64,000 nucleotides of DNA from Candidatus Gastranaerophilales bacterium. GTDB lineage: Bacteria; Cyanobacteriota; Vampirovibrionia; Gastranaerophilales; Gastranaerophilaceae. The position numbers were made by a program, and so were the translations under genes. Positions 1-64,000 of this stretch are shown here, piece by piece (the first letter of the stretch is position 1; each line of letters begins with the position of its first letter). The notes under the pieces are model-generated. The model was not told where the DNA came from and searched no databases. It saw nothing but the letters and a program-made list of their open reading frames with translations. The stretch is taken from contig CALUSW010000002.1 of NCBI GenBank assembly GCA_944323535.1, forward strand, positions 1 to 64,000, given 5' to 3'.

Positions 1-61
1 TAACTTAATCATTTTTTTTTGTCAACAGTTTATTAACCGTTTTTGCAGATAAAAATAAAAC

Positions 62-90
62 TTGACATATTATAGACATTTGTCTATAAT
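62..90 (+). promoter_or_regulatory. Sigma-70-type promoter of the LexA/UmuD-like gene
   Basis: A perfect TTGACA at 62-67 and TATAAT at 85-90 are separated by 17 nt, the optimal sigma-70 layout. The predicted transcription start, about 7 nt past the -10 box, falls on or next to the ATG at 97. The message would then be leaderless, and no Shine-Dalgarno sequence is visible. Confidence 0.85.
70..89. promoter_or_regulatory. Palindromic operator, candidate SOS box
   Basis: This is a perfect 9-bp inverted repeat, TTATAGACA (70-78) and TGTCTATAA (81-89), around a 2-nt TT centre. It fills the promoter spacer and overlaps the -10 box, so a bound repressor would block RNA polymerase. The gene immediately downstream encodes a helix-turn-helix protein with a LexA-type autoprotease domain, so autorepression is the simplest reading. 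The core TAGACA-TT-TGTCTA differs from the LexA boxes I know from E. coli, Firmicutes and Cyanobacteria. Confidence 0.7.
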
Positions 91-96
91 ATAAAT

Positions 97-672
97 ATGC
101 TTACGGAAAAACAAAAAATATTCTTCGAAAAATTAAAAGAATTATACGGAAAAGAAGTATTGCCGAGCTTTGATATCATAGCAAAGGATTTTGGCTTTAA
201 ACATAAAAACTCTGTATGGCAGTATTTTAATAAACTAAAAGAAGAGGATTTAATACAGGAAAAAAATAACAGATTTTATATAAATAAAGAATTATTCGGA
301 GCTGTTCTGTTTTCCTCCGCAGTAAAAGCCGGTTTTGCTTCCGTTGCTGATGACTATGCGGAAAAAAGAGTATCGCTTGATGACAGTTTTGAAATTAACA
401 ATCCTTCTACATTCCTGTTTACCGTCTCGGGTGATTCAATGATTGAACTTGGTATATTTGAAGGGGATAAGGTAATTGTGAAAAAAACAAATACCGCTAA
501 AGACGGAGATATAGTTATTGCATATATAGACGGCGGTTATACCCTAAAAACATACAGGAACAGAAAAAATCAGGTCTGGCTTGAGCCTGCAAACCCTGAT
601 TATCCCAATTTATATCCGAAGGAACAATTAATTATATTCGGAGTTGCTCAAGGGATAGTGCGAAAGTTATAA
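97..672 (+). CDS. LexA/UmuD-like S24 autoprotease with N-terminal helix-turn-helix
   Basis: 191 residues. Residues 1-65 look like a LexA-type winged helix. Residues 70-191 form an S24 self-cleaving domain that resembles UmuD more than typical LexA, including a KAGFAS stretch followed by DDY. The Ala78-Gly79 bond is the likely cleavage site. Ser114 (in SGDSM) and Lys151 (in TLKTY) form the Ser/Lys dyad, and their 37-residue spacing equals that of UmuD (60/97) and LexA (119/156). The protein is probably a DNA-damage-responsive repressor of itself and perhaps of the downstream polymerase. Whether it also does UmuD's job as a polymerase partner cannot be seen. ATG 97 is chosen because the DNA-binding fold begins at once, although it has no ribosome binding site. 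Confidence 0.88.
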   Translation: MLTEKQKIFFEKLKELYGKEVLPSFDIIAKDFGFKHKNSVWQYFNKLKEEDLIQEKNNRFYINKELFGAVLFSSAVKAGFASVADDYAEKRVSLDDSFEINNPSTFLFTVSGDSMIELGIFEGDKVIVKKTNTAKDGDIVIAYIDGGYTLKTYRNRKNQVWLEPANPDYPNLYPKEQLIIFGVAQGIVRKL

Positions 673-704
673 ATTATTCAAATATAAAATTTATTCTTCA
701 AAAA

Positions 705-752
705 TTGCGGGGATTTTCATTCCTCCAATATAATGTCCCCGCAAAATTTTTC
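705..752 (+). terminator. Hairpin with T-rich tail between the regulator and umuC
   Basis: TTGCGGGGA (705-713) pairs with TCCCCGCAA (736-744) around a 22-nt loop, and a T-rich run follows from 747. It is GC-rich in an AT-rich background, so it is a plausible intrinsic terminator or attenuator. It would reduce read-through from the regulator into the polymerase gene. The loop is long for a strong terminator. Confidence 0.5.
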
Positions 753-766
753 TTAAAGGCTGCGGA

Positions 767-1981
767 ATGGAACAAAAGACAATTTTACTGGTTGATGCTA
801 ATAATTTTTTTGCGGGATGCGAAATATTAATGAATCCTTCTTTGAAGGGCAGACCTGTTTGTGTTTTGAGTAATAATGACGGCTGTGTTATTGCCCGCTC
901 ATATGAAGCTAAGAAACTGGGAATTCCAATGGGTATTCCTTATTTTATGGCTAAAAAAAGTTATAAAGATGTTGTATATTTAAGTGCAAATTTTTCTTTA
1001 TATCATGATATATCGCAGAGAATGATGAAATATCTTGAACGATATTCCGATAAAATTGATATTTATTCAATAGATGAAGCTTTTCTGGATGTGACTGATA
1101 TTAATAAAATATTCGGTCTTTCTTATAAACAGCTTGCGGAAAAAATAAAAAATGATATAGAAACGGAAATCGGAATTTCTGTTTCAGTAGGAGCTGCAAA
1201 TTCAAAAATTCTTGCTAAAATGGCTGCTCATAAGGCCAAAGCTTTAACCGGAGTTTATATGATTGAAAAACATATGATAAAGGAAGAACTTGAAAATATT
1301 CCTGTTGAGGAAATATGGGGGGTCGGAAAAAATACCGCCAGAAGTTTAAAAAAATTCGGAATTTTTTATGCTGATGAAATTTTATTAAAGGAAGATTCAT
1401 TTTATAAAAAGAACTACGGAAAAAGAGGAATGGAACTTAAATATGAGCTTATGGGCGAGAGTGTAATTCCTCTTACCGGAATTGCGGAAAAACCAAAATC
1501 CATACAAAAAACCCGCGCTTTCCCGGTTTTTTCATCAGATAGAAATTATATAAAGACCGAATTATATTTTCATCTTCATAATGTATGTAAAAAATTGCGG
1601 GAGAATAATCAGGAAGCATTAACAATTGCAGTAATGCTGAGAACAAAAGATTTCAGAGTTTTTTATAATGAGGAAAAACTTGAAAGTTTTGTCAACAGTG
1701 AAATTCTTTTGGCAAATACGGTTGACAGACTGTTTCATTCAATATATAACCCAGAAATTATTTATCGTTCCTCCGGTATTTTTGTTAGTAATTTGAGAGA
1801 TTTGCAAAATTTTCAGCTTCCATTATTTACTTCCGAAAAGAATTTTAAAGGAAAAAAAATATCAAAAATAATAGATAAGTTTGATGAAAAATACGGCCGC
1901 GGCGTTTTAGCAATCGGCACATCCGGAATAAAAAATATTATGGAAAAACATAAAAGAATAATGAATTTAAAGTCTGTTTAA
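767..1981 (+). CDS. umuC: Y-family translesion DNA polymerase, UmuC type
   Basis: 404 residues. The Y-family catalytic carboxylates are present: Asp10 in LLVDANN, and Asp103/Glu104 in the YSIDEAF motif. They are followed by a helix-hairpin-helix region near residues 180-200 (WGVGKNTARSLKKFG) and the little-finger domain. The last ~60 residues resemble the C-terminal extension of UmuC-type rather than DinB-type polymerases. It synthesises DNA across lesions when the replicative polymerase stalls. An AAAGG site (755-759) precedes ATG 767. The upstream S24 protein mirrors the umuD-umuC arrangement, supporting SOS control. A hairpin separates the two genes, so polymerase output may be kept below regulator output. 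Confidence 0.93.
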   Translation: MEQKTILLVDANNFFAGCEILMNPSLKGRPVCVLSNNDGCVIARSYEAKKLGIPMGIPYFMAKKSYKDVVYLSANFSLYHDISQRMMKYLERYSDKIDIYSIDEAFLDVTDINKIFGLSYKQLAEKIKNDIETEIGISVSVGAANSKILAKMAAHKAKALTGVYMIEKHMIKEELENIPVEEIWGVGKNTARSLKKFGIFYADEILLKEDSFYKKNYGKRGMELKYELMGESVIPLTGIAEKPKSIQKTRAFPVFSSDRNYIKTELYFHLHNVCKKLRENNQEALTIAVMLRTKDFRVFYNEEKLESFVNSEILLANTVDRLFHSIYNPEIIYRSSGIFVSNLRDLQNFQLPLFTSEKNFKGKKISKIIDKFDEKYGRGVLAIGTSGIKNIMEKHKRIMNLKSV

Positions 1982-1992
1982 ATTTTGTAATT

Positions 1993-2892
1993 ATGGATTG
2001 GAAAGAGAAATATTTATATGATATAAAAATAAAAGAGGATATGTTGTTGAAATTATTTTTTGTAAAAATATTAATATTTTCTTTACTCTTAAACGGTATA
2101 TTGTTTGCCGTTCCTGCGTTTGCCGAGGTTGTTCATCTTGAACCGGTAGAAAAAAATAAGCTTGAACTTCATGAAAAAAGTAATATACAGAAAAAAAATC
2201 TTGTAATTAAGGACAGGCAGGTCATTGAAGATTTGATAATGATGCAGAAAGAGGAAGAAATAAAAGATATCGAACTTTTGTGGCGTGCAACAATTGATAA
2301 TAATACATTAATTAAATTTACAATGAATAAACTTAATACTCCGGAGTCGCAAAGAAGACTTCATTCTTCTTTAATGGCAAAAAGTTTGTCTGCTTTAATA
2401 TACGGTGCAAGTTTTATTCCGATGTTTACGGGAAGTGATGCAATGATTCAATCAGCGTCATTTTCGGCAGGAAGGTTAGCAAATAATTTTTTAAATAAAG
2501 ATTCTGCAGCAGGGCAGCAGGCTCCTATTACAGATACCGAATTAATTCAGCTTGCAGGCACCATAGAAGAATTGCAGGAAAAAATAATTTCTTCTTATTA
2601 CGAATATAAAGGGGCTTTAAATAAATTAAAAGATACAAGAGCAAGGATTATTCTTTATAACAAAAACTATGCCAGAGCCCTTGAGAGTAATTCTGTAACA
2701 GAGCTTGTTGTTTCCTCTGCTTTGTATGAAGATATGCAGCTGCAGGAATATAAACAGGAACAGGAGGCAAAAAAATATTATCTTTCACTTGAAAGACTGG
2801 CAGGCAAAAAGGCTGTTGACAGTCTTATACTTTCTCAATATGCCTTAAAAAATCAGCTTTTGGACACTGAAAATATGAGTAAACAGAAATGA
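1993..2892 (+). CDS. Exported helical protein, first of a tandem paralogous pair
   Basis: Up to 299 residues. A hydrophobic export signal at about residues 17-45 ends near AFAEVV. The rest is mainly helical, with a short glycine/alanine-rich stretch in the middle. It is paralogous to the next gene. Shared landmarks are E-L-L-W / Q-I-L-W followed by [LT]IKF and KL[NS][TN]P, then T-D-[TA]-[ED]-[LM]-I leading into a long helix with YY[ED]Y, and a C-terminal LAGKKAVDSL-like segment. The C-terminal helices faintly recall outer-membrane efflux (TolC-family) proteins, but it is too short to be one. The start is uncertain: ATG 1993 has no ribosome site. ATG 2041 or TTG 2047, just past GAGG (2035-2038), would give a cleaner signal peptide. 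No function can be assigned. Confidence 0.7.
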   Translation: MDWKEKYLYDIKIKEDMLLKLFFVKILIFSLLLNGILFAVPAFAEVVHLEPVEKNKLELHEKSNIQKKNLVIKDRQVIEDLIMMQKEEEIKDIELLWRATIDNNTLIKFTMNKLNTPESQRRLHSSLMAKSLSALIYGASFIPMFTGSDAMIQSASFSAGRLANNFLNKDSAAGQQAPITDTELIQLAGTIEELQEKIISSYYEYKGALNKLKDTRARIILYNKNYARALESNSVTELVVSSALYEDMQLQEYKQEQEAKKYYLSLERLAGKKAVDSLILSQYALKNQLLDTENMSKQK

Positions 2893-3773
2893 TGAAAAGA
2901 TTTTTATTAATATTGATATTCTTATTTTTAAGTATGGAAAATGTGTATGCACAGCAGGAATCAGGAGAATTAAAAGAACCTAAAAAGCCTGCATACCGCC
3001 TTGGTGTTACTTATGATATTGAAAAAGAATACAAAGTTACCGATTTATCTCAAAGACAGTCGGAGAAAACAGCATCTTATGAAAAAGAATATATAAAAAA
3101 TCTGACATATGCTGATAGTTCCTTAAAAGATTTATCTAATGAAATATCCAAGCTTTTGACAATTGAAAAAGAAGAAATGCTGGAACATATTCAGATTTTG
3201 TGGACAGGTGCGGCGCTAAAAAGCGAAACAATAAAATTTGCACTTTATAAATTATCCAATCCTGATGCGGATAAACCGGATGAAACAATTATAAAAAAAA
3301 TAATTCGTCCTCTTTCCACTGTTTCTACAATTGCGGGGGCGGGTCTTGGTGATCCTTTCAGTGCCACTGCCGCACTTGTTGGCGGACATTTCTTAAATGC
3401 TCTTTCTTTTAATGATAAAGACTTAAATTATAAATATACGAAAGTAACCGATGCGGATATGATTGTTCTTATCACAAAAGTTGATAATATGCAGAAAAAA
3501 GTTATAGATAAATATTATGATTATATGACGACTTATAATCTGCTTTTTATGGCAGAGAATAATTTGAAAAAGCGGGAAGAAAGATATAACGCGTCTTTTT
3601 ATCAGAATGAAGAGCAATTATTGATTGCCGATGCTTATTACCGCTCGGCAATAGATAATAAAGCTAAATTAGAACTTGAATTTCTAGAGAACAGAGCTGC
3701 TCTTGAACAATTAGTCGGGATAGAAGCGCTTTCCGAATTTGAAAAATTATTATTAAAAAAGGCAAAAAATTAA
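2889..3773 (+). CDS. Exported helical protein, second of a tandem paralogous pair
   Basis: 294 residues, starting in an ATGA overlap with the previous stop, so translation is probably coupled. A signal peptide covers about residues 1-22, ending at VYAQQ. The body shares its landmarks with the preceding paralog: QILWTGAALKSETIKF, KLSNPD, TDADMIVL, KYYDYM, and a C-terminal NRAALEQLVG. That last motif resembles the RAALERLVG-like helices of TolC-type proteins, but no beta-barrel insertion regions are evident. It is likely periplasmic or envelope-associated and may pair with its neighbour. It ends 3 nt before the convergent stop of the RSH gene. Function unknown. Confidence 0.75.
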   Translation: MMKRFLLILIFLFLSMENVYAQQESGELKEPKKPAYRLGVTYDIEKEYKVTDLSQRQSEKTASYEKEYIKNLTYADSSLKDLSNEISKLLTIEKEEMLEHIQILWTGAALKSETIKFALYKLSNPDADKPDETIIKKIIRPLSTVSTIAGAGLGDPFSATAALVGGHFLNALSFNDKDLNYKYTKVTDADMIVLITKVDNMQKKVIDKYYDYMTTYNLLFMAENNLKKREERYNASFYQNEEQLLIADAYYRSAIDNKAKLELEFLENRAALEQLVGIEALSEFEKLLLKKAKN

Positions 3774-3776
3774 TTT

Positions 3777-5981
3777 TTAATTTTTGTTTTTTGTTTTCTT
3801 ACTTTTTTGTTTTTGCTCCGGTATTGCTTTTACTTTTGTATTCATTTGAATTCTTTTTACTGAATATACATCCGGTAATGACTGGAAAGCATTTATAACC
3901 GCATTTAATTTGTCTATTCCGTTTACTTCAACACCTAATTCTATAATTCCTATTTTTTTTGCCGTATTTGTTTTTACGTTAGCATAAGTAATATTAGTAT
4001 CGCAGTCCGCTGCTTTTATAAGAATATCTTTAAGCATACCCATCTTATCAAGTGCATTGATTCTTATGGAAGTAACATAAGTTTTATTCGGGTTTTCGTT
4101 ATTTTTCCAGCTTATTTTCATCAAACGTTCTTCCGGAACGGCGTCTAAAGAAGGGCAGTCTATCCTGTGAATGGAAACACCTTTACCTCTTGTAATAACT
4201 CCCACAATGTGTTCACCGGGAACCGGAGAGCAGCATTTTGCAAAACTGTAAAGCATTCCTTCCAAACCGACAATTTCGTCTTTATATTGTTTTTTCTTCT
4301 TTGTGGAGACAAATTGATTTGTTTCTTCGCTTACGGGTTTTTTAATTCTGCTTATTACTTTGTTAATTGTTGTTTCACCGTTTCCCACAGCGGCAAATAA
4401 GTCTTCAACACTTATATAATTCAATGCTTTTGCTATTTCAAGGAAATTACCGTTTTTCATATTTTCATCAAATATTGATTTCGTAAGTTCTTGTTCAAGC
4501 ATAGATTTTCCGGTTGCGGCATGTTCTTCTTTATTATGTTTTTTAAACCATTGCCGGATTTTTGACTGCGCCTGCTTTGTTACACAAAATTTAAGCCAGT
4601 GCAGTTTCGGTGTTCCTGTTTTTGATGTGAATAATTCTACAATGTCGCCGTTATTTAATTTTGTATCTAATTGAGCAATTCTTCCGTTGATTAAGGCTCC
4701 TGTTGTTTTATAGCCGACTTCGGAATGGATTCTGAAGGCAAAATCGATTGGTGTTGCGTTTAGCGGTAAATCAATTATATCTCCCATTGGTGTAAAAGCG
4801 AAAACCTGATTTCCGAATAAATCAATTTTTACTTTTTCCACAAATTCATTAGCATTTGAGGCTTCTTTATCAAGTTCAATCATCTGGTGCATCCAGGAAA
4901 ATTTAATATCATCTTCTGAGGCAGCTTTAATTGAGCCTGATTCTTTATATTTCCAGTGAGCAGCAACACCGTATTCGGCGACTTTATGCATTTCATGGGT
5001 TCTTATTTGAACTTCAAGCGGTTTTTGTTTAGGTCCGATTACCGATGTATGCAGTGATTTATAGCCGTTTCCTTTAGGCATTGCAATATAATCTTTAAAT
5101 CTTCCCGGAATAGGTTTAAACAAAGAATGAATAATACCAAGGACCTCATAACACTGGCGTTCCGTATCGACAATTACTCTTACGGCGGTTATGTCATATA
5201 AATCATTAAAAGCGACATTGAGTCTTTGCATTTTCTTATAAATGCTGTAATAATGTTTTGCTCTGCCTGTAATATCTGCTTTTATTTCATTTCTTTTTAA
5301 ACTTTCCGATATTTCATCTATTAAAAGTTTTACGGTATTTTCCCTTTCAACTTTTTTCTGGGCAACAAGTTTTGCTATTTCAAAATATTTTTCGGGATTA
5401 AGATATCTTAAAGAGAGATCTTCCAGTTCTGCTTTAATTTTACCTATACCTAGTCTGTTTGCCAGAGGAGCAAATATATCAAGAGTTTCCTGAGCAATTT
5501 TTACTTGTTTAGCCGGCGTCATATAATTAAGGGTTCTCATATTATGCAGTCTGTCTGCGAGTTTAAGAAATATTACTCTGACATCTTTTGCCATAGCAAT
5601 AAATAACCGTCTAAAGTTTTCCGCCTGTCTTTCTTCTTTTGATTTGAACTGTAGTTTATCGAGTTTTGTAATACCAAGTACTAAGTTTAATACGTCTTCG
5701 CCAAATTCTGCTCCGAGCTGCTCCGGTGTAATTCCTGTATCTTCTATGGTATCATGCAGTAAAGATGCCATTAATGTATGTTTATCAACTCTCAATGTTG
5801 CAAGAATTTTTGCAACTTCTACGGGGTGAATAATATATGGCTCTTCACTTACTCTGTACTGTCCGGCATGCAGTTTTTCCGCAAACTTAAATGCTTTATA
5901 TATTTCTTGAATGTCTTCTTCTGAACGGTTTTGTTCTTTTAATATTTTTTCTAGACCTGTAAATAAATTTGCCTGTTCCAT
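3777..5981 (-). CDS. rsh: Bifunctional (p)ppGpp synthetase/hydrolase, RelA/SpoT family
   Basis: 734 residues, the usual full length of a long RSH enzyme. The order is an HD hydrolase domain with His76-Asp77 (SLLHDTIEDT), a synthetase domain around residues 235-345 (GRFKDYIAMPKGNGYKSLHT), a TGS domain around 390-450 (FAFTPMGDIIDLPLNATPID), and a C-terminal ACT domain near 650-715. It makes and degrades the stringent-response alarmone (p)ppGpp. The intact HD motif supports hydrolase as well as synthetase activity. An AGGA site precedes the ATG at 5981. The C-terminus is a lysine-rich tail. It is transcribed convergently with the exported paralog pair. Confidence 0.96.
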   Translation of the reverse strand: MEQANLFTGLEKILKEQNRSEEDIQEIYKAFKFAEKLHAGQYRVSEEPYIIHPVEVAKILATLRVDKHTLMASLLHDTIEDTGITPEQLGAEFGEDVLNLVLGITKLDKLQFKSKEERQAENFRRLFIAMAKDVRVIFLKLADRLHNMRTLNYMTPAKQVKIAQETLDIFAPLANRLGIGKIKAELEDLSLRYLNPEKYFEIAKLVAQKKVERENTVKLLIDEISESLKRNEIKADITGRAKHYYSIYKKMQRLNVAFNDLYDITAVRVIVDTERQCYEVLGIIHSLFKPIPGRFKDYIAMPKGNGYKSLHTSVIGPKQKPLEVQIRTHEMHKVAEYGVAAHWKYKESGSIKAASEDDIKFSWMHQMIELDKEASNANEFVEKVKIDLFGNQVFAFTPMGDIIDLPLNATPIDFAFRIHSEVGYKTTGALINGRIAQLDTKLNNGDIVELFTSKTGTPKLHWLKFCVTKQAQSKIRQWFKKHNKEEHAATGKSMLEQELTKSIFDENMKNGNFLEIAKALNYISVEDLFAAVGNGETTINKVISRIKKPVSEETNQFVSTKKKKQYKDEIVGLEGMLYSFAKCCSPVPGEHIVGVITRGKGVSIHRIDCPSLDAVPEERLMKISWKNNENPNKTYVTSIRINALDKMGMLKDILIKAADCDTNITYANVKTNTAKKIGIIELGVEVNGIDKLNAVINAFQSLPDVYSVKRIQMNTKVKAIPEQKQKSKKTKNKN

Positions 5982-6009
5982 ATTTATTCCTGCTATGCAA
6001 TCATATTTT

Positions 6010-6122
6010 CGGACAAAATTTCACAATAAGCCTGAACAGCCCGTGTGAGTAATATATTGAAAAAGTGATTATTAAAGTTTAAATATAGTATTTTTACTTT
6101 AATACAACACTAGATTATATTA
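6010..6122. repeat. Dispersed two-part repeat, interrupted copy
   Basis: Part A (6010-6036) matches 24429-24455 with 3 mismatches in 27 nt. Part B (6096-6122) matches 24461-24487 with 1 mismatch in 27 nt. Here the parts are 59 nt apart; in the other copy they are 5 nt apart. It lies between rsh and the yggU-like gene, outside any coding region. Confidence 0.65.
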
Positions 6123-6151
6123 CAATGTATTTTTGAATTTTTCCAGTTTGT

Positions 6152-6181
6152 TTGTAATACTTACTTCACTTGATGTATAAT
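6152..6181 (+). promoter_or_regulatory. Promoter of yggU-secG
   Basis: TTGTAA (6152-6157) and TATAAT (6176-6181) are 18 nt apart. The expected start site falls at about 6188-6189, on the ATG at 6189, and there is no Shine-Dalgarno sequence, suggesting another leaderless message. Confidence 0.6.
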
Positions 6182-6188
6182 TTTTTCT

Positions 6189-6524
6189 ATGGAGAGAAAG
6201 TTCAACTTTATTATAGAAAAAGGAAATGATGTAATTTTGATAATAAAATTGGTTCCTAATTCTTCTTTTAGTAAAGTTGTTGATTATACGGGAGAATTTA
6301 TAAGAATAAAAATTGCGTCGCCCGCTCTTGAAAATCGTGCAAATAGGGAACTGACAGCTTATTGCTCGCAGCTTTTTTGCGTAAATAAATCCAAAATTAA
6401 AATTGTTTCGGGTGAAAAATCAAAATTAAAAAAAATTCTTATTGAAGATACAAAAAGTGAAGATATTATACAAAAACTTATGTTTGTGTTAGACTCTGAA
6501 AATAAAAAAGATAAGAGGAAATAA
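6189..6524 (+). CDS. DUF167/UPF0235 family protein (YggU-like)
   Basis: 111 residues matching the small UPF0235/DUF167 family. The diagnostic stretches are KLVPNSSFSKV near residue 21, IKIASPALENRANRELT near 46, and IKIVSGEKSKLKKILIE near 75, corresponding to the family's A-P-[AP]-x-G-x-A-N and V-x-G-x-x-x-R-x-K motifs. The molecular role of the family is not established. The stop is 2 nt before the secG start, so the two genes form an operon. The ATG has no ribosome binding site and sits about 8 nt below a -10 box. Confidence 0.85.
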   Translation: MERKFNFIIEKGNDVILIIKLVPNSSFSKVVDYTGEFIRIKIASPALENRANRELTAYCSQLFCVNKSKIKIVSGEKSKLKKILIEDTKSEDIIQKLMFVLDSENKKDKRK

Positions 6525-6526
6525 AA

Positions 6527-6751
6527 ATGCTTACAACTATTTGGATAATTCAAATAATATCAGCAGTATTATTAATTATAATGGTTCTTTTGCATTCTCC
6601 GAAGGGAGACGGCTTAGGTGCTATCGGCGGCGCTGCAAATTTATTTACATCTCAAAAAAGTGCGGAAAAAGGTTTAAATCATTTTACATATGTTCTTTCT
6701 GCAATATTTCTTGTATGTTCTTTCATTACAGGTTATCATTTATTCAGCTAA
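6527..6751 (+). CDS. secG: Preprotein translocase subunit SecG
   Basis: 74 residues with two membrane segments (about 4-22 and 52-72) joined by the conserved SecG loop HSPKGDGLGAIGGAANLF. SecG is an accessory subunit of the SecYEG channel in the cytoplasmic membrane. A GAGGAAATAAA site overlaps the end of the upstream gene. Length and topology are normal for the family. Confidence 0.93.
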   Translation: MLTTIWIIQIISAVLLIIMVLLHSPKGDGLGAIGGAANLFTSQKSAEKGLNHFTYVLSAIFLVCSFITGYHLFS

Positions 6752-6783
6752 AAAAAAACCTGCATAATTACATATTTTGCAGG
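6751..6783 (-). terminator. Terminator of the dut transcript
   Basis: Read on the minus strand, CCTGCA (6783-6778) pairs with TGCAGG (6764-6759) and is followed by an eight-T run (complement of 6751-6758). It lies 30 nt past the dut stop and abuts the secG stop on the other strand. Confidence 0.6.
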
Positions 6784-6812
6784 GTGTTAAATAAATTATA
6801 GTATAGGAAACC

Positions 6813-7247
6813 TTAAAAGCCCGTTGAGCCGAATCCTCCTTCTCCTCTTTTGGATTCTGCCAGTTCGGTTGTTACTTCAATTTGAGCTTTTTCTACTTTT
6901 GCTATAACCATTTGAGCAATTCTGTCATCAGGTTTTATTGTATATTCTTCATTTGATAAATTAACAAGTCCTACGCAGACTTCTCCTCTATAGTCTGCGT
7001 CAACTGTACCGACAGCGTTTATTAATGTTATTCCATGTTTTACAGACAGACCTGATCTCGCTCTTATTTGTGCTTCATATTCAACTGGTATTTCAATTTT
7101 TATTCCCGTTGGTATAAGTACTCTCTCCAGCGGTTTTAAAGTTATTTCTTTTTCAATCGCTGCATATAAATCCATACCGGATGAACCCTCTGTTTTATAT
7201 TCCGGCAAAAATTTATTGTGCGGCATTCTTGTTATCTTCATTTTCAT
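6813..7247 (-). CDS. dut: dUTP diphosphatase
   Basis: 144 residues, normal for trimeric dUTPase. All five motifs are visible: GSSGMDLYA (I), RARSGLSVKHGI (II), NAVGTVDADYRGE (III), DRIAQMVI (IV) and the glycine-rich RGEGGFGSTGF at the C-terminus (V). It hydrolyses dUTP to dUMP, limiting uracil in DNA and supplying dTMP synthesis. An AGGAGAA ribosome site precedes the ATG at 7247 and overlaps the upstream gene's end, so the two are cotranscribed. Confidence 0.96.
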   Translation of the reverse strand: MKMKITRMPHNKFLPEYKTEGSSGMDLYAAIEKEITLKPLERVLIPTGIKIEIPVEYEAQIRARSGLSVKHGITLINAVGTVDADYRGEVCVGLVNLSNEEYTIKPDDRIAQMVIAKVEKAQIEVTTELAESKRGEGGFGSTGF

Positions 7248-7249
7248 GT

Positions 7250-8215
7250 TTATTCTCCTGACCTCCTGTCTATTAATGCATATAATGGTTGTTTATTTGA
7301 TATTGATAAATTTTTTGATAAATTATATTCGCCTTTAAATTCCATTGAGTATTGATGGGTTGCTTTATTATCATAAGTTACTTTGAATCTGTTAGTAACA
7401 ATAATGTCATTAACGAAATTTAAAGAAAGAATTGTATCCATACAATCCAGTTCTTTTTCAAGATTTTGCATTTGTGCTAATGCACTTAAAACATAACAAA
7501 AAGATACCGATATTCCGTATCTTCTGAATTCTAACACTATAGAGTCTAATGTAGGACGTATATAATAGATAAAATCATCCACATAATTAAAGTCTTTATA
7601 CATTAAAAATAAATTTTTTCTGTAATATCCTTTTTGCATAGGTTTAGAATAACTTACATTTTCAAGCAGTTTTTTATTAATACGCTGCTTCCAGATTTCT
7701 ACTTCCTGAAAGGTCAGCTCCAAATCTTCTTTTTTTCTTTTTATTTTATGTGTATGAGGCATGATTATAAACAGCAGTTTCGAATTTTCCATCGGATTTT
7801 CTATATTCATACCTGCGGCAGGTGCTGTTCTTCTTACTGTTTTTCTTTCTCTCATTCTCCTTTGTTTTATTTTTCTTGTTTCTTCTTCCTGCAGGTCAAG
7901 AACTCTGTTATATAAATTATTTACAACAAAATCAAAAGCAAATCCTAATATTAAAGAGGCACCTCCGATTATGGCAAGAGAAAAGTCAACGGATATACCG
8001 TCTACACGGTATCCTAAAGCACCTACTATTTGATATGGAATAACAAACAGCCAGTTAAATAAATAAAGCCAGTCAACTTCAAAACAGTTTAAGAACCAGA
8101 ATACGAAAGATAAAAAGGAATAAAAGAAAAATACGAAGCGAAAAAACTTTACACAGTATAGGAGCTGTGCAAAAGTATTTAATTTCGTTAATGTATCATT
8201 ATTACTATATACCAT
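7250..8215 (-). CDS. Membrane protein of unknown function
   Basis: 321 residues. Two or three hydrophobic segments lie at about residues 20-60 and 80-100, followed by a charged coiled stretch with an RRMRERKTVRR basic patch. A soluble C-terminal domain covers about residues 145-321. That domain (IRPTLDSIVLEFRRYGISVSF, then alternating helix/strand) has the look of a regulatory alpha/beta fold, but I do not recognise a family and no catalytic motif stands out. AAGGAT precedes the ATG. It lies between panC (6 nt away) and dut (2 nt away) on the same strand, so it is probably part of one operon. Confidence 0.75.
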   Translation of the reverse strand: MVYSNNDTLTKLNTFAQLLYCVKFFRFVFFFYSFLSFVFWFLNCFEVDWLYLFNWLFVIPYQIVGALGYRVDGISVDFSLAIIGGASLILGFAFDFVVNNLYNRVLDLQEEETRKIKQRRMRERKTVRRTAPAAGMNIENPMENSKLLFIIMPHTHKIKRKKEDLELTFQEVEIWKQRINKKLLENVSYSKPMQKGYYRKNLFLMYKDFNYVDDFIYYIRPTLDSIVLEFRRYGISVSFCYVLSALAQMQNLEKELDCMDTILSLNFVNDIIVTNRFKVTYDNKATHQYSMEFKGEYNLSKNLSISNKQPLYALIDRRSGE

Positions 8216-8221
8216 CTATCC

Positions 8222-9076
8222 TTAAAGAATTATATTGTCAATTAACCTCGTATTTCCCACTCTGGCTGCTATTGCAACGAGAGTATTTTTTTCTGCCTTT
8301 TGTGTTCTTATAAATGTATCATAATTTATGAATTCAAGATATTCAAGGTCTATATCTTTATCAAGAATGGAAACGGCAGTATCAAATAATATATCAACGG
8401 AAGAAATTCCCTGTTTATATAACTGCTCGATTTTATTTAAAGCTTGTGAAATAGAAAGAGCTTTTTTTCTTTCAGCTTCTGATAAATATATATTTCTGGA
8501 ACTTATTGCAAGTCCGTCTTTTTCTCTTACAATAGGGCAGCCAATAATTTTAATATTAATATTAAGGTCTTTTACCATTTTTTTTAAGATAAAAAGCTGC
8601 TGGGCATCTTTTTGCCCAAAAAATGCAAAATCAGGCTGTACAATGTTAAATAATTTTAATACAACTGTTGCTACTCCGTCAAAATGACCCGGTCTTGATT
8701 TTCCGCATAACATATCGACAACGTTATATGGAGGGCAAACATATGTTAAATTATTATTGGAAAGAAGAGTATTTTCTCCGTACATTTCGTTTGGAGCCGG
8801 AGCAAAAATTATATCAACGCCCAGAGACTGACATATATTAACATCGGACTCAAGAGTTCTGGGATATTTTTCAAAATCTTCATTTGGTCCGAATTGTATG
8901 GGATTTACAAAAATACTAACAACAACTTTATCTGCTGTTTCTTTTGCTTTCTTTATTAATGACATATGGCCTTTATGTAATGCGCCCATAGTCGGAACAA
9001 GCCCTATTGTTAATCCCTCTTTTTTCCAATTTTTAATATTTTCTTTAACATTTTCTATTTTATTTGCTAATAGCAT
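8222..9076 (-). CDS. panC: Pantothenate synthetase
   Basis: About 284 residues. Signatures include LVPTMGALHKGHMSLI (the HxGH nucleotide-binding motif), FVNPIQFGPNEDFEKYPR, and FFGQKDAQQL. It condenses pantoate and beta-alanine with ATP to give pantothenate, the step after PanB in coenzyme A synthesis. ATG 9076 puts 31 residues up to PTMG, the same as the E. coli protein as I recall it. A TTG at 9082 is better spaced from the GGAG site and would add two residues. The start overlaps the end of panB. Confidence 0.96.
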   Translation of the reverse strand: MLLANKIENVKENIKNWKKEGLTIGLVPTMGALHKGHMSLIKKAKETADKVVVSIFVNPIQFGPNEDFEKYPRTLESDVNICQSLGVDIIFAPAPNEMYGENTLLSNNNLTYVCPPYNVVDMLCGKSRPGHFDGVATVVLKLFNIVQPDFAFFGQKDAQQLFILKKMVKDLNINIKIIGCPIVREKDGLAISSRNIYLSEAERKKALSISQALNKIEQLYKQGISSVDILFDTAVSILDKDIDLEYLEFINYDTFIRTQKAEKNTLVAIAARVGNTRLIDNIIL

Positions 9077-9917
9077 ATCCAAGTTTATTTTTCTCCTCTT
9101 CCGTAAGATTAAAAGAATTTTCTTTGTGTGGAAATTGACAGTTTTTTACTTCTGCATTATATTGTGAAATTGCATTTAACATTATTTCTTTAATATTTGC
9201 ATATTGTTTAACAAATTTCGGAATATTTCCGGGGTACTTACCTAAAATATCATCAATAACAAGAACCTGCCCGTCACAGTATTTGCCTGCTCCTATTCCG
9301 ATTGTCGGGACAGATAAATTTTCGCTTATATATCTTGCGGATTCTTCCGGAACCATTTCAAGAACAATTGCAAAAGCTCCGTTATCTTCAAGTTTTTTAG
9401 CTGCATCAAGTAATTTTATTGTATTTTCATATGATTTGCCCTGAATAAGATAACCGCCGATTGTGTTTATATATTGCGGTGTAAATCCCAGATGCCCGAC
9501 AACATTAATACCTGATTGTGTTAAATGATTTACTTCTTCAAGAATAAAATCAGAGGCGCCTTCAAGTTTAACCGCTTTTGCGCCTGCCTGTATTAATTTT
9601 CCGGCATTTAATGTTGTTTGTTCTTTTGAGATATGGTAAGACAGAAAGGGTAAATCAGCAATAATCATTGCTCTTTTGACTCCTTTTGAAACTGCTTTTG
9701 TAAAAATAAGCATGTCCTCCATTGTTACATTGAGGGTTGTATCATATCCAAGTATTGTCATTCCTAAAGAATCCCCTATAAGGATAGAGTCAACTCCGCA
9801 TTCATCTATATATTTTGCCGTAGAAAAATCATATGCCGTCAGCATCGTGATTTTTTCTTTATTTTCTTTCATTTTTCTAAATGTTCTTGCTGATATAGGT
9901 TTTATTTCTTTTATCAT
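9060..9917 (-). CDS. panB: 3-methyl-2-oxobutanoate hydroxymethyltransferase
   Basis: 285 residues. Recognisable family segments are MLTAYDFSTAKYIDECGVD, ILIGDSLGM, IADLPFLSYH, AVKLEGA, VVGHLGFTPQ and TIGIGAGKYCDGQVLVIDD. It transfers a hydroxymethyl group from methylene-tetrahydrofolate to ketoisovalerate, the first committed step of pantothenate synthesis. It overlaps panC downstream, and its start is fused to the end of the YvcK gene through a TAATG overlap, so the three genes are translationally coupled. Confidence 0.96.
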   Translation of the reverse strand: MIKEIKPISARTFRKMKENKEKITMLTAYDFSTAKYIDECGVDSILIGDSLGMTILGYDTTLNVTMEDMLIFTKAVSKGVKRAMIIADLPFLSYHISKEQTTLNAGKLIQAGAKAVKLEGASDFILEEVNHLTQSGINVVGHLGFTPQYINTIGGYLIQGKSYENTIKLLDAAKKLEDNGAFAIVLEMVPEESARYISENLSVPTIGIGAGKYCDGQVLVIDDILGKYPGNIPKFVKQYANIKEIMLNAISQYNAEVKNCQFPHKENSFNLTEEEKNKLGYAISK

Positions 9918-11245
9918 TAATGTTTATCCTTCTCTTTTTTTCTGTACCAGTAATATATTATTCTGGCAAGTTTTCCCGGAGAATGCCTTACAAATGAAGA
10001 GTGTCCGTCTTCAAAACGTTTATCTTCAATAAGGTTCTTTTGTACAATTTCAATCCCCATCTTATTTATTTCGCAACTATCAACAAGAACCGGTTCGGAA
10101 CCTGCATCTTTATAGGGCGCAAGAAGATTTGCCGGTAAATCACTGTTAACAAGTACTGCATCCATAATTTTGGGATATCCGGCATGTTTAATAAGAGTTT
10201 TTATATGATCTGAAACGGTAAATCCGTCGGTTTCTCCGGGTTGTGTCATTATATTGCATACATATATTTTTTTAGCTTTTGAGTCATTTACGGCTTTTGC
10301 AATATCTTTTATAAGAAGGTTTGGAATTACACTGGTATAAAGGCTCCCCGGTCCCAGAATAATTAATTCGGCATCATGAATTGCCCATATAACATCCTCA
10401 AGCGGTTTACAATTGTCTGGTTCTGAGAATAATCTTTTTATTTTTTTCCCTGATTCCGGAATATTTGATTCCCCTTTTATAATGGTTCCGTCGTCCATTT
10501 CGGCGACTAATCTCATATCATCAAGAGTAGAAGGAAGCACCCTTCCTCTTATGGACAGTACTTTTGAAGATTCTTTAACCGCTCTTACCATATCTCCCGT
10601 AATTGAGCATAAAGCAGTGAGAAACAAATTTCCGAAACTATGTCCGGTTAAACCTTCTCCGTCTTTAAAACGGTATTGGAATAATTTAGTTACCAAATCT
10701 TCATCATCAGCAAGCGCAGTTATACAGCTTCTTATATCGCCTGGAGGCAGTACACCGAGTTCTTCCCGGAGTTTACCCGAACTTCCGCCGTCATCTCCTA
10801 CGGTAACAACAGCCGTAATGTTATTTGTTATTTTTTTTATGCCTTTCAGCATTGTTGATAATCCTGTTCCGCCGCCGATTGCAACTATTTTAGGTCCTCT
10901 GTTAAGTTTTCTTCTTCTGTATAAATCCTCTAAAACAGCATGTCTGTTTCTTTCATTTTTTACATCAAGAATAGAATAATTTGCATTCAGCCAGCCGGTA
11001 AAGAAAAATATGGCTCCCAGTGCTACAAATGACCACCCTATAATCTCTGACGGCATCATTTGTGTTATTTTCAATATCATATTTATTAATGAATAAACAG
11101 GTTTTAAATTGAAAATTATGCAAAAACCTATTGCAGCAATAACAGCGCCGGTAATCAGAAGTAAAAACCATCTTTTTATCTCCAATCCCGGAAGCAGCCA
11201 TCCTGCGTCTTTAGGCATTCTAGTAAATAACTTTTGGATTTTCAA
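9917..11245 (-). CDS. yvcK: YvcK/CofD-like gluconeogenesis factor with N-terminal membrane anchor
   Basis: 442 residues. Two hydrophobic segments at about residues 28-50 and 68-90 precede a CofD-like UPF0052 domain with the motifs IVAIGGGTGLSTMLKGIK, VTVGDDGGSSGKLR, LPPGDIRSCI and LILGPGSLYTSVIPNLL. YvcK proteins bind UDP-sugars and are linked to carbon metabolism and cell-wall synthesis in Gram-positives. The membrane-anchored form is longer than the ~320-residue soluble one. It heads the panB-panC operon. Confidence 0.9.
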   Translation of the reverse strand: MKIQKLFTRMPKDAGWLLPGLEIKRWFLLLITGAVIAAIGFCIIFNLKPVYSLINMILKITQMMPSEIIGWSFVALGAIFFFTGWLNANYSILDVKNERNRHAVLEDLYRRRKLNRGPKIVAIGGGTGLSTMLKGIKKITNNITAVVTVGDDGGSSGKLREELGVLPPGDIRSCITALADDEDLVTKLFQYRFKDGEGLTGHSFGNLFLTALCSITGDMVRAVKESSKVLSIRGRVLPSTLDDMRLVAEMDDGTIIKGESNIPESGKKIKRLFSEPDNCKPLEDVIWAIHDAELIILGPGSLYTSVIPNLLIKDIAKAVNDSKAKKIYVCNIMTQPGETDGFTVSDHIKTLIKHAGYPKIMDAVLVNSDLPANLLAPYKDAGSEPVLVDSCEINKMGIEIVQKNLIEDKRFEDGHSSFVRHSPGKLARIIYYWYRKKEKDKH

Positions 11246-11257
11246 TTTTTCTCTCCT

Positions 11258-12028
11258 CTATACCCAGCCTGATATTTCGGCTTTATTATAGTTAGGAGGT
11301 GTAGGAAGAATAATATCAACGGATTTCTTCATTAATTGCAGAATATCGGGATTTTTTGTGTCAAAATGCAATGTGTCGCATTTTACGGGCATAAACTGTC
11401 CGTTTCCGAGTTTTATTTGAGATGAAAACAAAATTGTCCTTATTCTGTTTAAAGCGTCTTCTTCATTTATATATTTCTTTGCTTCCCAATCTACATTAAA
11501 ATCTGTTGTATAAGGTTTATCTGCAAATATTTCTCTGTTTACAACTATAGATGTATCTTCTGAAATTTCATCAAGAATTTTATTATCAGCACAAGTAAAC
11601 CCTAACCATTTGTCAAATTTTTGAATTGCTTTGACAATAGCTTTAGCGAAATTTATATTTTCACTTGCTTCTTTATACATTGCACCGTGGGGTCGGACAT
11701 AATCAATTACTAAACCATAAGATTTTGCAAAAGAAGCCAGCGCACCTATTTGATATATTACAATTGCTTCTATTTCATCATCAGATAATTCCATCGGTCT
11801 GTATCCTAACCCTGAAATATCGTTGAAACCGATGTGCGCTCCGATTGTTAAATTTTTTTCTTTACACTTTTGTAAATATTCTTTTATTAATAATGGGTCT
11901 CCGGCATGGAAACCGCAGGAAATATAAACGGTACTTACATAATCAAGTAATTGCGCTTCCCTGTCATTTTTATATATACCGAAACCCTGTGCTGCATCAA
12001 TATTAAAATCAATATGTTTTGCCGGCAT
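11258..12028 (-). CDS. LamB/YcsF family protein (5-oxoprolinase subunit A-like)
   Basis: 256 residues. Family motifs are ISCGFHAGDPLLI, IGAHIGFNDISGLGYRPM and VRPHGAMYKEA. PxpA acts with PxpB and PxpC to hydrolyse 5-oxoproline, but neither partner is in the window. The usual N-terminal DLNCDMGE is replaced by DFNIDAAQ, so this is a divergent member and its substrate is uncertain. It lies 12 nt upstream of yvcK on the same strand and probably starts that operon. Confidence 0.8.
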   Translation of the reverse strand: MPAKHIDFNIDAAQGFGIYKNDREAQLLDYVSTVYISCGFHAGDPLLIKEYLQKCKEKNLTIGAHIGFNDISGLGYRPMELSDDEIEAIVIYQIGALASFAKSYGLVIDYVRPHGAMYKEASENINFAKAIVKAIQKFDKWLGFTCADNKILDEISEDTSIVVNREIFADKPYTTDFNVDWEAKKYINEEDALNRIRTILFSSQIKLGNGQFMPVKCDTLHFDTKNPDILQLMKKSVDIILPTPPNYNKAEISGWV

Positions 12029-12244
12029 AAAATTCCCTCTTAGAAAAAATATCTCTTCATTTCCTATACTACACCTATATTATATATCAATATTGTATTT
12101 AGTCCAGTTTATTACAACATCTGAATATTTATTGACAAATTAAATTTAAACATTAATAAGAAAGTAAAATTCATACATATAGAGGTATGTTGTTTTATAA
12201 AAAAATAACATAATTTTTATGTATAAATGTAAGTAGACTGTGAT

Positions 12245-12706
12245 ATGCCGTTTAGATATAGGTTACAAAAAGTATTGGATTTTAGAATCCGAAAAAAAGA
12301 AGAGCAGCTGCAGGAAGTTATTAAAGCAAAAAATGAGGTGGACAGAATACAAGGATTAATAGACGATAATAACCGGGAAATAGCAGGTGTTGTAAAAACA
12401 ATGCGAATGACTACGGATTTCAGAATGATGGACTCTTATGACAAGTATCTTAAACATCTGTACGAAAAAGGAGAAGAACTTGAAAATCAAAAAAAAGAAG
12501 CGGAAAGATTATTGGAAATAGAAAAACAAAAACTTGTTGAATGCGAAAAAGAGGTAAAAGTTTTTGAAAAACATAAAGAGAATGCTTTAGAAGCATATAA
12601 GGAAGAAGAAAAGCAGGCAGAAAACAAATTATTATCAGAAGTCGCAGTTCAGAAATATTATCAAAAAAACAAAGAAAAAAAAGAAGAAGAAGGCGAAGAT
12701 ATATAA
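12245..12706 (+). CDS. FliJ-like flagellar export chaperone
   Basis: 153 residues, almost entirely a charged coiled coil. The opening MPFRYRLQKVLDFRIRKKEE matches the FliJ start (F-x-Y-x-L-Q-x-V-L-x-x-R). FliJ is the stalk component of the flagellar type III export ATPase. It is followed 13 nt later by an unknown gene and then a rod/hook-type gene, which supports a flagellar role. There is no Shine-Dalgarno site before ATG 12245, and a TATAAA box lies at 12222-12227. FliI is not in the window. Confidence 0.75.
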   Translation: MPFRYRLQKVLDFRIRKKEEQLQEVIKAKNEVDRIQGLIDDNNREIAGVVKTMRMTTDFRMMDSYDKYLKHLYEKGEELENQKKEAERLLEIEKQKLVECEKEVKVFEKHKENALEAYKEEEKQAENKLLSEVAVQKYYQKNKEKKEEEGEDI

Positions 12707-12719
12707 AAAAGGAATATAG

Positions 12720-13358
12720 ATGAAAATAGATGTACAAAATACAAAAAAAAATATTGATAAACAGCAGGAGATTTTAGGTCAAATTCAGCCTGATGAATCT
12801 CAATTACTTACATCGGTAAATATGCCGTTTTCGGATATGCTTGCACAACAGTCAACTGATGAGCAAACTTCAAACATTATGAATAATTTATATTCATTAG
12901 GAATTGATTATAACTATGAATCAATGTTTATGAATTTTGAAGATGCAATGTTTTTTATAAATTTAACACAAAATGCTAATTTTTCCGTAGAAAATACTCA
13001 AACAGGTTCATTTCAGTCTTTACTTCAAACAGATATAGCTCAAAATGTTGTTTCGCAAAAAACGGTTGAAGTTACAAACCAGCTTGTTTCTTTAATAGAA
13101 AAGGCACAAAATACTCAAAAACCGGTTAGGATATCTTTTGATAATGACGTTTCCGTTGTTATAAAAATAGACAAACACGGAAAAATTACAGCGGAATTTA
13201 TTCCGGGAAATACTGAAGTAGAAAATTATCTTCGGAATAATATAGCTTCATTACGGCAGAAATTCGATGAGCAGAATCTTCCGTATAATGATTTATTTTA
13301 TAGACAAAACGGCAGACAAAATCGAAACAGAAATAAAAACGATAAAGGAGAAAAATAA
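12720..13358 (+). CDS. Unknown protein in flagellar-type operon
   Basis: 212 residues, rich in Gln and Asn. The first ~130 residues look disordered. A compact region at about 115-185 (PVRISFDNDVSVVIKIDKHGKITAEFIPGN, quoted in parts: PVRISFDNDVSVVIKI and HGKITAEFIPGN) ends in a basic Asn/Arg-rich tail. Placement between a FliJ-like and an FlgG-like gene, plus a structured C-terminal part after a disordered start, recalls hook-length control proteins (FliK). I see no decisive FliK motif. AAGGA precedes the ATG, and the stop overlaps the next start by 1 nt. Confidence 0.65.
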   Translation: MKIDVQNTKKNIDKQQEILGQIQPDESQLLTSVNMPFSDMLAQQSTDEQTSNIMNNLYSLGIDYNYESMFMNFEDAMFFINLTQNANFSVENTQTGSFQSLLQTDIAQNVVSQKTVEVTNQLVSLIEKAQNTQKPVRISFDNDVSVVIKIDKHGKITAEFIPGNTEVENYLRNNIASLRQKFDEQNLPYNDLFYRQNGRQNRNRNKNDKGEK

Positions 13359-14194
13359 TGCGTGACGCATTTATTAATGCTTTAAATACTCAAAAATTGA
13401 CGAGCGAATGGGTTAACGATTTATCAGAGAACCTTGTTAATGCATATACTCCCGGATATAGAGAGAAAAAATTTACTTTTAAAACCTTTTTGGACGGTTC
13501 CATTGCTGAAACCAGATTACGCAATGTCGGACAGGGAAAATCATCTCCTGGTACTTCCGATGAAAATATATTTTTAGAAGGTGCAGGATATTTTGTATTG
13601 AGAAATGACAAAGGAAGAATTGTCTATACAAGACTCGGTGAATTTAAGTTTGACGGAGAAGGCGTATATAGAAGTTCTGACGGGCAAGCCGTTCAGGGTT
13701 ATATCCTTAATGATAAAGGAGAGATTATGAACGGGGCAAAACCGGTTGATGCCGAGTCTTTTGTTGATACAGCATTTGACGGCGGCGCTGCTTCTGTTCC
13801 GACAACTAACATAAAATTATGGATAGATCCCAGCAATGGAAAATATCTCGGAAAATATGAAGAATTTGAATTTAAAGATGACGGTATATTATACGGTAAA
13901 GCAGACGGCGGGAAAATAATGACACCTTTATATAAAGTTGCAATAATTAATTTCCATAATCCTCAAATGCTTTATGAAGTTGATGACGGACAGTTTATTG
14001 AAACTGCGGAATCAGGTCGTCCTGTTGTCGGAAGAGGTGAAGTCAGAGGCGGTTTAATTGAACTTTCAAATGTTGATTTTGATGCAAATACCGCATATTA
14101 TCAACAGGCTCAGATGCAGCTGGAACTTGCAAATCAGTTGATTAAATCTCATAAACAGCTGCTTGAAAATGCAATTGAGCTTATGAGCAGCTAG
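13358..14194 (+). CDS. Flagellar hook/rod protein (FlgG/FlgE/FlgF family)
   Basis: 278 residues. The N-terminal rod signature is degenerate but recognisable: SENLVNAYTPGYREKKF in place of ANNIANVNTPGYK. The middle holds the family's FLEGAGYFVLRNDKGRIVYTR-type segment (given here as GAGYFVLRND and YTRLGEFKFD). The C-terminus ends in the typical NVDFDANTAYYQQAQMQLE...QLLENAIELM helix. It forms part of the axial rod or hook. It is close to FlgG in length (~260). A strong GGAG site precedes ATG 13358 and a terminator follows, so the three-gene operon ends here. Confidence 0.85.
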   Translation: MRDAFINALNTQKLTSEWVNDLSENLVNAYTPGYREKKFTFKTFLDGSIAETRLRNVGQGKSSPGTSDENIFLEGAGYFVLRNDKGRIVYTRLGEFKFDGEGVYRSSDGQAVQGYILNDKGEIMNGAKPVDAESFVDTAFDGGAASVPTTNIKLWIDPSNGKYLGKYEEFEFKDDGILYGKADGGKIMTPLYKVAIINFHNPQMLYEVDDGQFIETAESGRPVVGRGEVRGGLIELSNVDFDANTAYYQQAQMQLELANQLIKSHKQLLENAIELMSS

Positions 14195-14220
14195 TTGATC
14201 TTTTAATTTGGTTTGATTAA

Positions 14221-14248
14221 AAGGTTCTGCATTTGCAGAACCTTTTTT
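14221..14248 (+). terminator. Strong intrinsic terminator of the flagellar-type operon
   Basis: AAGGTTCTGC (14221-14230) and GCAGAACCTT (14235-14244) form a perfect 10-bp stem with an ATTT loop, followed by a T run. Confidence 0.92.
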
Positions 14249-14344
14249 ATATTATTCATATATTAATTTTTTTATTAAATTATCTGTTTTTAGTGGCAAA
14301 AAATATTTTGTTTTGTTTTTTTCCTGTACAAGGAGATTTTACAT

Positions 14345-15073
14345 ATGCGTATTTCTTCCGTAAACAGAAATATTTATGCCAACAAACTATATGGAATACA
14401 GTCGTCTCGAAATGCAGTTCTACAAGAGAAACTGCAGTTTCCGGATATAACAAATAAACATCAAAATAATAATTTGGTTCAGTTGCCTTTAAATACTTTA
14501 AAAGCAAATTTTTGTCCGTCTTTTGGAAAATACAGAAAAGTTGCCGATGTATATTTGAAAGACAAAGAGACAGGTGAATCAGTAAAAGCTTCTTTACAGC
14601 GTGAGTATGTCGGAGATTTTGTTTCTTTTAAACTTATGCATAGAAATGAAGAGGCAGGATATCTTGATATGGATTGCGGTGCTGTTTTCCCTGAAAATTC
14701 TTATGTCCTTCCGGAAATAGACAATGTTATTCCCAGAGTTTGTCATATACGTTCTCTTCTTGGTGATAAATATCATGGCATTGGTACAGCCTTAATAAAT
14801 GCTGCCGTTAATGAAAGCAGAAAAAACGGTGAAAAAGGCTATTTATGGCTTCAATCAGAAAAAGGTTATGCTCATTCGTTATCCAGATACCGCAGAGGTG
14901 AAAACCCGATCCCCTTTTATTATAAATTAGGTTTTAGAGCAATTGATGAAAATACCGATAAATTTATAAAGTTTTGTCTTGAAAAGTCAAAATACAGTGA
15001 ACTTCCCGATACTGCAATATTATTGCTGACTCCTGAAGCAGTGAGTAAAAATACAAAATATTTCCCGAAATAA
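14345..15073 (+). CDS. GNAT-family acetyltransferase-like protein
   Basis: 242 residues. Residues 137-151 (SLLGDKYHGIGTALI) form the acetyl-CoA-binding R/Q-x-x-G-x-G/A loop, and PIPFYYKLGFRAID near residue 194 is the typical GNAT C-terminal motif. Substrate unknown. The first ~65 residues are a low-complexity Asn-rich leader ending in CPSFGKY (residues 57-63), followed by the conserved fold. It has no hydrophobic signal peptide. A similar short leader occurs at the start of the giant protease-like gene at 18208. AGGAG lies upstream of ATG 14345. It is a single gene after a terminator. Confidence 0.75.
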   Translation: MRISSVNRNIYANKLYGIQSSRNAVLQEKLQFPDITNKHQNNNLVQLPLNTLKANFCPSFGKYRKVADVYLKDKETGESVKASLQREYVGDFVSFKLMHRNEEAGYLDMDCGAVFPENSYVLPEIDNVIPRVCHIRSLLGDKYHGIGTALINAAVNESRKNGEKGYLWLQSEKGYAHSLSRYRRGENPIPFYYKLGFRAIDENTDKFIKFCLEKSKYSELPDTAILLLTPEAVSKNTKYFPK

Positions 15074-15083
15074 GAATAACGAA

Positions 15084-15740
15084 TTAAAATCCTAAGTCTT
15101 CTCCGGTAAGAATAATTTTAATACGTTTTTGAGGATTACAAAGTCTTGTAATAACTATATGGGAGCAAATTGCTTCTTTAGAAGTGCAATCATGACATTG
15201 ACCTGTTGCGAAGCAGGGAGTTTGTCTTAATCCTGTTCCTGCCACTCTTTGCATGTTAATAGGCGCTGCTGTTTGTCTTGCTCTTTTTATTGCTTCGTCT
15301 AAAGTTGATGTAATTTTGTTCATTCCGGCTATTATAATAACACTTTTAGGACCGAACATCAAAGCAGCTGTCCTGTTGCCAATACAATCTATGTTAACCA
15401 GCTGGCCGTCTTCACTAATTGCGTTTGTACCCATTAAATAGGTATCACAGAAAAGAGCTTTTTTGAGCATTTCCATTTTTTCTTCCGGATTTTGAGCTGT
15501 ATCGCGGTTGATAACCTTATATTCATTTTTTAAAATATAGTCGATTAGTCCGGATTCTACTATTGACATTGAACCGCCCCAGGAAATTGTGTCACTGAGG
15601 GGAATCAGTTCAACAGCTTTTCTAAGGGCATCTTCTTTACTTTCTGCATAATATGCATCAAAATATCTTTTCTTAAGATTTAGTATAATTTTTTCGCTTA
15701 ATTTTTCATTTCTTTTTAATATATAAATATTCTGTCCCAT
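15084..15740 (-). CDS. LUD-domain protein (DUF162, LutC-like)
   Basis: 218 residues. The LUD fold is indicated by TISWGGSMSIVESGL, CDTYLMGTNAISEDGQLVN, and KSVIIIAGMNKI. The last ~40 residues add a cysteine cluster (CFATGQCHDCTSKEAIC) as in stand-alone LUD proteins of anaerobes, suggesting metal binding. LutC-type proteins take part in lactate utilisation, but no lutA/lutB partner is nearby and the substrate is unknown. It converges on the GNAT gene. Confidence 0.85.
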   Translation of the reverse strand: MGQNIYILKRNEKLSEKIILNLKKRYFDAYYAESKEDALRKAVELIPLSDTISWGGSMSIVESGLIDYILKNEYKVINRDTAQNPEEKMEMLKKALFCDTYLMGTNAISEDGQLVNIDCIGNRTAALMFGPKSVIIIAGMNKITSTLDEAIKRARQTAAPINMQRVAGTGLRQTPCFATGQCHDCTSKEAICSHIVITRLCNPQKRIKIILTGEDLGF

Positions 15741-15771
15741 ATCAAATCTCCGCTAATCAAATATTATCATA

Positions 15772-16803
15772 TTATTTCTGATTTGTATATTGATTATACA
15801 ACGTTTCTGCATACCCTTTATTAAAGGTTAATTTTTCTTTATCAGGTATTTGTTTTAGCAAAATATCTATATCAGATATAGAAAGATGTTTATTGTAAAG
15901 AAAAGATACATAATCCGAGTGGCATTTATTTATGGCAGCCGTATAATGGATTAGAGAGTATCCCCATTTATTTTTTTCATAAAGAGGTTTGATAATTGTT
16001 TCTATCAAATTTGATATAATGCTGATATCGTAGTTTTTTTTAAATTTATTGTTTAAATACCATGTTATTAGTTCCGTATTTGTATTTCCCGCTCTTTTCC
16101 CCATGCCGTAAAGAGAGCAGTCTGTAACTATTGTTCTTGTTCCTCTGTTATTAATGATTTCTATTGAATTTGAAAAAGAAAGCTGCAGATTATTGTGAGA
16201 ATGGTATCCTATTTCAATATCAGGATTAAGATAATCATCAAAAAAATTATAATATTGGAGTGTTTGTATATTATTCAACAGTCCGTAAGTATCAACAAGA
16301 TATACAATATCCGGATTAATTTTGTTTGCAATATCCGAAAGCTGTTTTATATCATCTTTGCTGTATGTAGTTATGGAAACAGGATTTAAACTTATGTTAT
16401 ATCCTTTATCTTTAATAATATAAGCTGTATTTATTGCTTCTTTAATATTATTTTTTCTAAACATTAATCTAATGCCGTCAACAAAAGTTTCATTTGCTTC
16501 CGGCAATTTTGAAGGATTAAATTTTCCGAGATTTATCATAATTGCGGTTTTTGATTTTTTATTTTTTATTTTATTTAACAAATCGCATATTTCCGCCATA
16601 TCGGAAAAAATTGTTTTATTGCAGGATACCTTAGCTGTTTCATCTAAAAAACCAATTTCAATAATATCCGTTTGTGAATCGTTTAACCCCTGCAGAATAT
16701 TTAAAATATTATTGTATCCAAATTCGCAATTATTAATTGACCCGCCGTCTCTTAATGTACAATCAAGTACTTTTATATTATTCTTTTTTATATTTTCAGA
16801 CAT
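15772..16803 (-). CDS. DRE-TIM metallolyase (HMG-CoA lyase-like aldolase domain)
   Basis: 343 residues. It opens with VLDCTLRDGGSINNCEFG, the divalent-metal/catalytic Asp-Arg-x of the HMGL-like/4-hydroxy-2-oxovalerate aldolase family. IEIGFLD follows, then VYLVDTYGLL, and IGYHSHNNLQLSFSNSIE carries the second metal ligand pair (HxHN). The C-terminal communication domain is reduced. Members without a dehydrogenase partner often sit in polysaccharide clusters, but no such cluster is here. The reaction cannot be fixed from sequence. Confidence 0.82.
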   Translation of the reverse strand: MSENIKKNNIKVLDCTLRDGGSINNCEFGYNNILNILQGLNDSQTDIIEIGFLDETAKVSCNKTIFSDMAEICDLLNKIKNKKSKTAIMINLGKFNPSKLPEANETFVDGIRLMFRKNNIKEAINTAYIIKDKGYNISLNPVSITTYSKDDIKQLSDIANKINPDIVYLVDTYGLLNNIQTLQYYNFFDDYLNPDIEIGYHSHNNLQLSFSNSIEIINNRGTRTIVTDCSLYGMGKRAGNTNTELITWYLNNKFKKNYDISIISNLIETIIKPLYEKNKWGYSLIHYTAAINKCHSDYVSFLYNKHLSISDIDILLKQIPDKEKLTFNKGYAETLYNQYTNQK

Positions 16804-16873
16804 ATTAAAAATATTGTATAAAATACAGAAATACTTTACAATACATTTATCTTAAAGAAGCGGAATTTTTATT

Positions 16874-17491
16874 ATGAAAAAAATATATTTATTACTGTTT
16901 TTTATGTTTTTTATCTGCCAGATAAAATCATTGGCGATAGATTATATTCCGGTGGAAATTAATTCCAAAATAGTATATTCTCGTGAAGGAAATTTATGGT
17001 CTGTTAATGAAAAAAATAAAGAAGGTATTGTTTTTCAAAGAACGATTTCTTCAGGTACGGGCAGTTATTCAATATATACTCATGGTTCTGAAATTTTGAA
17101 TTTAAAATCAAATTTTGAATTTATATTTAATTCAAGACTTATTGGTGTTGATAATGAAAATTTCAAATTTTATGAAATTGTTTATAATAATGACAAGTTT
17201 GAAGAAAAACTGCTGTCATGTGAACAGGTGCAGGAAATATTTTCTGATATTGATGTAATAAAGCTTTCGGATTTTAAGAAAAATATATATACTATTTTGG
17301 GTAATAATGAGGAAAAAAATATATTGTTATACAATGATACTGATTTTTATTTTCACAAATATTTTGTCAAACCGGAAGACAGCGTTGCGGATAAAAATAT
17401 AAAAGCTATGATAAAACTTCCTAAAAAAGGAAAAGTTTGTATAACTCATTTAGGCGGCAATGATAAGCAATTTGTTATAAAGGTAAAATAA
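16874..17491 (+). CDS. Small exported protein of unknown function
   Basis: 205 residues. A signal peptide covers about residues 1-22 (hydrophobic core LLLFFMFFICQI, cleavage near SLA). The mature part alternates short beta strands with Asn/Lys-rich loops and has no motif I recognise. The first half (YSREGNLWSVNEKNKEGI) recalls bacterial surface-antigen repeats of the 'what you see as strands' type only loosely. The next gene starts 3 nt after its stop, so it is cotranscribed with the carbonic anhydrase. Confidence 0.65.
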   Translation: MKKIYLLLFFMFFICQIKSLAIDYIPVEINSKIVYSREGNLWSVNEKNKEGIVFQRTISSGTGSYSIYTHGSEILNLKSNFEFIFNSRLIGVDNENFKFYEIVYNNDKFEEKLLSCEQVQEIFSDIDVIKLSDFKKNIYTILGNNEEKNILLYNDTDFYFHKYFVKPEDSVADKNIKAMIKLPKKGKVCITHLGGNDKQFVIKVK

Positions 17492-17494
17492 GTT

Positions 17495-18097
17495 ATGAAT
17501 ATTAAAATACCTGAAAATATACCAGAAGCAGCTGAAAAAGTGTTAATACATCTGTTAAAAGGTAATGAAAATTTTGCAAAAGGCAATCCCACTACAAAGA
17601 ACATGACTATTGAAACGCTGCAAAAGTATGCACTTTATCAAGAGCCTTTTGCTGTTGTTTTAAGCTGTTCGGATTCAAGAGTTGTACCCGAGATAATTTT
17701 TGACTGCGGAATAGGTGAACTTTTTGTTGTAAGAGTTGCAGGGATTACGGCAGGACCTAATGTTATTGAGAGCATTGAATATGCTGTTAAAAAGCTTAAA
17801 GTCCCGCTTTTAATTTTACTCGGGCATGATGATTGCGGGGTTATGAAATATGCAATAGAGCATTTCCCTGACAAAACAGGTGATTTTAAATCTATTTTGT
17901 CATGTGTTTATCCTGTATTAAAAACGGGGCAAACAAATGTTTGCAATAATGCTTTTGCCCGCGAACATACAAAATGGGTTGAAGAAACACTTTTAAGTAC
18001 ATCGGAAATTATCAAAAATGCAGTTTCAGAGAATAAACTCTACATCGCAAAATGTCATTTTGACCATAATACAGGTCTTGTAAATTTTATTGATTAA
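17495..18097 (+). CDS. Beta-class carbonic anhydrase
   Basis: 200 residues. Zinc ligands are visible as the Cys of VVLSCSDSRVVPE (with the catalytic Asp-Arg pair) and His-x-x-Cys in LLGHDDCGVMKYA. PFAVVLSCSDSR and ELFVVRVAGITAGP are classic for the family. It interconverts CO2 and bicarbonate in the cytoplasm and could supply bicarbonate for the carboxylase whose beta subunit (accD) lies at the far end of the window. It shares a transcript with the upstream exported protein. Confidence 0.94.
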   Translation: MNIKIPENIPEAAEKVLIHLLKGNENFAKGNPTTKNMTIETLQKYALYQEPFAVVLSCSDSRVVPEIIFDCGIGELFVVRVAGITAGPNVIESIEYAVKKLKVPLLILLGHDDCGVMKYAIEHFPDKTGDFKSILSCVYPVLKTGQTNVCNNAFAREHTKWVEETLLSTSEIIKNAVSENKLYIAKCHFDHNTGLVNFID

Positions 18098-18207
18098 TTT
18101 TTTATTTAAAGTAAATTAATGTAAATATTACGTGCTTTTTTTTATATTTAGTAACAAAAAATATTACTATGTCTGTTAATATCTGTGAGATATTAAAAGG
18201 ATATATA

Positions 18208-21200
18208 ATGAAAATACATGCTGCCGGTGCATTAAAAAACACTTATAATACAGGATTTAAGAGTCTTCGTACAGATAAAAAAACAGTTTCTTTTCTTGAA
18301 AACGGTAAACTCCCGATACTTGAGAACAACAAAATAAATATATATGGGGCTTTAGCAGGTCTTGCAAAAGATCCGACAAGGGATAATATAGAATTTTTGC
18401 TTTCTGTTGCTGATAATTTGTCATACGGACAAAACGGGCAATCCGAATTCAAAAGAATTTTGGATGAAGAAGCAGTCACACCTTCAGAAAGAGAGAATAC
18501 TAATTGGTCAAAACTACTGGAAGATACTTTGCAGCGTGCTTTAAATAATTATACGGGAGAGGATGCCGGTGATCTTCAATATGAATTTTACAAAATTTTT
18601 TCTCAAGAAAAAAAATTAACTCCTGAACAGCAAAAATTGTTGGAACAAAGAAAAACATTGACGGATATTATAATTAATGAGCATGCCGTAAAAGATGAAG
18701 AACATTTAGAAAGAGCAGTAAGAGTCAGAGAAAATCTTGATTATTTTATTGCTTCATCAGAAATTCCTATGAATCAAAAACAATATTGTTTAGACAAATT
18801 TATATATTTAATGAGTCCTGATTATAAAATTAATAAACAGCTTGAAGATAAAAAGCTTCAGGTTCTTGATGAAATGCTTAATGATATGCTGATTAAGACT
18901 CCGGAAGATGATGTTTTAACAATAAAATCTGTTGACCAGAGACAATCAGGCATGTGTGCTGCTATTTCAATATGCAGAAAAGCTATGGCGTATGAAGATA
19001 AAGAAAGATATACGGATTTAATACTTGATGAATTAAGTGATTCTGAAACAATGTCTGTTTTTGATGTTACAGAACTTGGAAAAGGCAAAAAAATAAGTGT
19101 TCCTAAAGCAAATATTGACTATAATACCGCACTTGCAAAAGGTTATAGAATAATAGACGCATCTGCACATAACTGGATGCAAAACGCTCATGCAGGCGGT
19201 GACGGTTCTATAATTACTGAAAATTATATTCCTTTTGATGATAGCTATGGAGTATATAACGATTCAAGCTGGTATGAAGCTCTAGAAGAGCCTGTTGCCG
19301 GAATTAAATCTCTTTTAAAAGCATTAATAAAAGAAAGAGAACTATTAAGTTCTTTATTAAGGTATAAAAAGTTGTTAAAAACCTCCGGACAAAAACTTCT
19401 TACGGCTAAACAGAATGCTGTATTATTGCAGTCAAGTATAAACGGGAAATATAATGAAATTTTTGGTTATGTCTTTCCTGATATGCCGGATAAAGAGAAA
19501 TCAATTCTTATAAAATCAATTTGCAATTTTTGTAAAGGTAAAAATGCTGATAATGAAAAGAATATAGGAGAACCTCTTTCAAACGAAAACAAACAGCAAT
19601 TACTTGCAGATTTCATTATTGCTTCTGTCCCTGAATGTGATGATACTTCAAAAACAAGATTGTATGAAAAAATTTCTGTTATTTACGGGCTTGCTGATGA
19701 ATATTTGAAGTCGGAAAAAGAAATAAATGCGCTTTTAAGTTTTAACTCGCCCGGGGGAAAATATACTTATTATAAACGTCTGTTTAATCTTGCTGCGGCT
19801 CACAGGCTGGCAATTGAAGCTGATGTTAATCTTCCGGATGGTGTAATAAGGTTTGAAAAAGCATCAGGGCTTCCGCCGCGTAATGTACAAGTTCTAAGAT
19901 ATTTAAAGTCACTTGGCTTGAAATTACCGTCCGAAGCTCTAAGGCAGAACCTGAACAAGCATGAACATAAAGCATTATCAGATTCCGATATAGAAAAAAT
20001 GCTTGCCTCGGATATTATTAAAATTGAGTCGGTATTTCCTCAACAGCTTAATGAAATAGCAAATTCTCTTCTGGGAAAGAATATAAATGAAATTGTTACT
20101 GATACCTATAATGGAATAGCAGGAGCCATTGCAAACGGTGATGAGGAAGTACTTGAAAATACAAAGAGTATAATTGGACTTGAAAATAAGAGTAAACAAG
20201 AAGTTTTGGAGTTTTTAAATAACCGGATTGAAAAACTTTCAAAATTAAATTCAAATCAAATATGTGCTGATGCAATAAGAATGCTGGGCTTTGAAGATAC
20301 TTTTCATATGCTGGATATTTTTATTTCAACATTTATTAACTCTTTACAATCCGGTATTTCGGAAGAACAATACAAAAATCTTGCAAAACAATTTGGCGGA
20401 GAGGATAAAATTGAAGCCTCAATAGCGGAACAAAGGGCAGCGTATATAAGAATAAAAGATGAATATTCCGATATTCTTTCAAAATGGTCTGTTCCGTCTG
20501 CGCGGGCAAATATTCTGACGGCACTCGAAAAGAAAAATCAGATAATGCCAAGAAGGCAGCTTGATTACCTTAAGAAATGTTTTAATTCAATTGAGGCAGG
20601 CACAATAAAAAATGAAAGTATATATAATGTAAAAGAAAGGAGAAAAGCCAACGAAAAATTCTATAAATTCGATTCAGAGGCTCTTTCATTGTTTAATAAA
20701 ATTGAAAAATCCTTAAGTGATATAAAAAAATATTCTAAGGTGCAGTATCAGAATATAAATAAGATTTTATTTGATGAACTTGAAAACCAATATTCATATA
20801 TAGGAATGCTGAACGGACAATTCTGGGTACGAGAAGAAGGTTCATCCGGACTGGCTGCAAGCGAACAGTTAAGAATTATAGAGCAAATGACGGGTAAGCC
20901 GTATCATATAGAATATGATATAAATGATGCAGCAAAATTAATTAAAGAAGGTAATGGCAGCGGAATAATTTCAATGAGTGTTGATGACTCGGATTATGCA
21001 TTTCACGCCATGTATGTACCTTCTGTAACCGCCGAAACATTTACTAATAATCTAACAAATGAAAAAATTATTAAAGATATATTATGGATGGATAATTCAT
21101 GGGGCAGGGCTGAAAAAGATAACTATTGGAGAGGAACGGACGGACGCTATCATACTGATTACGGGAACGGTTACGGCTGGAAAAACGGCTTTATTCTTTC

Positions 21201-24003
21201 AGATAAATATACTATTGGGCTTCCTGTAGATGAAATACAAGGGGCAATTGGTGTTGAGAAAGAAGATCAGGAAGAATTCGGGCTTTTTACCGATATGGTA
21301 TTACCGGGAACTCCTGTTAATACATATCAACGTCTTTATAGAATGTTTAACTATATTTTGAATATAAATGAGGGTGAACAGCTGCTTTCGGCATTGGAAA
21401 ACTCCTTATCTTCAGGATATAAATTTAACATAAATGAACTTGAATCGCTTGATTTACTTGCTGAAGCAAAAACAGACAGAATTGCAAAGCGTATCAAAGA
21501 TGAAATTAAATCGCGTCATGATTTTGATATGCTTGATGATAATGATGAATTAAAACTAGCATTTAAAAAATTGGCTTTGTATCTATCTACGGATGACCGG
21601 GCTTTTTTGGACAGAGTCAGCCTTGCTTCTGATTCTAAAGAACTGGAGGAAATAAAACAAGATATAATACAGGATCATATTGATAAGTTTGGCGGAATAA
21701 TTGCAAAATCCGATGCCGTAATTGATGTTATTTTCCTTTCTTCGGAAAGTGAGTTTAAACAACTGTTTAAAGATTTATATGATAAATTTGGAATTTCTCT
21801 TACTGATGATGAAAAAGATAGACTTATAAATTCAATATTTATTAACGAGGAAGATATTAAAAATATTGACGGTTCATTAGCTTCATTAACGGACTATTTC
21901 GATAAACAAATAATCAAAGCCTCAGAAAATATTGAAGATGAAAAAGCTTCGGAATTTTTTACAGTTACATCAAAATCAATAATACGGGATGTTATAGACA
22001 AAAATGTAAGAATAAAGGATTTAAACAGTCCTGTTCTTGCAAATTCACCGCTTCAAAAAGAATTTATTGCTGCTGTGGATAAGTATTTAAACCCTCATTC
22101 TGATGAAGAACTTTTACAATTAATACAAGGAATGCAAAATGCGGATTACGATACGGTTAACGGATTTATTGATGCATTAACTCCTGAAGATATAGGTGTA
22201 AAAATTAAAGATCCGTATGATTATGTATTGAAATATAAAGCAGGCAGCAGCGAAGTTACAAGAGCTTTTTCCGAAGTCGTAGGCACCGAAGAAATATATG
22301 CAAATTTAAACACTTCTTCGGATGATGAGGATTCAACACCTGAGGAAATATACAGAACTTTATATATTAAACTGGCTGAAATGGATGTTCAAAAATATAT
22401 AAATGCTTTTAAAGCGGAAGCTTTTCAGAAATATAAGGTTCGTCAGGCTTTTCCGGAACCTGTTGTATTATCAGATGAAGTTATTTCAGATACTGTTAAT
22501 AGCTTTCTGTTATCACTCAAAGAAGCTTCTGATAATATTGCTTCTGCTGATTATGTTTATAAAGTCTTATCATCATATGAAGATTTTATTTCTAAATTTT
22601 CTAAAAATGATATTTATAAAGAATTTATTAAGAGTCATGATGTGGAAATAACACCTGAAAATGCTGATACAATTAAAGCTATGGTTTCGTCATTAAGAAA
22701 TGTTTATAATATTACAAAAATGGACGCTTCTTTAAATGTTCTTACAGTTCCGGCAGAAAAATTGATAAAACTGCTGGAAAACTCTTCCGGATATATTTCC
22801 GGTTCTCACGCCGGTTTGTATATTAAAGAACTATCTTCTGCATATCAAGATATGATTTCTTCCGGCAGTACAAAAGAAAAATTTGTACAGATGAAAAAAG
22901 AAGAACTTATAAATATGCGTAAGAATATTTCATTGTTTGCTAATTGTAATGTTGAGCCAAAGTACAGAGATGAACTTTTACAAAAGTTATACAGATATAT
23001 AAAATTATTCAGCAATAATGCTCCGCAGGATAAGCAGGATGAATTGGCAAATCAAATTGAGGATTTAATTATAAATAAACATATAGTAAAAAATCCTCAA
23101 ATACTTTTGAAAGAAACGATTAATCTTCTTCTTCAAGGTAAAAAAGACTCTAACGAATATTCTGTTTTACGTTTATATTTGACTATGGCATTGAAAGTAG
23201 CACAACAGACAAAGATTCAGTATAAGCTTGTACAAAATCAGCATAGCGGAATTACGTCAAAAGTAAAAGAATTGCTTCCTTTATTTAATGTTTTGCTTTC
23301 TGACGGCACAACCGCAGAAATGGACAGTGATGTAGGGATGTTGTATCTTGTCGAGCAGCTTCAAAATGCAGGTGATAATTATATTACGCTTAAGCTGTTT
23401 TTGGAACAAACAGGACTCGCAAGAAAAGCTCTCGGGGCATTGCTTAAAAATTTTGATGTAAATAAAGCATGTAATTTAGTTGATGAAAAACATGATATGA
23501 TTATAACTTCTTTAAGTGATGCTGCTAAATTACAGGGGTTTATTTCAGAATTTTTCGAAAAAAGCAAAATTAAATATAAATCTCTATCTGATGCAATAAG
23601 CCATTTAAATGCATATATAGAAAGAAAATCAAAAAATTATGACAGCAGTGATGTTTTCAAAAAATACAGTGAATATATGAAGTCTGTTGCTTGTTCAAAC
23701 TCATTGGATACAATATCTTCTTCTATGATAAATCCTCTTTTACAATCCGTTATTTCTGATGCGTTTGAATATATTATGTCGGATATTAACAATCAGCTTG
23801 ATTCTATATCTGACTATGAAGAAATGATTTCAAGAAAATATGAATTATTTGATTCTATTAATGTTCCGGAAGATTGTGAAGAATTTGTTCTGCGGCAGAA
23901 ATTCTTTGATGATTATGAAAATGTTATAGAATATATCCGGAATAAGAAACAGGAAATATTGGATTATGCAAAAAATCTTGAATTGATTGTTGATATTTCT
24001 TGA
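18208..24003 (+). CDS. Giant protein with a split papain-like cysteine protease domain
   Basis: 1931 residues from ATG 18208, chosen because AAAGG lies about 7 nt upstream. An in-frame ATG at 18169 would add 13 residues but has no site. A C1-like catalytic set is visible: Gln244 (oxyanion) and Cys250 in DQRQSGMCAAIS, His933 in YAFHAMYV, and Asn963 in WMDNSWG. The Gln-to-Cys spacing of six and the NSWG motif match papain. About 680 residues of mostly helical sequence separate Cys from His, where papain has about 130. Roughly 930 further helical residues follow. There is no hydrophobic signal peptide. The N-terminus (MKIHAAGALKNTYNTGFK) is a short Asn/Lys-rich leader. Substrate and location are unknown. 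A monocistronic layout is likely. Confidence 0.75.
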   Translation: MKIHAAGALKNTYNTGFKSLRTDKKTVSFLENGKLPILENNKINIYGALAGLAKDPTRDNIEFLLSVADNLSYGQNGQSEFKRILDEEAVTPSERENTNWSKLLEDTLQRALNNYTGEDAGDLQYEFYKIFSQEKKLTPEQQKLLEQRKTLTDIIINEHAVKDEEHLERAVRVRENLDYFIASSEIPMNQKQYCLDKFIYLMSPDYKINKQLEDKKLQVLDEMLNDMLIKTPEDDVLTIKSVDQRQSGMCAAISICRKAMAYEDKERYTDLILDELSDSETMSVFDVTELGKGKKISVPKANIDYNTALAKGYRIIDASAHNWMQNAHAGGDGSIITENYIPFDDSYGVYNDSSWYEALEEPVAGIKSLLKALIKERELLSSLLRYKKLLKTSGQKLLTAKQNAVLLQSSINGKYNEIFGYVFPDMPDKEKSILIKSICNFCKGKNADNEKNIGEPLSNENKQQLLADFIIASVPECDDTSKTRLYEKISVIYGLADEYLKSEKEINALLSFNSPGGKYTYYKRLFNLAAAHRLAIEADVNLPDGVIRFEKASGLPPRNVQVLRYLKSLGLKLPSEALRQNLNKHEHKALSDSDIEKMLASDIIKIESVFPQQLNEIANSLLGKNINEIVTDTYNGIAGAIANGDEEVLENTKSIIGLENKSKQEVLEFLNNRIEKLSKLNSNQICADAIRMLGFEDTFHMLDIFISTFINSLQSGISEEQYKNLAKQFGGEDKIEASIAEQRAAYIRIKDEYSDILSKWSVPSARANILTALEKKNQIMPRRQLDYLKKCFNSIEAGTIKNESIYNVKERRKANEKFYKFDSEALSLFNKIEKSLSDIKKYSKVQYQNINKILFDELENQYSYIGMLNGQFWVREEGSSGLAASEQLRIIEQMTGKPYHIEYDINDAAKLIKEGNGSGIISMSVDDSDYAFHAMYVPSVTAETFTNNLTNEKIIKDILWMDNSWGRAEKDNYWRGTDGRYHTDYGNGYGWKNGFILSDKYTIGLPVDEIQGAIGVEKEDQEEFGLFTDMVLPGTPVNTYQRLYRMFNYILNINEGEQLLSALENSLSSGYKFNINELESLDLLAEAKTDRIAKRIKDEIKSRHDFDMLDDNDELKLAFKKLALYLSTDDRAFLDRVSLASDSKELEEIKQDIIQDHIDKFGGIIAKSDAVIDVIFLSSESEFKQLFKDLYDKFGISLTDDEKDRLINSIFINEEDIKNIDGSLASLTDYFDKQIIKASENIEDEKASEFFTVTSKSIIRDVIDKNVRIKDLNSPVLANSPLQKEFIAAVDKYLNPHSDEELLQLIQGMQNADYDTVNGFIDALTPEDIGVKIKDPYDYVLKYKAGSSEVTRAFSEVVGTEEIYANLNTSSDDEDSTPEEIYRTLYIKLAEMDVQKYINAFKAEAFQKYKVRQAFPEPVVLSDEVISDTVNSFLLSLKEASDNIASADYVYKVLSSYEDFISKFSKNDIYKEFIKSHDVEITPENADTIKAMVSSLRNVYNITKMDASLNVLTVPAEKLIKLLENSSGYISGSHAGLYIKELSSAYQDMISSGSTKEKFVQMKKEELINMRKNISLFANCNVEPKYRDELLQKLYRYIKLFSNNAPQDKQDELANQIEDLIINKHIVKNPQILLKETINLLLQGKKDSNEYSVLRLYLTMALKVAQQTKIQYKLVQNQHSGITSKVKELLPLFNVLLSDGTTAEMDSDVGMLYLVEQLQNAGDNYITLKLFLEQTGLARKALGALLKNFDVNKACNLVDEKHDMIITSLSDAAKLQGFISEFFEKSKIKYKSLSDAISHLNAYIERKSKNYDSSDVFKKYSEYMKSVACSNSLDTISSSMINPLLQSVISDAFEYIMSDINNQLDSISDYEEMISRKYELFDSINVPEDCEEFVLRQKFFDDYENVIEYIRNKKQEILDYAKNLELIVDIS

Positions 24004-24050
24004 AAATAGTTTTTAAAATATAGTAAAATATAAATATAAGAGGAGCATTT

Positions 24051-24326
24051 ATGAAAAAATTTTTATCCATATTTTATATTTTTGTTATATTTTCCGGATT
24101 TTTTGTTCCGTGTTTCGCAATAAATGTAGGAACATATAAAACCGAAACGGAATACGGTTTGTTAGACGGTTTTAAAATTAATTGGAAAAGAAAAGACAAA
24201 AATCAGCCTTTTATAGAACCAAGAGAAGAATCAACTAAAAAAGAGGCTGAACGTGATTTAAGATATTATAAAGAATCTGAATATGAACGTACAAGATATA
24301 TGTATGACGGAAGAGCTATACTTTAG
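24051..24326 (+). CDS. Small exported protein of unknown function
   Basis: 91 residues. A clear signal peptide covers about residues 1-24 (PCFA, cleavage before INVG). The mature ~67 residues are very charged (EPREESTKKEAERDLRYYKE) and probably helical. AGGAG precedes the ATG and an intrinsic terminator follows. No family recognised. It lies downstream of the giant protease-like gene with a 47-nt gap. Confidence 0.65.
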   Translation: MKKFLSIFYIFVIFSGFFVPCFAINVGTYKTETEYGLLDGFKINWKRKDKNQPFIEPREESTKKEAERDLRYYKESEYERTRYMYDGRAIL

Positions 24327-24374
24327 CTTGCTGTTTTTACTTGTTTTTAAACTTGTTACTCAAAAAATTTTAAC

Positions 24375-24402
24375 ACTCTGAAAGTCTTTCAGAGTCTTTT
24401 TA
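24375..24402 (+). terminator. Intrinsic terminator after the small exported protein
   Basis: ACTCTGAAA (24375-24383) pairs with TTTCAGAGT (24387-24395) around a 3-nt loop and is followed by CTTTTTA. Confidence 0.85.
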
Positions 24403-24428
24403 TATCATAGTATATTGAATAAAATGTC

Positions 24429-24487
24429 CGAACAAAATTTCACGATAAGCTTGAATTTTCACTTTAATACGACACTAGATTATATTA
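24429..24487. repeat. Dispersed two-part repeat, compact copy
   Basis: Parts A (24429-24455) and B (24461-24487) match the interrupted copy at 6010-6122 with 3 and 1 mismatches. It sits between two terminators, outside any gene. Confidence 0.65.
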
Positions 24488-24518
24488 AAAAAGAGAGGAA
24501 CTTATTTCCTCTCTTTTT
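24488..24518 (-). terminator. Terminator of tpsB (likely bidirectional)
   Basis: AAAAAGAGAGGAA (24488-24500) and TTCCTCTCTTTTT (24506-24518) form a 13-bp stem with a CTTAT loop. A/T tracts on both sides allow termination from either strand. It follows the tpsB stop by 15 nt. Confidence 0.9.
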
Positions 24519-24533
24519 CGTTTTTTTATCAAA

Positions 24534-26315
24534 CTATAATATATTTGACGTAACAGTAAAGTGGAATCTGCAATTTCTTCTGTTATATGGATGGTTGTCA
24601 AAGGTTGCATAATCGTAGAAACTTTTACCAATCGGGAAGCCCCAATACATGTTTGCAGAAATATATTTTGTTAATTTAACTACAATACCCGGACCGGCAC
24701 TCATTAAATACTGGGTTCTGTTTCCGAATTGGTCAGTTTGGAACCTGTTCCCGACCCAGCCAAAATCGTAGAAACCTGCAAGTTGTATACTGTCACTAAT
24801 AAATTTATATTTTTCGGGAAGTATTGCTCTTAATCCCGGGATTGGAGTTCTTAACTCAAAACTTGCTGTCATACCGTAGTCACCGAGGAAGAAACCTTCA
24901 TCATAACCTCTTACGGAAGCTATACCGCCTATCTGCATTGCTTCAGACGGGTACAGGTGTCTGTTTGCATATTGACCGTTAACCTGTAATATTGCCATTA
25001 CATTTTTAGGCAAAACCTGTAAACGCGCTGCACTTGCCGTTAATTTTAAGAAATTGTTGCTTGATAAATTCCGGGCTTTGTTATAATCAGAAGCATCTAT
25101 AGGAATACCTCCTGCAACACCCCCGTTAAATAACCATCTTCCGTAAAAATCATCTTTAATATCGGTCAAAGATGCTCTGATAACTCTTGAACGGTAGGAT
25201 GTATTATAATCATATGCACCTACAGTTGTATCTGTATTTCTTAAATCTAAAGTAATATCACCGTATAACCTGAAATCGTCACCTTGCGCCAATCTTCTTG
25301 AAACACCTATGAATACGTCATGTGATTCACCTTTTATATTCAGGTGTTCAAGAGCATTACCCAGACGGACTTTAGAATAAGAATAACCGATATTTAATCT
25401 TGTATCATTTTTAGCTATAGGAAGCGAATACATACCGCCTACACCCAATGAACGTGTAGAAAGTGCAACCGTCCCCATTAAAGTATCGCCGTGACCGGTT
25501 ACGTCATGCAGACCCGCATATAAAACACCTCTTTGTGTACCGATAGCGTCCCTTCCCTGATTATCATACCTGATATCAAAGTTTAGAGGGAATCTGTCTT
25601 TTACATCTAAGGTTACATCTGAAAATTCTTCAGATTCTTCGTTATCAGCAAAAGAAACGGCACCTTTCATATATTCTTCGGAGTTCATCTCGGTCAAAGC
25701 ATTACGTACATCTTTTACGTTTAAAACTTTACCCGGTTCAATATTATGGTCAATTAAATATTTCTTATTTAAGTAAGAAGCTCTTTCCCATTTGCCGGGA
25801 TTAATTTCAATATTACCGTATTTACCTTCAAGAATTTTAATTTCAACGCTTCCGTTCTTTACTTTTTGAGGAGGAAGATAAGCTATTGTTGAAATATATC
25901 CTTTTGCCTGATAATAATCGGTAATATCATTTGCAGACATTATTAAATCATTAATAGTAACATCCTGCCCGATTTTAAAGTCGACCAATCGCATTAATAC
26001 ATATGTCGGGAAAACGGTATTGCCGGTTATATTTATATTTTTTAATTTAAATGTTACCTGCTCTGTATTAAGCAAATCCATTTTTTGTCTGACTTCCTCT
26101 TCTATAACGGCTGGATCTTTTGTCTCTTTATACTGCTCTTTTGCTCTTTCTCTGTATCTTGCCGCTTCAATAAAGTTTCTGTTGTCCAATTGCCCTGCAT
26201 CATATCCGCTTTGTGCAGGTGTGGCAAAATCATATATTGAAGCCGTAAATGCACAGTTCCCAACAATAATCATTGAGCATATTAAGGATGTTTTAAAAAA
26301 TAGGTTTTTCATCAT
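24534..26315 (-). CDS. Two-partner secretion outer-membrane transporter (TpsB, ShlB/FhaC family)
   Basis: 593 residues. A signal peptide (about 1-25) is followed by a helical stretch, two POTRA-type domains (about 95-235, beginning FKLKNINITGNTVFPTYV) and a 16-stranded-barrel region. The family's hallmark VRGYDEG lies around residue 468 (GGIASVRGYDEGFFLGD). The final residues are strand-like. TpsB proteins carry TpsA exoproteins across the outer membrane. It diverges from tpsA1 across a 322-nt intergenic region, and two TpsA genes follow, so it most likely serves both. It shows that the organism has an outer membrane. Confidence 0.93.
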   Translation of the reverse strand: MMKNLFFKTSLICSMIIVGNCAFTASIYDFATPAQSGYDAGQLDNRNFIEAARYRERAKEQYKETKDPAVIEEEVRQKMDLLNTEQVTFKLKNINITGNTVFPTYVLMRLVDFKIGQDVTINDLIMSANDITDYYQAKGYISTIAYLPPQKVKNGSVEIKILEGKYGNIEINPGKWERASYLNKKYLIDHNIEPGKVLNVKDVRNALTEMNSEEYMKGAVSFADNEESEEFSDVTLDVKDRFPLNFDIRYDNQGRDAIGTQRGVLYAGLHDVTGHGDTLMGTVALSTRSLGVGGMYSLPIAKNDTRLNIGYSYSKVRLGNALEHLNIKGESHDVFIGVSRRLAQGDDFRLYGDITLDLRNTDTTVGAYDYNTSYRSRVIRASLTDIKDDFYGRWLFNGGVAGGIPIDASDYNKARNLSSNNFLKLTASAARLQVLPKNVMAILQVNGQYANRHLYPSEAMQIGGIASVRGYDEGFFLGDYGMTASFELRTPIPGLRAILPEKYKFISDSIQLAGFYDFGWVGNRFQTDQFGNRTQYLMSAGPGIVVKLTKYISANMYWGFPIGKSFYDYATFDNHPYNRRNCRFHFTVTSNIL

Positions 26316-26637
26316 TCCACTCTCTATTTAAGTTTCTGTTTAAATAATACTATGTTTTTTATATTATGATACTACGGAAAAATAAAAATACTATAAATAT
26401 TATACTATCATTCCCTATTATTTCATAATTCAAACATATGAAATCAGAACATAATTAAATTTGCTTTAAATTAAACTAAATATAACATATCTTAACATTT
26501 GAATTATTTTATATTTAGCGATTATAATTTATATTAAGCTTTATTAATATTTATACAAATAATAGCAAATATTTTTATTTACGATATTTTAGGAAAAGCA
26601 GTTATCTATAAATTACTATCAGAGAATGGAGTACACA
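26316..26637. promoter_or_regulatory. Divergent tpsB/tpsA intergenic region
   Basis: 322 nt of very AT-rich DNA without a supported gene. The best promoter for tpsA1 is TTGAAT (26499-26504) with TATAAT (26523-26528), 18 nt apart, giving a leader of about 100 nt before ATG 26638. A tpsB promoter must lie in the left half, but I cannot choose among several TA-rich boxes. Confidence 0.55.
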
Positions 26638-29103
26638 ATGAGAAAACTTTTAACTACGGCAGCCGCAATTACTGTTTTCGCCTCAATGAGTATATCACCG
26701 GCAATGGCAGATGTAGCAGCCGGGGCATTACCGAACTTAGGTAATGCGACGAATGCAGATGTTACAACAAGCGGATCAAATATGAATATTCAGATTCAAG
26801 GCGGTCAGGGCGGACTTGGAACATTGAACTGGAACAGCTTTAATGTAGGAAAAGATGCGACAGTAAACTATGAATTTACGGCACATAACCAAACGGCATT
26901 AAACAAGGTAGATGCGGCAGGCGGAATGTCGCAGATATACGGAAACATAACGACATCAGGGTGTGCAGGCTGCGGATATGATGCAACCGGAAAAGTAATA
27001 TTGATAAACCCCAACGGAGTATTATTCGGTGACGGAGCAAATGTAAACTTAAATTCATTGACAGTATCAACAATGGATGGAACATTTGACCAGACAAAAA
27101 ACGAATTACAATTAAATAAAGGTGCAAATCAATCAGATTTTGGAATAGTAGTACAAGAAGGGGCAAATATATACGGAGATAAGAACGTAACATTTGCATC
27201 AAATAATGTAACGATGTACAACGGATCTAAGATATCAACCAATGCAGGAGCAAACGTAGGCGACACATCATTTGGAAAGATAAAGATAGTAACGGCAGAC
27301 GGAGTAAATTTTGCATATTATAATAACGGAGCAGTAAAAGAGGTTTCGAATATAACGGGATCGGCCGATAAGATGGTTGTGTCGTTAAACGGAGCATTAG
27401 AATCAGGGAATATAGATATAAGGAACTATTCTAATAATGAAGCGAGTGAAATTAATTTAAACGGAGCTACATTGAAAGCTACAAAAGCAGTTGAAGGTAA
27501 TGACGGAAATATCTGGTTAACGGCATCAAATAAGATAGTAACGGAGGGGACGAAATTTGAGACGGTAAACCAGACCGGAGCAGAAGATAGAAACGGCGGG
27601 AACGTAAGATTTTTAGCCGGGAAGAAGGTGTCAATCGGAACAGCTGATATAGATGCGGTAGGAAATGTAGAGATAACATCGCAGGGGAATGACATAGCAG
27701 TAGATAATTCAACAATAGATACAGCGAAAGATGTTACTTTAACTGCGGCGGGTATTGCTTCTGTGCAAAATAACTCAACTGTAAACGGCAAAAATATATC
27801 TGTCAGCGGAAATAATAGAGCGCAGGTTGTATCTTCCGGATTGAATGCTGCTGAAGATGTAAATCTTGTTTCTGACGGTCAGATGGTTTGGACTGACAAT
27901 GCAAATATTAATGCAGGAAAAGATATCAATACTTCTGCAAATAACGGATACCTTTTATTAAATGATTCTATTTTTACAGCAAGAAACAATGTTAACTTAA
28001 CCTCTAAAGATACGGTTACATCTTCAAGATTATCAGGTTCAACTTTTAATGCTGAAAAAGATGTTAATGTTGAATCAACTGCAGAAAGCATCTTGTTAAC
28101 TTCTACAGAACAATTTAAACCGAAAAATGAATTAAACCTGACTGCAGCAAAAAATGTTGAAATTAATTCAACAGATGATTTAGCAACTTCTAAAACAAAT
28201 ATTAAAGCAGGAGATAATGTTTTCTTAACATCTTCTAACGGCAGTGTAAATGTTGATAGTTCAACTAAATTCCTTGCTGCTGACAAAATATATATTAACG
28301 GCGCTAAAGACGTTACAACTACAGGTGTTGTTGATTTAAATAACATCCAGTCAAATATCAAAGCAGGTGAAAATGTTAATGTTAATTTAACCGGTGTTGA
28401 AAACAGAAACAACGGTCTTATCGCAGAAGCAGGAAAGGACATGACTATTACTACCGACGGTACATTGTCAGTATCAAGCTTAAAAGCTGCCAATGATATG
28501 ACAATTAACGCAAATAAAGTAATTGCAGGACTTCCTTATACAACGGAAGAAAAATTACCCGGTGATGATAGTGAGCGTTCTTATATTGAAGTGGGAGGTA
28601 CTTTCAATTCAAATGTTGCGGAAGATAATTATGTTATCACTGCATCAGGCGATTTGACAGATGATGGACAATATAATCAGAAGCATCATATTCAATACGG
28701 TGATGATGAAAAAATCTTACTGGTTAACAAGAGACCTGTTGATAATGAAGTAACCGATCCTGATATTCCGGGAATAGATAACGGTGATGATATTGATGTT
28801 GTTAACCCCGGTGATGATGGCGGTTCAACTCCTACTACGCCGACTGATCCTTCAACTGATCCTACAACACCGACAGATCCGTCTATAGAACCGACTGTAC
28901 CTACGGATCCTTCTACAGATCCTACAACACCGACAGATCCGTCTACTGATCCTACGGAATGTCCTGATATACCGGATAATGATGAGTCGGTTGATGAAGA
29001 TGCTCCGGAATTGGGCGGTAATACCAATTCTCTCAGAATAAAATTAGATACAAGCAATTTATCTAAATATTCAATTCAAACAAATGAGCAAAAGAAAATA
29101 TAA
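26638..29103 (+). CDS. Two-partner secretion exoprotein TpsA1 (filamentous-haemagglutinin type)
   Basis: 821 residues from ATG 26638. GGAG (26628-26631) at 6-nt spacing, and the sister gene's start, favour it over ATG 26626. Order: signal peptide about 1-25 (SISPAMADV), then a TPS secretion domain to about residue 270. It carries GTLNWNSFNVGKDA, a GCAGCGY cysteine pair and LINPNGVLFGDGANVN. A right-handed beta-helix follows, with Asn/Thr-rich repeats ([VI]-[NT]-[LI]-T), to about residue 690. A PTDPS-type linker lies near 735-790, and the tail is short and unrelated to TpsA2. Likely surface-exposed or released: adhesin, inhibitor or biofilm factor. Residues 13-370 come from a block identical in tpsA2. 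Confidence 0.9.
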   Translation: MRKLLTTAAAITVFASMSISPAMADVAAGALPNLGNATNADVTTSGSNMNIQIQGGQGGLGTLNWNSFNVGKDATVNYEFTAHNQTALNKVDAAGGMSQIYGNITTSGCAGCGYDATGKVILINPNGVLFGDGANVNLNSLTVSTMDGTFDQTKNELQLNKGANQSDFGIVVQEGANIYGDKNVTFASNNVTMYNGSKISTNAGANVGDTSFGKIKIVTADGVNFAYYNNGAVKEVSNITGSADKMVVSLNGALESGNIDIRNYSNNEASEINLNGATLKATKAVEGNDGNIWLTASNKIVTEGTKFETVNQTGAEDRNGGNVRFLAGKKVSIGTADIDAVGNVEITSQGNDIAVDNSTIDTAKDVTLTAAGIASVQNNSTVNGKNISVSGNNRAQVVSSGLNAAEDVNLVSDGQMVWTDNANINAGKDINTSANNGYLLLNDSIFTARNNVNLTSKDTVTSSRLSGSTFNAEKDVNVESTAESILLTSTEQFKPKNELNLTAAKNVEINSTDDLATSKTNIKAGDNVFLTSSNGSVNVDSSTKFLAADKIYINGAKDVTTTGVVDLNNIQSNIKAGENVNVNLTGVENRNNGLIAEAGKDMTITTDGTLSVSSLKAANDMTINANKVIAGLPYTTEEKLPGDDSERSYIEVGGTFNSNVAEDNYVITASGDLTDDGQYNQKHHIQYGDDEKILLVNKRPVDNEVTDPDIPGIDNGDDIDVVNPGDDGGSTPTTPTDPSTDPTTPTDPSIEPTVPTDPSTDPTTPTDPSTDPTECPDIPDNDESVDEDAPELGGNTNSLRIKLDTSNLSKYSIQTNEQKKI
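26675..27746 (+). repeat. 1,072-nt duplicated block, copy 1
   Basis: By eye this is identical, wobble positions included, to 29434-30505 at an offset of 2,759 nt. It encodes residues 13-370 of TpsA1. Identity stops abruptly at both edges, and the flanks are only similar at protein level. Confidence 0.9.
28831..28960 (+). repeat. Coding PTDPS-type repeats in TpsA1
   Basis: Tandem copies of PTDPS and STDPTTPTDPS are encoded by near-identical DNA, for example CCTACAACACCGACAGATCC at about 28861 and 28921. It reads as a proline-rich, probably extended linker before the C-terminal tail. The sister protein lacks it, so copy number may vary between strains. Confidence 0.8.
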
Positions 29104-29123
29104 TATTAATTACTTATATCTTT

Positions 29124-29155
29124 AAGGGAGAACATTTATTGTTCTCCTTTTTTTT
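29124..29155 (+). terminator. Terminator of tpsA1
   Basis: GGGAGAAC (29126-29133) pairs with GTTCTCCT (29141-29148; last pair G-T) around a 7-nt loop, followed by a long T run. Confidence 0.9.
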
Positions 29156-29396
29156 GTAACAAATTCTTAACAGATTTCTTTTATTTTGTAAATTTGTCAG
29201 ACTAAATTTTCTTTATAAGTATATAATAGGATGTATTATTAGTATTTAAGAGAGATTTATTTTTTAGTAAAAAATTGTAACAATAAAAAAACAAAATGTT
29301 AACAAAACTTGGTTTTATAGCAATTTTTTTTTTCAGAGTATTTAAAACAGATATATAAGATTAATAATAAGAATAAGAAATAAAAGGAAGAAGAAC

Positions 29397-31370
29397 ATGA
29401 AAAAACTTTTAAGCACAACAATTGCAGTCGGTATTTTCGCCTCAATGAGTATATCACCGGCAATGGCAGATGTAGCAGCCGGGGCATTACCGAACTTAGG
29501 TAATGCGACGAATGCAGATGTTACAACAAGCGGATCAAATATGAATATTCAGATTCAAGGCGGTCAGGGCGGACTTGGAACATTGAACTGGAACAGCTTT
29601 AATGTAGGAAAAGATGCGACAGTAAACTATGAATTTACGGCACATAACCAAACGGCATTAAACAAGGTAGATGCGGCAGGCGGAATGTCGCAGATATACG
29701 GAAACATAACGACATCAGGGTGTGCAGGCTGCGGATATGATGCAACCGGAAAAGTAATATTGATAAACCCCAACGGAGTATTATTCGGTGACGGAGCAAA
29801 TGTAAACTTAAATTCATTGACAGTATCAACAATGGATGGAACATTTGACCAGACAAAAAACGAATTACAATTAAATAAAGGTGCAAATCAATCAGATTTT
29901 GGAATAGTAGTACAAGAAGGGGCAAATATATACGGAGATAAGAACGTAACATTTGCATCAAATAATGTAACGATGTACAACGGATCTAAGATATCAACCA
30001 ATGCAGGAGCAAACGTAGGCGACACATCATTTGGAAAGATAAAGATAGTAACGGCAGACGGAGTAAATTTTGCATATTATAATAACGGAGCAGTAAAAGA
30101 GGTTTCGAATATAACGGGATCGGCCGATAAGATGGTTGTGTCGTTAAACGGAGCATTAGAATCAGGGAATATAGATATAAGGAACTATTCTAATAATGAA
30201 GCGAGTGAAATTAATTTAAACGGAGCTACATTGAAAGCTACAAAAGCAGTTGAAGGTAATGACGGAAATATCTGGTTAACGGCATCAAATAAGATAGTAA
30301 CGGAGGGGACGAAATTTGAGACGGTAAACCAGACCGGAGCAGAAGATAGAAACGGCGGGAACGTAAGATTTTTAGCCGGGAAGAAGGTGTCAATCGGAAC
30401 AGCTGATATAGATGCGGTAGGAAATGTAGAGATAACATCGCAGGGGAATGACATAGCAGTAGATAATTCAACAATAGATACAGCGAAAGATGTTACTTTA
30501 ACTGCAGGCAGAATCGCTTCAATCCAAAACAATTCAAATGTTAAAGGAAGAAATGTAAAAATTACAGGTAAAGACAGAGCTCAGGTTGTTGACTCAAAAG
30601 TTGACGCTTCTGATATAGAAATCACAGCAGATAATGTTTGGTTCAGAAATGCTGATTTAAAAGCTGCAAACGAAATTAATGCAAAAGGAGCAAACGGTTA
30701 CGTAAATGCTGAAAATTCCGTAATGCAGGCAAATAAAATAACATTAGATGCTGCAACAAATGTAATTGGTAAAATTGATTTGAAAGGCAGCCAGACAAAT
30801 ATTAATGCCGGAAACGATGTTGATGTAGAACTTGCTAATGTCGGTGTCAGAGAAAACGGTTTAATAGCAAAAGCAGGCAACAATATGACTGTTACTACAG
30901 ACGGTACATTGTCAGTATCAAGCTTAATATCCGGTAATGATATGACAATCAATGCTGATAAAGTAATTGCAGGTTATCCGTTAACTGACAATTCATTAGA
31001 AACACCCGGGGACAGTGCTGATCGTTCATATATCGAAGTTGGCGGAACATTTACTTCAAATACTGCTAATGACAGCTATGTAGTTACAAAATCTGCAGAC
31101 TTAACAGATGACGGACAGTATATGCAAAGACATCACATTGAATACGGCAACGGCGAAGAAAAAATCTTACTGGTTAACAAAAGACCATATGTTGCACCTC
31201 CAACCGATGATACGGATGTTAATACAGATCAAGCTGAAATGTTAAATAAAATACCTCGTCAGCCAGCAACATTCAATAATAATACAAATATTAATAACGG
31301 AAGAACAACATTTGTAGATGTATTCGCTGCAGCCAGCCAGATTGAAATAGTTGAAGATGAAGAAGAATAA
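29397..31370 (+). CDS. Two-partner secretion exoprotein TpsA2
   Basis: 657 residues. It has the same signal peptide end and TPS domain as TpsA1 (residues 13-370 identical), then its own beta-helix region, shorter by about 130 residues. A conserved subterminal domain is homologous to TpsA1: TTDGTLSVSSL, DMTIN, RSYIEVGGTF, LTDDGQY and KILLVNKRP. The C-terminus (TFVDVFAAASQIEIVEDEEE) is acidic and differs from TpsA1. A GGAAGAAGAA stretch precedes the ATG. The gene has its own terminator and a 293-nt upstream gap, so it is probably transcribed separately. The TpsB at 24534 is the only transporter in view. Confidence 0.9.
   Translation: MKKLLSTTIAVGIFASMSISPAMADVAAGALPNLGNATNADVTTSGSNMNIQIQGGQGGLGTLNWNSFNVGKDATVNYEFTAHNQTALNKVDAAGGMSQIYGNITTSGCAGCGYDATGKVILINPNGVLFGDGANVNLNSLTVSTMDGTFDQTKNELQLNKGANQSDFGIVVQEGANIYGDKNVTFASNNVTMYNGSKISTNAGANVGDTSFGKIKIVTADGVNFAYYNNGAVKEVSNITGSADKMVVSLNGALESGNIDIRNYSNNEASEINLNGATLKATKAVEGNDGNIWLTASNKIVTEGTKFETVNQTGAEDRNGGNVRFLAGKKVSIGTADIDAVGNVEITSQGNDIAVDNSTIDTAKDVTLTAGRIASIQNNSNVKGRNVKITGKDRAQVVDSKVDASDIEITADNVWFRNADLKAANEINAKGANGYVNAENSVMQANKITLDAATNVIGKIDLKGSQTNINAGNDVDVELANVGVRENGLIAKAGNNMTVTTDGTLSVSSLISGNDMTINADKVIAGYPLTDNSLETPGDSADRSYIEVGGTFTSNTANDSYVVTKSADLTDDGQYMQRHHIEYGNGEEKILLVNKRPYVAPPTDDTDVNTDQAEMLNKIPRQPATFNNNTNINNGRTTFVDVFAAASQIEIVEDEEE
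29434..30505 (+). repeat. 1,072-nt duplicated block, copy 2
   Basis: Partner of 26675-27746; encodes residues 13-370 of TpsA2. Identity also covers third codon positions, which points to very recent duplication or continuing gene conversion. Confidence 0.9.
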
Positions 31371-31393
31371 TTAATTTAACATCAATAAATGAT

Positions 31394-31425
31394 AAGAAGG
31401 AGCCTTTTTTAAGGCTCCTTCTTGT
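31394..31425 (+). terminator. Terminator of tpsA2
   Basis: AAGAAGGAGCCTT (31394-31406) and AAGGCTCCTTCTT (31411-31423) form a 13-bp stem with a TTTT loop. The downstream T tract is short. Confidence 0.85.
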
Positions 31426-31479
31426 TTGACTATTTATATATAATTAAGATAACATAATATAATAAATAGGGGATTTTTC

Positions 31480-33249
31480 ATGAAAATAAAATTGATGTGT
31501 TTTTTTATAATCTTCGCAGCAGGAACCTCTGCTTTTGCAAGTGCAATTATTGATCATAGAATAAAACCGAGTACTTCTGCTATTCAATCCTCAAATATTG
31601 AATTAAACAGAGCTAATTATTCAGAGTATTTTAATTCCGATACATTAATGCCTGCTGTTAAAGAAATTCAAAATAAAATAGATAAAACACCCGGTGATTA
31701 TTCTTTATATGTTTCTCTTGTTGATTTATATATAAAGATGAAGCGTTATGACAGTGCCTACGAAGAATTAACATTTTTGTATAATCTTTCTCAACAAGAT
31801 AAGCTTAATTCACAAGTATTACAGCAGATAGATAGCTTGTACAAATCATATCAGAAAATTTTAAAAACGAACCGCAATAATTATTTGTTATGTCTTGATA
31901 TGGCAGTAATGGCTATGATTTTACAGGATAAAAATCAGGCTGATATATTAATAGATAAAGCTTCTTCTAAAATATATGATGTTAAACTTTTTAAAAATGC
32001 AGTTGAAAAAGTAATTGATTATACGCAAAATTATAAGCTTGGAAGTGTTTTAGCAGCTCGTTTAAAACAAAAAGCACCGAATGATGTAGAAATACTAAAA
32101 ATGCAGGCTAAATATTTAATTTTACAGGGTAATACAACTGCAGCAATTGAAGAATGCAGACATATTATTGCCGCTGATCCGGAGGATGACGAAACTAAGT
32201 ATTTTTTGTTTAAAATGCTTATAAATCAAAATAAAAATGAAAAAGAAATAATAAATACAATATATAACAATCCTGAAAATGATAAAATTCAATATGCTTA
32301 TTCTGATATTTCAAATATTCTTGTTAAAAATAATGATATAGACAATGCCAAAGTTTTTATTTCTTCTTTACTGAAAGCATATCCGGATAATGCAGAGGGA
32401 TATATATTGCTTTCTGATATATACAGAAAAGAAGGAAAGCTGAAAGAATCATACGAATTGCTTGAAAAAGGGCGTGATAAGGTAAATAGCAGCGAGGCTG
32501 TATCTAAATATAATGTTCTTCTTGCTAAATTGTCTGATGAACCTGTAAATGAAGCAAATTCTCTTATTGCTAACGGTCTTTATAATGAAGCATTAGAAGT
32601 TCTTGCATCTGCTAATCAGGAAAGTTTATATGTTATTCTGACTCAGGCAAGAGCTAATTATATGCTTTCAGAAAAACAAAAATCTCTGGAATTATTAAAT
32701 AAAGCTATGACTCTTTTCCCTAATAATTCTGATGTATTTTGTGCCTTCGGGTATATTTATTTAAAAGAAAAAGATATCGAAAGTGCAAGAAAATATGTTA
32801 ATGAATCCTTAAAAATAAATCCCGATAATAAAACTGCTCTGGACTTATTGGATATGGTTAACAAAGCTGAAGCTGATAAAAATATTAATCAAATAGTTGT
32901 ATTATTTGAAACCCAAAATTATACCGAAGCAATGAGTTTGATAGATGAAACAATAAAGGTTAATCCGAAAGATGCCAATTTATATTATTATAAAGCTTTA
33001 ACTTATATTGCTCAGAATAATTATGCAGCGTCAACTGCTTCTTTATATAAGTGCATAGAACTTGATAAAAATAATGCTTTAGCTTATTTTTATTTAGGGA
33101 TAGCCTTTGATAACCTTTCTGAACCAAAAAATGCTCTGATGTATTATCAAAAATTTATAGAACTTCTTCCTAAAGATGAATTTGGAGAAAGTGAAAAATT
33201 AGAGTATGCTAACAGCAGAATAACAAAGTTAAAGGCTAAGAATAATTAA
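31480..33249 (+). CDS. Exported tetratricopeptide-repeat protein
   Basis: 589 residues. A signal peptide ends near SAFASA (about residue 21). At least eight TPR-like units follow. The clearest are near 60-95 (LYVSLVDLYIKMKRYDSAYE), 400-440 (NSDVFCAFGYIYLKEKDIES) and 515-560 (NALAYFYLGIAFDNLSEPKN). TPR arrays mediate protein-protein contacts, here probably in the periplasm or at the envelope. It follows the two-partner secretion genes on the same strand after a terminator, so a supporting role in exoprotein handling is possible but not shown. AGGGG lies upstream of the ATG. Confidence 0.85.
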   Translation: MKIKLMCFFIIFAAGTSAFASAIIDHRIKPSTSAIQSSNIELNRANYSEYFNSDTLMPAVKEIQNKIDKTPGDYSLYVSLVDLYIKMKRYDSAYEELTFLYNLSQQDKLNSQVLQQIDSLYKSYQKILKTNRNNYLLCLDMAVMAMILQDKNQADILIDKASSKIYDVKLFKNAVEKVIDYTQNYKLGSVLAARLKQKAPNDVEILKMQAKYLILQGNTTAAIEECRHIIAADPEDDETKYFLFKMLINQNKNEKEIINTIYNNPENDKIQYAYSDISNILVKNNDIDNAKVFISSLLKAYPDNAEGYILLSDIYRKEGKLKESYELLEKGRDKVNSSEAVSKYNVLLAKLSDEPVNEANSLIANGLYNEALEVLASANQESLYVILTQARANYMLSEKQKSLELLNKAMTLFPNNSDVFCAFGYIYLKEKDIESARKYVNESLKINPDNKTALDLLDMVNKAEADKNINQIVVLFETQNYTEAMSLIDETIKVNPKDANLYYYKALTYIAQNNYAASTASLYKCIELDKNNALAYFYLGIAFDNLSEPKNALMYYQKFIELLPKDEFGESEKLEYANSRITKLKAKNN

Positions 33250-33285
33250 CAATATTTGATATTTGTACAAAAAAATGTTTAACTT

Positions 33286-33294
33286 TGCTATTAT
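33286..33294 (+). promoter_or_regulatory. Extended -10 promoter of the 33301 gene
   Basis: TGCTATTAT at 33286-33294 matches an extended -10 element. The predicted start is at about 33301, exactly the ATG of the next gene, and no ribosome site is present. A weak TTGTAC lies at 33263-33268. Confidence 0.45.
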
Positions 33295-33300
33295 ATAGTA

Positions 33301-33546
33301 ATGGATATATTAAAGACTTTTGAAATTTTTTTGGCTGCGCCGATAAGCATAATTCATAAAAGAAATATAAAAATTATGCATGTCGAAACCAATATTTTTG
33401 CACAAAAACTTCCTGTTGATTTAAAATTTGATGATGATATTGAATTAACTGTCTATAATAATCCAAAAGTTTATAAACTGCTTTCAAGTGTAATTTATAA
33501 AAAAAGGCTTAAGGATGAAAATAACAAAAGCAAAGTTTCTGGTTAG
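33301..33546 (+). CDS. Small protein of unknown function upstream of engB
   Basis: 81 residues with a mixed alpha/beta look, no signal peptide and a basic C-terminus. It overlaps the engB start by 32 nt in another frame, which argues for translational coupling and for its being real. The ATG sits directly below a -10 box without a ribosome site. I recognise no family. The overlap could instead mean that the true engB start is slightly downstream, but the GTPase N-terminus argues against that. Confidence 0.55.
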   Translation: MDILKTFEIFLAAPISIIHKRNIKIMHVETNIFAQKLPVDLKFDDDIELTVYNNPKVYKLLSSVIYKKRLKDENNKSKVSG

Positions 33547-34090
33547 CGCACCTTCGTTAAAGGAGTGTCCGGAACTTAATCTGCCTGAATTTGCATTAAT
33601 CGGAAGATCAAATGTAGGAAAGTCTTCTTTTATTAATTCTATAGTCAATATTAATGGACTTGCCAAAACAAGTAATACTCCCGGAAAAACAAAACTAATA
33701 AATTTATTTAATATAAATGATAAGTTTATTTTTGCCGATTTGCCCGGATACGGGTATGCTAAGGTTTCAGGAAAACTCCGGAATTTGTGGCAGAAAAATC
33801 TTGAAGAGTATCTTTTGAACAGAAAGACTATTGTCTCTTTAATTCAGTTAATCGATTCAAGACATGATATTCAGCAAAATGATTTTCAGATGGTTCAATG
33901 GATTAAATATAATAATCTTCCTTTTTTTGTTATAGCTACAAAGGTTGATCAAATACCAAAATCAAAAATTTCTGCGGTTTGCCAAAATTTTGAAAAAATT
34001 CTTGAAGTACCCGTTTTCCCGTTTTCTAAATCAAATTCTTTTTATAACCTGAAAATAACGGAGAAAATAGAAGAATTACTCACTAATTAG
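33515..34090 (+). CDS. engB: Ribosome-biogenesis GTPase EngB/YsxC/YihA
   Basis: 191 residues, full length for the family. G1 is ALIGRSNVGKSSFIN, the G2 Thr lies in TSNTPGKTKLIN, G3 is DLPGYGYA, and G4 is TKVD in VIATKVDQI. It helps large-subunit maturation. The N-terminal KITKAKFLVSAPSLKECP is typical, so ATG 33515 is accepted although it lies inside the preceding frame. The stop overlaps the convergent small membrane gene by 4 nt. Confidence 0.95.
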   Translation: MKITKAKFLVSAPSLKECPELNLPEFALIGRSNVGKSSFINSIVNINGLAKTSNTPGKTKLINLFNINDKFIFADLPGYGYAKVSGKLRNLWQKNLEEYLLNRKTIVSLIQLIDSRHDIQQNDFQMVQWIKYNNLPFFVIATKVDQIPKSKISAVCQNFEKILEVPVFPFSKSNSFYNLKITEKIEELLTN

Positions 34091-34458
34091 TCATTTTTTG
34101 TATTTTCAAGAAATGAAATGATACATTCTTTTATTGAACTTGGTGTACTTAATTTTATGTTATTATGAGGACGTTTTTCCGGTTGATATTCTTCTTGTAC
34201 AATTTCTGCTGTATTTCCCACGCCTACTTGATTATTTTGTATTTTTCTGCGAAATAAAACCAATAAACAGGTAATTATTATTGCACAAATTATCATTACA
34301 CCAAATGATATAAATAATTTATTTGATACAAAAGATAATTCATTTTGCGCCGCGGTTTCATTTTCCTTTGGCGGCGGTATAACTTCGGTGCCAATATCAA
34401 ATGCGGGAATTTGAAAATCCGCTATATTATTATCTGCTAAGAAAAGGTGATGTGTCAT
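34087..34458 (-). CDS. Single-pass membrane protein of unknown function
   Basis: 123 residues. One membrane segment lies at about residues 48-70 (LFISFGVMIICAIIITCLLVLF), quoted in part: FGVMIICAIIITCLLVLF, followed by a basic RRK stop-transfer. The N-terminal ~45 residues are probably outside, and the ~50-residue tail is cytoplasmic. Its start lies 5 nt downstream of the RNase E/G stop, so the two are cotranscribed. RNase E/G enzymes are often membrane-tethered, so a tethering role is possible but unproven. Confidence 0.6.
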   Translation of the reverse strand: MTHHLFLADNNIADFQIPAFDIGTEVIPPPKENETAAQNELSFVSNKLFISFGVMIICAIIITCLLVLFRRKIQNNQVGVGNTAEIVQEEYQPEKRPHNNIKLSTPSSIKECIISFLENTKND

Positions 34459-34463
34459 TTATA

Positions 34464-36236
34464 TTATTCACTTTCTTTTTTCTTACGCGGTTTTCTTCCA
34501 GGTTTTTTCTTTTGTGTTTGTTCTGCTTCTTTTGTATCAGTCTCTTTTGTTGAAATATTATTCTCTGGTATGTTTTCTTCTACTGATAAATTATTTTGCT
34601 GCTGAATAATGTTTTCTTCTTTTTTCCCTCTTCCTCTTCGTTTTGGTTTCTGTAATTTTTCATCGGTTTTAGTTGCAGGAAGTTCCATAACAGGTTGTTC
34701 TTCTTTTTGTAGCTGCGGTTCTGCATTTGAAAATTCTTTTTGTTCAGATTTTTCAGCAGCATTATCGTTTATTGCCTGTGCATTTTGAGATAAATCATTT
34801 TGTTCATATTTTTGATTATTTTTGTTATTATATCTAAAATTTTTCTTTTGCTGGTTATGTTGTCCATTATTTCCATTGTTATCCTGTTCATTTTCCGATA
34901 ACGGATTATTATTGGGATTATTGAAAACTTTATTTTGCTTGTAATTAGGATTTTTATTTTTTATTTGCTGAACCGGAATTTTTAATTTGGCGGCTTTTGC
35001 TTTTGCTTCCCCTTCCGCAACAGAAGAAGAGAAGGTTAAATCATCAGCTATATAACCGGTTCCCTGGCAGTGAGGACATTTTTTTCCAAAAAGTTCAGAT
35101 AAACTTTGACCCTGTCTGTGTCTGGTAAGTTCGACTAACCCTAAATCAGACAGCTGCCCGACTTGCGGTTTTGCTTTATCTTTTTCAAGAGCTATTTCAA
35201 GTTCTTCCATAATGGCAAGTTTATCTTTTCTATTGTTCATATCAATAAAATCAATAACAACCATACCGCCTATATTTCTGAGTCTTAATTGTCTTGCTAT
35301 TTCATGGACAGCTTCAAGATTTGTTTTTACTATGGTTTCATCCTGAGTATTTGAACTTACGAATTTTCCGCTGTTAACATCTATTACGGTTAAAGCTTCG
35401 GTTGTTTGAATAAACAAATAACCTCCGCTGGGTAAGTTAACTTTTGTTTGAAGTGCCGATTTTATTTCTTTTACAACTCCGGAAGCGACAAGAAGTGTTT
35501 CAGAGCCTTTATAAACATTGACTTCAATATTTTTACTCATATTCCAGTTTTGGAGCATCTGCTGTGTCCTGTGAACTCCGTAGGAGGTGTCAAGAATAAT
35601 TTCATCTACATCTTCGCTGCATGCTTCTCTGAGTACTCTGTATAAAAGATCCTGATCTCTGTATAAAAGACTCGGAGCAGGTCTTGTTTCCGCAGCAGTA
35701 ATAATGGTATTCCATTTTTCAAGCAGAATTTCCATATCCTCCTGAATATCGGCATCTGACTGTCCTTCAGCTTCTGTTCTTACTATTACGCCGATTCCTA
35801 CCGGTTTCAGCAGGCTAATAATTGATTTAAGTCTTGCACGTTCTTTCTGGCTGACTATTTTCCTGGAAACATTAATACCTGTTTCCTGAGGCATTAATAC
35901 CAGAAAACGACCGGGAAGGCTTATAAGAGTGGAAACTCTCGGACCTTTATGCCCTACAGGTTCTTTTACAACCTGTACAATTATTTTTTGTTTTGGTGAT
36001 AATTTTTCTTTTAATGTTCCTTTGCCTATAGCGTCGTGTGCATGTAAAAATCCCATTTTATCATATCCGACATTTACAAATGCAGCATCTATACTTGGCA
36101 ATATATTATCAACTGTAGCAAGATAAACATCATTAAGAAGCATATCGCCTTTTTGTACGTAAAATTCGCATATTTTCCCGTCTTCAATTACGGCTGCTAT
36201 GTTATCTCTTTCCGCTACAACTATTGCTTTTGACAT
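34464..36236 (-). CDS. Ribonuclease E/G family endoribonuclease
   Basis: 590 residues. The S1 domain covers about residues 35-115 (GFLHAHDAIGKG). The catalytic core has metal-binding aspartates in LTVIDVNSGKFVSS and MVVIDFIDM, and the zinc-link CPHCQGTGY lies near residue 393. From about 415 onward the tail is Asn/Gln/Lys-rich and low-complexity, ending in a basic RRGRGKK and GRKPRKKK. RNase E/G cuts single-stranded RNA 5' of AU-rich sites for rRNA processing and mRNA decay. The radical SAM gene is immediately upstream, a pairing I know from other phyla. Confidence 0.93.
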   Translation of the reverse strand: MSKAIVVAERDNIAAVIEDGKICEFYVQKGDMLLNDVYLATVDNILPSIDAAFVNVGYDKMGFLHAHDAIGKGTLKEKLSPKQKIIVQVVKEPVGHKGPRVSTLISLPGRFLVLMPQETGINVSRKIVSQKERARLKSIISLLKPVGIGVIVRTEAEGQSDADIQEDMEILLEKWNTIITAAETRPAPSLLYRDQDLLYRVLREACSEDVDEIILDTSYGVHRTQQMLQNWNMSKNIEVNVYKGSETLLVASGVVKEIKSALQTKVNLPSGGYLFIQTTEALTVIDVNSGKFVSSNTQDETIVKTNLEAVHEIARQLRLRNIGGMVVIDFIDMNNRKDKLAIMEELEIALEKDKAKPQVGQLSDLGLVELTRHRQGQSLSELFGKKCPHCQGTGYIADDLTFSSSVAEGEAKAKAAKLKIPVQQIKNKNPNYKQNKVFNNPNNNPLSENEQDNNGNNGQHNQQKKNFRYNNKNNQKYEQNDLSQNAQAINDNAAEKSEQKEFSNAEPQLQKEEQPVMELPATKTDEKLQKPKRRGRGKKEENIIQQQNNLSVEENIPENNISTKETDTKEAEQTQKKKPGRKPRKKKESE

Positions 36237-36263
36237 ATTTTTTCCTTTTCTAAATCTGCTATT

Positions 36264-38762
36264 TTATAACTCGTTCATATTTATGTCATAAAATTTTTCT
36301 CTTATAATTCTGAAGTTTATATCAGGCATATAAATCTTTATAACGTCATCAGGCTTTACTGACGGAATTTCATCCGATTGACCTGTCTTTAAAACCATAT
36401 AAAGCTTATTTTCTTTAACTTCGGTTGATTTTATTGACCTTTTTATATTAACAAGTTTTTTTATACCTTTTTTATTTATCTTCTCAATTAATATTTCATC
36501 TGAGGAAGATATTACATCTCTAATATACAACAAAGTTTCAATTTTTAAAATACCCTCTATAATCGGGGTGAATGAATATAGCGCCCATTGTGCTGTAATA
36601 TCAATGGATGGTGTTTTTTTATCTATTTTTTCGGCATCTGTTATTTTTATGTTTTCGGGAGCAACACTGTTAAGTATTTTAACAAGTTCATTGTTTTCAA
36701 TATTATTATATATTTCTATATCTATAAATTCGCATTTACTTTCAACGAATATTGGAAGAGCTATTCCCAGAGAAAATTTTGGTCCGGGATTAAAGCCTTG
36801 TGAAAAACATAAATCAAGTCCTGAGCGGAATAGCATTTTTATAATTGTATTTTGCCAATCCAGATGGGATATATAGCGCATTTCATTTAATTTATTTATT
36901 TTTAATCGGTATTTAAGGGGAACTTTGTTTTCTGATAATTCAGTATTTATGATATTTGCGCAATAAGGTTTATCAATTACTTTATGAGTTTTTAAGTTTT
37001 TGCATACACCGCAGTCAGAACATTGAAATTCACATGGAATAATATTGGCGGCATTAAGTGCATTTTGATACTGTTCTTTAAACCAGTTTTTGTCAATTCC
37101 TGAGTCAATGATATCCCATGGCAGATTTTCATCCAAATCATAGCTTCTTTGTGCTTCTTTGTTTATATCTATTCCGTATTTAAGCGCAGTTTGCTCCCAT
37201 AAATTTTTATCAACATTTTCATCCCATGTTGAAAGATAGACTCCTTTTTTATGCAAAGCAAGTATAAAATCATTATACCTTTCATCCCCTCTTGTCATTG
37301 CACATTCTATTTTTGATGTAAAGCTGCTATGATAATTTAGCTTTAACCCTTTTATATTTTTCGTTTTTTCAAAAAGGTATTTAATTTTTTCGTTAATTAA
37401 TTCTGTTGAATTTTGAGGAAACCACTGGAAAGGAGTAAACGGTTTTGGTACAAATATAGAAATTGTACAGGTAAGACTCAAATTATCTTTAATTCCGTTT
37501 TCTTTTTTTAATATATTGCTTTTTCCTTTAATTTTGCTAAGCAGTTCCGCCATTTCATCCAAGTCTTCAAACGTTTCGGCAGGCAGCCCAATCATAAAAT
37601 ATAACTTTACATGAGAAAAACCATTTTTATAACAATTTAAAATTGTTTCTATAATTTGTTCTTCTGTTAAATTCTTATTTATAACATTTCTAAGCCGTTG
37701 GCTTCCTGCTTCAGGCGCCAGTGTGGCAGTTGTTGAGCGAACCTGCCTTACCATTTGTGCCAGTTTTTCGCTGTATCTGTCAATACGCTGGCTCGGCAGT
37801 GATACTGATATTTTCTTTTTATCCAGTTTAGCGCATAAAGCTTCTATTGTACCTTCAATATTAGTATAATCATTTGAAGATAATGATAATAAAGAATATT
37901 CATCATATCCGGTCTTTGAAACCGATTCTTCAACCATATTTATTATATCGGGTGCTTTTCTCTCTCTTACGGGTAAATTTATGTGTCCTGCCTGACAAAA
38001 TCTGCACATTCTGCCGCAGCCTCGTCTTATTTCTATTATTGTTCTGTCATGTATGCTTGATGAATAAGGAACGGGACATTGTGTAAATTTATTATTTTTT
38101 GAGATATCATATATTCTCTTTTTAGTTATATTTTGTTTTTCGGGATTATATATTCCTTCTATTTTTGATAATTCTTTAATTATTTGGTTTTTTGAAATAC
38201 CGTTTTTCTTTAAATTTAGATATGCTTCCAGTACCTCCGTTAAAAGTTCTTCTCCGTCGCCTATCATAAAAAGGTCAATAAAATTTTGAACAGGTTTAGG
38301 GTTAAAACAGCAAGGTCCGCCTGCAAGAATTATAGGGTGGTTTTCTTTTCTTTCGGTTCTTAATAAAGGAATATCGCTTAATTCAAGCATTTCTAATACA
38401 GTCGGATATGCAAGTTCATATTGAAGCGAGAATCCTATTAAATCAAAATCTTTTACGGGTTTTTTGCTTTCAAGAGCATAAAGAGGTATTTTATTGTTCT
38501 CTAAAATTTCTTTAAAATCAAAGTCAGGGGCATATACCCTGTCTGCCATAAATCTTTTATCAGAATTTACTATGTCATATAAAATCTTTTGCCCAAGATT
38601 ACTTATCGCAATTTCATATTTATCCGGAAATGCAAGAGCAATTCGTACATCGGCTATATTAAAATCTTTGTTATAGCTTAGATATTCGGAGCCTATGTAT
38701 TGGTATGGTTTCTTGATTTTATACAGTAAATTTTGAATATTAACAGGTAATTCATTATTCAT
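36264..38762 (-). CDS. Radical SAM protein (TIGR03960 type) fused to a DUF2344 domain
   Basis: 832 residues. An N-terminal B12-binding-like part (about 1-200) precedes the radical SAM core, whose iron-sulfur cysteines are in RRGCGRMCRFCQAGHI near residue 250. A cysteine-rich segment (CEFQCSDCGVCKNL) lies near 575. A C-terminal DUF2344 domain, from about 620, shows MRYISHLDWQN and FSQGFNPGPKFSLGIALPI. The substrate is unknown, and association with the RNase E/G gene suggests an RNA- or ribosome-linked modification. In Firmicutes the two halves are often separate genes. It overlaps the small gene upstream by TAATG. Confidence 0.9.
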   Translation of the reverse strand: MNNELPVNIQNLLYKIKKPYQYIGSEYLSYNKDFNIADVRIALAFPDKYEIAISNLGQKILYDIVNSDKRFMADRVYAPDFDFKEILENNKIPLYALESKKPVKDFDLIGFSLQYELAYPTVLEMLELSDIPLLRTERKENHPIILAGGPCCFNPKPVQNFIDLFMIGDGEELLTEVLEAYLNLKKNGISKNQIIKELSKIEGIYNPEKQNITKKRIYDISKNNKFTQCPVPYSSSIHDRTIIEIRRGCGRMCRFCQAGHINLPVRERKAPDIINMVEESVSKTGYDEYSLLSLSSNDYTNIEGTIEALCAKLDKKKISVSLPSQRIDRYSEKLAQMVRQVRSTTATLAPEAGSQRLRNVINKNLTEEQIIETILNCYKNGFSHVKLYFMIGLPAETFEDLDEMAELLSKIKGKSNILKKENGIKDNLSLTCTISIFVPKPFTPFQWFPQNSTELINEKIKYLFEKTKNIKGLKLNYHSSFTSKIECAMTRGDERYNDFILALHKKGVYLSTWDENVDKNLWEQTALKYGIDINKEAQRSYDLDENLPWDIIDSGIDKNWFKEQYQNALNAANIIPCEFQCSDCGVCKNLKTHKVIDKPYCANIINTELSENKVPLKYRLKINKLNEMRYISHLDWQNTIIKMLFRSGLDLCFSQGFNPGPKFSLGIALPIFVESKCEFIDIEIYNNIENNELVKILNSVAPENIKITDAEKIDKKTPSIDITAQWALYSFTPIIEGILKIETLLYIRDVISSSDEILIEKINKKGIKKLVNIKRSIKSTEVKENKLYMVLKTGQSDEIPSVKPDDVIKIYMPDINFRIIREKFYDINMNEL

Positions 38763-39097
38763 TATGCTAAATCTTCCGGAATGTATCTTTCAATATCTAT
38801 TATTTCTCCGTATGCTTTTGTGTTCCTAAATCTATAGAAAAAATTTAATAAGGAATCATAGGGCACTTTATATTTATATAAAGCAACACCAATTGCATTT
38901 TTACGCATTACACTGATAATATAAAAACATTTTTTTGCATACTCTCTTAAAGCTTCTTCTTTATAATAATTACCATTTTCATCTTTTGTTATTTTTACAT
39001 ATTGAAAACCCTTAAAAAACCGTCGCCGGTCAGTATCACCGTTAACAGATGGTTTTCTGAAAATGTCTATTATTTTGTCATTTTCTTTATCAGACAT
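38762..39097 (-). CDS. Small conserved-looking protein of unknown function
   Basis: 111 residues, soluble, charged, with a helical middle (EEALREYAKKCFYIISVMRK) and no recognised domain. Its stop overlaps the radical SAM start (TAATG), indicating translational coupling and supporting a real gene. Function unknown. Confidence 0.65.
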   Translation of the reverse strand: MSDKENDKIIDIFRKPSVNGDTDRRRFFKGFQYVKITKDENGNYYKEEALREYAKKCFYIISVMRKNAIGVALYKYKVPYDSLLNFFYRFRNTKAYGEIIDIERYIPEDLA

Positions 39098-39156
39098 AAC
39101 TTAATTTGAACATATTTTGTCCAAAACGGTCAAGTAATTAACAAAATTTTAAATTT

Positions 39157-40185
39157 TTAGCATAAATCATCTGTAATATAAGAAACAACTTCGGGATAAT
39201 TGTCAATTATACTTAAATCTCTGTATTGTGCAATATAATATTCACCGTTTTGTGTTATATCAGACGCCCAGGCTCCGTCATGATATCCCCAGAAAACAGC
39301 CTCCATTATATTATTTCCTGTGGGTAATGAGCCGTTTTCCGTTAAATCATTTTCTTTCTTTTCTTTTAAAAATTTTAAATTGTAAATACAGGCATCAAGA
39401 TTATCATAAGGATCCATAATATCAAGTTCTTTGTCAGTTCCGGTAAAACCATAGTAATAATTTATATAATCTACTGTTGACGGTGTTAATTGGAATGGTC
39501 CGTATGCTTCACCGGTATAGCTTACAAGGTAGTTTCCGTTATCATCGTATATTCTGCCTCTTGATTCAATCCAGAGAATTTTTAGTACATCTATTACTTC
39601 AATTTCTCCATCACCAATGTCATTTACCCTATTCTTTATGAGAGCTAGTCCATCTGTCCCCAGCTGCTTAGAAAATCTGCTTAACGCCTCTGTAATATTG
39701 TTATAATTTTCGTTAACATCCGGATTACTGTTAATTATGTCTTGTGCAATTTCAGCTGTATCTGGAATAATAATACTTTCTTCAGGTTCATTCATATCCG
39801 CCTGAGGTGCTTCTGTTACAAATGGAGTTATATAAATATCTTCATTAGGACTTTTTATGTCTGCTGTTTTTATAATTAAAGCACCTGTACCTATTCCGAG
39901 TGCTGCAGCTCCTGCCGCAATTCGCTGAATTAAAGCATTTCTTTTTCTTCTTTTTCTTTCAGCGGCTCTTTTTTCTCTGCGTTCAATTGCTTTCTTTTGT
40001 TCTTTATTTTCGTTTCTTTCAAATAAATCTTTACTTAGAACTTTATCAGAGAAAACATATCTTCCTTTTTCGTAATCATATATTCCGGCTTTGTTTGTCC
40101 TAACACCGGAATAGCCCGAATCTCTGTTTTTCGGGTTTTGAATATACGCCGAACTGCTGTAAACTCTGCCGTCGCTGTATCGCAT
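39157..40185 (-). CDS. Membrane-anchored lytic-transglycosylase-like protein
   Basis: 342 residues. A disordered, very basic N-terminus (KRAAERKRRKRNA) leads into one membrane segment around residues 88-106 (RIAAGAAALGIGTGALII). The last ~150 residues resemble an SLT fold. ILWIESRGRIYD has the likely catalytic Glu, YGPFQLTPSTV matches the G-[LP]-[MF]-Q-[LI]-x-P-x-T motif, and DPYDNLDACIYNLKFL matches the N-x-x-x-G-x-x-Y-L helix. It would cleave peptidoglycan glycan strands with the domain outside the cytoplasmic membrane. The basic N-terminus on the inside obeys the positive-inside rule. Confidence 0.75.
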   Translation of the reverse strand: MRYSDGRVYSSSAYIQNPKNRDSGYSGVRTNKAGIYDYEKGRYVFSDKVLSKDLFERNENKEQKKAIERREKRAAERKRRKRNALIQRIAAGAAALGIGTGALIIKTADIKSPNEDIYITPFVTEAPQADMNEPEESIIIPDTAEIAQDIINSNPDVNENYNNITEALSRFSKQLGTDGLALIKNRVNDIGDGEIEVIDVLKILWIESRGRIYDDNGNYLVSYTGEAYGPFQLTPSTVDYINYYYGFTGTDKELDIMDPYDNLDACIYNLKFLKEKKENDLTENGSLPTGNNIMEAVFWGYHDGAWASDITQNGEYYIAQYRDLSIIDNYPEVVSYITDDLC

Positions 40186-40252
40186 AGTTTCTACTTACCT
40201 ATTAATTATAACTATTTTACATAAAACAAAATAGTTTAAGAAATTGCCTTTA

Positions 40253-41689
40253 TCAAAAATATTTAAAAGCTAAATCAGGTTTCCTTGCAGCAAGAGTTTC
40301 ATCAACTTTTGAAACAGGAGTGCTTAAAGGGCGGTTATGCAGTGAATCAGGTTTTGTTTCAGCAGTTTTAGCTATTTCTATCATCGCATTAACAAAGTCA
40401 TCAAGCCGTTCTTTTGTTTCTGTTTCAGTCGGCTCTATCATAATTGCTTCATGTACAATTAACGGAAAATAAATTGTCGGCGGATGGAAATTGTAGTCCA
40501 TAAGACATTTTGCTATGTCTAAAGTACTGACTCCGTATTCTTTTTGTTTATCTCCGGACAATACGAATTCATGCATGCATTTGGTATTGTATGGCAGAAG
40601 ATAGTAATCCTTTAATCTATTCATCATATAATTTGCATTTAATACCGCATTTGCACTTGCTCTTTTTAATTCTTTACCCATTAAAAGTATGTAAGAGTAT
40701 GCTTTAACAAGAACGGAAAAATTACCGTAAAAAGTTTTCATTTTTCCGATTGAATGTTTTACATCATAATTTCGGCAGTATTTCTCTCCGTCATAACAAA
40801 TAACCGGAATCGGAAGAAAATCTTTCAGTTTTTCAACAACTCCGACGGGTCCGGCTCCCGGACCTCCGCCTCCATGGGGAGTTGCAAAGGTTTTATGTAA
40901 ATTTAAATGTACAATATCAAAACCCATTAGTTTGGGATTTGTATAGCCCATTATTGCGTTCATATTTGCGCCGTCATAATATAATAATCCGCCGGCTTTA
41001 TGAATTATTTCCGAAATTTTCAATATATTTTCTTCAAATAATCCCAGTGTATTTGGATTTGTGAGCATTATGGCTGCCGTATTATTATCAACAACAGATT
41101 TTAATGCTTCTATATCAATAAGCCCCTTTTCATTCGACTTTAATTCTATTATATTATAGCCGCACATTGCTGCGCTTGCGGGGTTTGTTCCGTGGGCGGA
41201 ATCCGGGATGATAACATTTTTTCTGTTTTCTCCTATTGTTTCAAAATATTTTTTTACTATCATCATTCCGCATAATTCACCGTGAGCACCGGCCGCCGGC
41301 TGGAGTGTTACCGCATCCATTCCAGTTATATACTTTAGTGCTTCCTGTAATTTGTACATTAATTCTAATGCCCCTTGGGAGTCTTCATCATCCTGTAGTG
41401 GATGCAGACTGCAGAAATCATCAAGCGCGGCCATTGCTTCATTTACTTTTGGATTGTATTTCATTGTACAAGAACCCAAAGGATAAAATCCTTTCTCTAT
41501 ACAGAAATTTTTATCTGAAAGTTCTTTGTAATGTCTCATTACCTCAAGTTCTGATATCTCCGGTAATATAGTAGCGCAATCACAATCATTCAGGTATTTT
41601 TTATCGATAAAAGAAAAATCTGTTTTACCTGTCATTAAATTTATTCCGTCAGTATTTTTTATTGTTTTTTCAAATATTAATTTTGTCAT
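40253..41689 (-). CDS. gcvPB: Glycine dehydrogenase (decarboxylating) subunit 2
   Basis: 478 residues, the normal length for the split P-protein. PAAGAHGELCGM, IPDSAHGTNPASAAMCGY and HLNLHKTFATPHGGGGPG are diagnostic. Lys266 in the last is the PLP-binding lysine. Together with GcvPA it forms the P-protein of the glycine cleavage system, decarboxylating glycine onto the H-protein lipoate. GcvPA, GcvT and GcvH are not in the window. It follows the KDPG-aldolase-like gene by 2 nt. Confidence 0.95.
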   Translation of the reverse strand: MTKLIFEKTIKNTDGINLMTGKTDFSFIDKKYLNDCDCATILPEISELEVMRHYKELSDKNFCIEKGFYPLGSCTMKYNPKVNEAMAALDDFCSLHPLQDDEDSQGALELMYKLQEALKYITGMDAVTLQPAAGAHGELCGMMIVKKYFETIGENRKNVIIPDSAHGTNPASAAMCGYNIIELKSNEKGLIDIEALKSVVDNNTAAIMLTNPNTLGLFEENILKISEIIHKAGGLLYYDGANMNAIMGYTNPKLMGFDIVHLNLHKTFATPHGGGGPGAGPVGVVEKLKDFLPIPVICYDGEKYCRNYDVKHSIGKMKTFYGNFSVLVKAYSYILLMGKELKRASANAVLNANYMMNRLKDYYLLPYNTKCMHEFVLSGDKQKEYGVSTLDIAKCLMDYNFHPPTIYFPLIVHEAIMIEPTETETKERLDDFVNAMIEIAKTAETKPDSLHNRPLSTPVSKVDETLAARKPDLAFKYF

Positions 41690-41691
41690 TA

Positions 41692-42315
41692 TTATCCCTT
41701 ATATTCGTAGTGTGCTTTCTGGCATGCTTTTACGGCTCTTATTGTAATTTCCTGCAAAGATGCATCTTTATATAACGCTCTGCCTAAACCTATTGCTTTT
41801 ACTCCGGCCTTTAAATATGCCTGAATATCATCGATTTTTATGCTTCCGGTTGCTATAACATTTAGAAATCTCATCGGTCTTAGAATATCTTCTATATATT
41901 CAGCGCCGCCCATTGGATTTGCCGGAGATATTTTAATCAATTGAGTTCTTGCTTTCCACGCTGAATAAGCCTCATTTGGTGTAGTTGCAGTCATTATTAA
42001 CGGTATTTTTTGGCTTTTGCATAATCTTACCAGATTCATTTGAAAAATAGGCGATACAATAATATCGGCTCCGGCGTCAATTACTATCTGGGCCTGTCTT
42101 TGGGTAATAATGCCACCTGCCATAATTAACGGTCTTTCATCTTTTTTTGTTATTTCTTGAAGTAGAGATACCATCTCAGGTGTATCAATAACCATTTCAA
42201 TAATATTTATACCGCCGTCCGTAAGCGCATTTATTATATCCCTTGTTCTGTTTTTCTCTTGCATCCTTAACACCGCAAAAATTTTTTCTGCGGATATTTT
42301 TTCAATAAAGTCCAT
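41692..42315 (-). CDS. KDPG/KHG aldolase-like protein (Eda family)
   Basis: 207 residues. The fold markers are IFAVLRMQ, IIEMVIDTPE (catalytic Glu), GADIIVSPIFQMNLVRLC, TTPNEAYSAWKA, LIKISPANPMGG (the Schiff-base Lys) and AGVKAIGLGRALY. Eda cleaves 2-keto-3-deoxy-6-phosphogluconate. The usual GAGTV-type motif is replaced by MAGGIIT, so substrate preference may differ. No kdgK or edd is adjacent; it lies in a run with cdaA and gcvPB. Confidence 0.85.
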   Translation of the reverse strand: MDFIEKISAEKIFAVLRMQEKNRTRDIINALTDGGINIIEMVIDTPEMVSLLQEITKKDERPLIMAGGIITQRQAQIVIDAGADIIVSPIFQMNLVRLCKSQKIPLIMTATTPNEAYSAWKARTQLIKISPANPMGGAEYIEDILRPMRFLNVIATGSIKIDDIQAYLKAGVKAIGLGRALYKDASLQEITIRAVKACQKAHYEYKG

Positions 42316-42316
42316 T

Positions 42317-43216
42317 TTATTTCTTTCTTAATTTCATCAAATTTAATATAAAAGCATTTTCATTTTTTTCGGAATTATCATTTCCTATAAGTTTTTCAAG
42401 ATCTTCTTTAAATTTTGCAATATCTTCATATTTACGGAGAATTCCGTCTATGGCAATAGATATATCACCTGTTTCTTCCGAAACAACAATGCAGGCGGAA
42501 TCTGAAATTTCACTTGCCCCTATTGCTGCTCTGTGGCGAGTACCGTATCTCCAGCTTAATTTCGGATCTTCGGTCAAAGGAAGCAGAACGCCTGCTGCCA
42601 GTATTTTATCTTCATATATTACCATTGCTCCGTCATGAAGCGGAGTATTAGGGAAAAATATTGTAAGTATAAGCTCTGCCGAAATATCAGCATTAATAGA
42701 TGTACCTACCTCATTATATAAAGATTTATCAGGTGTTTTTTGTATAACTATTAAAGCCCCTCTCTTTACTCTGCTGCAATATTTTACAGCTTCCGTTATT
42801 TCTTTTATTACATTTGTCTTTTGCTCTTTGTTACCGTTTTTAAGTGAAAAAATATTTTTTGCAACGAATTTTGTCTGCCCCAGATGAACAAGCAGTTTTC
42901 TAAGCTCAGGTTGAAAAACAATAACCAGTGAAAGAAGTATACCGCTTAACAGATACTGGGCAATTTGTCCTAAAATTTGGAATTCGAGTGCTATAAGCAC
43001 CGCGCTAAAAATCCATGCGGCAATAATAAAAAACAGAATTCCTCTAACTAATTTTTCCGCCTGAGTATTCTTAATAAATTTTATATAAAAATAAGCGGTA
43101 ACAAGAATTACTACAAGAATTTGCAAAAAATCTTTTAATGTAAAAGTTGCCGGACTGTTTACAAAAACGCCATTGTCAAAAAAACTTCTGTAAATATTTA
43201 ATATTGTATCCAGCAT
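42317..43216 (-). CDS. cdaA: Diadenylate cyclase CdaA (c-di-AMP synthase)
   Basis: 299 residues. Three membrane segments lie at about 28-48, 55-75 and 82-102. The DisA_N catalytic domain follows, with Asp195-Gly-Ala (TPLHDGAMVI) and Arg227-His-Arg (GTRHRAAIGASE). It joins two ATP into c-di-AMP, a messenger for osmotic and cell-wall control. The N-terminal membrane part sets it apart from DisA. It lies directly downstream of lysA, an arrangement I know from Cyanobacteria, where uppS usually follows; here an Eda-like gene does. Confidence 0.95.
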   Translation of the reverse strand: MLDTILNIYRSFFDNGVFVNSPATFTLKDFLQILVVILVTAYFYIKFIKNTQAEKLVRGILFFIIAAWIFSAVLIALEFQILGQIAQYLLSGILLSLVIVFQPELRKLLVHLGQTKFVAKNIFSLKNGNKEQKTNVIKEITEAVKYCSRVKRGALIVIQKTPDKSLYNEVGTSINADISAELILTIFFPNTPLHDGAMVIYEDKILAAGVLLPLTEDPKLSWRYGTRHRAAIGASEISDSACIVVSEETGDISIAIDGILRKYEDIAKFKEDLEKLIGNDNSEKNENAFILNLMKLRKK

Positions 43217-43223
43217 TAATTAC

Positions 43224-44549
43224 CTAATTCAACCTATCCGGAATTGTATCATTTTCACATAATTGCTCATATGTCTGTCTATTAATTATGATATCAGATT
43301 TTCCGTTATTTACAAGTACTGCGGCAGGTTTTAACACACGATTATAATTGCTTGACATAGAATATCCATATGCGCCTGTATCATAAAAACATATAATATC
43401 GCCTTCATCTATTTCAGGAAGCATAATATCTTTAGCAAGAATATCTCCGGATTCGCAATGCTTACCTGCAATTGTAACTAAAGTATCTGATTTTTGCTGC
43501 GGTTTATTTGCAATTTCGACAGTATATTCTGCCTGATACATGGATGGTCTTACGTTATCAGACATTCCGCCGTCTACGGCCTGATATTTTCTGCCGTTAG
43601 GAACTTGTTTTGAACTTCCTGCCGTATAAAGAGTGACTCCGCTGGTACCAACAATACTTCTTCCGGGTTCTATGAATACATACGGAGATTCAATTTTATA
43701 TTTTTCTGCATGTTCTTCTATTGATTTAATAATTGTTTCAGCAATATCATAGACCGATACCGGCAAATCTTTTTCAGTATATTTTATTCCTAATCCTCCG
43801 CCTAAATTAATTTCTGATAGAATAATATTATATTTATCTTTTATTCGTTTTATTTCATTGAAAATTACGTCTACTTCGTCAAAATAGACTTTCTTTTCAA
43901 AAATTTGAGAACCGATATGCGCATGAAGTCCAACAAAATCCAAATTTGTATATTCATCTTTTATAAGTTCAATTGCTTCATCTAACTGAGTTAAATCAAA
44001 ACCGAATTTGGAATCTAAGTGTCCTGTTTGTATATATTCATGTGTATGACATTCAATTCCGGGCGTTATTCTTAATAAAATTCTTACTTTTTTATTATAT
44101 GATTGTGCAATATTATTTAAGAGAGACAATTCAAAAAAGTTATCAACCGAAATTGTTCCTATACTGCTTTCAACGGCAAGTATTAACTCGTCATAAGATT
44201 TATTGTTACCGTTAAATAAAGTTTTAGACATATCAAATCCCGCAGATTTTGCAGTGTATATTTCGCCGCCCGAACACAAATCAAGCCCGAAACCTTCCTG
44301 CTGCATAATTTTGCAAATGGCTTTTGTCATAAATGCTTTAGAGGCAAACATCATTCTCATCTTAGGGTAAGATTTGAAAGCATCTTTATAACTTTTGCAA
44401 ATTGAACGGATTGTTTCTTCATCAAAAACATAAAGTGGTGTATCATATTTATTTGCAAGCTCGGTCAAATCACAGCCGCCTATTTCTATATTTCCTTTAT
44501 CATTTATCTTCGTTGTAACAGGTTTAATGCTCTGATTGGCCGTGTTCAT
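43224..44549 (-). CDS. lysA: Diaminopimelate decarboxylase
   Basis: 441 residues, the normal length. PLP binds Lys71 (MMFASKAFMTKAI). HIGSQIF, INLGGGLGIKY, EPGRSIVGTSG and the C-terminal CESGDILA and DTGAYGYSMSSNYN motifs are all present. It converts meso-diaminopimelate to lysine. The substrate is also a peptidoglycan precursor, so the pairing with cdaA links cell-wall supply and wall signalling. It heads the lysA-cdaA-eda-gcvPB operon. AAGGAGAAATC precedes the ATG. Confidence 0.96.
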   Translation of the reverse strand: MNTANQSIKPVTTKINDKGNIEIGGCDLTELANKYDTPLYVFDEETIRSICKSYKDAFKSYPKMRMMFASKAFMTKAICKIMQQEGFGLDLCSGGEIYTAKSAGFDMSKTLFNGNNKSYDELILAVESSIGTISVDNFFELSLLNNIAQSYNKKVRILLRITPGIECHTHEYIQTGHLDSKFGFDLTQLDEAIELIKDEYTNLDFVGLHAHIGSQIFEKKVYFDEVDVIFNEIKRIKDKYNIILSEINLGGGLGIKYTEKDLPVSVYDIAETIIKSIEEHAEKYKIESPYVFIEPGRSIVGTSGVTLYTAGSSKQVPNGRKYQAVDGGMSDNVRPSMYQAEYTVEIANKPQQKSDTLVTIAGKHCESGDILAKDIMLPEIDEGDIICFYDTGAYGYSMSSNYNRVLKPAAVLVNNGKSDIIINRQTYEQLCENDTIPDRLN

Positions 44550-44651
44550 GATTTCTCCTTAACATCTTCTTATTTAATCTTTAAATAATTTTATATTATC
44601 ACAAAGACAATTTTTCTTGATTAAAGTTTAATAAGTATTATTATATAAAAT

Positions 44652-45215
44652 ATGAAAAAAATATTTTTAACTTTGTTTTGTTTTTGTTTTTTAATATTGT
44701 CATCATATGCTGAGAATATGGATTATGATGCTCTTTATGAAGCAGCACAGCCGTTTCAGTCTAAGCTGTATAACGATATAGACCCGTATCAGGATGAGGA
44801 CTATATAAAATATGCCTGGTCGCCGTATCCTTTATTCAGGACTTCTGCATCTTTATATTTTAAAGATTTTACAATAGAACCTGGATATTATATTTTAACC
44901 CCCAGAAACTTAAAGGGCAGCGATTATGTCCTTTTTAAACAAAACGGGAAGGTTGAATTTATTATTCCTGTAGCAAAAAAAGAAAAAACCCCTTTGAATT
45001 TTTATGATGCTAATACTCCTAAAGTAAAGAAAAATGCCTGGCAAAAATTTACATCGAAAGTCAAGGATACTTTTTATAATACAGCAAAGAATTCTATGAG
45101 ATTGACTCCGCCAAATTCTCTCGTTAATGTAGAAACAGAACAAAAATATTTTATAATGACTTTATATTACGGCGAAGATAAATATATTGTTTTATTTAAA
45201 AGAAATCCGTATTAA
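44652..45215 (+). CDS. Exported protein of unknown function
   Basis: 187 residues. A signal peptide ends near SYAEN (residue 20). The mature protein has aromatic-rich strands (YAWSPYPLFRT) and a central lysine-rich loop. No recognised domain. There is no ribosome site: a TTGATT (44617-44622) and a TA-rich -10 region at 44636-44649 lie just before the ATG, making it another candidate leaderless gene. Confidence 0.65.
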   Translation: MKKIFLTLFCFCFLILSSYAENMDYDALYEAAQPFQSKLYNDIDPYQDEDYIKYAWSPYPLFRTSASLYFKDFTIEPGYYILTPRNLKGSDYVLFKQNGKVEFIIPVAKKEKTPLNFYDANTPKVKKNAWQKFTSKVKDTFYNTAKNSMRLTPPNSLVNVETEQKYFIMTLYYGEDKYIVLFKRNPY

Positions 45216-45430
45216 TTATTTTCTTTTTTGTTTAATCTTTTTTTTGATATTACATAACCGCACTTTGAACATGCAAAGACTTGACCGGTAGAATCAACCG
45301 GCATAAAGTTGTGTTTGCAGGTTACCACATCTTCTATTTCGTTATCATCTGCATTTTGCATTTCGGTAGTATTGCTGCTTAGCTTCCTTATCTTAAAATA
45401 TAATTTTATTATCTTTTCTATAAAATACAT
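45212..45430 (-). CDS. Small zinc-ribbon-like protein
   Basis: 72 residues. One Cys-x-His (TCKHNF) and one Cys-x-x-Cys (FACSKCGY) bracket a short loop, the layout of a single zinc ribbon. The N-terminus is amphipathic and basic. The end overlaps the stop of the convergent exported-protein gene by 4 nt, and its start is next to the UbiA-like gene's stop, so the two are in one operon. Role unknown. Confidence 0.6.
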   Translation of the reverse strand: MYFIEKIIKLYFKIRKLSSNTTEMQNADDNEIEDVVTCKHNFMPVDSTGQVFACSKCGYVISKKRLNKKENN

Positions 45431-46420
45431 TTAAAAGGCTTCCGTTAAAATAATAGCAATGCATAATAAAACCGTAAATAAAGTAAGAAGATTTCTTACA
45501 ATAAGGAATTTTAACATAAAATTTTGCTGTTTTTCATCAATTTTTTCAAGTTCCTTTAATGGTCCCATAAAAATGCTGCGTTTTATTTTTTTATCCGGAG
45601 TTTTTATGTGTATTTTCATAATTTTGTATAAAATCACGGCAGCAGGAAGGCTTAACAGTGTAATCAGATAGCATATATTTAAATGTCCGGCAGCTGCCCA
45701 AATTATAATATTGGCATAAGCTCCGGCTATTATTATCCCCAGAAGATATAATGCTTTTTGTTCCGTTCCGCATAAGCGGCATAATGTAGTTTTTCTGTTT
45801 TCAGTGTCATACTTAAAGTCTAAAAGCATGTGATTATGAAGAACAGCTACGGATAAAAGACCGGTTGAAACGGATATTATTAATACATCTAAAGAAAAAC
45901 AACCCTTCATAACGAAATAAACTCCGAGATAAAGCAGCGGAGAAAAAATAACTGCAACAATAATTTCTCCCAGCCCGATACAGCCAAGCAGCGGATATGA
46001 CAGACATAAAATTATAGAAGGGATTATTATATATAATATTTTAGTTCCTTGTATGTAAATAAAATATAATCCGATTAAAAAAGAAATAAAATACAAAAAG
46101 AATGCGGCATTAAAATATTGTTCTACAGAAAGATAACCTTTAAAAATACATTCACATTTCCCTTTTTGGAAATTAAAGTGTTTTTTTGTACCTTTTTCGA
46201 TTTCTTTTTTTTCTCTTATATAATCAACTGCATCATCAAATATATTAGTTGCAAGATGTAAAGCTATAATGCCTGAAAGAGCAATTATTCCGTTTATAAT
46301 ATTTCCGTTTTGAAATACTGCATATAAAAAAGGAACAAACCAGGACATTATAGAAATAGGAAGAGAATATGCTCTTAATGCGGCTTTCCATAATTGAATT
46401 TTTTTTAATAATTTGTGCAT
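45431..46420 (-). CDS. UbiA-family prenyltransferase (MenA-like)
   Basis: 329 residues with about eight membrane segments. The first aspartate-rich motif is NIFDDAVDY (Asp62-Asp63) and the second is DFKYDTENRKTTL near residue 205. UbiA enzymes attach prenyl chains to aromatic acceptors. The DFxYDxxNRKxTL layout resembles MenA (1,4-dihydroxy-2-naphthoate prenyltransferase), but no other men genes are here. An unusual Lys/Cys-rich insert after the first motif (KKHFNFQKGKCECIFKG) lengthens that loop. It starts its operon. Confidence 0.85.
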   Translation of the reverse strand: MHKLLKKIQLWKAALRAYSLPISIMSWFVPFLYAVFQNGNIINGIIALSGIIALHLATNIFDDAVDYIREKKEIEKGTKKHFNFQKGKCECIFKGYLSVEQYFNAAFFLYFISFLIGLYFIYIQGTKILYIIIPSIILCLSYPLLGCIGLGEIIVAVIFSPLLYLGVYFVMKGCFSLDVLIISVSTGLLSVAVLHNHMLLDFKYDTENRKTTLCRLCGTEQKALYLLGIIIAGAYANIIIWAAAGHLNICYLITLLSLPAAVILYKIMKIHIKTPDKKIKRSIFMGPLKELEKIDEKQQNFMLKFLIVRNLLTLFTVLLCIAIILTEAF

Positions 46421-46767
46421 AAAGACAATAAAATCACCAATATACTATAAGCATACACCAAAAATAAATAAAAAATGTTAAAATTTGTAAAATTGAAAAT
46501 CTAATTATTTCTTATAAAGATGTAATATTAATAAAACAATTAGAGAAAAAATTAAAAAATATGTTTAAAAATATAGAAATCGTAAAAAAAATATGATAAT
46601 ATAATATAACCGGAGAGGATAAAGTGTTAAAAGTACATTTTATAATTTCCCAAAATACAAATAATGTTAATTGTTTGTAATAAAATATCTAAAACAGACA
46701 ATAATTTATTAAAAAAATTTTTTATATATAAGTGATGGTAAGTAAGTAAATTTTTGTCGGAGGAAGA
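46421..46767. other. 347-nt intergenic region upstream of the HEAT gene
   Basis: AT-rich DNA between two divergent genes. It contains a TATAAT at 46600-46605, the strong GGAGAGG site before an 18-codon GTG reading frame (46624-46680), and the ribosome site of the HEAT gene. I see nothing else that I can support. Confidence 0.5.
46624..46680 (+). CDS. Possible 18-residue leader peptide
   Basis: A GTG frame of 18 codons (MLKVHFIISQNTNNVNCL) follows GGAGAGG (46612-46618) by 5 nt. It lies 87 nt before the HEAT-protein start, on the same strand, with a TATAAT at 46600-46605 just upstream. That box would place the transcription start at about 46612, inside the ribosome site, so either another promoter is used or the match is chance. 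A regulatory leader peptide is possible. Confidence 0.25.
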   Translation: MLKVHFIISQNTNNVNCL

Positions 46768-47616
46768 ATGACAATAAGTGTGAACTCTAGAAAGAAACAA
46801 GCTAAGAAATCTTTTGATGAATTATTAAATGATTTAAAAACAAGTAATTCAGAAAAAGTAAGATATAATGCTGCAAGAGTTTTAGGCGAAATGGGTGATG
46901 CAAATGCAGTTGAACCATTGATTGATGTTTTAAAAAATGACAGAAACGGTTCTGTCCGCTTGTATGCAGCCCGTGCTTTAGGTGAACTTGGCGAAGTTTC
47001 GGCAACAATTCCTTTAATTGAATCATTACGTGAAGATAGAAATGTAGATGTTCGCGTTCGTGCAGCAAGAGCACTTGGTCGTTTAGGCGGACGTGAAGTT
47101 GTTGAGCCTCTCGTTGAAGCTTTAAATGATGAAAACCCGCAGGTTTGTATTACTGCTACTGATGCTTTAATTGAAATTGGTGATGTCGCTACTGATTCTT
47201 TAATTGAATCTTTATCCAGCGAAAAAGTTAATGTAAGATGTGATGCAACAAGAGCATTGGGTGAAATAGGCAATCCTAAAGCTGTTGATTACATTATTGA
47301 AATGCTTAAGGATGAATGGGTTAATGTTAGAATTTACGCTGTAACTTCATTGGGTAAATTAAATGACAGAAAAGCTGTTCCGGCTTTGATTGAAGTTATG
47401 CGTAATGAAAAAGAAAATGATTTAGTAAGAGCAGGTGCTGCAGCAGCTCTGGGTGTTCTTCGCGATCAAAGAGCATTGCTTCCTCTCAGAGAATTAATTG
47501 TTAAAGCTGAAGAACTTGGCGAACTTGAAGATACTGCTTTAAAATCTTTCAAAAAGATAATGGCAGCTAACTGGAAACCTGTAAATGAAGTACAGGCTAA
47601 ACGAATTAATGCTTAA
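46768..47616 (+). CDS. HEAT-repeat (PBS-lyase-like repeat) protein
   Basis: 282 residues made of eight or so ~31-residue helical repeats with the consensus VR.xAAR-ALGE-x-G-D--AV-PLI-x-L. Examples are VRYNAARVLGEMGDANAVEP and VRVRAARALGRLGGREVVEP. Such repeats form a curved solenoid for binding partners. Similar repeats in Cyanobacteria are in phycobilin lyases (CpcE/F, NblB), but nothing photosynthetic is here, so no lyase role is implied. GGAGGAAG precedes ATG 46768 and a strong terminator follows: a single-gene unit, probably highly expressed. Confidence 0.9.
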   Translation: MTISVNSRKKQAKKSFDELLNDLKTSNSEKVRYNAARVLGEMGDANAVEPLIDVLKNDRNGSVRLYAARALGELGEVSATIPLIESLREDRNVDVRVRAARALGRLGGREVVEPLVEALNDENPQVCITATDALIEIGDVATDSLIESLSSEKVNVRCDATRALGEIGNPKAVDYIIEMLKDEWVNVRIYAVTSLGKLNDRKAVPALIEVMRNEKENDLVRAGAAAALGVLRDQRALLPLRELIVKAEELGELEDTALKSFKKIMAANWKPVNEVQAKRINA

Positions 47617-47621
47617 GTTTT

Positions 47622-47652
47622 AAAAAGCGCCCTTTATAGGGCGCTTTTTTTA
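47622..47652 (+). terminator. Terminator of the HEAT-repeat gene
   Basis: AGCGCCC (47626-47632) pairs with GGGCGCT (47639-47645), with flanking A and T tracts and a 6-nt loop. Strong intrinsic terminator. Confidence 0.93.
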
Positions 47653-47708
47653 TTTTGACTTTAAAACTTGTTTTGTTTAAAGTTATTATTGTATAGGGAT
47701 TTATTTAT

Positions 47709-48431
47709 ATGAAAATAAGAGCAGAGAACCTTGTAAAAATTTATAATGACAGAACAGTCGTTAATGACATATCAATTGAAGTAAACAAAGGTGAGGTTGT
47801 TGGTCTTTTAGGTCCTAACGGGGCAGGGAAAACAACTACTTTCTATATGGTTGTCGGTTTAGTTCGTCCGAATTCAGGAAAAATTTATATCGATGATATA
47901 GATTTAACCGGAATGACAATGAATAAACGTGCAAAACACGGTATAGGATATCTGCCTCAGGAGGCTTCTATTTTTAGAAAACTTTCTGTAGAAGATAATA
48001 TTAAACTTGTTTTAGAATTGAATGATAAACTTAATCAGAAACAAAAAAAAGATAAGTTAGAAGAATTATTGGAAGAATTTAGCATAAAAAGACTTAGAGA
48101 TACTGCTGCTGTTTCATTATCAGGCGGCGAAAGAAGACGTGTTGAAATAGCAAGAGCTCTTGCTGCCAGTCCTGAATTTATATTGCTTGACGAGCCTTTT
48201 GCCGGTATTGACCCTATTGCTATAGGTGAGATTAAGGATAATATTAAAATACTTTCGAACAGAGGACTTGGTGTATTGATTACCGATCATAATCCTAAAG
48301 CTACTCTTTCTATTACAGACCGGGCTTATGTTATTTTTGACGGAAAGATAAAAATACAGGGTACAAGAGAAGAAATTGCAAATGACAGTGTTGCAAAGCA
48401 GTTTTATTTAGGAAAGGATTTTTCTCTTTAA
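47709..48431 (+). CDS. lptB: Lipopolysaccharide export ATPase LptB
   Basis: 240 residues. Walker A GLLGPNGAGKTTTFYM, Q-loop YLPQEASIFRKLS, signature LSGGERRRVEIARAL, Walker B LLDEPFAGIDPIA and switch-His ITDHN are all intact and specifically LptB-like. It powers extraction of lipopolysaccharide from the inner membrane with LptF/LptG. It overlaps the next gene by 1 nt. No good ribosome site lies close to the ATG. Confidence 0.95.
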   Translation: MKIRAENLVKIYNDRTVVNDISIEVNKGEVVGLLGPNGAGKTTTFYMVVGLVRPNSGKIYIDDIDLTGMTMNKRAKHGIGYLPQEASIFRKLSVEDNIKLVLELNDKLNQKQKKDKLEELLEEFSIKRLRDTAAVSLSGGERRRVEIARALAASPEFILLDEPFAGIDPIAIGEIKDNIKILSNRGLGVLITDHNPKATLSITDRAYVIFDGKIKIQGTREEIANDSVAKQFYLGKDFSL

Positions 48432-49534
48432 TGAAAATTAAATTGCTTGACAGGTATATATTTACTCAGGTCTTTGCTGCCTGTTTCGGTTGTGTTTTCA
48501 TTTTCATGATTGTATGGATAATGCCGGAAATCCTTCTAAAAACAGTTCAAAGAACATTAAGCGGACAATATACAGTTGAAATGGCGGTTTCAATACTTAT
48601 AAATGAACTGCCCAAAGTATTAAATATTGCTTTACCTGTAGGAATGCTATTAGGATCTATTCTTACTTTTGACAAATTAAGTAAAGATTTTGAAATAACG
48701 GTTATGAGAGGTTCCGGATTTACTTTTTTTAGAATAATTGCTTCTGTTATTTTTTTAAGTGTCGTTGCAACTGTTTTTACTTTTATAGTCGGTTCAAAAT
48801 TTCTTCCTTATTCCGCTTGTAAGTTAAAAGATATAAAGGGTGAAAACAGGGTATCTCAATTTGTATTTCCGGTTAAAAATTCCGATGAATCTATGAATAA
48901 AATTCTTATAGTTTCAAACTTTGATAATAATAATATAAGAGATGTTATAGTTTTAAATTTTTACAATGAAAATACAAATTCATCAAGTCTTTTATCCAGT
49001 ATTTTAGTTTCTGATTATGTAAAATATACAAAAAATTCTTGGGTGTTAAATACCGCAAAGAAATATATAATTTCGGAAGAAGGTGTTTTTGAAGATATAG
49101 ATGATGTCAAAAACTTAGAGGTTTTACAGGGTTCTACGGCCGTAAATGCTTATAAATTAATGAAATATTCCGTTTACAGAGATAGAGAACTCACAAATCC
49201 TCAAATTTCCGAATACATTAAACTTTTAAAAAAAGAGAGAATGGATGATGAATATAGGTTTATGCTGAATAAATATATTCAAAGGTATGTTCATTCTTTT
49301 ATGTGTATTTTATTTGCAATTTTAGGATGTTTATTGGGTTTTTCTAAACCCAGAGAACAAAAATTTATGGGAATGCTGATAGCTGTCGGAGTTATCTTTG
49401 CATATTATATTACAATACCGTTTTTTGATTTACTTGCGGAAAAGGCGGTATTATCTCCCTGGATAACATCTATGATTGCTCCTGCTGCTGCTATTATCTT
49501 AATTGTTATTCTAAAAAGGACGAAGGATTTATAA
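48431..49534 (+). CDS. LptF/LptG-family lipopolysaccharide export permease
   Basis: 367 residues. Membrane segments are at about 12-35, 55-80, 98-120 and, after a periplasmic jellyroll-like domain of about 150 residues, 285-305, 310-330 and 338-360: the six-helix YjgP/YjgQ layout. Translationally coupled to lptB. Only one permease is here. Many Cyanobacteria also have a single LptF/G-type protein, which may work as a homodimer. Confidence 0.92.
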   Translation: MKIKLLDRYIFTQVFAACFGCVFIFMIVWIMPEILLKTVQRTLSGQYTVEMAVSILINELPKVLNIALPVGMLLGSILTFDKLSKDFEITVMRGSGFTFFRIIASVIFLSVVATVFTFIVGSKFLPYSACKLKDIKGENRVSQFVFPVKNSDESMNKILIVSNFDNNNIRDVIVLNFYNENTNSSSLLSSILVSDYVKYTKNSWVLNTAKKYIISEEGVFEDIDDVKNLEVLQGSTAVNAYKLMKYSVYRDRELTNPQISEYIKLLKKERMDDEYRFMLNKYIQRYVHSFMCILFAILGCLLGFSKPREQKFMGMLIAVGVIFAYYITIPFFDLLAEKAVLSPWITSMIAPAAAIILIVILKRTKDL

Positions 49535-50355
49535 TGAAAAGAAAATTTATTATTTTTTGTTTGATAGTTCTTTTTATATTTACGTTTTTTCAAAATTCTT
49601 CTTTTGCAAAAGTTCATTCTTCTGCATATAGAATCGTACAGGACCCTGCCGGAGTTTATGTTGTTGAAATAAATACTGCAAAAGCCAAGGGCAGATTAAT
49701 TCCTTATTATTCTGATGAATTAGAAACTAATTTGGATATTTATAAAAAGACAAATGCAAAATTTGCTGTTAATGCAGGTTTTTTTGATCCAAAAAATCAA
49801 AAAACGGTTTCTTATGTTGTAATAGATACTTTGACGGTTTTAGATCCTAAAAACAATGAGAATTTAATGAAAAATAAAGTGTTAGAACCGTATTTTTCTA
49901 AAATATTAAATCGTACCGAATTTAGGATTTTAGCTGATTCAAAGGGGAAATTAATATATGATATTGCTCCTCATGATGAGGCTGTAAAATCCGGATATAC
50001 CATATTGCATTCTATACAGGCCGGACCTATGCTGTTTCCTGATTTGCGCCTTGAAGAAGAATTTTTTGTTCTTGTAAAAGACGGGAAAATAATTAGTGAA
50101 TCTGCTTCTGCTCTTCATAAATATGCAAGGACGGCAATAGGAATACGTGAAAATAATGTTTATCTGTTTATCGTGACTAATGATGCCCCTATGACTCTTG
50201 AAGAGCTTGCTGATTTGACAAGAAAATGGGGAATGGAAAAATCAATGGCTTTTGACGGCGGAGGCTCTACTTCTTTTGACAGTCAGGAACTGCATATTTT
50301 TTCGGATAAAGACAATCAGGCAAGAAAACTAAAATCTTTCCTCATTTTAAAATAA
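49534..50355 (+). CDS. Exported phosphodiester-glycosidase-like protein (NAGPA/DUF2233)
   Basis: 273 residues. A signal peptide ends near SSFAKV (residue 25). The family core follows: FAVNAGFFDP, HSIQAGPML, ARTAIGIRENNVYLFIV and the strongly conserved AMAFDGGGSTSF-like segment (here SMAFDGGGSTSF). Relatives remove GlcNAc-phosphodiester caps or act on cell-envelope glycans. Its start overlaps the end of the Lpt permease by 1 nt, so it is made with the lipopolysaccharide exporter. A role in trimming exported envelope glycans is inferred. Confidence 0.85.
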   Translation: MKRKFIIFCLIVLFIFTFFQNSSFAKVHSSAYRIVQDPAGVYVVEINTAKAKGRLIPYYSDELETNLDIYKKTNAKFAVNAGFFDPKNQKTVSYVVIDTLTVLDPKNNENLMKNKVLEPYFSKILNRTEFRILADSKGKLIYDIAPHDEAVKSGYTILHSIQAGPMLFPDLRLEEEFFVLVKDGKIISESASALHKYARTAIGIRENNVYLFIVTNDAPMTLEELADLTRKWGMEKSMAFDGGGSTSFDSQELHIFSDKDNQARKLKSFLILK

Positions 50356-50397
50356 ATCAGGCTCATAATGCTTTGAAATATACTGCCGGCTTCCGGT

Positions 50398-51393
50398 TTA
50401 TCCTATATCCCATCTTCCGCAAGTACCGCCCCAGCGGGCAATTATTTTATCTGATTTGTTGGATAATTCGGGATTTGTAATCTCGCCTTCAACTATGGTT
50501 ATGATTTCACAATTGTTTGAACAGCCTGTACACTGGTTTGTATAGGAATTAAATGACATATCTCCTATACTGAAGCCTTTAAACGTTGTTTTTTTGTCAT
50601 TGAACTGGTGATTTTCCATAGCAAGCAGAGCCGCGCCTATAGCTCCCATAGTCTGGTGATTATCGGGAACTACAATTTTCGTATTTAAAGCTTCTTCAAA
50701 AGCTTTTACCATGCCTGTGTTTGTTGCGACGCCGCCTTGGAATGTAACTATTGGAAGTAATTCTTTCCCTAATGCAAGATTGCTTAAATAGTTTCTTACA
50801 AGTGCCTGGCATAAACCGTATAATAAGTCTTCAACGGGATATCCCAGCTGCTGTTTGTGAATTAAATCGCTTTCCGCAAATACGCCGCATCTTCCTGCGA
50901 TTCTTGCAGGTGATTTGGATTTAAGAGCTAGTTCTCCAAAGTTTTGAATAGGAACATTTAATCTTGAGGCTTGTTGATCAAGAAAACTTCCCGTTCCTGC
51001 TGCACATACGGTATTCATTGCGAAATCGGTTACTATTCCGTCTCTCAATATAATAATTTTAGAGTCCTGCCCGCCTATTTCCAATATTGTTTGAACTCCG
51101 GGAACATAAGTGCTTGCAGCGACGGCATGTGCCGTTATTTCATTTTTAATAACATCGGCTCCAACTAAAGCTCCTGCAAGATTTCTGCCTGAACCTGTTG
51201 TTCCGACTCCTAAAATATTATATTCATGTTTTGCTTGTTTCATTAAATTTTTTAAAGATGTCTGAACTGCAACTACGGGCTTCCCTGCGGTTCTTGTCAT
51301 AAATCCGTCAATAAACCTGCCGTTTTCATCCACTATTGCGGCTTTTGTTGTTACGGAGCCTACATCTATTCCTAAATATGAATTCAAAGACAT
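50398..51393 (-). CDS. BadF/BadG/BcrA/BcrD-type activase (2-hydroxyacyl-CoA dehydratase activator family)
   Basis: 331 residues of ASKHA fold. Phosphate loop YLGIDVGSVTTKAAIVD, adenosine loop FQGGVATN, and the cysteines of MNTVCAAGTGSFLDQQA and AGRCGVFAESD that bridge the 4Fe-4S cluster of the homodimer. The last 60 residues add CTGCSNNCEI and CGRW, as in activators fused or paired with a larger dehydratase-like protein. It uses ATP to pass electrons to a partner, typical of strict anaerobes. The partner is not adjacent. Confidence 0.9.
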   Translation of the reverse strand: MSLNSYLGIDVGSVTTKAAIVDENGRFIDGFMTRTAGKPVVAVQTSLKNLMKQAKHEYNILGVGTTGSGRNLAGALVGADVIKNEITAHAVAASTYVPGVQTILEIGGQDSKIIILRDGIVTDFAMNTVCAAGTGSFLDQQASRLNVPIQNFGELALKSKSPARIAGRCGVFAESDLIHKQQLGYPVEDLLYGLCQALVRNYLSNLALGKELLPIVTFQGGVATNTGMVKAFEEALNTKIVVPDNHQTMGAIGAALLAMENHQFNDKKTTFKGFSIGDMSFNSYTNQCTGCSNNCEIITIVEGEITNPELSNKSDKIIARWGGTCGRWDIG

Positions 51394-51532
51394 TAAAAAT
51401 CCCTCTCTACATAATCAATATTATTCTACTAAAAAAATACTTATTTTTGTAAAAATATATAAATAAATAATAGAAAAAATAACAAATTTAAAATATCTTT
51501 AATTTTAAAGAGAAAGTAACGGAAGGTTTTTT

Positions 51533-51544
51533 ATGTTTAAATGA
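51533..51544 (+). other. Three-codon minimal ORF (MFK) before the 559-residue gene
   Basis: ATG TTT AAA TGA at 51533-51544 follows GGAAGG (51521-51526) by 6 nt, an ideal spacing, while the real gene's ATG at 51541 is 14 nt away. The TGA overlaps that ATG (ATGA). Re-initiation or a 1-nt slip may be at work. Confidence 0.5.
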
Positions 51545-53220
51545 AAGATATTTTTTCTTATTATACAAATTATGCAAAACATATTGACGAATACAAAAAA
51601 TGGGAAAATGATGCTAAGTCTTTAAGTAACAGACAGAATGCACCTTCCGCTTTAATTTCCCAAAATTCATTAAAACAAAAAGCAAAAACTATATCAGAAC
51701 CGCTTTTACTTTTGGACAGCTATCAGCATGAAAAAGCGGAAGATTCCGAAACTTTTTTTCAAACTCTAAATATAGAACTTATGTCTGTTACAGGTATTTT
51801 ATGTTCTCTTCCTATTGCCGTAACAAAATTAATTCCGTTTCTAAATAAACATGCGGATAAGAGTATGCTTGTTAAGCATGCTGCGTCGGCTCTAAATAAA
51901 TATAAAAATATATCTTTTAATATTGCAGGAAAGAATATTTCACTTCCCAAAATTGTCTCTTTGTTTTCTTTAGCTGGGGGTGCTGCTTTCTTTATAAACG
52001 GCATGAAAAATTCCATGTCATCACAATTGGGGTTAATAAGAAAAGCAAGTTTTGACGCTACTCAGAATTTGATTAATGACCCTAAACTTTTTGCAGTTCT
52101 TACACCCGAACAGGAAAAACAGGTTGAATCAATTGTAAATTATGATGAAAAACATAAAAATGCCTTTGTTGATAAATTAAAAGATAAAGTAAATATAAAT
52201 TCTTCATTTCAAGCAGTAGGAGAATACAAAAGCACTCATTCTGACTATATAAAAAGAAAAGATGAATACTTTGAAAAACAGAAAAAAAATCAAAGAAAGA
52301 ATTTATCACCGCAGGAATATGTAGATGCGTATGAAGATAAAATTCTTTTTCAAAATCTTTTAAAAAATGTTGAACATGATGTGCTTGAACCTTTAAGAAA
52401 AGTTGAAACCATTTCAAATATTTCTTATTCTGCAATGTTCACCGGCGGATTTTTGGAATACCTTATATCGGATAAGCTTGTTGATATTCTCGGTATTAAG
52501 AACAAAGTGCTCGGAACCGCCATTAAAATAGGTGTTCCTCTTTTGACATATTTTGTTTTAAATAAAAATATATCAGATATAGAAAATAAGGCTATTCTTG
52601 CAACTAAGTATAAACATCTTAAACAATTTACAGAAGATCCTCTTCATAATTCAAGCTTCCAAAAGAAAAAGAAAGAAAACCCGATTGAGTTTGTCAAAAA
52701 TATTATTAAAGATATGCGTGAATATGATAAGTTTTCACAAAATGAGCTTCCGAAATTGAAAGCTAAAATGGAAGCTAAAAGACGGATTAATTTAACTTCA
52801 AAACAGGAAAAAGAAGCGAAATTACTGCAAAAAAATACATCTATGACTATAAATAATCACAGGGAAAAAGTGTATGAGCAATCGGTAGGAATAAAAACTT
52901 TATCAGAAACTATTCTGGGACCTTTAGATATTGCAGCAACAGCAATAGGCGGAACTATAGGAAACAGAATGTCTAAAAAATGCGCCAATAAGAAACTGGC
53001 GGGAATGCTGACCGGTTTGGGAGCGGTTATTGCTTTTATTCCTGCTGCAATAATAGAGGCAAAATTAACAAGACAGCAAAAATTATCTGAAAAGATAGCT
53101 GCAATGCTTGCTATAAAAGATATTGACAATGTTAATTTGTTTGCAGAGGATTTTGCTTTATATTCCGGCTCAAAGTGTCAAAAAAATAATCCTGCTGTAT
53201 TTTCCGAATTTATAAAGTAA
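51541..53220 (+). CDS. Large protein of unknown function with hydrophobic patches
   Basis: 559 residues. Hydrophobic stretches lie at about 80-100, 140-160 (LPKIVSLFSLAGGAAFFING), 295-345 and 475-510 (LAGMLTGLGAVIAFIPAAII). Long charged coiled regions sit between them. There is no signal peptide, and I recognise no enzyme motif. The pattern (helical, with hydrophobic hairpins and basic segments) could fit a membrane-inserting or pore-forming protein, but that is speculation. The start is odd: the good ribosome site serves an upstream three-codon frame. Adding one A would fuse that frame in phase and give MFKMKDIF. Confidence 0.7.
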   Translation: MKDIFSYYTNYAKHIDEYKKWENDAKSLSNRQNAPSALISQNSLKQKAKTISEPLLLLDSYQHEKAEDSETFFQTLNIELMSVTGILCSLPIAVTKLIPFLNKHADKSMLVKHAASALNKYKNISFNIAGKNISLPKIVSLFSLAGGAAFFINGMKNSMSSQLGLIRKASFDATQNLINDPKLFAVLTPEQEKQVESIVNYDEKHKNAFVDKLKDKVNINSSFQAVGEYKSTHSDYIKRKDEYFEKQKKNQRKNLSPQEYVDAYEDKILFQNLLKNVEHDVLEPLRKVETISNISYSAMFTGGFLEYLISDKLVDILGIKNKVLGTAIKIGVPLLTYFVLNKNISDIENKAILATKYKHLKQFTEDPLHNSSFQKKKKENPIEFVKNIIKDMREYDKFSQNELPKLKAKMEAKRRINLTSKQEKEAKLLQKNTSMTINNHREKVYEQSVGIKTLSETILGPLDIAATAIGGTIGNRMSKKCANKKLAGMLTGLGAVIAFIPAAIIEAKLTRQQKLSEKIAAMLAIKDIDNVNLFAEDFALYSGSKCQKNNPAVFSEFIK

Positions 53221-53273
53221 ATATAATTGCTGTTTTAGACAGGAATAAGATTCGATTATACTTTAAAACTTTT

Positions 53274-55136
53274 CTATTTTTCCTGATTATCAATATACAA
53301 TTCGTCAAGATTATGCATAGTACCGCCAAGAGGTGTCGGATGAAGATTCTTTATTTTATTTCTGACAGCTGTTATTGTTAATGGCGAATACAGGTATATA
53401 AAAGGTCTTTGATCATATATAATCTGCTGGTATTTGTCATATATAATTTTCCTTTTATCATAATCAAGCTCAAGCGCGCCTTGTTCTATAATATCATCAA
53501 GCTCTTTTTCCCAGGGAAGAATAACATCATTAGTATCACCGTTAAATCTCATATTAAACATATGAAGATGTCCTTTTGAATACCAGACATTTTTACCGCT
53601 GTGCGGTTCCAGAGGACTTCCAGTAAGACCCATTAAAACCATATCCCAATCCGAGGTCGTCATTATTTTGCTTACAAGAGAGTTAAACTCAATAGGTTTA
53701 AAATTAACTTTTATTCCTAATTCTCTTAAATCTTCTTTAACCATAACTCCGCAGGCTTCACGTTCCGTCTGCCCTGCATTTGTATATAAATCAAATTCAA
53801 CTTCATTTCCGTTTTTGTCATGCAGAAAACCTTTATTATCAAGATAAAAACCTGATTTCTTAAGAAGTTCTTTTGCATATTCAATATCTCTCTGGTGTCC
53901 TGATGCGAGTTTTTCATTTAAAAAGATTGAAGAGAGAGATTCTGCCGTAAATAAAGGCTGCGCTGCACCGTTGGCAACATTATAGACCATTGCATTTCTG
54001 TCTATTGCATAATCTATTGCGGTCCTGAAATTTATATCATTAAACCATGCCTGTTTTACAGGATTTACATAGTATTTCCCTTCTTTGTTTTTTCTTGTAT
54101 TAAGATTAAAAGCAAGAAACATTGTACCGGTATTGGGGCCTAGATTATAAATTGTGAAGTCGGAATTCTTTTCTTTTTCCTTAAATCTGGATAAATCCTT
54201 GCCCCGTACTGATATTACATCAAGTTCTCCGGCTTCAAATTTAAGCATTTCATTATTAAGGTCGCCGACTATCAAAATAACGTACTTATCAATGTAGGGC
54301 AGCAGGTTTTTATTTTCATCAATTGCATAATAATTCGGATTACGTTTCAAGACGACTCTTTGGGCGGGTACATATTCTTCCAGAATAAAAGCACCCGATG
54401 CAACGATAGATTTAGGATTTACTGTTGTACCCAGATATGAATCAAAATATCTTTTCCCTTTTTGAACAACGGGTTTGAAAGTATGAGCCGGTGCGATTTG
54501 TGTTCCTACAAATCTTTGAAAAGGAGCGAACGGTTCTTTAATTTTAAATTCTACCGTATATTTATTTATTTTCTTTACTTTCGGATACTCGCCTTCAATT
54601 AGTACTGAATCTCTTAAAGACGTATTTCCGTATCCTGCAAGGATTATATCATTCCAGGTAAATACAACATCATCTGCCGTAATTTCTTTTCCGTCAGACC
54701 ATTTTACTCCTCTTCTTAAAGTAACCGTATATGTTTTTTGATCGTCAGAAACAGAAAGTTCTTTTGCAAGGTTAGGTATAACTTCTCCAGAATCAGGGTC
54801 GGTAGTAAATAATGAATCATACATTAAATCGCCTATTTGTGAAGATGTAGCATCTTTTGACACCCAGGGATTAAAAGTTTTAGGCCCTTCGCCTATAGTT
54901 GATATTACTATTTGTCCGCCATATTTACCTGCTTTGGAACGAGACATTTTATAGTCTGTCCCGTTATAGTATATTGTTCCATATGGTTTGTAAGTTTTTT
55001 TTACGGCTGTTTCCGTTTTATTCCCTGAATTTTCCGATAACAATGTATCTTCAGGTCCTCTGTCTATCCTGAAGCAGGAAACTAAAACAATAATCAATAT
55101 AGCAAGTAAAAAAATTATCCTTCTGAATTTTTTCAT
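53274..55136 (-). CDS. Oligopeptide ABC transporter substrate-binding lipoprotein
   Basis: 620 residues. A lipobox LVSC at about residue 21 marks a lipoprotein signal. The SBP_bac_5 fold follows: GPKTFNPWVSKDATSSQIGD, the family motif VTLRRGVKWSDGKEITADDV and FRTAIDYAIDRNAM. It probably delivers peptides to a permease that is not in the window. A stand-alone binding protein may also serve sensing. The gene is longer than DppA/OppA (~540), mainly through its N-terminal linker. Confidence 0.92.
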   Translation of the reverse strand: MKKFRRIIFLLAILIIVLVSCFRIDRGPEDTLLSENSGNKTETAVKKTYKPYGTIYYNGTDYKMSRSKAGKYGGQIVISTIGEGPKTFNPWVSKDATSSQIGDLMYDSLFTTDPDSGEVIPNLAKELSVSDDQKTYTVTLRRGVKWSDGKEITADDVVFTWNDIILAGYGNTSLRDSVLIEGEYPKVKKINKYTVEFKIKEPFAPFQRFVGTQIAPAHTFKPVVQKGKRYFDSYLGTTVNPKSIVASGAFILEEYVPAQRVVLKRNPNYYAIDENKNLLPYIDKYVILIVGDLNNEMLKFEAGELDVISVRGKDLSRFKEKEKNSDFTIYNLGPNTGTMFLAFNLNTRKNKEGKYYVNPVKQAWFNDINFRTAIDYAIDRNAMVYNVANGAAQPLFTAESLSSIFLNEKLASGHQRDIEYAKELLKKSGFYLDNKGFLHDKNGNEVEFDLYTNAGQTEREACGVMVKEDLRELGIKVNFKPIEFNSLVSKIMTTSDWDMVLMGLTGSPLEPHSGKNVWYSKGHLHMFNMRFNGDTNDVILPWEKELDDIIEQGALELDYDKRKIIYDKYQQIIYDQRPFIYLYSPLTITAVRNKIKNLHPTPLGGTMHNLDELYIDNQEK

Positions 55137-55172
55137 AATTTAAGACTATCACAACATGTATAAAATAAAAAA

Positions 55173-56495
55173 CTACTCAACAGGCTCGCCAAAAAGGCAC
55201 CATGTTTGAGCTTTTGTAATTTTTACAAAAGCAAAGTCGCCGATTTTTTTTGTTTTATCTGTAAAATGAACAATTTTATTATTATCTGCGCGGGAATTTA
55301 ATATAATATTTCCGTCTTTTTCCGTTTTATTTTCTACAAGTACTTTTAGTATTTTACCTGTAAATTTTTCATTGGATTTTAAACAAGCCTGTTTGTTTTT
55401 TTCGTTTAATCTTTCGAGTCTTTCATATTTAACATCTTCCGGTAAAAATTTATCTGTCATTTTACCTGCTTTTGTAAATTCGCGCGGTGAATATGCCGCA
55501 GTATTTGAGTAATCAAGCTCCAATTCTTCAATAGCGTTTAGAGTATCCAGAAATTCTTCTTCGGTTTCGCCCGGAAATCCGGCAATAAAATCGCTTGTAA
55601 TTGCAACATCAGGAAAACGCGAACGTATTTTGGATACAATCTCATAATACTGCTGCTTGGTATAATGTCTGTTCATTTCTTTTAAAATACGTGAATTTCC
55701 CGATTGCATGGGAATATGAAAATATTTACAGACTTTATCACATTCATCAACTGCGTTAATTAAATCATCTGTAATATCGGAAGGATATGAAGTAACAAAG
55801 CGAATTCTGAAATCTCCTTCAATTTTATTTAATTCTCTTAATAAATTTGCAAGAGTTATATTTTTATCATTAAAGTCTTTTCCGTAACTGTCAACATTTT
55901 GCCCGAGAAGCGTAATTTCTTTAAATCCTTCATTTATGATATTTTGAGCTTCTTTAATTATCTCCTCCGGTTTTCTGCTGCGTTCTCTGCCTCTGGTAAA
56001 TGGAACAACACAATATGTACAAAAATTGTTGCACCCTTCAATAATAGGTATCCAGGCATTTACCGACGGTTTTCTTATAATTTTAAAATCATTGTTATTT
56101 CTGATAACCGGTGTATTTGTGACGGCACATATTTTTTCACCGTTTTCAATGTGTTTTATTAAGTCTGGCAGTTCATATATATTATGAGTTCCAAAAATAA
56201 GATCAACATAAGGTGCTCTTTTTCTTATTTTTTCTTTGTCTTGCTGGGCAACACAGCCGCATATTGCAATTTTAATTTCAGGATTGCTCTTTTTCCGCTT
56301 TCCCCAAACACCGAGTTTACTGTATGCTTTATCTTCCGAAAGCTGTCGTATACTGCATGTATTGATAATTAATAACTGAGCCTCTTTTTCATTTTCTGTT
56401 TCAAAATACCCGAAATGAGAAAGAATACCCGATATTCTTTCACTATCAGATTTATTCATCTGGCAGCCAAGTGTTTCTATATAAAAATTCTTCAT
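55173..56495 (-). CDS. miaB: tRNA-2-methylthio-N6-dimethylallyladenosine synthase MiaB
   Basis: 440 residues. UPF0004 domain with cysteines in ETLGCQMNKSDSER, NTCSIRQLSEDKAY and CGCVAQQ. The radical SAM cluster is in EGCNNFCTYCVVPFTRGRERSR, quoted in part: GCNNFCTYCVVPFTRG. A TRAM domain lies near 375-437. It adds a methylthio group at A37 of tRNAs reading U-starting codons. Diverges from the parvulin gene. Confidence 0.95.
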   Translation of the reverse strand: MKNFYIETLGCQMNKSDSERISGILSHFGYFETENEKEAQLLIINTCSIRQLSEDKAYSKLGVWGKRKKSNPEIKIAICGCVAQQDKEKIRKRAPYVDLIFGTHNIYELPDLIKHIENGEKICAVTNTPVIRNNNDFKIIRKPSVNAWIPIIEGCNNFCTYCVVPFTRGRERSRKPEEIIKEAQNIINEGFKEITLLGQNVDSYGKDFNDKNITLANLLRELNKIEGDFRIRFVTSYPSDITDDLINAVDECDKVCKYFHIPMQSGNSRILKEMNRHYTKQQYYEIVSKIRSRFPDVAITSDFIAGFPGETEEEFLDTLNAIEELELDYSNTAAYSPREFTKAGKMTDKFLPEDVKYERLERLNEKNKQACLKSNEKFTGKILKVLVENKTEKDGNIILNSRADNNKIVHFTDKTKKIGDFAFVKITKAQTWCLFGEPVE

Positions 56496-56575
56496 AAAAT
56501 AATTATACTTTAAACAGAAGAATTATAATTGTTCAAAATAAAATGTCGTGTTATACTTCATAAAAAGGAGATTTT

Positions 56576-56860
56576 ATGACAACATTTGTAAAAGCAAGCC
56601 ATCTGCTTGTAAAAACTGAAGAAGAAGCTTTAGAATTAAAAGAAAAAATAAGTAACGGACTTGATTTTGCGCAGGCTGCAAAAGAAGTTTCTCTTTGTCC
56701 TTCAGGACAAAACGGCGGAGACCTCGGCTATTTTTCCAGAGGACAAATGGTTAAAGAATTTGAAGATGCTGCTTTTTCTATGGAAGTCGGTGAAATATCA
56801 AATCCTATTAAAACACAATTCGGATATCATTTAATTTATTTAACAGATAAACAAGACTGA
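56576..56860 (+). CDS. Parvulin-type peptidyl-prolyl isomerase
   Basis: 94 residues: a stand-alone PpiC/parvulin domain without signal peptide. VKASHLLVKTEEEA, CPSGQNGGDLGYFSRGQMV, EFEDAAFSM and TQFGYHLIYLTD are classic. It speeds X-Pro bond isomerisation in the cytoplasm. AAGGAG precedes ATG 56576. The stop overlaps the next start (TGATG), giving an operon with the M24 peptidase and the SpoU methyltransferase. Confidence 0.95.
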   Translation: MTTFVKASHLLVKTEEEALELKEKISNGLDFAQAAKEVSLCPSGQNGGDLGYFSRGQMVKEFEDAAFSMEVGEISNPIKTQFGYHLIYLTDKQD

Positions 56861-58515
56861 TGAATTTAGAATTAATCAAATATTTAAAAGAATTTTTGAC
56901 AAAAAATGATATAGACGGAATTATTATTAATTCTACTAATGAGTTTTTAGTTGAATATAATTTACTTGAAGAAAATTCACGTTTCTATCTTACGGACTTT
57001 TCCGGTTCAACCGGTGATGTTTTGTTTACTAACGATAAAATATATCTTTTTGTTGATACCAGATATCATGAACAAGCAGATAATCAGGTTAATCATGATT
57101 ATATTGAGGTTGTGAAAATGCCTCTTTCCAAATCATATATTGATTCGTTAGCTGAAACTGTTCCACCCTATTTTAAGCTTGGTATAATTTCAAAAAAAAC
57201 ATCCAAAAGATTTTTTGATAATCTTTCAAAAAAGCTGCAGCTAAAGAATATAGATATAAAAATCTTTAATTATGATCCTGTAGATGAGTATAGAAAATCT
57301 TCGCTAAAAACTATCGTTTATAATGTTTTTGCTGTAAACAAAGAATCTGCGGGTATGTCCCCTGATGAAAAATTTGCACTTATAAAGGAATATGCGGAAG
57401 GAAATTTTAATATTGTAGTTACATCTCTTGAAGATATTGCATATCTTACAAATTTACGCTCTTATGATTTTGATTATAGTGCGGTTTTCCCCGCAAAAGC
57501 CATAATAGATAATAATGGTGTAAAAATTTTTTCTGATTGCAATCTTCCTTTTATCGGTGAAAACTATAAAGTATATCCTTTGGATGATTTTGAAAAAAAT
57601 ATAAAGGATATAAAAAATTCGGAATTATTTATTGATAAAACGAAACTGAATATTTATGATTATAGGCTTATAAATCAAAATAATAAAATTTTGCCAAGCA
57701 GATTAAATTTATTTAAAACAATAAAAAATGAAAATGAAATCAGTCATTTAAAATCATGTTTTGAACGCTCTGATAAAGCGCTGAGAGTAATAAATGATAT
57801 GATATTATCAGAAACAGTTTATTCCGAATATGATTATTATCAGGCTCTTGTAAATGCAATGAAAGATAGCGGAGCGTTATCTTTAAGTTTTAAACCGATA
57901 GTTGCTGCAGGTAAAAATACTTCAATTATTCATTATTCAGCACCTTCGAAAGAAAAAATGGTTGAAGATGGAGATTTGCTTCTGGTGGATTACGGCGGAT
58001 ACTATGAAGGCGGACTTGCGACAGATACGACGAGGACATTTATAAAAGGCACACCTTCTGTGGAGCAAAAAACGGCGTATACGTCTGTTTTAAAAGCTTT
58101 TTTAAATGCTTATTTTAACAAATATAATAAAAAATCTTCTTATTTTTCTATAGATAAAATAGCAAGAGAAACAATTTCAAAGTCAATATCGGAAGAATAT
58201 CAGTTTGCACATGGAACAGGACATGGTGTCGGTATTTCCGTTCATGAAAATCCTCCGAGAGTATCTTCATCTGACAGCGCAAAAACAAAAATAATTCCCT
58301 ATACTGTATTTTCAATTGAACCCGGAGTCTATAAAGAGGGATGGGGAGGCATAAGGCTTGAAAATACTGTGTACGCAAAATCTGATGGCGAAAAAATTGT
58401 TTTGGAATCTTTTTCTCACTTTCCGTTTGAAATAAAACTTGTCGATTTATCAATGATGAATGATTATGAAAAATATTATTATATGAAGTGGCAGGCAAAT
58501 GCATGCATTCTGTAG
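56860..58515 (+). CDS. M24-family aminopeptidase P-like metallopeptidase
   Basis: 551 residues. The N-terminal creatinase-like domain covers about 1-150, with a second related domain to about 290. The pita-bread catalytic domain holds metal ligands in LLLVDYGGYYEGGLATDTTRTF, quoted in part: VDYGGYYEGGLATDTTRTF (the two Asp), HGTGHGVGISVHE (His), IEPGVY (Glu) and GGIRLENTV (Glu). This is the three-domain type found in eukaryotic APP1 and some bacteria. It removes N-terminal residues before proline. Confidence 0.93.
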   Translation: MNLELIKYLKEFLTKNDIDGIIINSTNEFLVEYNLLEENSRFYLTDFSGSTGDVLFTNDKIYLFVDTRYHEQADNQVNHDYIEVVKMPLSKSYIDSLAETVPPYFKLGIISKKTSKRFFDNLSKKLQLKNIDIKIFNYDPVDEYRKSSLKTIVYNVFAVNKESAGMSPDEKFALIKEYAEGNFNIVVTSLEDIAYLTNLRSYDFDYSAVFPAKAIIDNNGVKIFSDCNLPFIGENYKVYPLDDFEKNIKDIKNSELFIDKTKLNIYDYRLINQNNKILPSRLNLFKTIKNENEISHLKSCFERSDKALRVINDMILSETVYSEYDYYQALVNAMKDSGALSLSFKPIVAAGKNTSIIHYSAPSKEKMVEDGDLLLVDYGGYYEGGLATDTTRTFIKGTPSVEQKTAYTSVLKAFLNAYFNKYNKKSSYFSIDKIARETISKSISEEYQFAHGTGHGVGISVHENPPRVSSSDSAKTKIIPYTVFSIEPGVYKEGWGGIRLENTVYAKSDGEKIVLESFSHFPFEIKLVDLSMMNDYEKYYYMKWQANACIL

Positions 58516-59261
58516 AATTATCTGAAAATAAAATTAAACTGATTAGAAAACTTCATCAGAAAAAATACAGAGATAAATCAGGGCTTTTTATTGCAGAAGG
58601 CGGGAAAGCTTGTGAGGAAATTTTAAATTCTGATATTAATATAAAAGAAATTATTACTTCGGAGGATTTTAACGGCATTAAGATACAAAGCCCGTTTATA
58701 ACTGTTAAAGAAAGTGTTATGAAAAAAATTGCTACAACTGATTCTCCCTGTAAAATTTTAGTTTTAGCCGAGAAAAAGGTAATAAATATTTCTAAATTTA
58801 AAAATCTGAAAAAAATAGCATTGTTTGATTCAATAAGCGACCCCGGGAATCTAGGAACAATCTTGAGAAGTGCTGCCGCTTTCGGAGTTGAGGGAATAAT
58901 ACTGTACGGTAACTGTGTTGATTTATATTCACCAAAAGTAATTCGTTCTTGTGCCGGTAACTTTTTAAAAACTCCGGTAATATCAATAGATAGCGTCGAT
59001 GAATTAAATTCTATTTGCAATGAACATATAAAAATAGGAACGGTATTAAGTAAAACGAATAACATTTCTATAAAGGAAATTACTGATTTTGAAAAATATA
59101 TTTTAATGTTTGGTTCTGAGGCGTCCGGACTTCAAGATGAATTAATAAAAATTGCCGATAAAAATCTTATAATTAACATAAAAAAAAATGTGGAATCGCT
59201 TAATTTATCAGTAAGCTCCTCCATCATTTTTTATGAATTGTTTATAAACGGCAAAAACTAA
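58503..59261 (+). CDS. TrmH/SpoU-family RNA 2'-O-methyltransferase
   Basis: 252 residues from ATG 58503, chosen because homologues begin with a similar short lead before FIAEG. A GTG at 58488 would add five residues. Substrate-binding domain 1-90 (KKYRDKSGLFIAEGGKACEE), SPOUT domain with DSISDPGNLGTILRSAAAFG (motif 1), LMFGSEASGLQDEL (motif 2) and LNLSVSSSIIFYEL (motif 3). It methylates rRNA or tRNA ribose; the target site is unknown. Overlaps the M24 gene by 13 nt. Confidence 0.92.
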   Translation: MHSVELSENKIKLIRKLHQKKYRDKSGLFIAEGGKACEEILNSDINIKEIITSEDFNGIKIQSPFITVKESVMKKIATTDSPCKILVLAEKKVINISKFKNLKKIALFDSISDPGNLGTILRSAAAFGVEGIILYGNCVDLYSPKVIRSCAGNFLKTPVISIDSVDELNSICNEHIKIGTVLSKTNNISIKEITDFEKYILMFGSEASGLQDELIKIADKNLIINIKKNVESLNLSVSSSIIFYELFINGKN

Positions 59262-59284
59262 AAGTATACTTTTATGGTGTTATT

Positions 59285-60553
59285 TTAGTCTTTGAAATAT
59301 TCTTTAAATATTTTCATGCTGCAATATTGACCGCACATAGTACAGGGTTTTCCGTTTTTTATATTTTCAAAAACACATTTATCGATTGCATATTTTGCCT
59401 GATTTTCCCAATCAAGATCTTTACGGGCAATGGACATTAATCTGTCGCGCTCTATTGCTTTTTTGTTTCCCCGTGCAACATCAGCAGCATGTGCTGCAAT
59501 TAAACTTGTTATAATGCCTTCTCTTACCTGTTTTGCGTCTGGCAGCCCGATATGCTCAGCCGGCGTAACGTAGCAAAGGAAGTCCGCCCCGTGATATGCG
59601 GCAAGAGTTCCTCCGATTGCAGCGGTTATATGGTCATAACCGGGTGCAATATCCGTAACAAGAGGTCCTAAAACATATAAAGGCGCATAATCGGTTAATA
59701 CTTTTATTGTTTCCATCATTGCAGGAATTTTGTTTAACGGTACATGCCCGGGACCTTCCACCATTGATTGCACACCTGCTTCTCTTGCTCTTTTGACTAG
59801 TTCTCCTAATACCAATGTTTCAGCAACCTGTGCACGGTCGCCTGCATCATATCCGCAACCCGGTCTAAGTCCGTCGCCTAATGATAAAGTTACATCATAA
59901 TTTCTTGCTATATCAAGCAGGTCATCATAATATTCATATAAAGGATTTTCTTTTCCTGTCGCTTTTATCCAGCAGGCGAGCATAGAACCGCCGCGGCTTA
60001 CTATGTCCGTTACTCTGCCTTGTTTTTCCAGTACGTCGACAACAAATTTTGTAACGCCGCAATGTACGGTAATAAAGTCAACACCGCTTTTACAATGTTT
60101 TTCTATATCTGAAAATAATTTTTCTTTGCTTAATTTGCCAATGTCTTTATATTCATCAATTGCTTCTTTACCCGCCTGATACATAGGAACCGTGCCAAGC
60201 GGCAATTTTGTTTCATTTAAAATAGCAAGTCTTGTTTCATCTATGTTATGCCCGGTGGACAAATCCATTAAAACATGAGCCCCCGAGGCTTCTATTACTT
60301 TTACTTTTTGAATTTCTTCGGCTGTTGAACTCCTTTCAAAAGAGGTGCCTATATTAGCATTTATTTTAACAGTGAGTCCTTCGCCTACGGCTGTAGGAAT
60401 TACATTTTTTCTCTGATTATTCTTTAATATTACGATTCTGCCAAGTGCTATTTTTTCTCTGAGTACATTTACATCAATATCTTCCGTTTTTGCAACATAT
60501 TCCATTTCTTGAGTTATATTGCCTTTTTTTGCTTCGATAATTTGCGTAGTCAT
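59285..60553 (-). CDS. thiC: Phosphomethylpyrimidine synthase ThiC
   Basis: 422 residues from ATG 60553, which has GGAG at 8 nt. The frame extends to 60589, but that extension has no ribosome site and is not family-like. Recognisable segments are GEGLTVKINANIGTS, GADFLCYVTPAEHIGLPD and the C-terminal cluster motif CTMCGQYCSM (C-x-x-C-x-x-x-C). ThiC rearranges 5-aminoimidazole ribotide to the thiamine pyrimidine by radical SAM chemistry. No TPP riboswitch could be recognised upstream. Confidence 0.95.
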   Translation of the reverse strand: MTTQIIEAKKGNITQEMEYVAKTEDIDVNVLREKIALGRIVILKNNQRKNVIPTAVGEGLTVKINANIGTSFERSSTAEEIQKVKVIEASGAHVLMDLSTGHNIDETRLAILNETKLPLGTVPMYQAGKEAIDEYKDIGKLSKEKLFSDIEKHCKSGVDFITVHCGVTKFVVDVLEKQGRVTDIVSRGGSMLACWIKATGKENPLYEYYDDLLDIARNYDVTLSLGDGLRPGCGYDAGDRAQVAETLVLGELVKRAREAGVQSMVEGPGHVPLNKIPAMMETIKVLTDYAPLYVLGPLVTDIAPGYDHITAAIGGTLAAYHGADFLCYVTPAEHIGLPDAKQVREGIITSLIAAHAADVARGNKKAIERDRLMSIARKDLDWENQAKYAIDKCVFENIKNGKPCTMCGQYCSMKIFKEYFKD

Positions 60554-60719
60554 AAAAAATCTCCAAAACTGTTTTTTATAAAATAACAAAAGAACTTTTT
60601 TTTTTCAATTAAGTTTTTATTTTATTTGGTTGTAATGTTTTGTAAAGATTATAAAAAAAATCTAAAGTTTTCGATTAAATATTCCGATAACAATATAGTT
60701 AGTTTTTTGGAGAAGATAA

Positions 60720-60857
60720 ATGAACAACAATTTGTTAGAAACAAATGATTTTGATGTTGAGTTAAAAAAACTTCTTGAAAATATAGAAAGTATTAAAGCC
60801 GATGTAGATCTCTACAGCGTTTTGGTCGAAGAGAAACTTCTCGTTAACAGTCTGTAA
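60720..60857 (+). CDS. Small protein with A-D-V-D-L-Y-S motif, first of a pair
   Basis: 45 residues, ATG 60720, with GGAG at about 7 nt. The N-terminal part is Asn/Asp-rich. An amphipathic helix (VELKKLLENIESI) is followed by KADVDLYSVLVEEKLL. The second half aligns without gaps to the small gene at 61020 (K-x-L-L near the start, A-[DN]-V-D-L-Y-S-[VL], then K-L). Conservation at protein level with synonymous DNA changes argues for a real gene. No known family comes to mind. Acidic overall and without signal peptide, so probably cytoplasmic. Confidence 0.7.
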   Translation: MNNNLLETNDFDVELKKLLENIESIKADVDLYSVLVEEKLLVNSL

Positions 60858-61019
60858 ATTAAGGCTTAATATTGTAAAATAATATTTATTATCATTAATA
60901 ATGTAAAGACTGATTGTTTATATAAAAATAAAATTGGGAATATTTATTATAAGAATAAAAAATCTGTGATAGAAATAAAAACGAGATTTGGTTATTATTT
61001 ATAAAGTATCGGAGATGAA

Positions 61020-61160
61020 ATGAGTACAGAAATTACATTAAATAATGATACTATAGAAAAGTTAAAGTCTCTTTTGAGAAGTTTTAATTCACTCGGAGCT
61101 AATGTAGATCTCTATTCTCTTTGTATAAAACAAAAGCTTAATGAAAAATTACATGCATAA
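61020..61160 (+). CDS. Small protein with A-N-V-D-L-Y-S motif, second of a pair
   Basis: 46 residues, ATG 61020, with GGAG 5 nt upstream. An N-terminal ITLNNDTIEKLKSLLRSF helix is followed by GANVDLYSLCIKQKLNEKL. Paralogous to the gene at 60720, with differences of charge at the end (basic here, acidic there), as might be expected of a partner pair or divergent duplicates. No family known to me. It lies 220 nt before argS. Confidence 0.7.
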   Translation: MSTEITLNNDTIEKLKSLLRSFNSLGANVDLYSLCIKQKLNEKLHA

Positions 61161-61237
61161 AGTTTTCAAAATTGACCTTGAATAAACAATTTTACATTAT
61201 CCGACATGACTTTCCTTTTTACACGAATAGTTTTATG

Positions 61238-61270
61238 CCGCAGCTATTATAAATTATAAAACAGCTGCGG
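61238..61270. terminator. Inverted repeat upstream of argS
   Basis: CCGCAGCT (61238-61245) and AGCTGCGG (61263-61270) are perfect 8-bp arms around a 17-nt AT loop. It is GC-rich for this genome, but the T tail is weak. It could end the small-gene transcript or be a regulatory element of argS. Confidence 0.45.
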
Positions 61271-61380
61271 TATATGCGGGAAGTTTAATAAAAATCTTTT
61301 TTGTTTATTTAACATTTTTCTGCTATATTCTATATCAATGGTGGCAAATTGGCTGTAGAGTCAATGAATGAGAGTGAAAA

Positions 61381-63150
61381 ATGTTAAAAGAGTATTTTTT
61401 GGATAAAGTTATTGCTTCGGTAAAAGATTTGGCTGGAAAACAGCAATTAGGACAGCTTGCAGTGCAGGATAATTTTGCGCTTATTGCCGAAGTTCCTAAA
61501 AATACTCAATTTGGAGATTTTGCCGTTAACGTTTCATCTCTTGCAAAATTTGCAAAACTTCCTCCCGTAAAAATAGCGGAACTTATTGCGGAAAATATAT
61601 CAAAAGAAAACTTTGATATTAATGTAACTGCTGGCTTTATAAATTTTAAGATTAATAATATTTTTTTAAATAATATTTTATCTGAAATACTAAGCAAAAA
61701 ACTTGATTATGCTAAAAATAATCAGGGCAGCGGGAAAAAAGTTATTTTAGAATATGTAAGTGCAAATCCTACAGGTCCGTTTCATATCGGGCATGGCAGA
61801 TGGGCTGCAATGGGAAGTGCGCTTGCGAATGTTATGAAATATTCAGGATATGATGTATATCAGGAGTTCTATATAAATGATGCAGGCAGCCAGATACAAA
61901 AACTCGGAAAATCTTTGTATATAAGAATTTTACAGGAATCGGGTATTAATATCAGCTTTCCTGATGATGAAGAACAGGCAAAAAATTTCTATACGGGAGA
62001 ATATTTAATTCCTGCCGCTAAAGAATTTATTAAGGAAGAACCTGAAAAGGCAGAGAAAATTAAACAAGATTATAATGGTTCTTTTAATAATGATTATCTT
62101 AAGTATTTATCTAAGTATGCAAGATTAAAAATGCTTTCCAGACAAAAAGAACTTTTAACTAATTTTAATACACATTTTGATAACTTTTTTAGCGAGCTTA
62201 CTCTTCATGAAAGCGGACAAGTTGCGGATTGTATAGAAAAATTAAAGGAATTAAATGTTTTATATGAAAAAGACGGTGCTTTGTGGTTTGCATCTTCAAA
62301 ATACGGAGATGACCAGGATAGAGTAATTAAAAAATCTGACGGTGCATATACATATTTAACGGCTGATATAGCATATCATTATAATAAACTACAAAGAGGG
62401 TTTGATATTTTATTAAATATCTGGGGTGCAGATCACCATGGATATATCCCGAGAATGAAAGCGGCTATTGAAGTATTAGGATATAATCCTGATTCTTTAG
62501 AGGTGCTTTTAGGGCAGCTTGTAAACCTCGTTATGAACGGTGAACAGGTAAGAATGGGGAAAAGAACAAAAATGATTACCCTTGATGAACTAATTGAAGA
62601 TGTAGGTGTTGATGCTACAAGATACTGGATGATTATGAGAAGTATTGATACAACTCTTGATTTTGATATTGATCTTGCAAAATCCAAAACTGATGAAAAT
62701 CCTGTATTTTATGTTCAATATGCACATGCCAGAGCCTGCTCTATTTTAAGACATGCTATTGAGGAAAAATATGATGTTATAAATATGACAGCTCAAAAAT
62801 CTGCAATTCAAAACTTTGAAGAAAAAATAGAAAAACTTAAAGCTGAAGATTATAACATTATATGGGAATGTTGCGATGAGAAATCTATTGAAACTACTAA
62901 AAAATTACTTTTGAAACTTGAAGAATATAAATCGGTAGTTCAACAAGCTGCCAAAAACAGGACTCCGTACCTTCTTACAAAATATTTGCAGGAGCTTGCC
63001 GCTTGTTTTCATCAGTTTTACGCATTTTCCAAAGTACTTGTGGATGATGAAAAACTTATGCTGGCAAGACTTGCTATAGTTAAGGCGGTAATATTAATAC
63101 TAAAATCAGCACTGCAGCTTATAGCCGTTGATGCTCCCGAGAGAATGTAA
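61381..63150 (+). CDS. argS: Arginyl-tRNA synthetase
   Basis: 589 residues, normal length. N-terminal additional domain to about 110, class I HIGH motif in NPTGPFHIGHGRWA, anticodon-binding DALR domain from about 460 (FYVQYAHARACSILRHA) to the PERM end typical of ArgRS. The KMSKS loop is degenerate (RMGKRTKM), as is common in this enzyme. It charges tRNA-Arg. Confidence 0.96.
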   Translation: MLKEYFLDKVIASVKDLAGKQQLGQLAVQDNFALIAEVPKNTQFGDFAVNVSSLAKFAKLPPVKIAELIAENISKENFDINVTAGFINFKINNIFLNNILSEILSKKLDYAKNNQGSGKKVILEYVSANPTGPFHIGHGRWAAMGSALANVMKYSGYDVYQEFYINDAGSQIQKLGKSLYIRILQESGINISFPDDEEQAKNFYTGEYLIPAAKEFIKEEPEKAEKIKQDYNGSFNNDYLKYLSKYARLKMLSRQKELLTNFNTHFDNFFSELTLHESGQVADCIEKLKELNVLYEKDGALWFASSKYGDDQDRVIKKSDGAYTYLTADIAYHYNKLQRGFDILLNIWGADHHGYIPRMKAAIEVLGYNPDSLEVLLGQLVNLVMNGEQVRMGKRTKMITLDELIEDVGVDATRYWMIMRSIDTTLDFDIDLAKSKTDENPVFYVQYAHARACSILRHAIEEKYDVINMTAQKSAIQNFEEKIEKLKAEDYNIIWECCDEKSIETTKKLLLKLEEYKSVVQQAAKNRTPYLLTKYLQELAACFHQFYAFSKVLVDDEKLMLARLAIVKAVILILKSALQLIAVDAPERM

Positions 63151-63258
63151 AAAATCTGTTTATAAACACTTGTGGACTATACCTTATAAAAATGTTTGAT
63201 GTATAATAAATTTGTTGCTGCATATAGCTTCAAAGCAGATTAGCGGAGGGTGTCTTTT

Positions 63259-64000
63259 ATGACCGTTAAGGATTGGTTCGAACAAAGAAAAGAAATGCAG
63301 ATTGCAAGAAGAGCCAAAGAAACACAAATAGATGACAGTATAGGTAAACTTTGGGTTAAATGTTATAACTGCAATTCACAGCTTTTAAGGAAAGATGTAG
63401 AAGAAAATCTTGATGTATGTCCTAAATGTCATTATCATTTCAGAATAAATGCAAGAACACGTATAAATCAATTATTTGATGAAGGAACTTTTAACGAACT
63501 GTTTTCTAATATTACAACGGCAGATCCGCTTGAATTTGTTGATACTGAACCATATAAGAAAAGAATAGTTCAGGCAAAGGCTAAAACAAATTTGAATGAA
63601 GCTGTTATTGCAGGAACAGGGGAAATAGGCGGAAATCTTGTTTCTGCAGCAGTAATGGATTTTGAATTTATGGGCGGTTCTATGGGAAGCGTTGTAGGGG
63701 AAAAAGTCACTCTTGCAATGGAAGAAGCCCTGAAAAGAAAAATTCCTATGATTGCCGTTACGGCTTCCGGCGGGGCAAGAATGCAGGAGAGTATATTAAG
63801 CCTTATGCAAATGGCTAAGACCAGTTGTGCGGTAGCAAAATTGAATGAAGCAGGTTTATTATATATTACAGTCCTGACAGAACCTACTTTCGGCGGTGTA
63901 ACTGCAAGTTTTGCAACTCTGGGAGATATTATAATTGCAGAACAGGATGCAAGAATCGGATTTGCAGGCAGAAGAGTTATTGAGCAAACTATAAGACAAA
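63259..64000 (+). CDS. accD: Acetyl-CoA carboxylase carboxyltransferase subunit beta, cut by window end
   Basis: First 247 codons. ATG 63259 follows a strong GGAGGG (63245-63250). A zinc ribbon with Cys35, Cys38, Cys54 and Cys57 (CYNC, CPKC) and the crotonase-fold carboxyltransferase core (FMGGSMGSVVGEKV, TASGGARMQESILSLMQM, EPTFGGVTASFATLGDI, ARIGFAGRRVIEQT) identify AccD. It transfers the carboxyl group from biotin to acetyl-CoA, the committed step of fatty-acid synthesis. The gene continues past 64000. Confidence 0.96.
   Translation, partial: MTVKDWFEQRKEMQIARRAKETQIDDSIGKLWVKCYNCNSQLLRKDVEENLDVCPKCHYHFRINARTRINQLFDEGTFNELFSNITTADPLEFVDTEPYKKRIVQAKAKTNLNEAVIAGTGEIGGNLVSAAVMDFEFMGGSMGSVVGEKVTLAMEEALKRKIPMIAVTASGGARMQESILSLMQMAKTSCAVAKLNEAGLLYITVLTEPTFGGVTASFATLGDIIIAEQDARIGFAGRRVIEQTIRQ

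What the first reader, a model, noticed from the sequence alone, without database searches (positions are those of the whole stretch)
18208..24003. Giant (1931-residue) protein with a papain-like active site split by a ~680-residue insertion
Sequence: Gln244-x5-Cys250 (DQRQSGMCAAIS), His933 (FHAMYV) and Asn963 (WMDNSWG) reproduce the papain Q...C, H, N set, with the exact Q-to-C spacing of six and the NSWG motif. Known family: in papain (C1) Cys and His are about 134 residues apart and total length is about 220-350. Here the gap is ~683 residues, with another ~930 residues of helix-rich sequence after it. Inference: a helical domain inserted in the protease fold, perhaps a large effector or self-processing enzyme. 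There is no signal peptide. I know of no described family with this layout.
Basis: partly seen in the sequence, partly recalled or inferred. Interest (0 to 1): 0.75.

Follow-up and report, generated by a model that had tools for sequence, protein, structure and literature searches.

The report
Giant split papain-like enzyme, gut bacteria
An uncultured gut bacterium carries a very large protein (1931 amino acids) in which a papain-type active site is interrupted by a long helical stretch; over a hundred related species keep exactly the same catalytic residues, so it is very probably a real but undescribed enzyme family, whose target is unknown.

Summary
Window 18208-24003 encodes one 1931-aa protein, single copy, in a Gastranaerophilales genome. 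No Pfam, NCBIfam, PADLOC, PHROGs or PDB sequence family matches it credibly. I collected 124-128 homologues from the order. Gln244 and Cys250 are invariant in 126/126, and His933, Asn963, Trp965 and Gly966 in 128/128. Only 26 of 1931 columns are invariant, all in two blocks (173-381 and 839-1046). C250 and H933 are the only invariant Cys and His. This is the signature of a papain-like Q/C/H/N site in two halves, separated by a fast-evolving, probably helical segment of about 460 residues; the C-H gap is 467-765 across the family. The gene follows genus lines and evolves much faster than its neighbours.

Not shown: the fold. Ala/Gly follows the Cys instead of an aromatic residue, so it is not a C1 member by sequence. 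"No known layout" is overstated: C1B peptidases have a 294-residue C-H gap and USP deubiquitinases large inserts at the same point. Effector or self-processing roles have no support. Best reading: a new, probably active, clan-CA-like cysteine hydrolase family.

The parts
18208..24003 (+). Gene for the 1931-aa (220 kDa, pI 5.0) giant papain-like protein, single copy in the genome
   Evidence: homologues
18256..18276 (+). N-terminal motif F17-[KGT]-[GS]-x-R21-x-D23, the best conserved stretch of the first 172 residues (F 121/124, R 123/124)
18724..19350 (+). N-terminal half of the presumed catalytic domain (residues 173-381), 15 of the 26 invariant columns
18937..18939 (+). Codon of Gln244 (presumed oxyanion-hole Gln), 126/126 conserved
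18955..18957 (+). Codon of Cys250 (presumed nucleophile), 126/126 conserved; only invariant Cys of the protein
19351..20721 (+). Variable segment between the halves (residues 382-838, about 457 residues); mean column conservation 0.34 against 0.61 and 0.50 in the flanking halves; length varies among homologues (C-H gap 467-765)
   Evidence: helix prediction only low confidence
20722..21345 (+). C-terminal half of the presumed catalytic domain (residues 839-1046), 11 invariant columns
21004..21006 (+). Codon of His933, 128/128 conserved; only invariant His of the protein
21094..21105 (+). Codons of N963-S964-W965-G966 (N, W, G 128/128; S or T at 964)
21346..24000 (+). C-terminal region (residues 1047-1931), mean column conservation 0.33, no invariant column; 265-1349 residues follow the Asn in homologues (some of the short ones are cut by contig ends)

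Best explanation
The protein represents an undescribed, apparently order-specific family of giant papain-like (clan CA type) cysteine hydrolases, most likely a peptidase or deconjugating peptidase. Cys250 is activated by His933, which Asn963 orients, and Gln244 supports the oxyanion. The catalytic domain is made from two sequence blocks (173-381 and 839-1046) that must come together across a segment of about 460 residues. That segment and the C-terminal region of about 890 residues form rapidly evolving arms that would bind a substrate or partner and confine access to the site. It probably acts inside the cell, or is exported by a route without a Sec signal. Shown: the invariance of the four residues, the two-block conservation, the variable insert, vertical inheritance. 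Inferred: the fold, the catalytic activity, the role of the arms, the location.
For: Q and C 126/126, H, N, W and G 128/128 over about 130 genomes of the order. 26 invariant columns of 1931, all in the two blocks; C250 and H933 are the sole invariant Cys and His. Exact papain spacing Q-x5-C, and DN[ST]WG with His 20-33 residues before Asn; C1A and C1B measured here have 18 and 21-22. The best hhalign local alignment with C1A members, though not significant, puts Q-x5-C and H...NSWG in register. Tree by genus: g1 36/36 monophyletic, support 0.999. Identity within the genus 35-51% against 57-96% for most neighbouring genes, which fits variable arms on a fixed catalytic core.
Against: No significant match to any papain-like Pfam, NCBIfam or PDB sequence, even with 57-58-member profiles. 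Profile-profile comparison with C1A/C1B is not significant. The residue after Cys is Ala/Gly, whereas C1 has Trp. AlphaFold models unusable. Coevolution does not single out contacts between the halves above background. No substrate, activity or location evidence. Two same-genus copies contain an in-frame TAG, which may be assembly error or decay.
Confidence: 0.72

Rival explanations
1. The papain-like core is real but does other chemistry than peptide hydrolysis (amidase, deamidase, transglutaminase or acyltransferase), as many papain-fold families do.
For: The papain-like superfamily includes amidases, transglutaminases, acyltransferases and deamidases with Cys-His-polar triads (PMC10318531). 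The Ala after Cys and absence from C1 profiles place it away from the peptidases.
Against: The NSWG motif and Q-x5-C spacing are typical of the papain/calpain cluster of proteases rather than of the NlpC/P60 or transglutaminase clusters (established knowledge of these families).
Confidence: 0.2
2. It is an exported effector or surface protein acting on the animal host or on competing microbes, delivered without a Sec signal, possibly marked by the N-terminal F[KGT][GS]xR[TE]D motif.
For: Fast evolution, giant size, near-invariant N-terminal motif (F17 121/124, R21 123/124), gut habitat of the lineage (PMC3787301).
Against: No signal peptide, no conserved secretion-system genes beside it, chromosomal, single copy, vertically inherited by genus, absent from phage and plasmid collections. 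A related SF[KGT]G tag also sits on housekeeping-type proteins such as a glycogen-synthase-like ORF.
Confidence: 0.15
3. The catalytic residues are conserved for structure only; the protein is a scaffold or a dead enzyme.
For: Activity untested.
Against: Pseudoenzymes usually lose Cys or His; here both are the only invariant Cys and His of the protein in 124 copies, together with the Gln.
Confidence: 0.05
4. The resemblance to papain is convergent motif similarity in a different fold.
For: No profile reaches a papain family; no usable model.
Against: Six motif residues with papain order and spacing (Q-x5-C, H, N-[ST]-W-G) are all invariant.
Confidence: 0.1

Closest known systems
MEROPS C1A / Pfam PF00112 papain-cathepsin
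   Same: Q-x5-C, His, N-S-W-G in this order; H-N 18 in members measured here against 20-33
   Different: C-H gap 135 in members measured here against 683; no profile match; Ala instead of Trp after Cys; no Sec signal; 1931 aa
MEROPS C1B / Pfam PF03051 bleomycin hydrolase, PepC
   Same: No Sec signal; long insert between the Cys and His halves (C-H 294, H-N 21-22); (E/D)NSWG motif looks alike
   Different: Insert about 390 residues shorter; Cys-Trp; about 450 aa in all; no profile match; present in other members of the phylum but not found in this genome
USP/UCH deubiquitinases (MEROPS C19, Pfam PF00443)
   Same: Extensive insertion between the Cys helix and the His-bearing sheet of a papain-like fold (PMC10318531)
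   Different: Eukaryotic; other motifs around Cys and His; no sequence match
Uncharacterised ~480-aa Gastranaerophilales protein (L280:2733-4205 minus; in this genome G000:C7:40068-41285)
   Same: Cys motif N-x2-H-S-G-T-C-x-A-x-S aligned by the N-half profile; candidate H400 and N421 with H-N 21
   Different: Match is weak (E 0.028 per genome, 12 bits); Val at the Gln position; C-H gap 202; in 187 of 192 genomes of the order. A lead, not a demonstrated relative

Membership tests
Papain-like superfamily (clan CA) | Cys, His and a third polar residue (Asn) conserved in this order | tested here: met
   C250 126/126, H933 and N963 128/128
Papain-like superfamily (clan CA) | Cys at N-terminus of the core helix packed on a beta-barrel that carries His and Asn (common fold) | tested here: inconclusive
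   AlphaFold with 2 sequences pLDDT 37.7 and 33.1; coevolution inconclusive
MEROPS C1 (PF00112 / PF03051) | Recognised by the family HMM | tested here: not met
   No C1 hit in P0001 or in 28 members; PF00112 and PF03051 silent in this genome
MEROPS C1 (PF00112 / PF03051) | Gln six residues before Cys | tested here: met
   Q244 126/126
MEROPS C1 (PF00112 / PF03051) | Aromatic residue (Trp) directly after the catalytic Cys | tested here: not met
   Ala 32/34, Gly 2/34 at position 251; C1A and C1B members here have CW
MEROPS C1 (PF00112 / PF03051) | N-S-W-G around the Asn | tested here: met
   N, W, G invariant; S or T at 964
MEROPS C1B (PF03051) | Cys-His gap near 294 and length near 450 aa | tested here: not met
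   Gap 683 here, 467-765 in the family
MEROPS C1 (PF00112 / PF03051) | Cysteine peptidase activity, E-64 sensitive | not testable with these tools
   needs purified protein
USP/UCH (C19) | Family Cys-box and His-box motifs and Pfam PF00443 match | tested here: not met
   No Pfam match

The most novel reading that the evidence does not exclude
A founding family of a new clan-CA branch: a 220-kDa enzyme in which the papain-like domain is a small, invariant core inside two large, rapidly diverging helical arms, so far known from one bacterial order only, possibly derived from a compact ~480-aa papain-like protein found in almost every member of that order, and acting on a lineage-specific substrate or host target.
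Probability: 0.3. Interest if true: 0.65.

Novelty: new variant of a known kind. Interest (0 to 1): 0.5.

Why it matters
If the fold is confirmed, it adds an unlisted family to a well-studied superfamily, with one of its larger insertions between the catalytic Cys and His, in a common but mostly uncultured gut order whose proteins are largely unannotated. The invariant core with fast-evolving arms makes it a good candidate for a lineage-specific processing enzyme, and gives a clear test (C250A).

Tried and rejected
Mean-field DCA on the two halves gave attractive pairs (A259-I891, D264-K897, S353-I958), but controls with other region pairs gave equal or stronger signals and a whole-protein run showed no enrichment: discarded. 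Profile searches of the PDB: chance hits only. Single-member Pfam hits (Rotamase E 2e-4 in 1 of 28, calpain 0.04 in 1 of 28): taken as chance. Internal repeats by profile-profile comparison: only overlap artefacts and weak helical similarity (an earlier run failed on file format and reprinted a stale result, both discarded). A partner role for the 91-aa downstream ORF (24051-24326): rejected, its homologues occur in genera without the giant. Idea that the giant cleaves an N-terminal SF[KGT]G tag on other proteins: the tag is also present in G061, where no giant was found. Viral, phage and plasmid origin: no match. Literature: no paper found that describes the family.

Full report
What was checked. 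The ORF 18208-24003 encodes 1931 residues without a stop. Q244, C250, H933, D962, N963, W965 and G966 are where the finding says. The genome is a Gastranaerophilales genome of 1.9 Mb (a same-genus relative with a named record is a Candidatus Gastranaerophilales MAG, L031), and the gene is single copy there.

No known family. P0001 and 28 relatives give no consistent hit in Pfam or NCBIfam, and P0001 none of note in PADLOC or PHROGs; there is none in the PDB by sequence or profile. There is no relative in viral contigs, phage or plasmid records.

The family. Homologues occur in all 34 same-genus genomes searched, mostly full length (fragmentary in some incomplete genomes), and in several other families of the order. 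The C-half profile finds it in 133 of 383 genomes of the order, normally as one copy of about 1370-2210 residues. N-half profiles find it in 48 of 386 genomes of the phylum and 57 of 289 of the class, all listed strong matches being in this order. A tree of the two halves groups sequences by genus (g1 36/36, support 0.999; g31, g32, g33, g37, g39, g44 and g51 each monophyletic), so descent is mainly vertical with losses.

Conservation of the active site. In 34 members Q244, C250, H933 and N963 are invariant, in 54 likewise, and in the widest set Q and C are 126/126 and H, N, W, G 128/128. Of 1931 columns only 26 are invariant over 124 proteins. All 26 lie in 173-381 (15) or 839-1046 (11), and C250 and H933 are the only invariant Cys and His. 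The C-H gap ranges from 467 to 765 and H-N from 20 to 33. Position 251 is Ala or Gly, unlike the Trp of C1 peptidases.

Anatomy. Conservation gives five blocks: N-terminal region 1-172 with a near-invariant motif F17xxxR21xD23; catalytic half 173-381; variable segment 382-838; catalytic half 839-1046; variable C-terminal region 1047-1931. The extra length between the halves is thus about 460 residues. C1A members measured here have a gap of 135, C1B members 294. In C1B and in USP/UCH deubiquitinases the same topological position already carries an insertion (the latter stated in PMC10318531), so the layout is an extreme of a known theme.

What could not be shown. The structure tool admits only window sequences and loci from the search for related loci or the DNA search; that left a two-sequence alignment, and both models are useless (pLDDT 37.7 and 33.1). 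Coevolution on 124-126 sequences did not separate contacts between the halves from background. Profile-profile comparison with C1A and C1B members is not significant, although with C1A the best local alignment of each half sits on Q-x5-C and on H...NSWG. The fold and the convergence of the residues therefore remain inference from motif and conservation.

Surroundings. No conserved operon: neighbours differ between genera. The 91-aa signal-peptide ORF downstream follows the gene in most of the genus but exists in genera without it. The giant is 35-51% identical to same-genus relatives where most neighbours are 57-96%.

A possible compact relative. A scan of the class with the N-half profile gave one weak extra match (E 0.028 for one genome), in a 491-aa protein with ...KDINVMHSGTCVAAS..., and further on GHE and CND in papain-like spacing (C198, H400, N421). 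It scores above 1985 other non-family ORFs (12.2 against 7.7 bits), a comparison biased by how it was found. Its family is in 187 of 192 genomes of the order, including this one at G000:C7:40068-41285. The Gln position is Val. It is a lead only.

Verdict. Observation confirmed. A papain-like cysteine-enzyme reading is well supported by invariance (about 0.85 for a papain-type active site, 0.72 for the full statement), unproven structurally, and not a member of MEROPS C1 by sequence. Effector and self-processing roles are speculation.

Noticed in passing
L280:2733-4205 (-); own genome G000:C7:40068-41285: Unannotated ~480-aa protein in 187 of 192 genomes of the order, with a Cys motif like the giant's and candidate His and Asn at papain-like spacing; no Pfam or PDB match.
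   Followed up: partly
N-termini in G006:C1 (L091-L109), G115:C2 (L245-L264) and G061:C1 (L225-L244): Several unrelated lineage proteins, one resembling glycogen synthase, begin with a low-complexity stretch ending in [ST]-F-[KGT]-G (SF[KGT]G 3-10 times denser in the first 60 residues than in the rest, small numbers); also in a genome where no giant was found.
   Followed up: partly
window 24534-31370: A two-partner-secretion-type outer-membrane transporter ORF (24534-26315, minus) beside two filamentous-haemagglutinin-like exoprotein ORFs (26626-29103, 29397-31370) whose first ~350 residues are nearly identical, which suggests a recent tandem duplication.
   Followed up: no
window 24051-24326: 91-aa secreted-looking ORF directly downstream of the giant, syntenic in most of the genus but with homologues in genera lacking the giant.
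   Followed up: yes
window 14345-15073: Acetyltransferase-like ORF with a long N-terminal extension ending in SFGK; like the giant it diverges fast (44-59% in the genus).
   Followed up: no
G029:C50:7074-12749 and G008:C14:19214-24961: Two same-genus copies of the giant have an in-frame TAG; assembly error or decay not distinguished.
   Followed up: no
window 12245-14194: ORFs that look flagellar (FliJ-like, and a hook/basal-body-like ORF 92-96% identical in the genus) in a gut lineage with reduced genomes.
   Followed up: no
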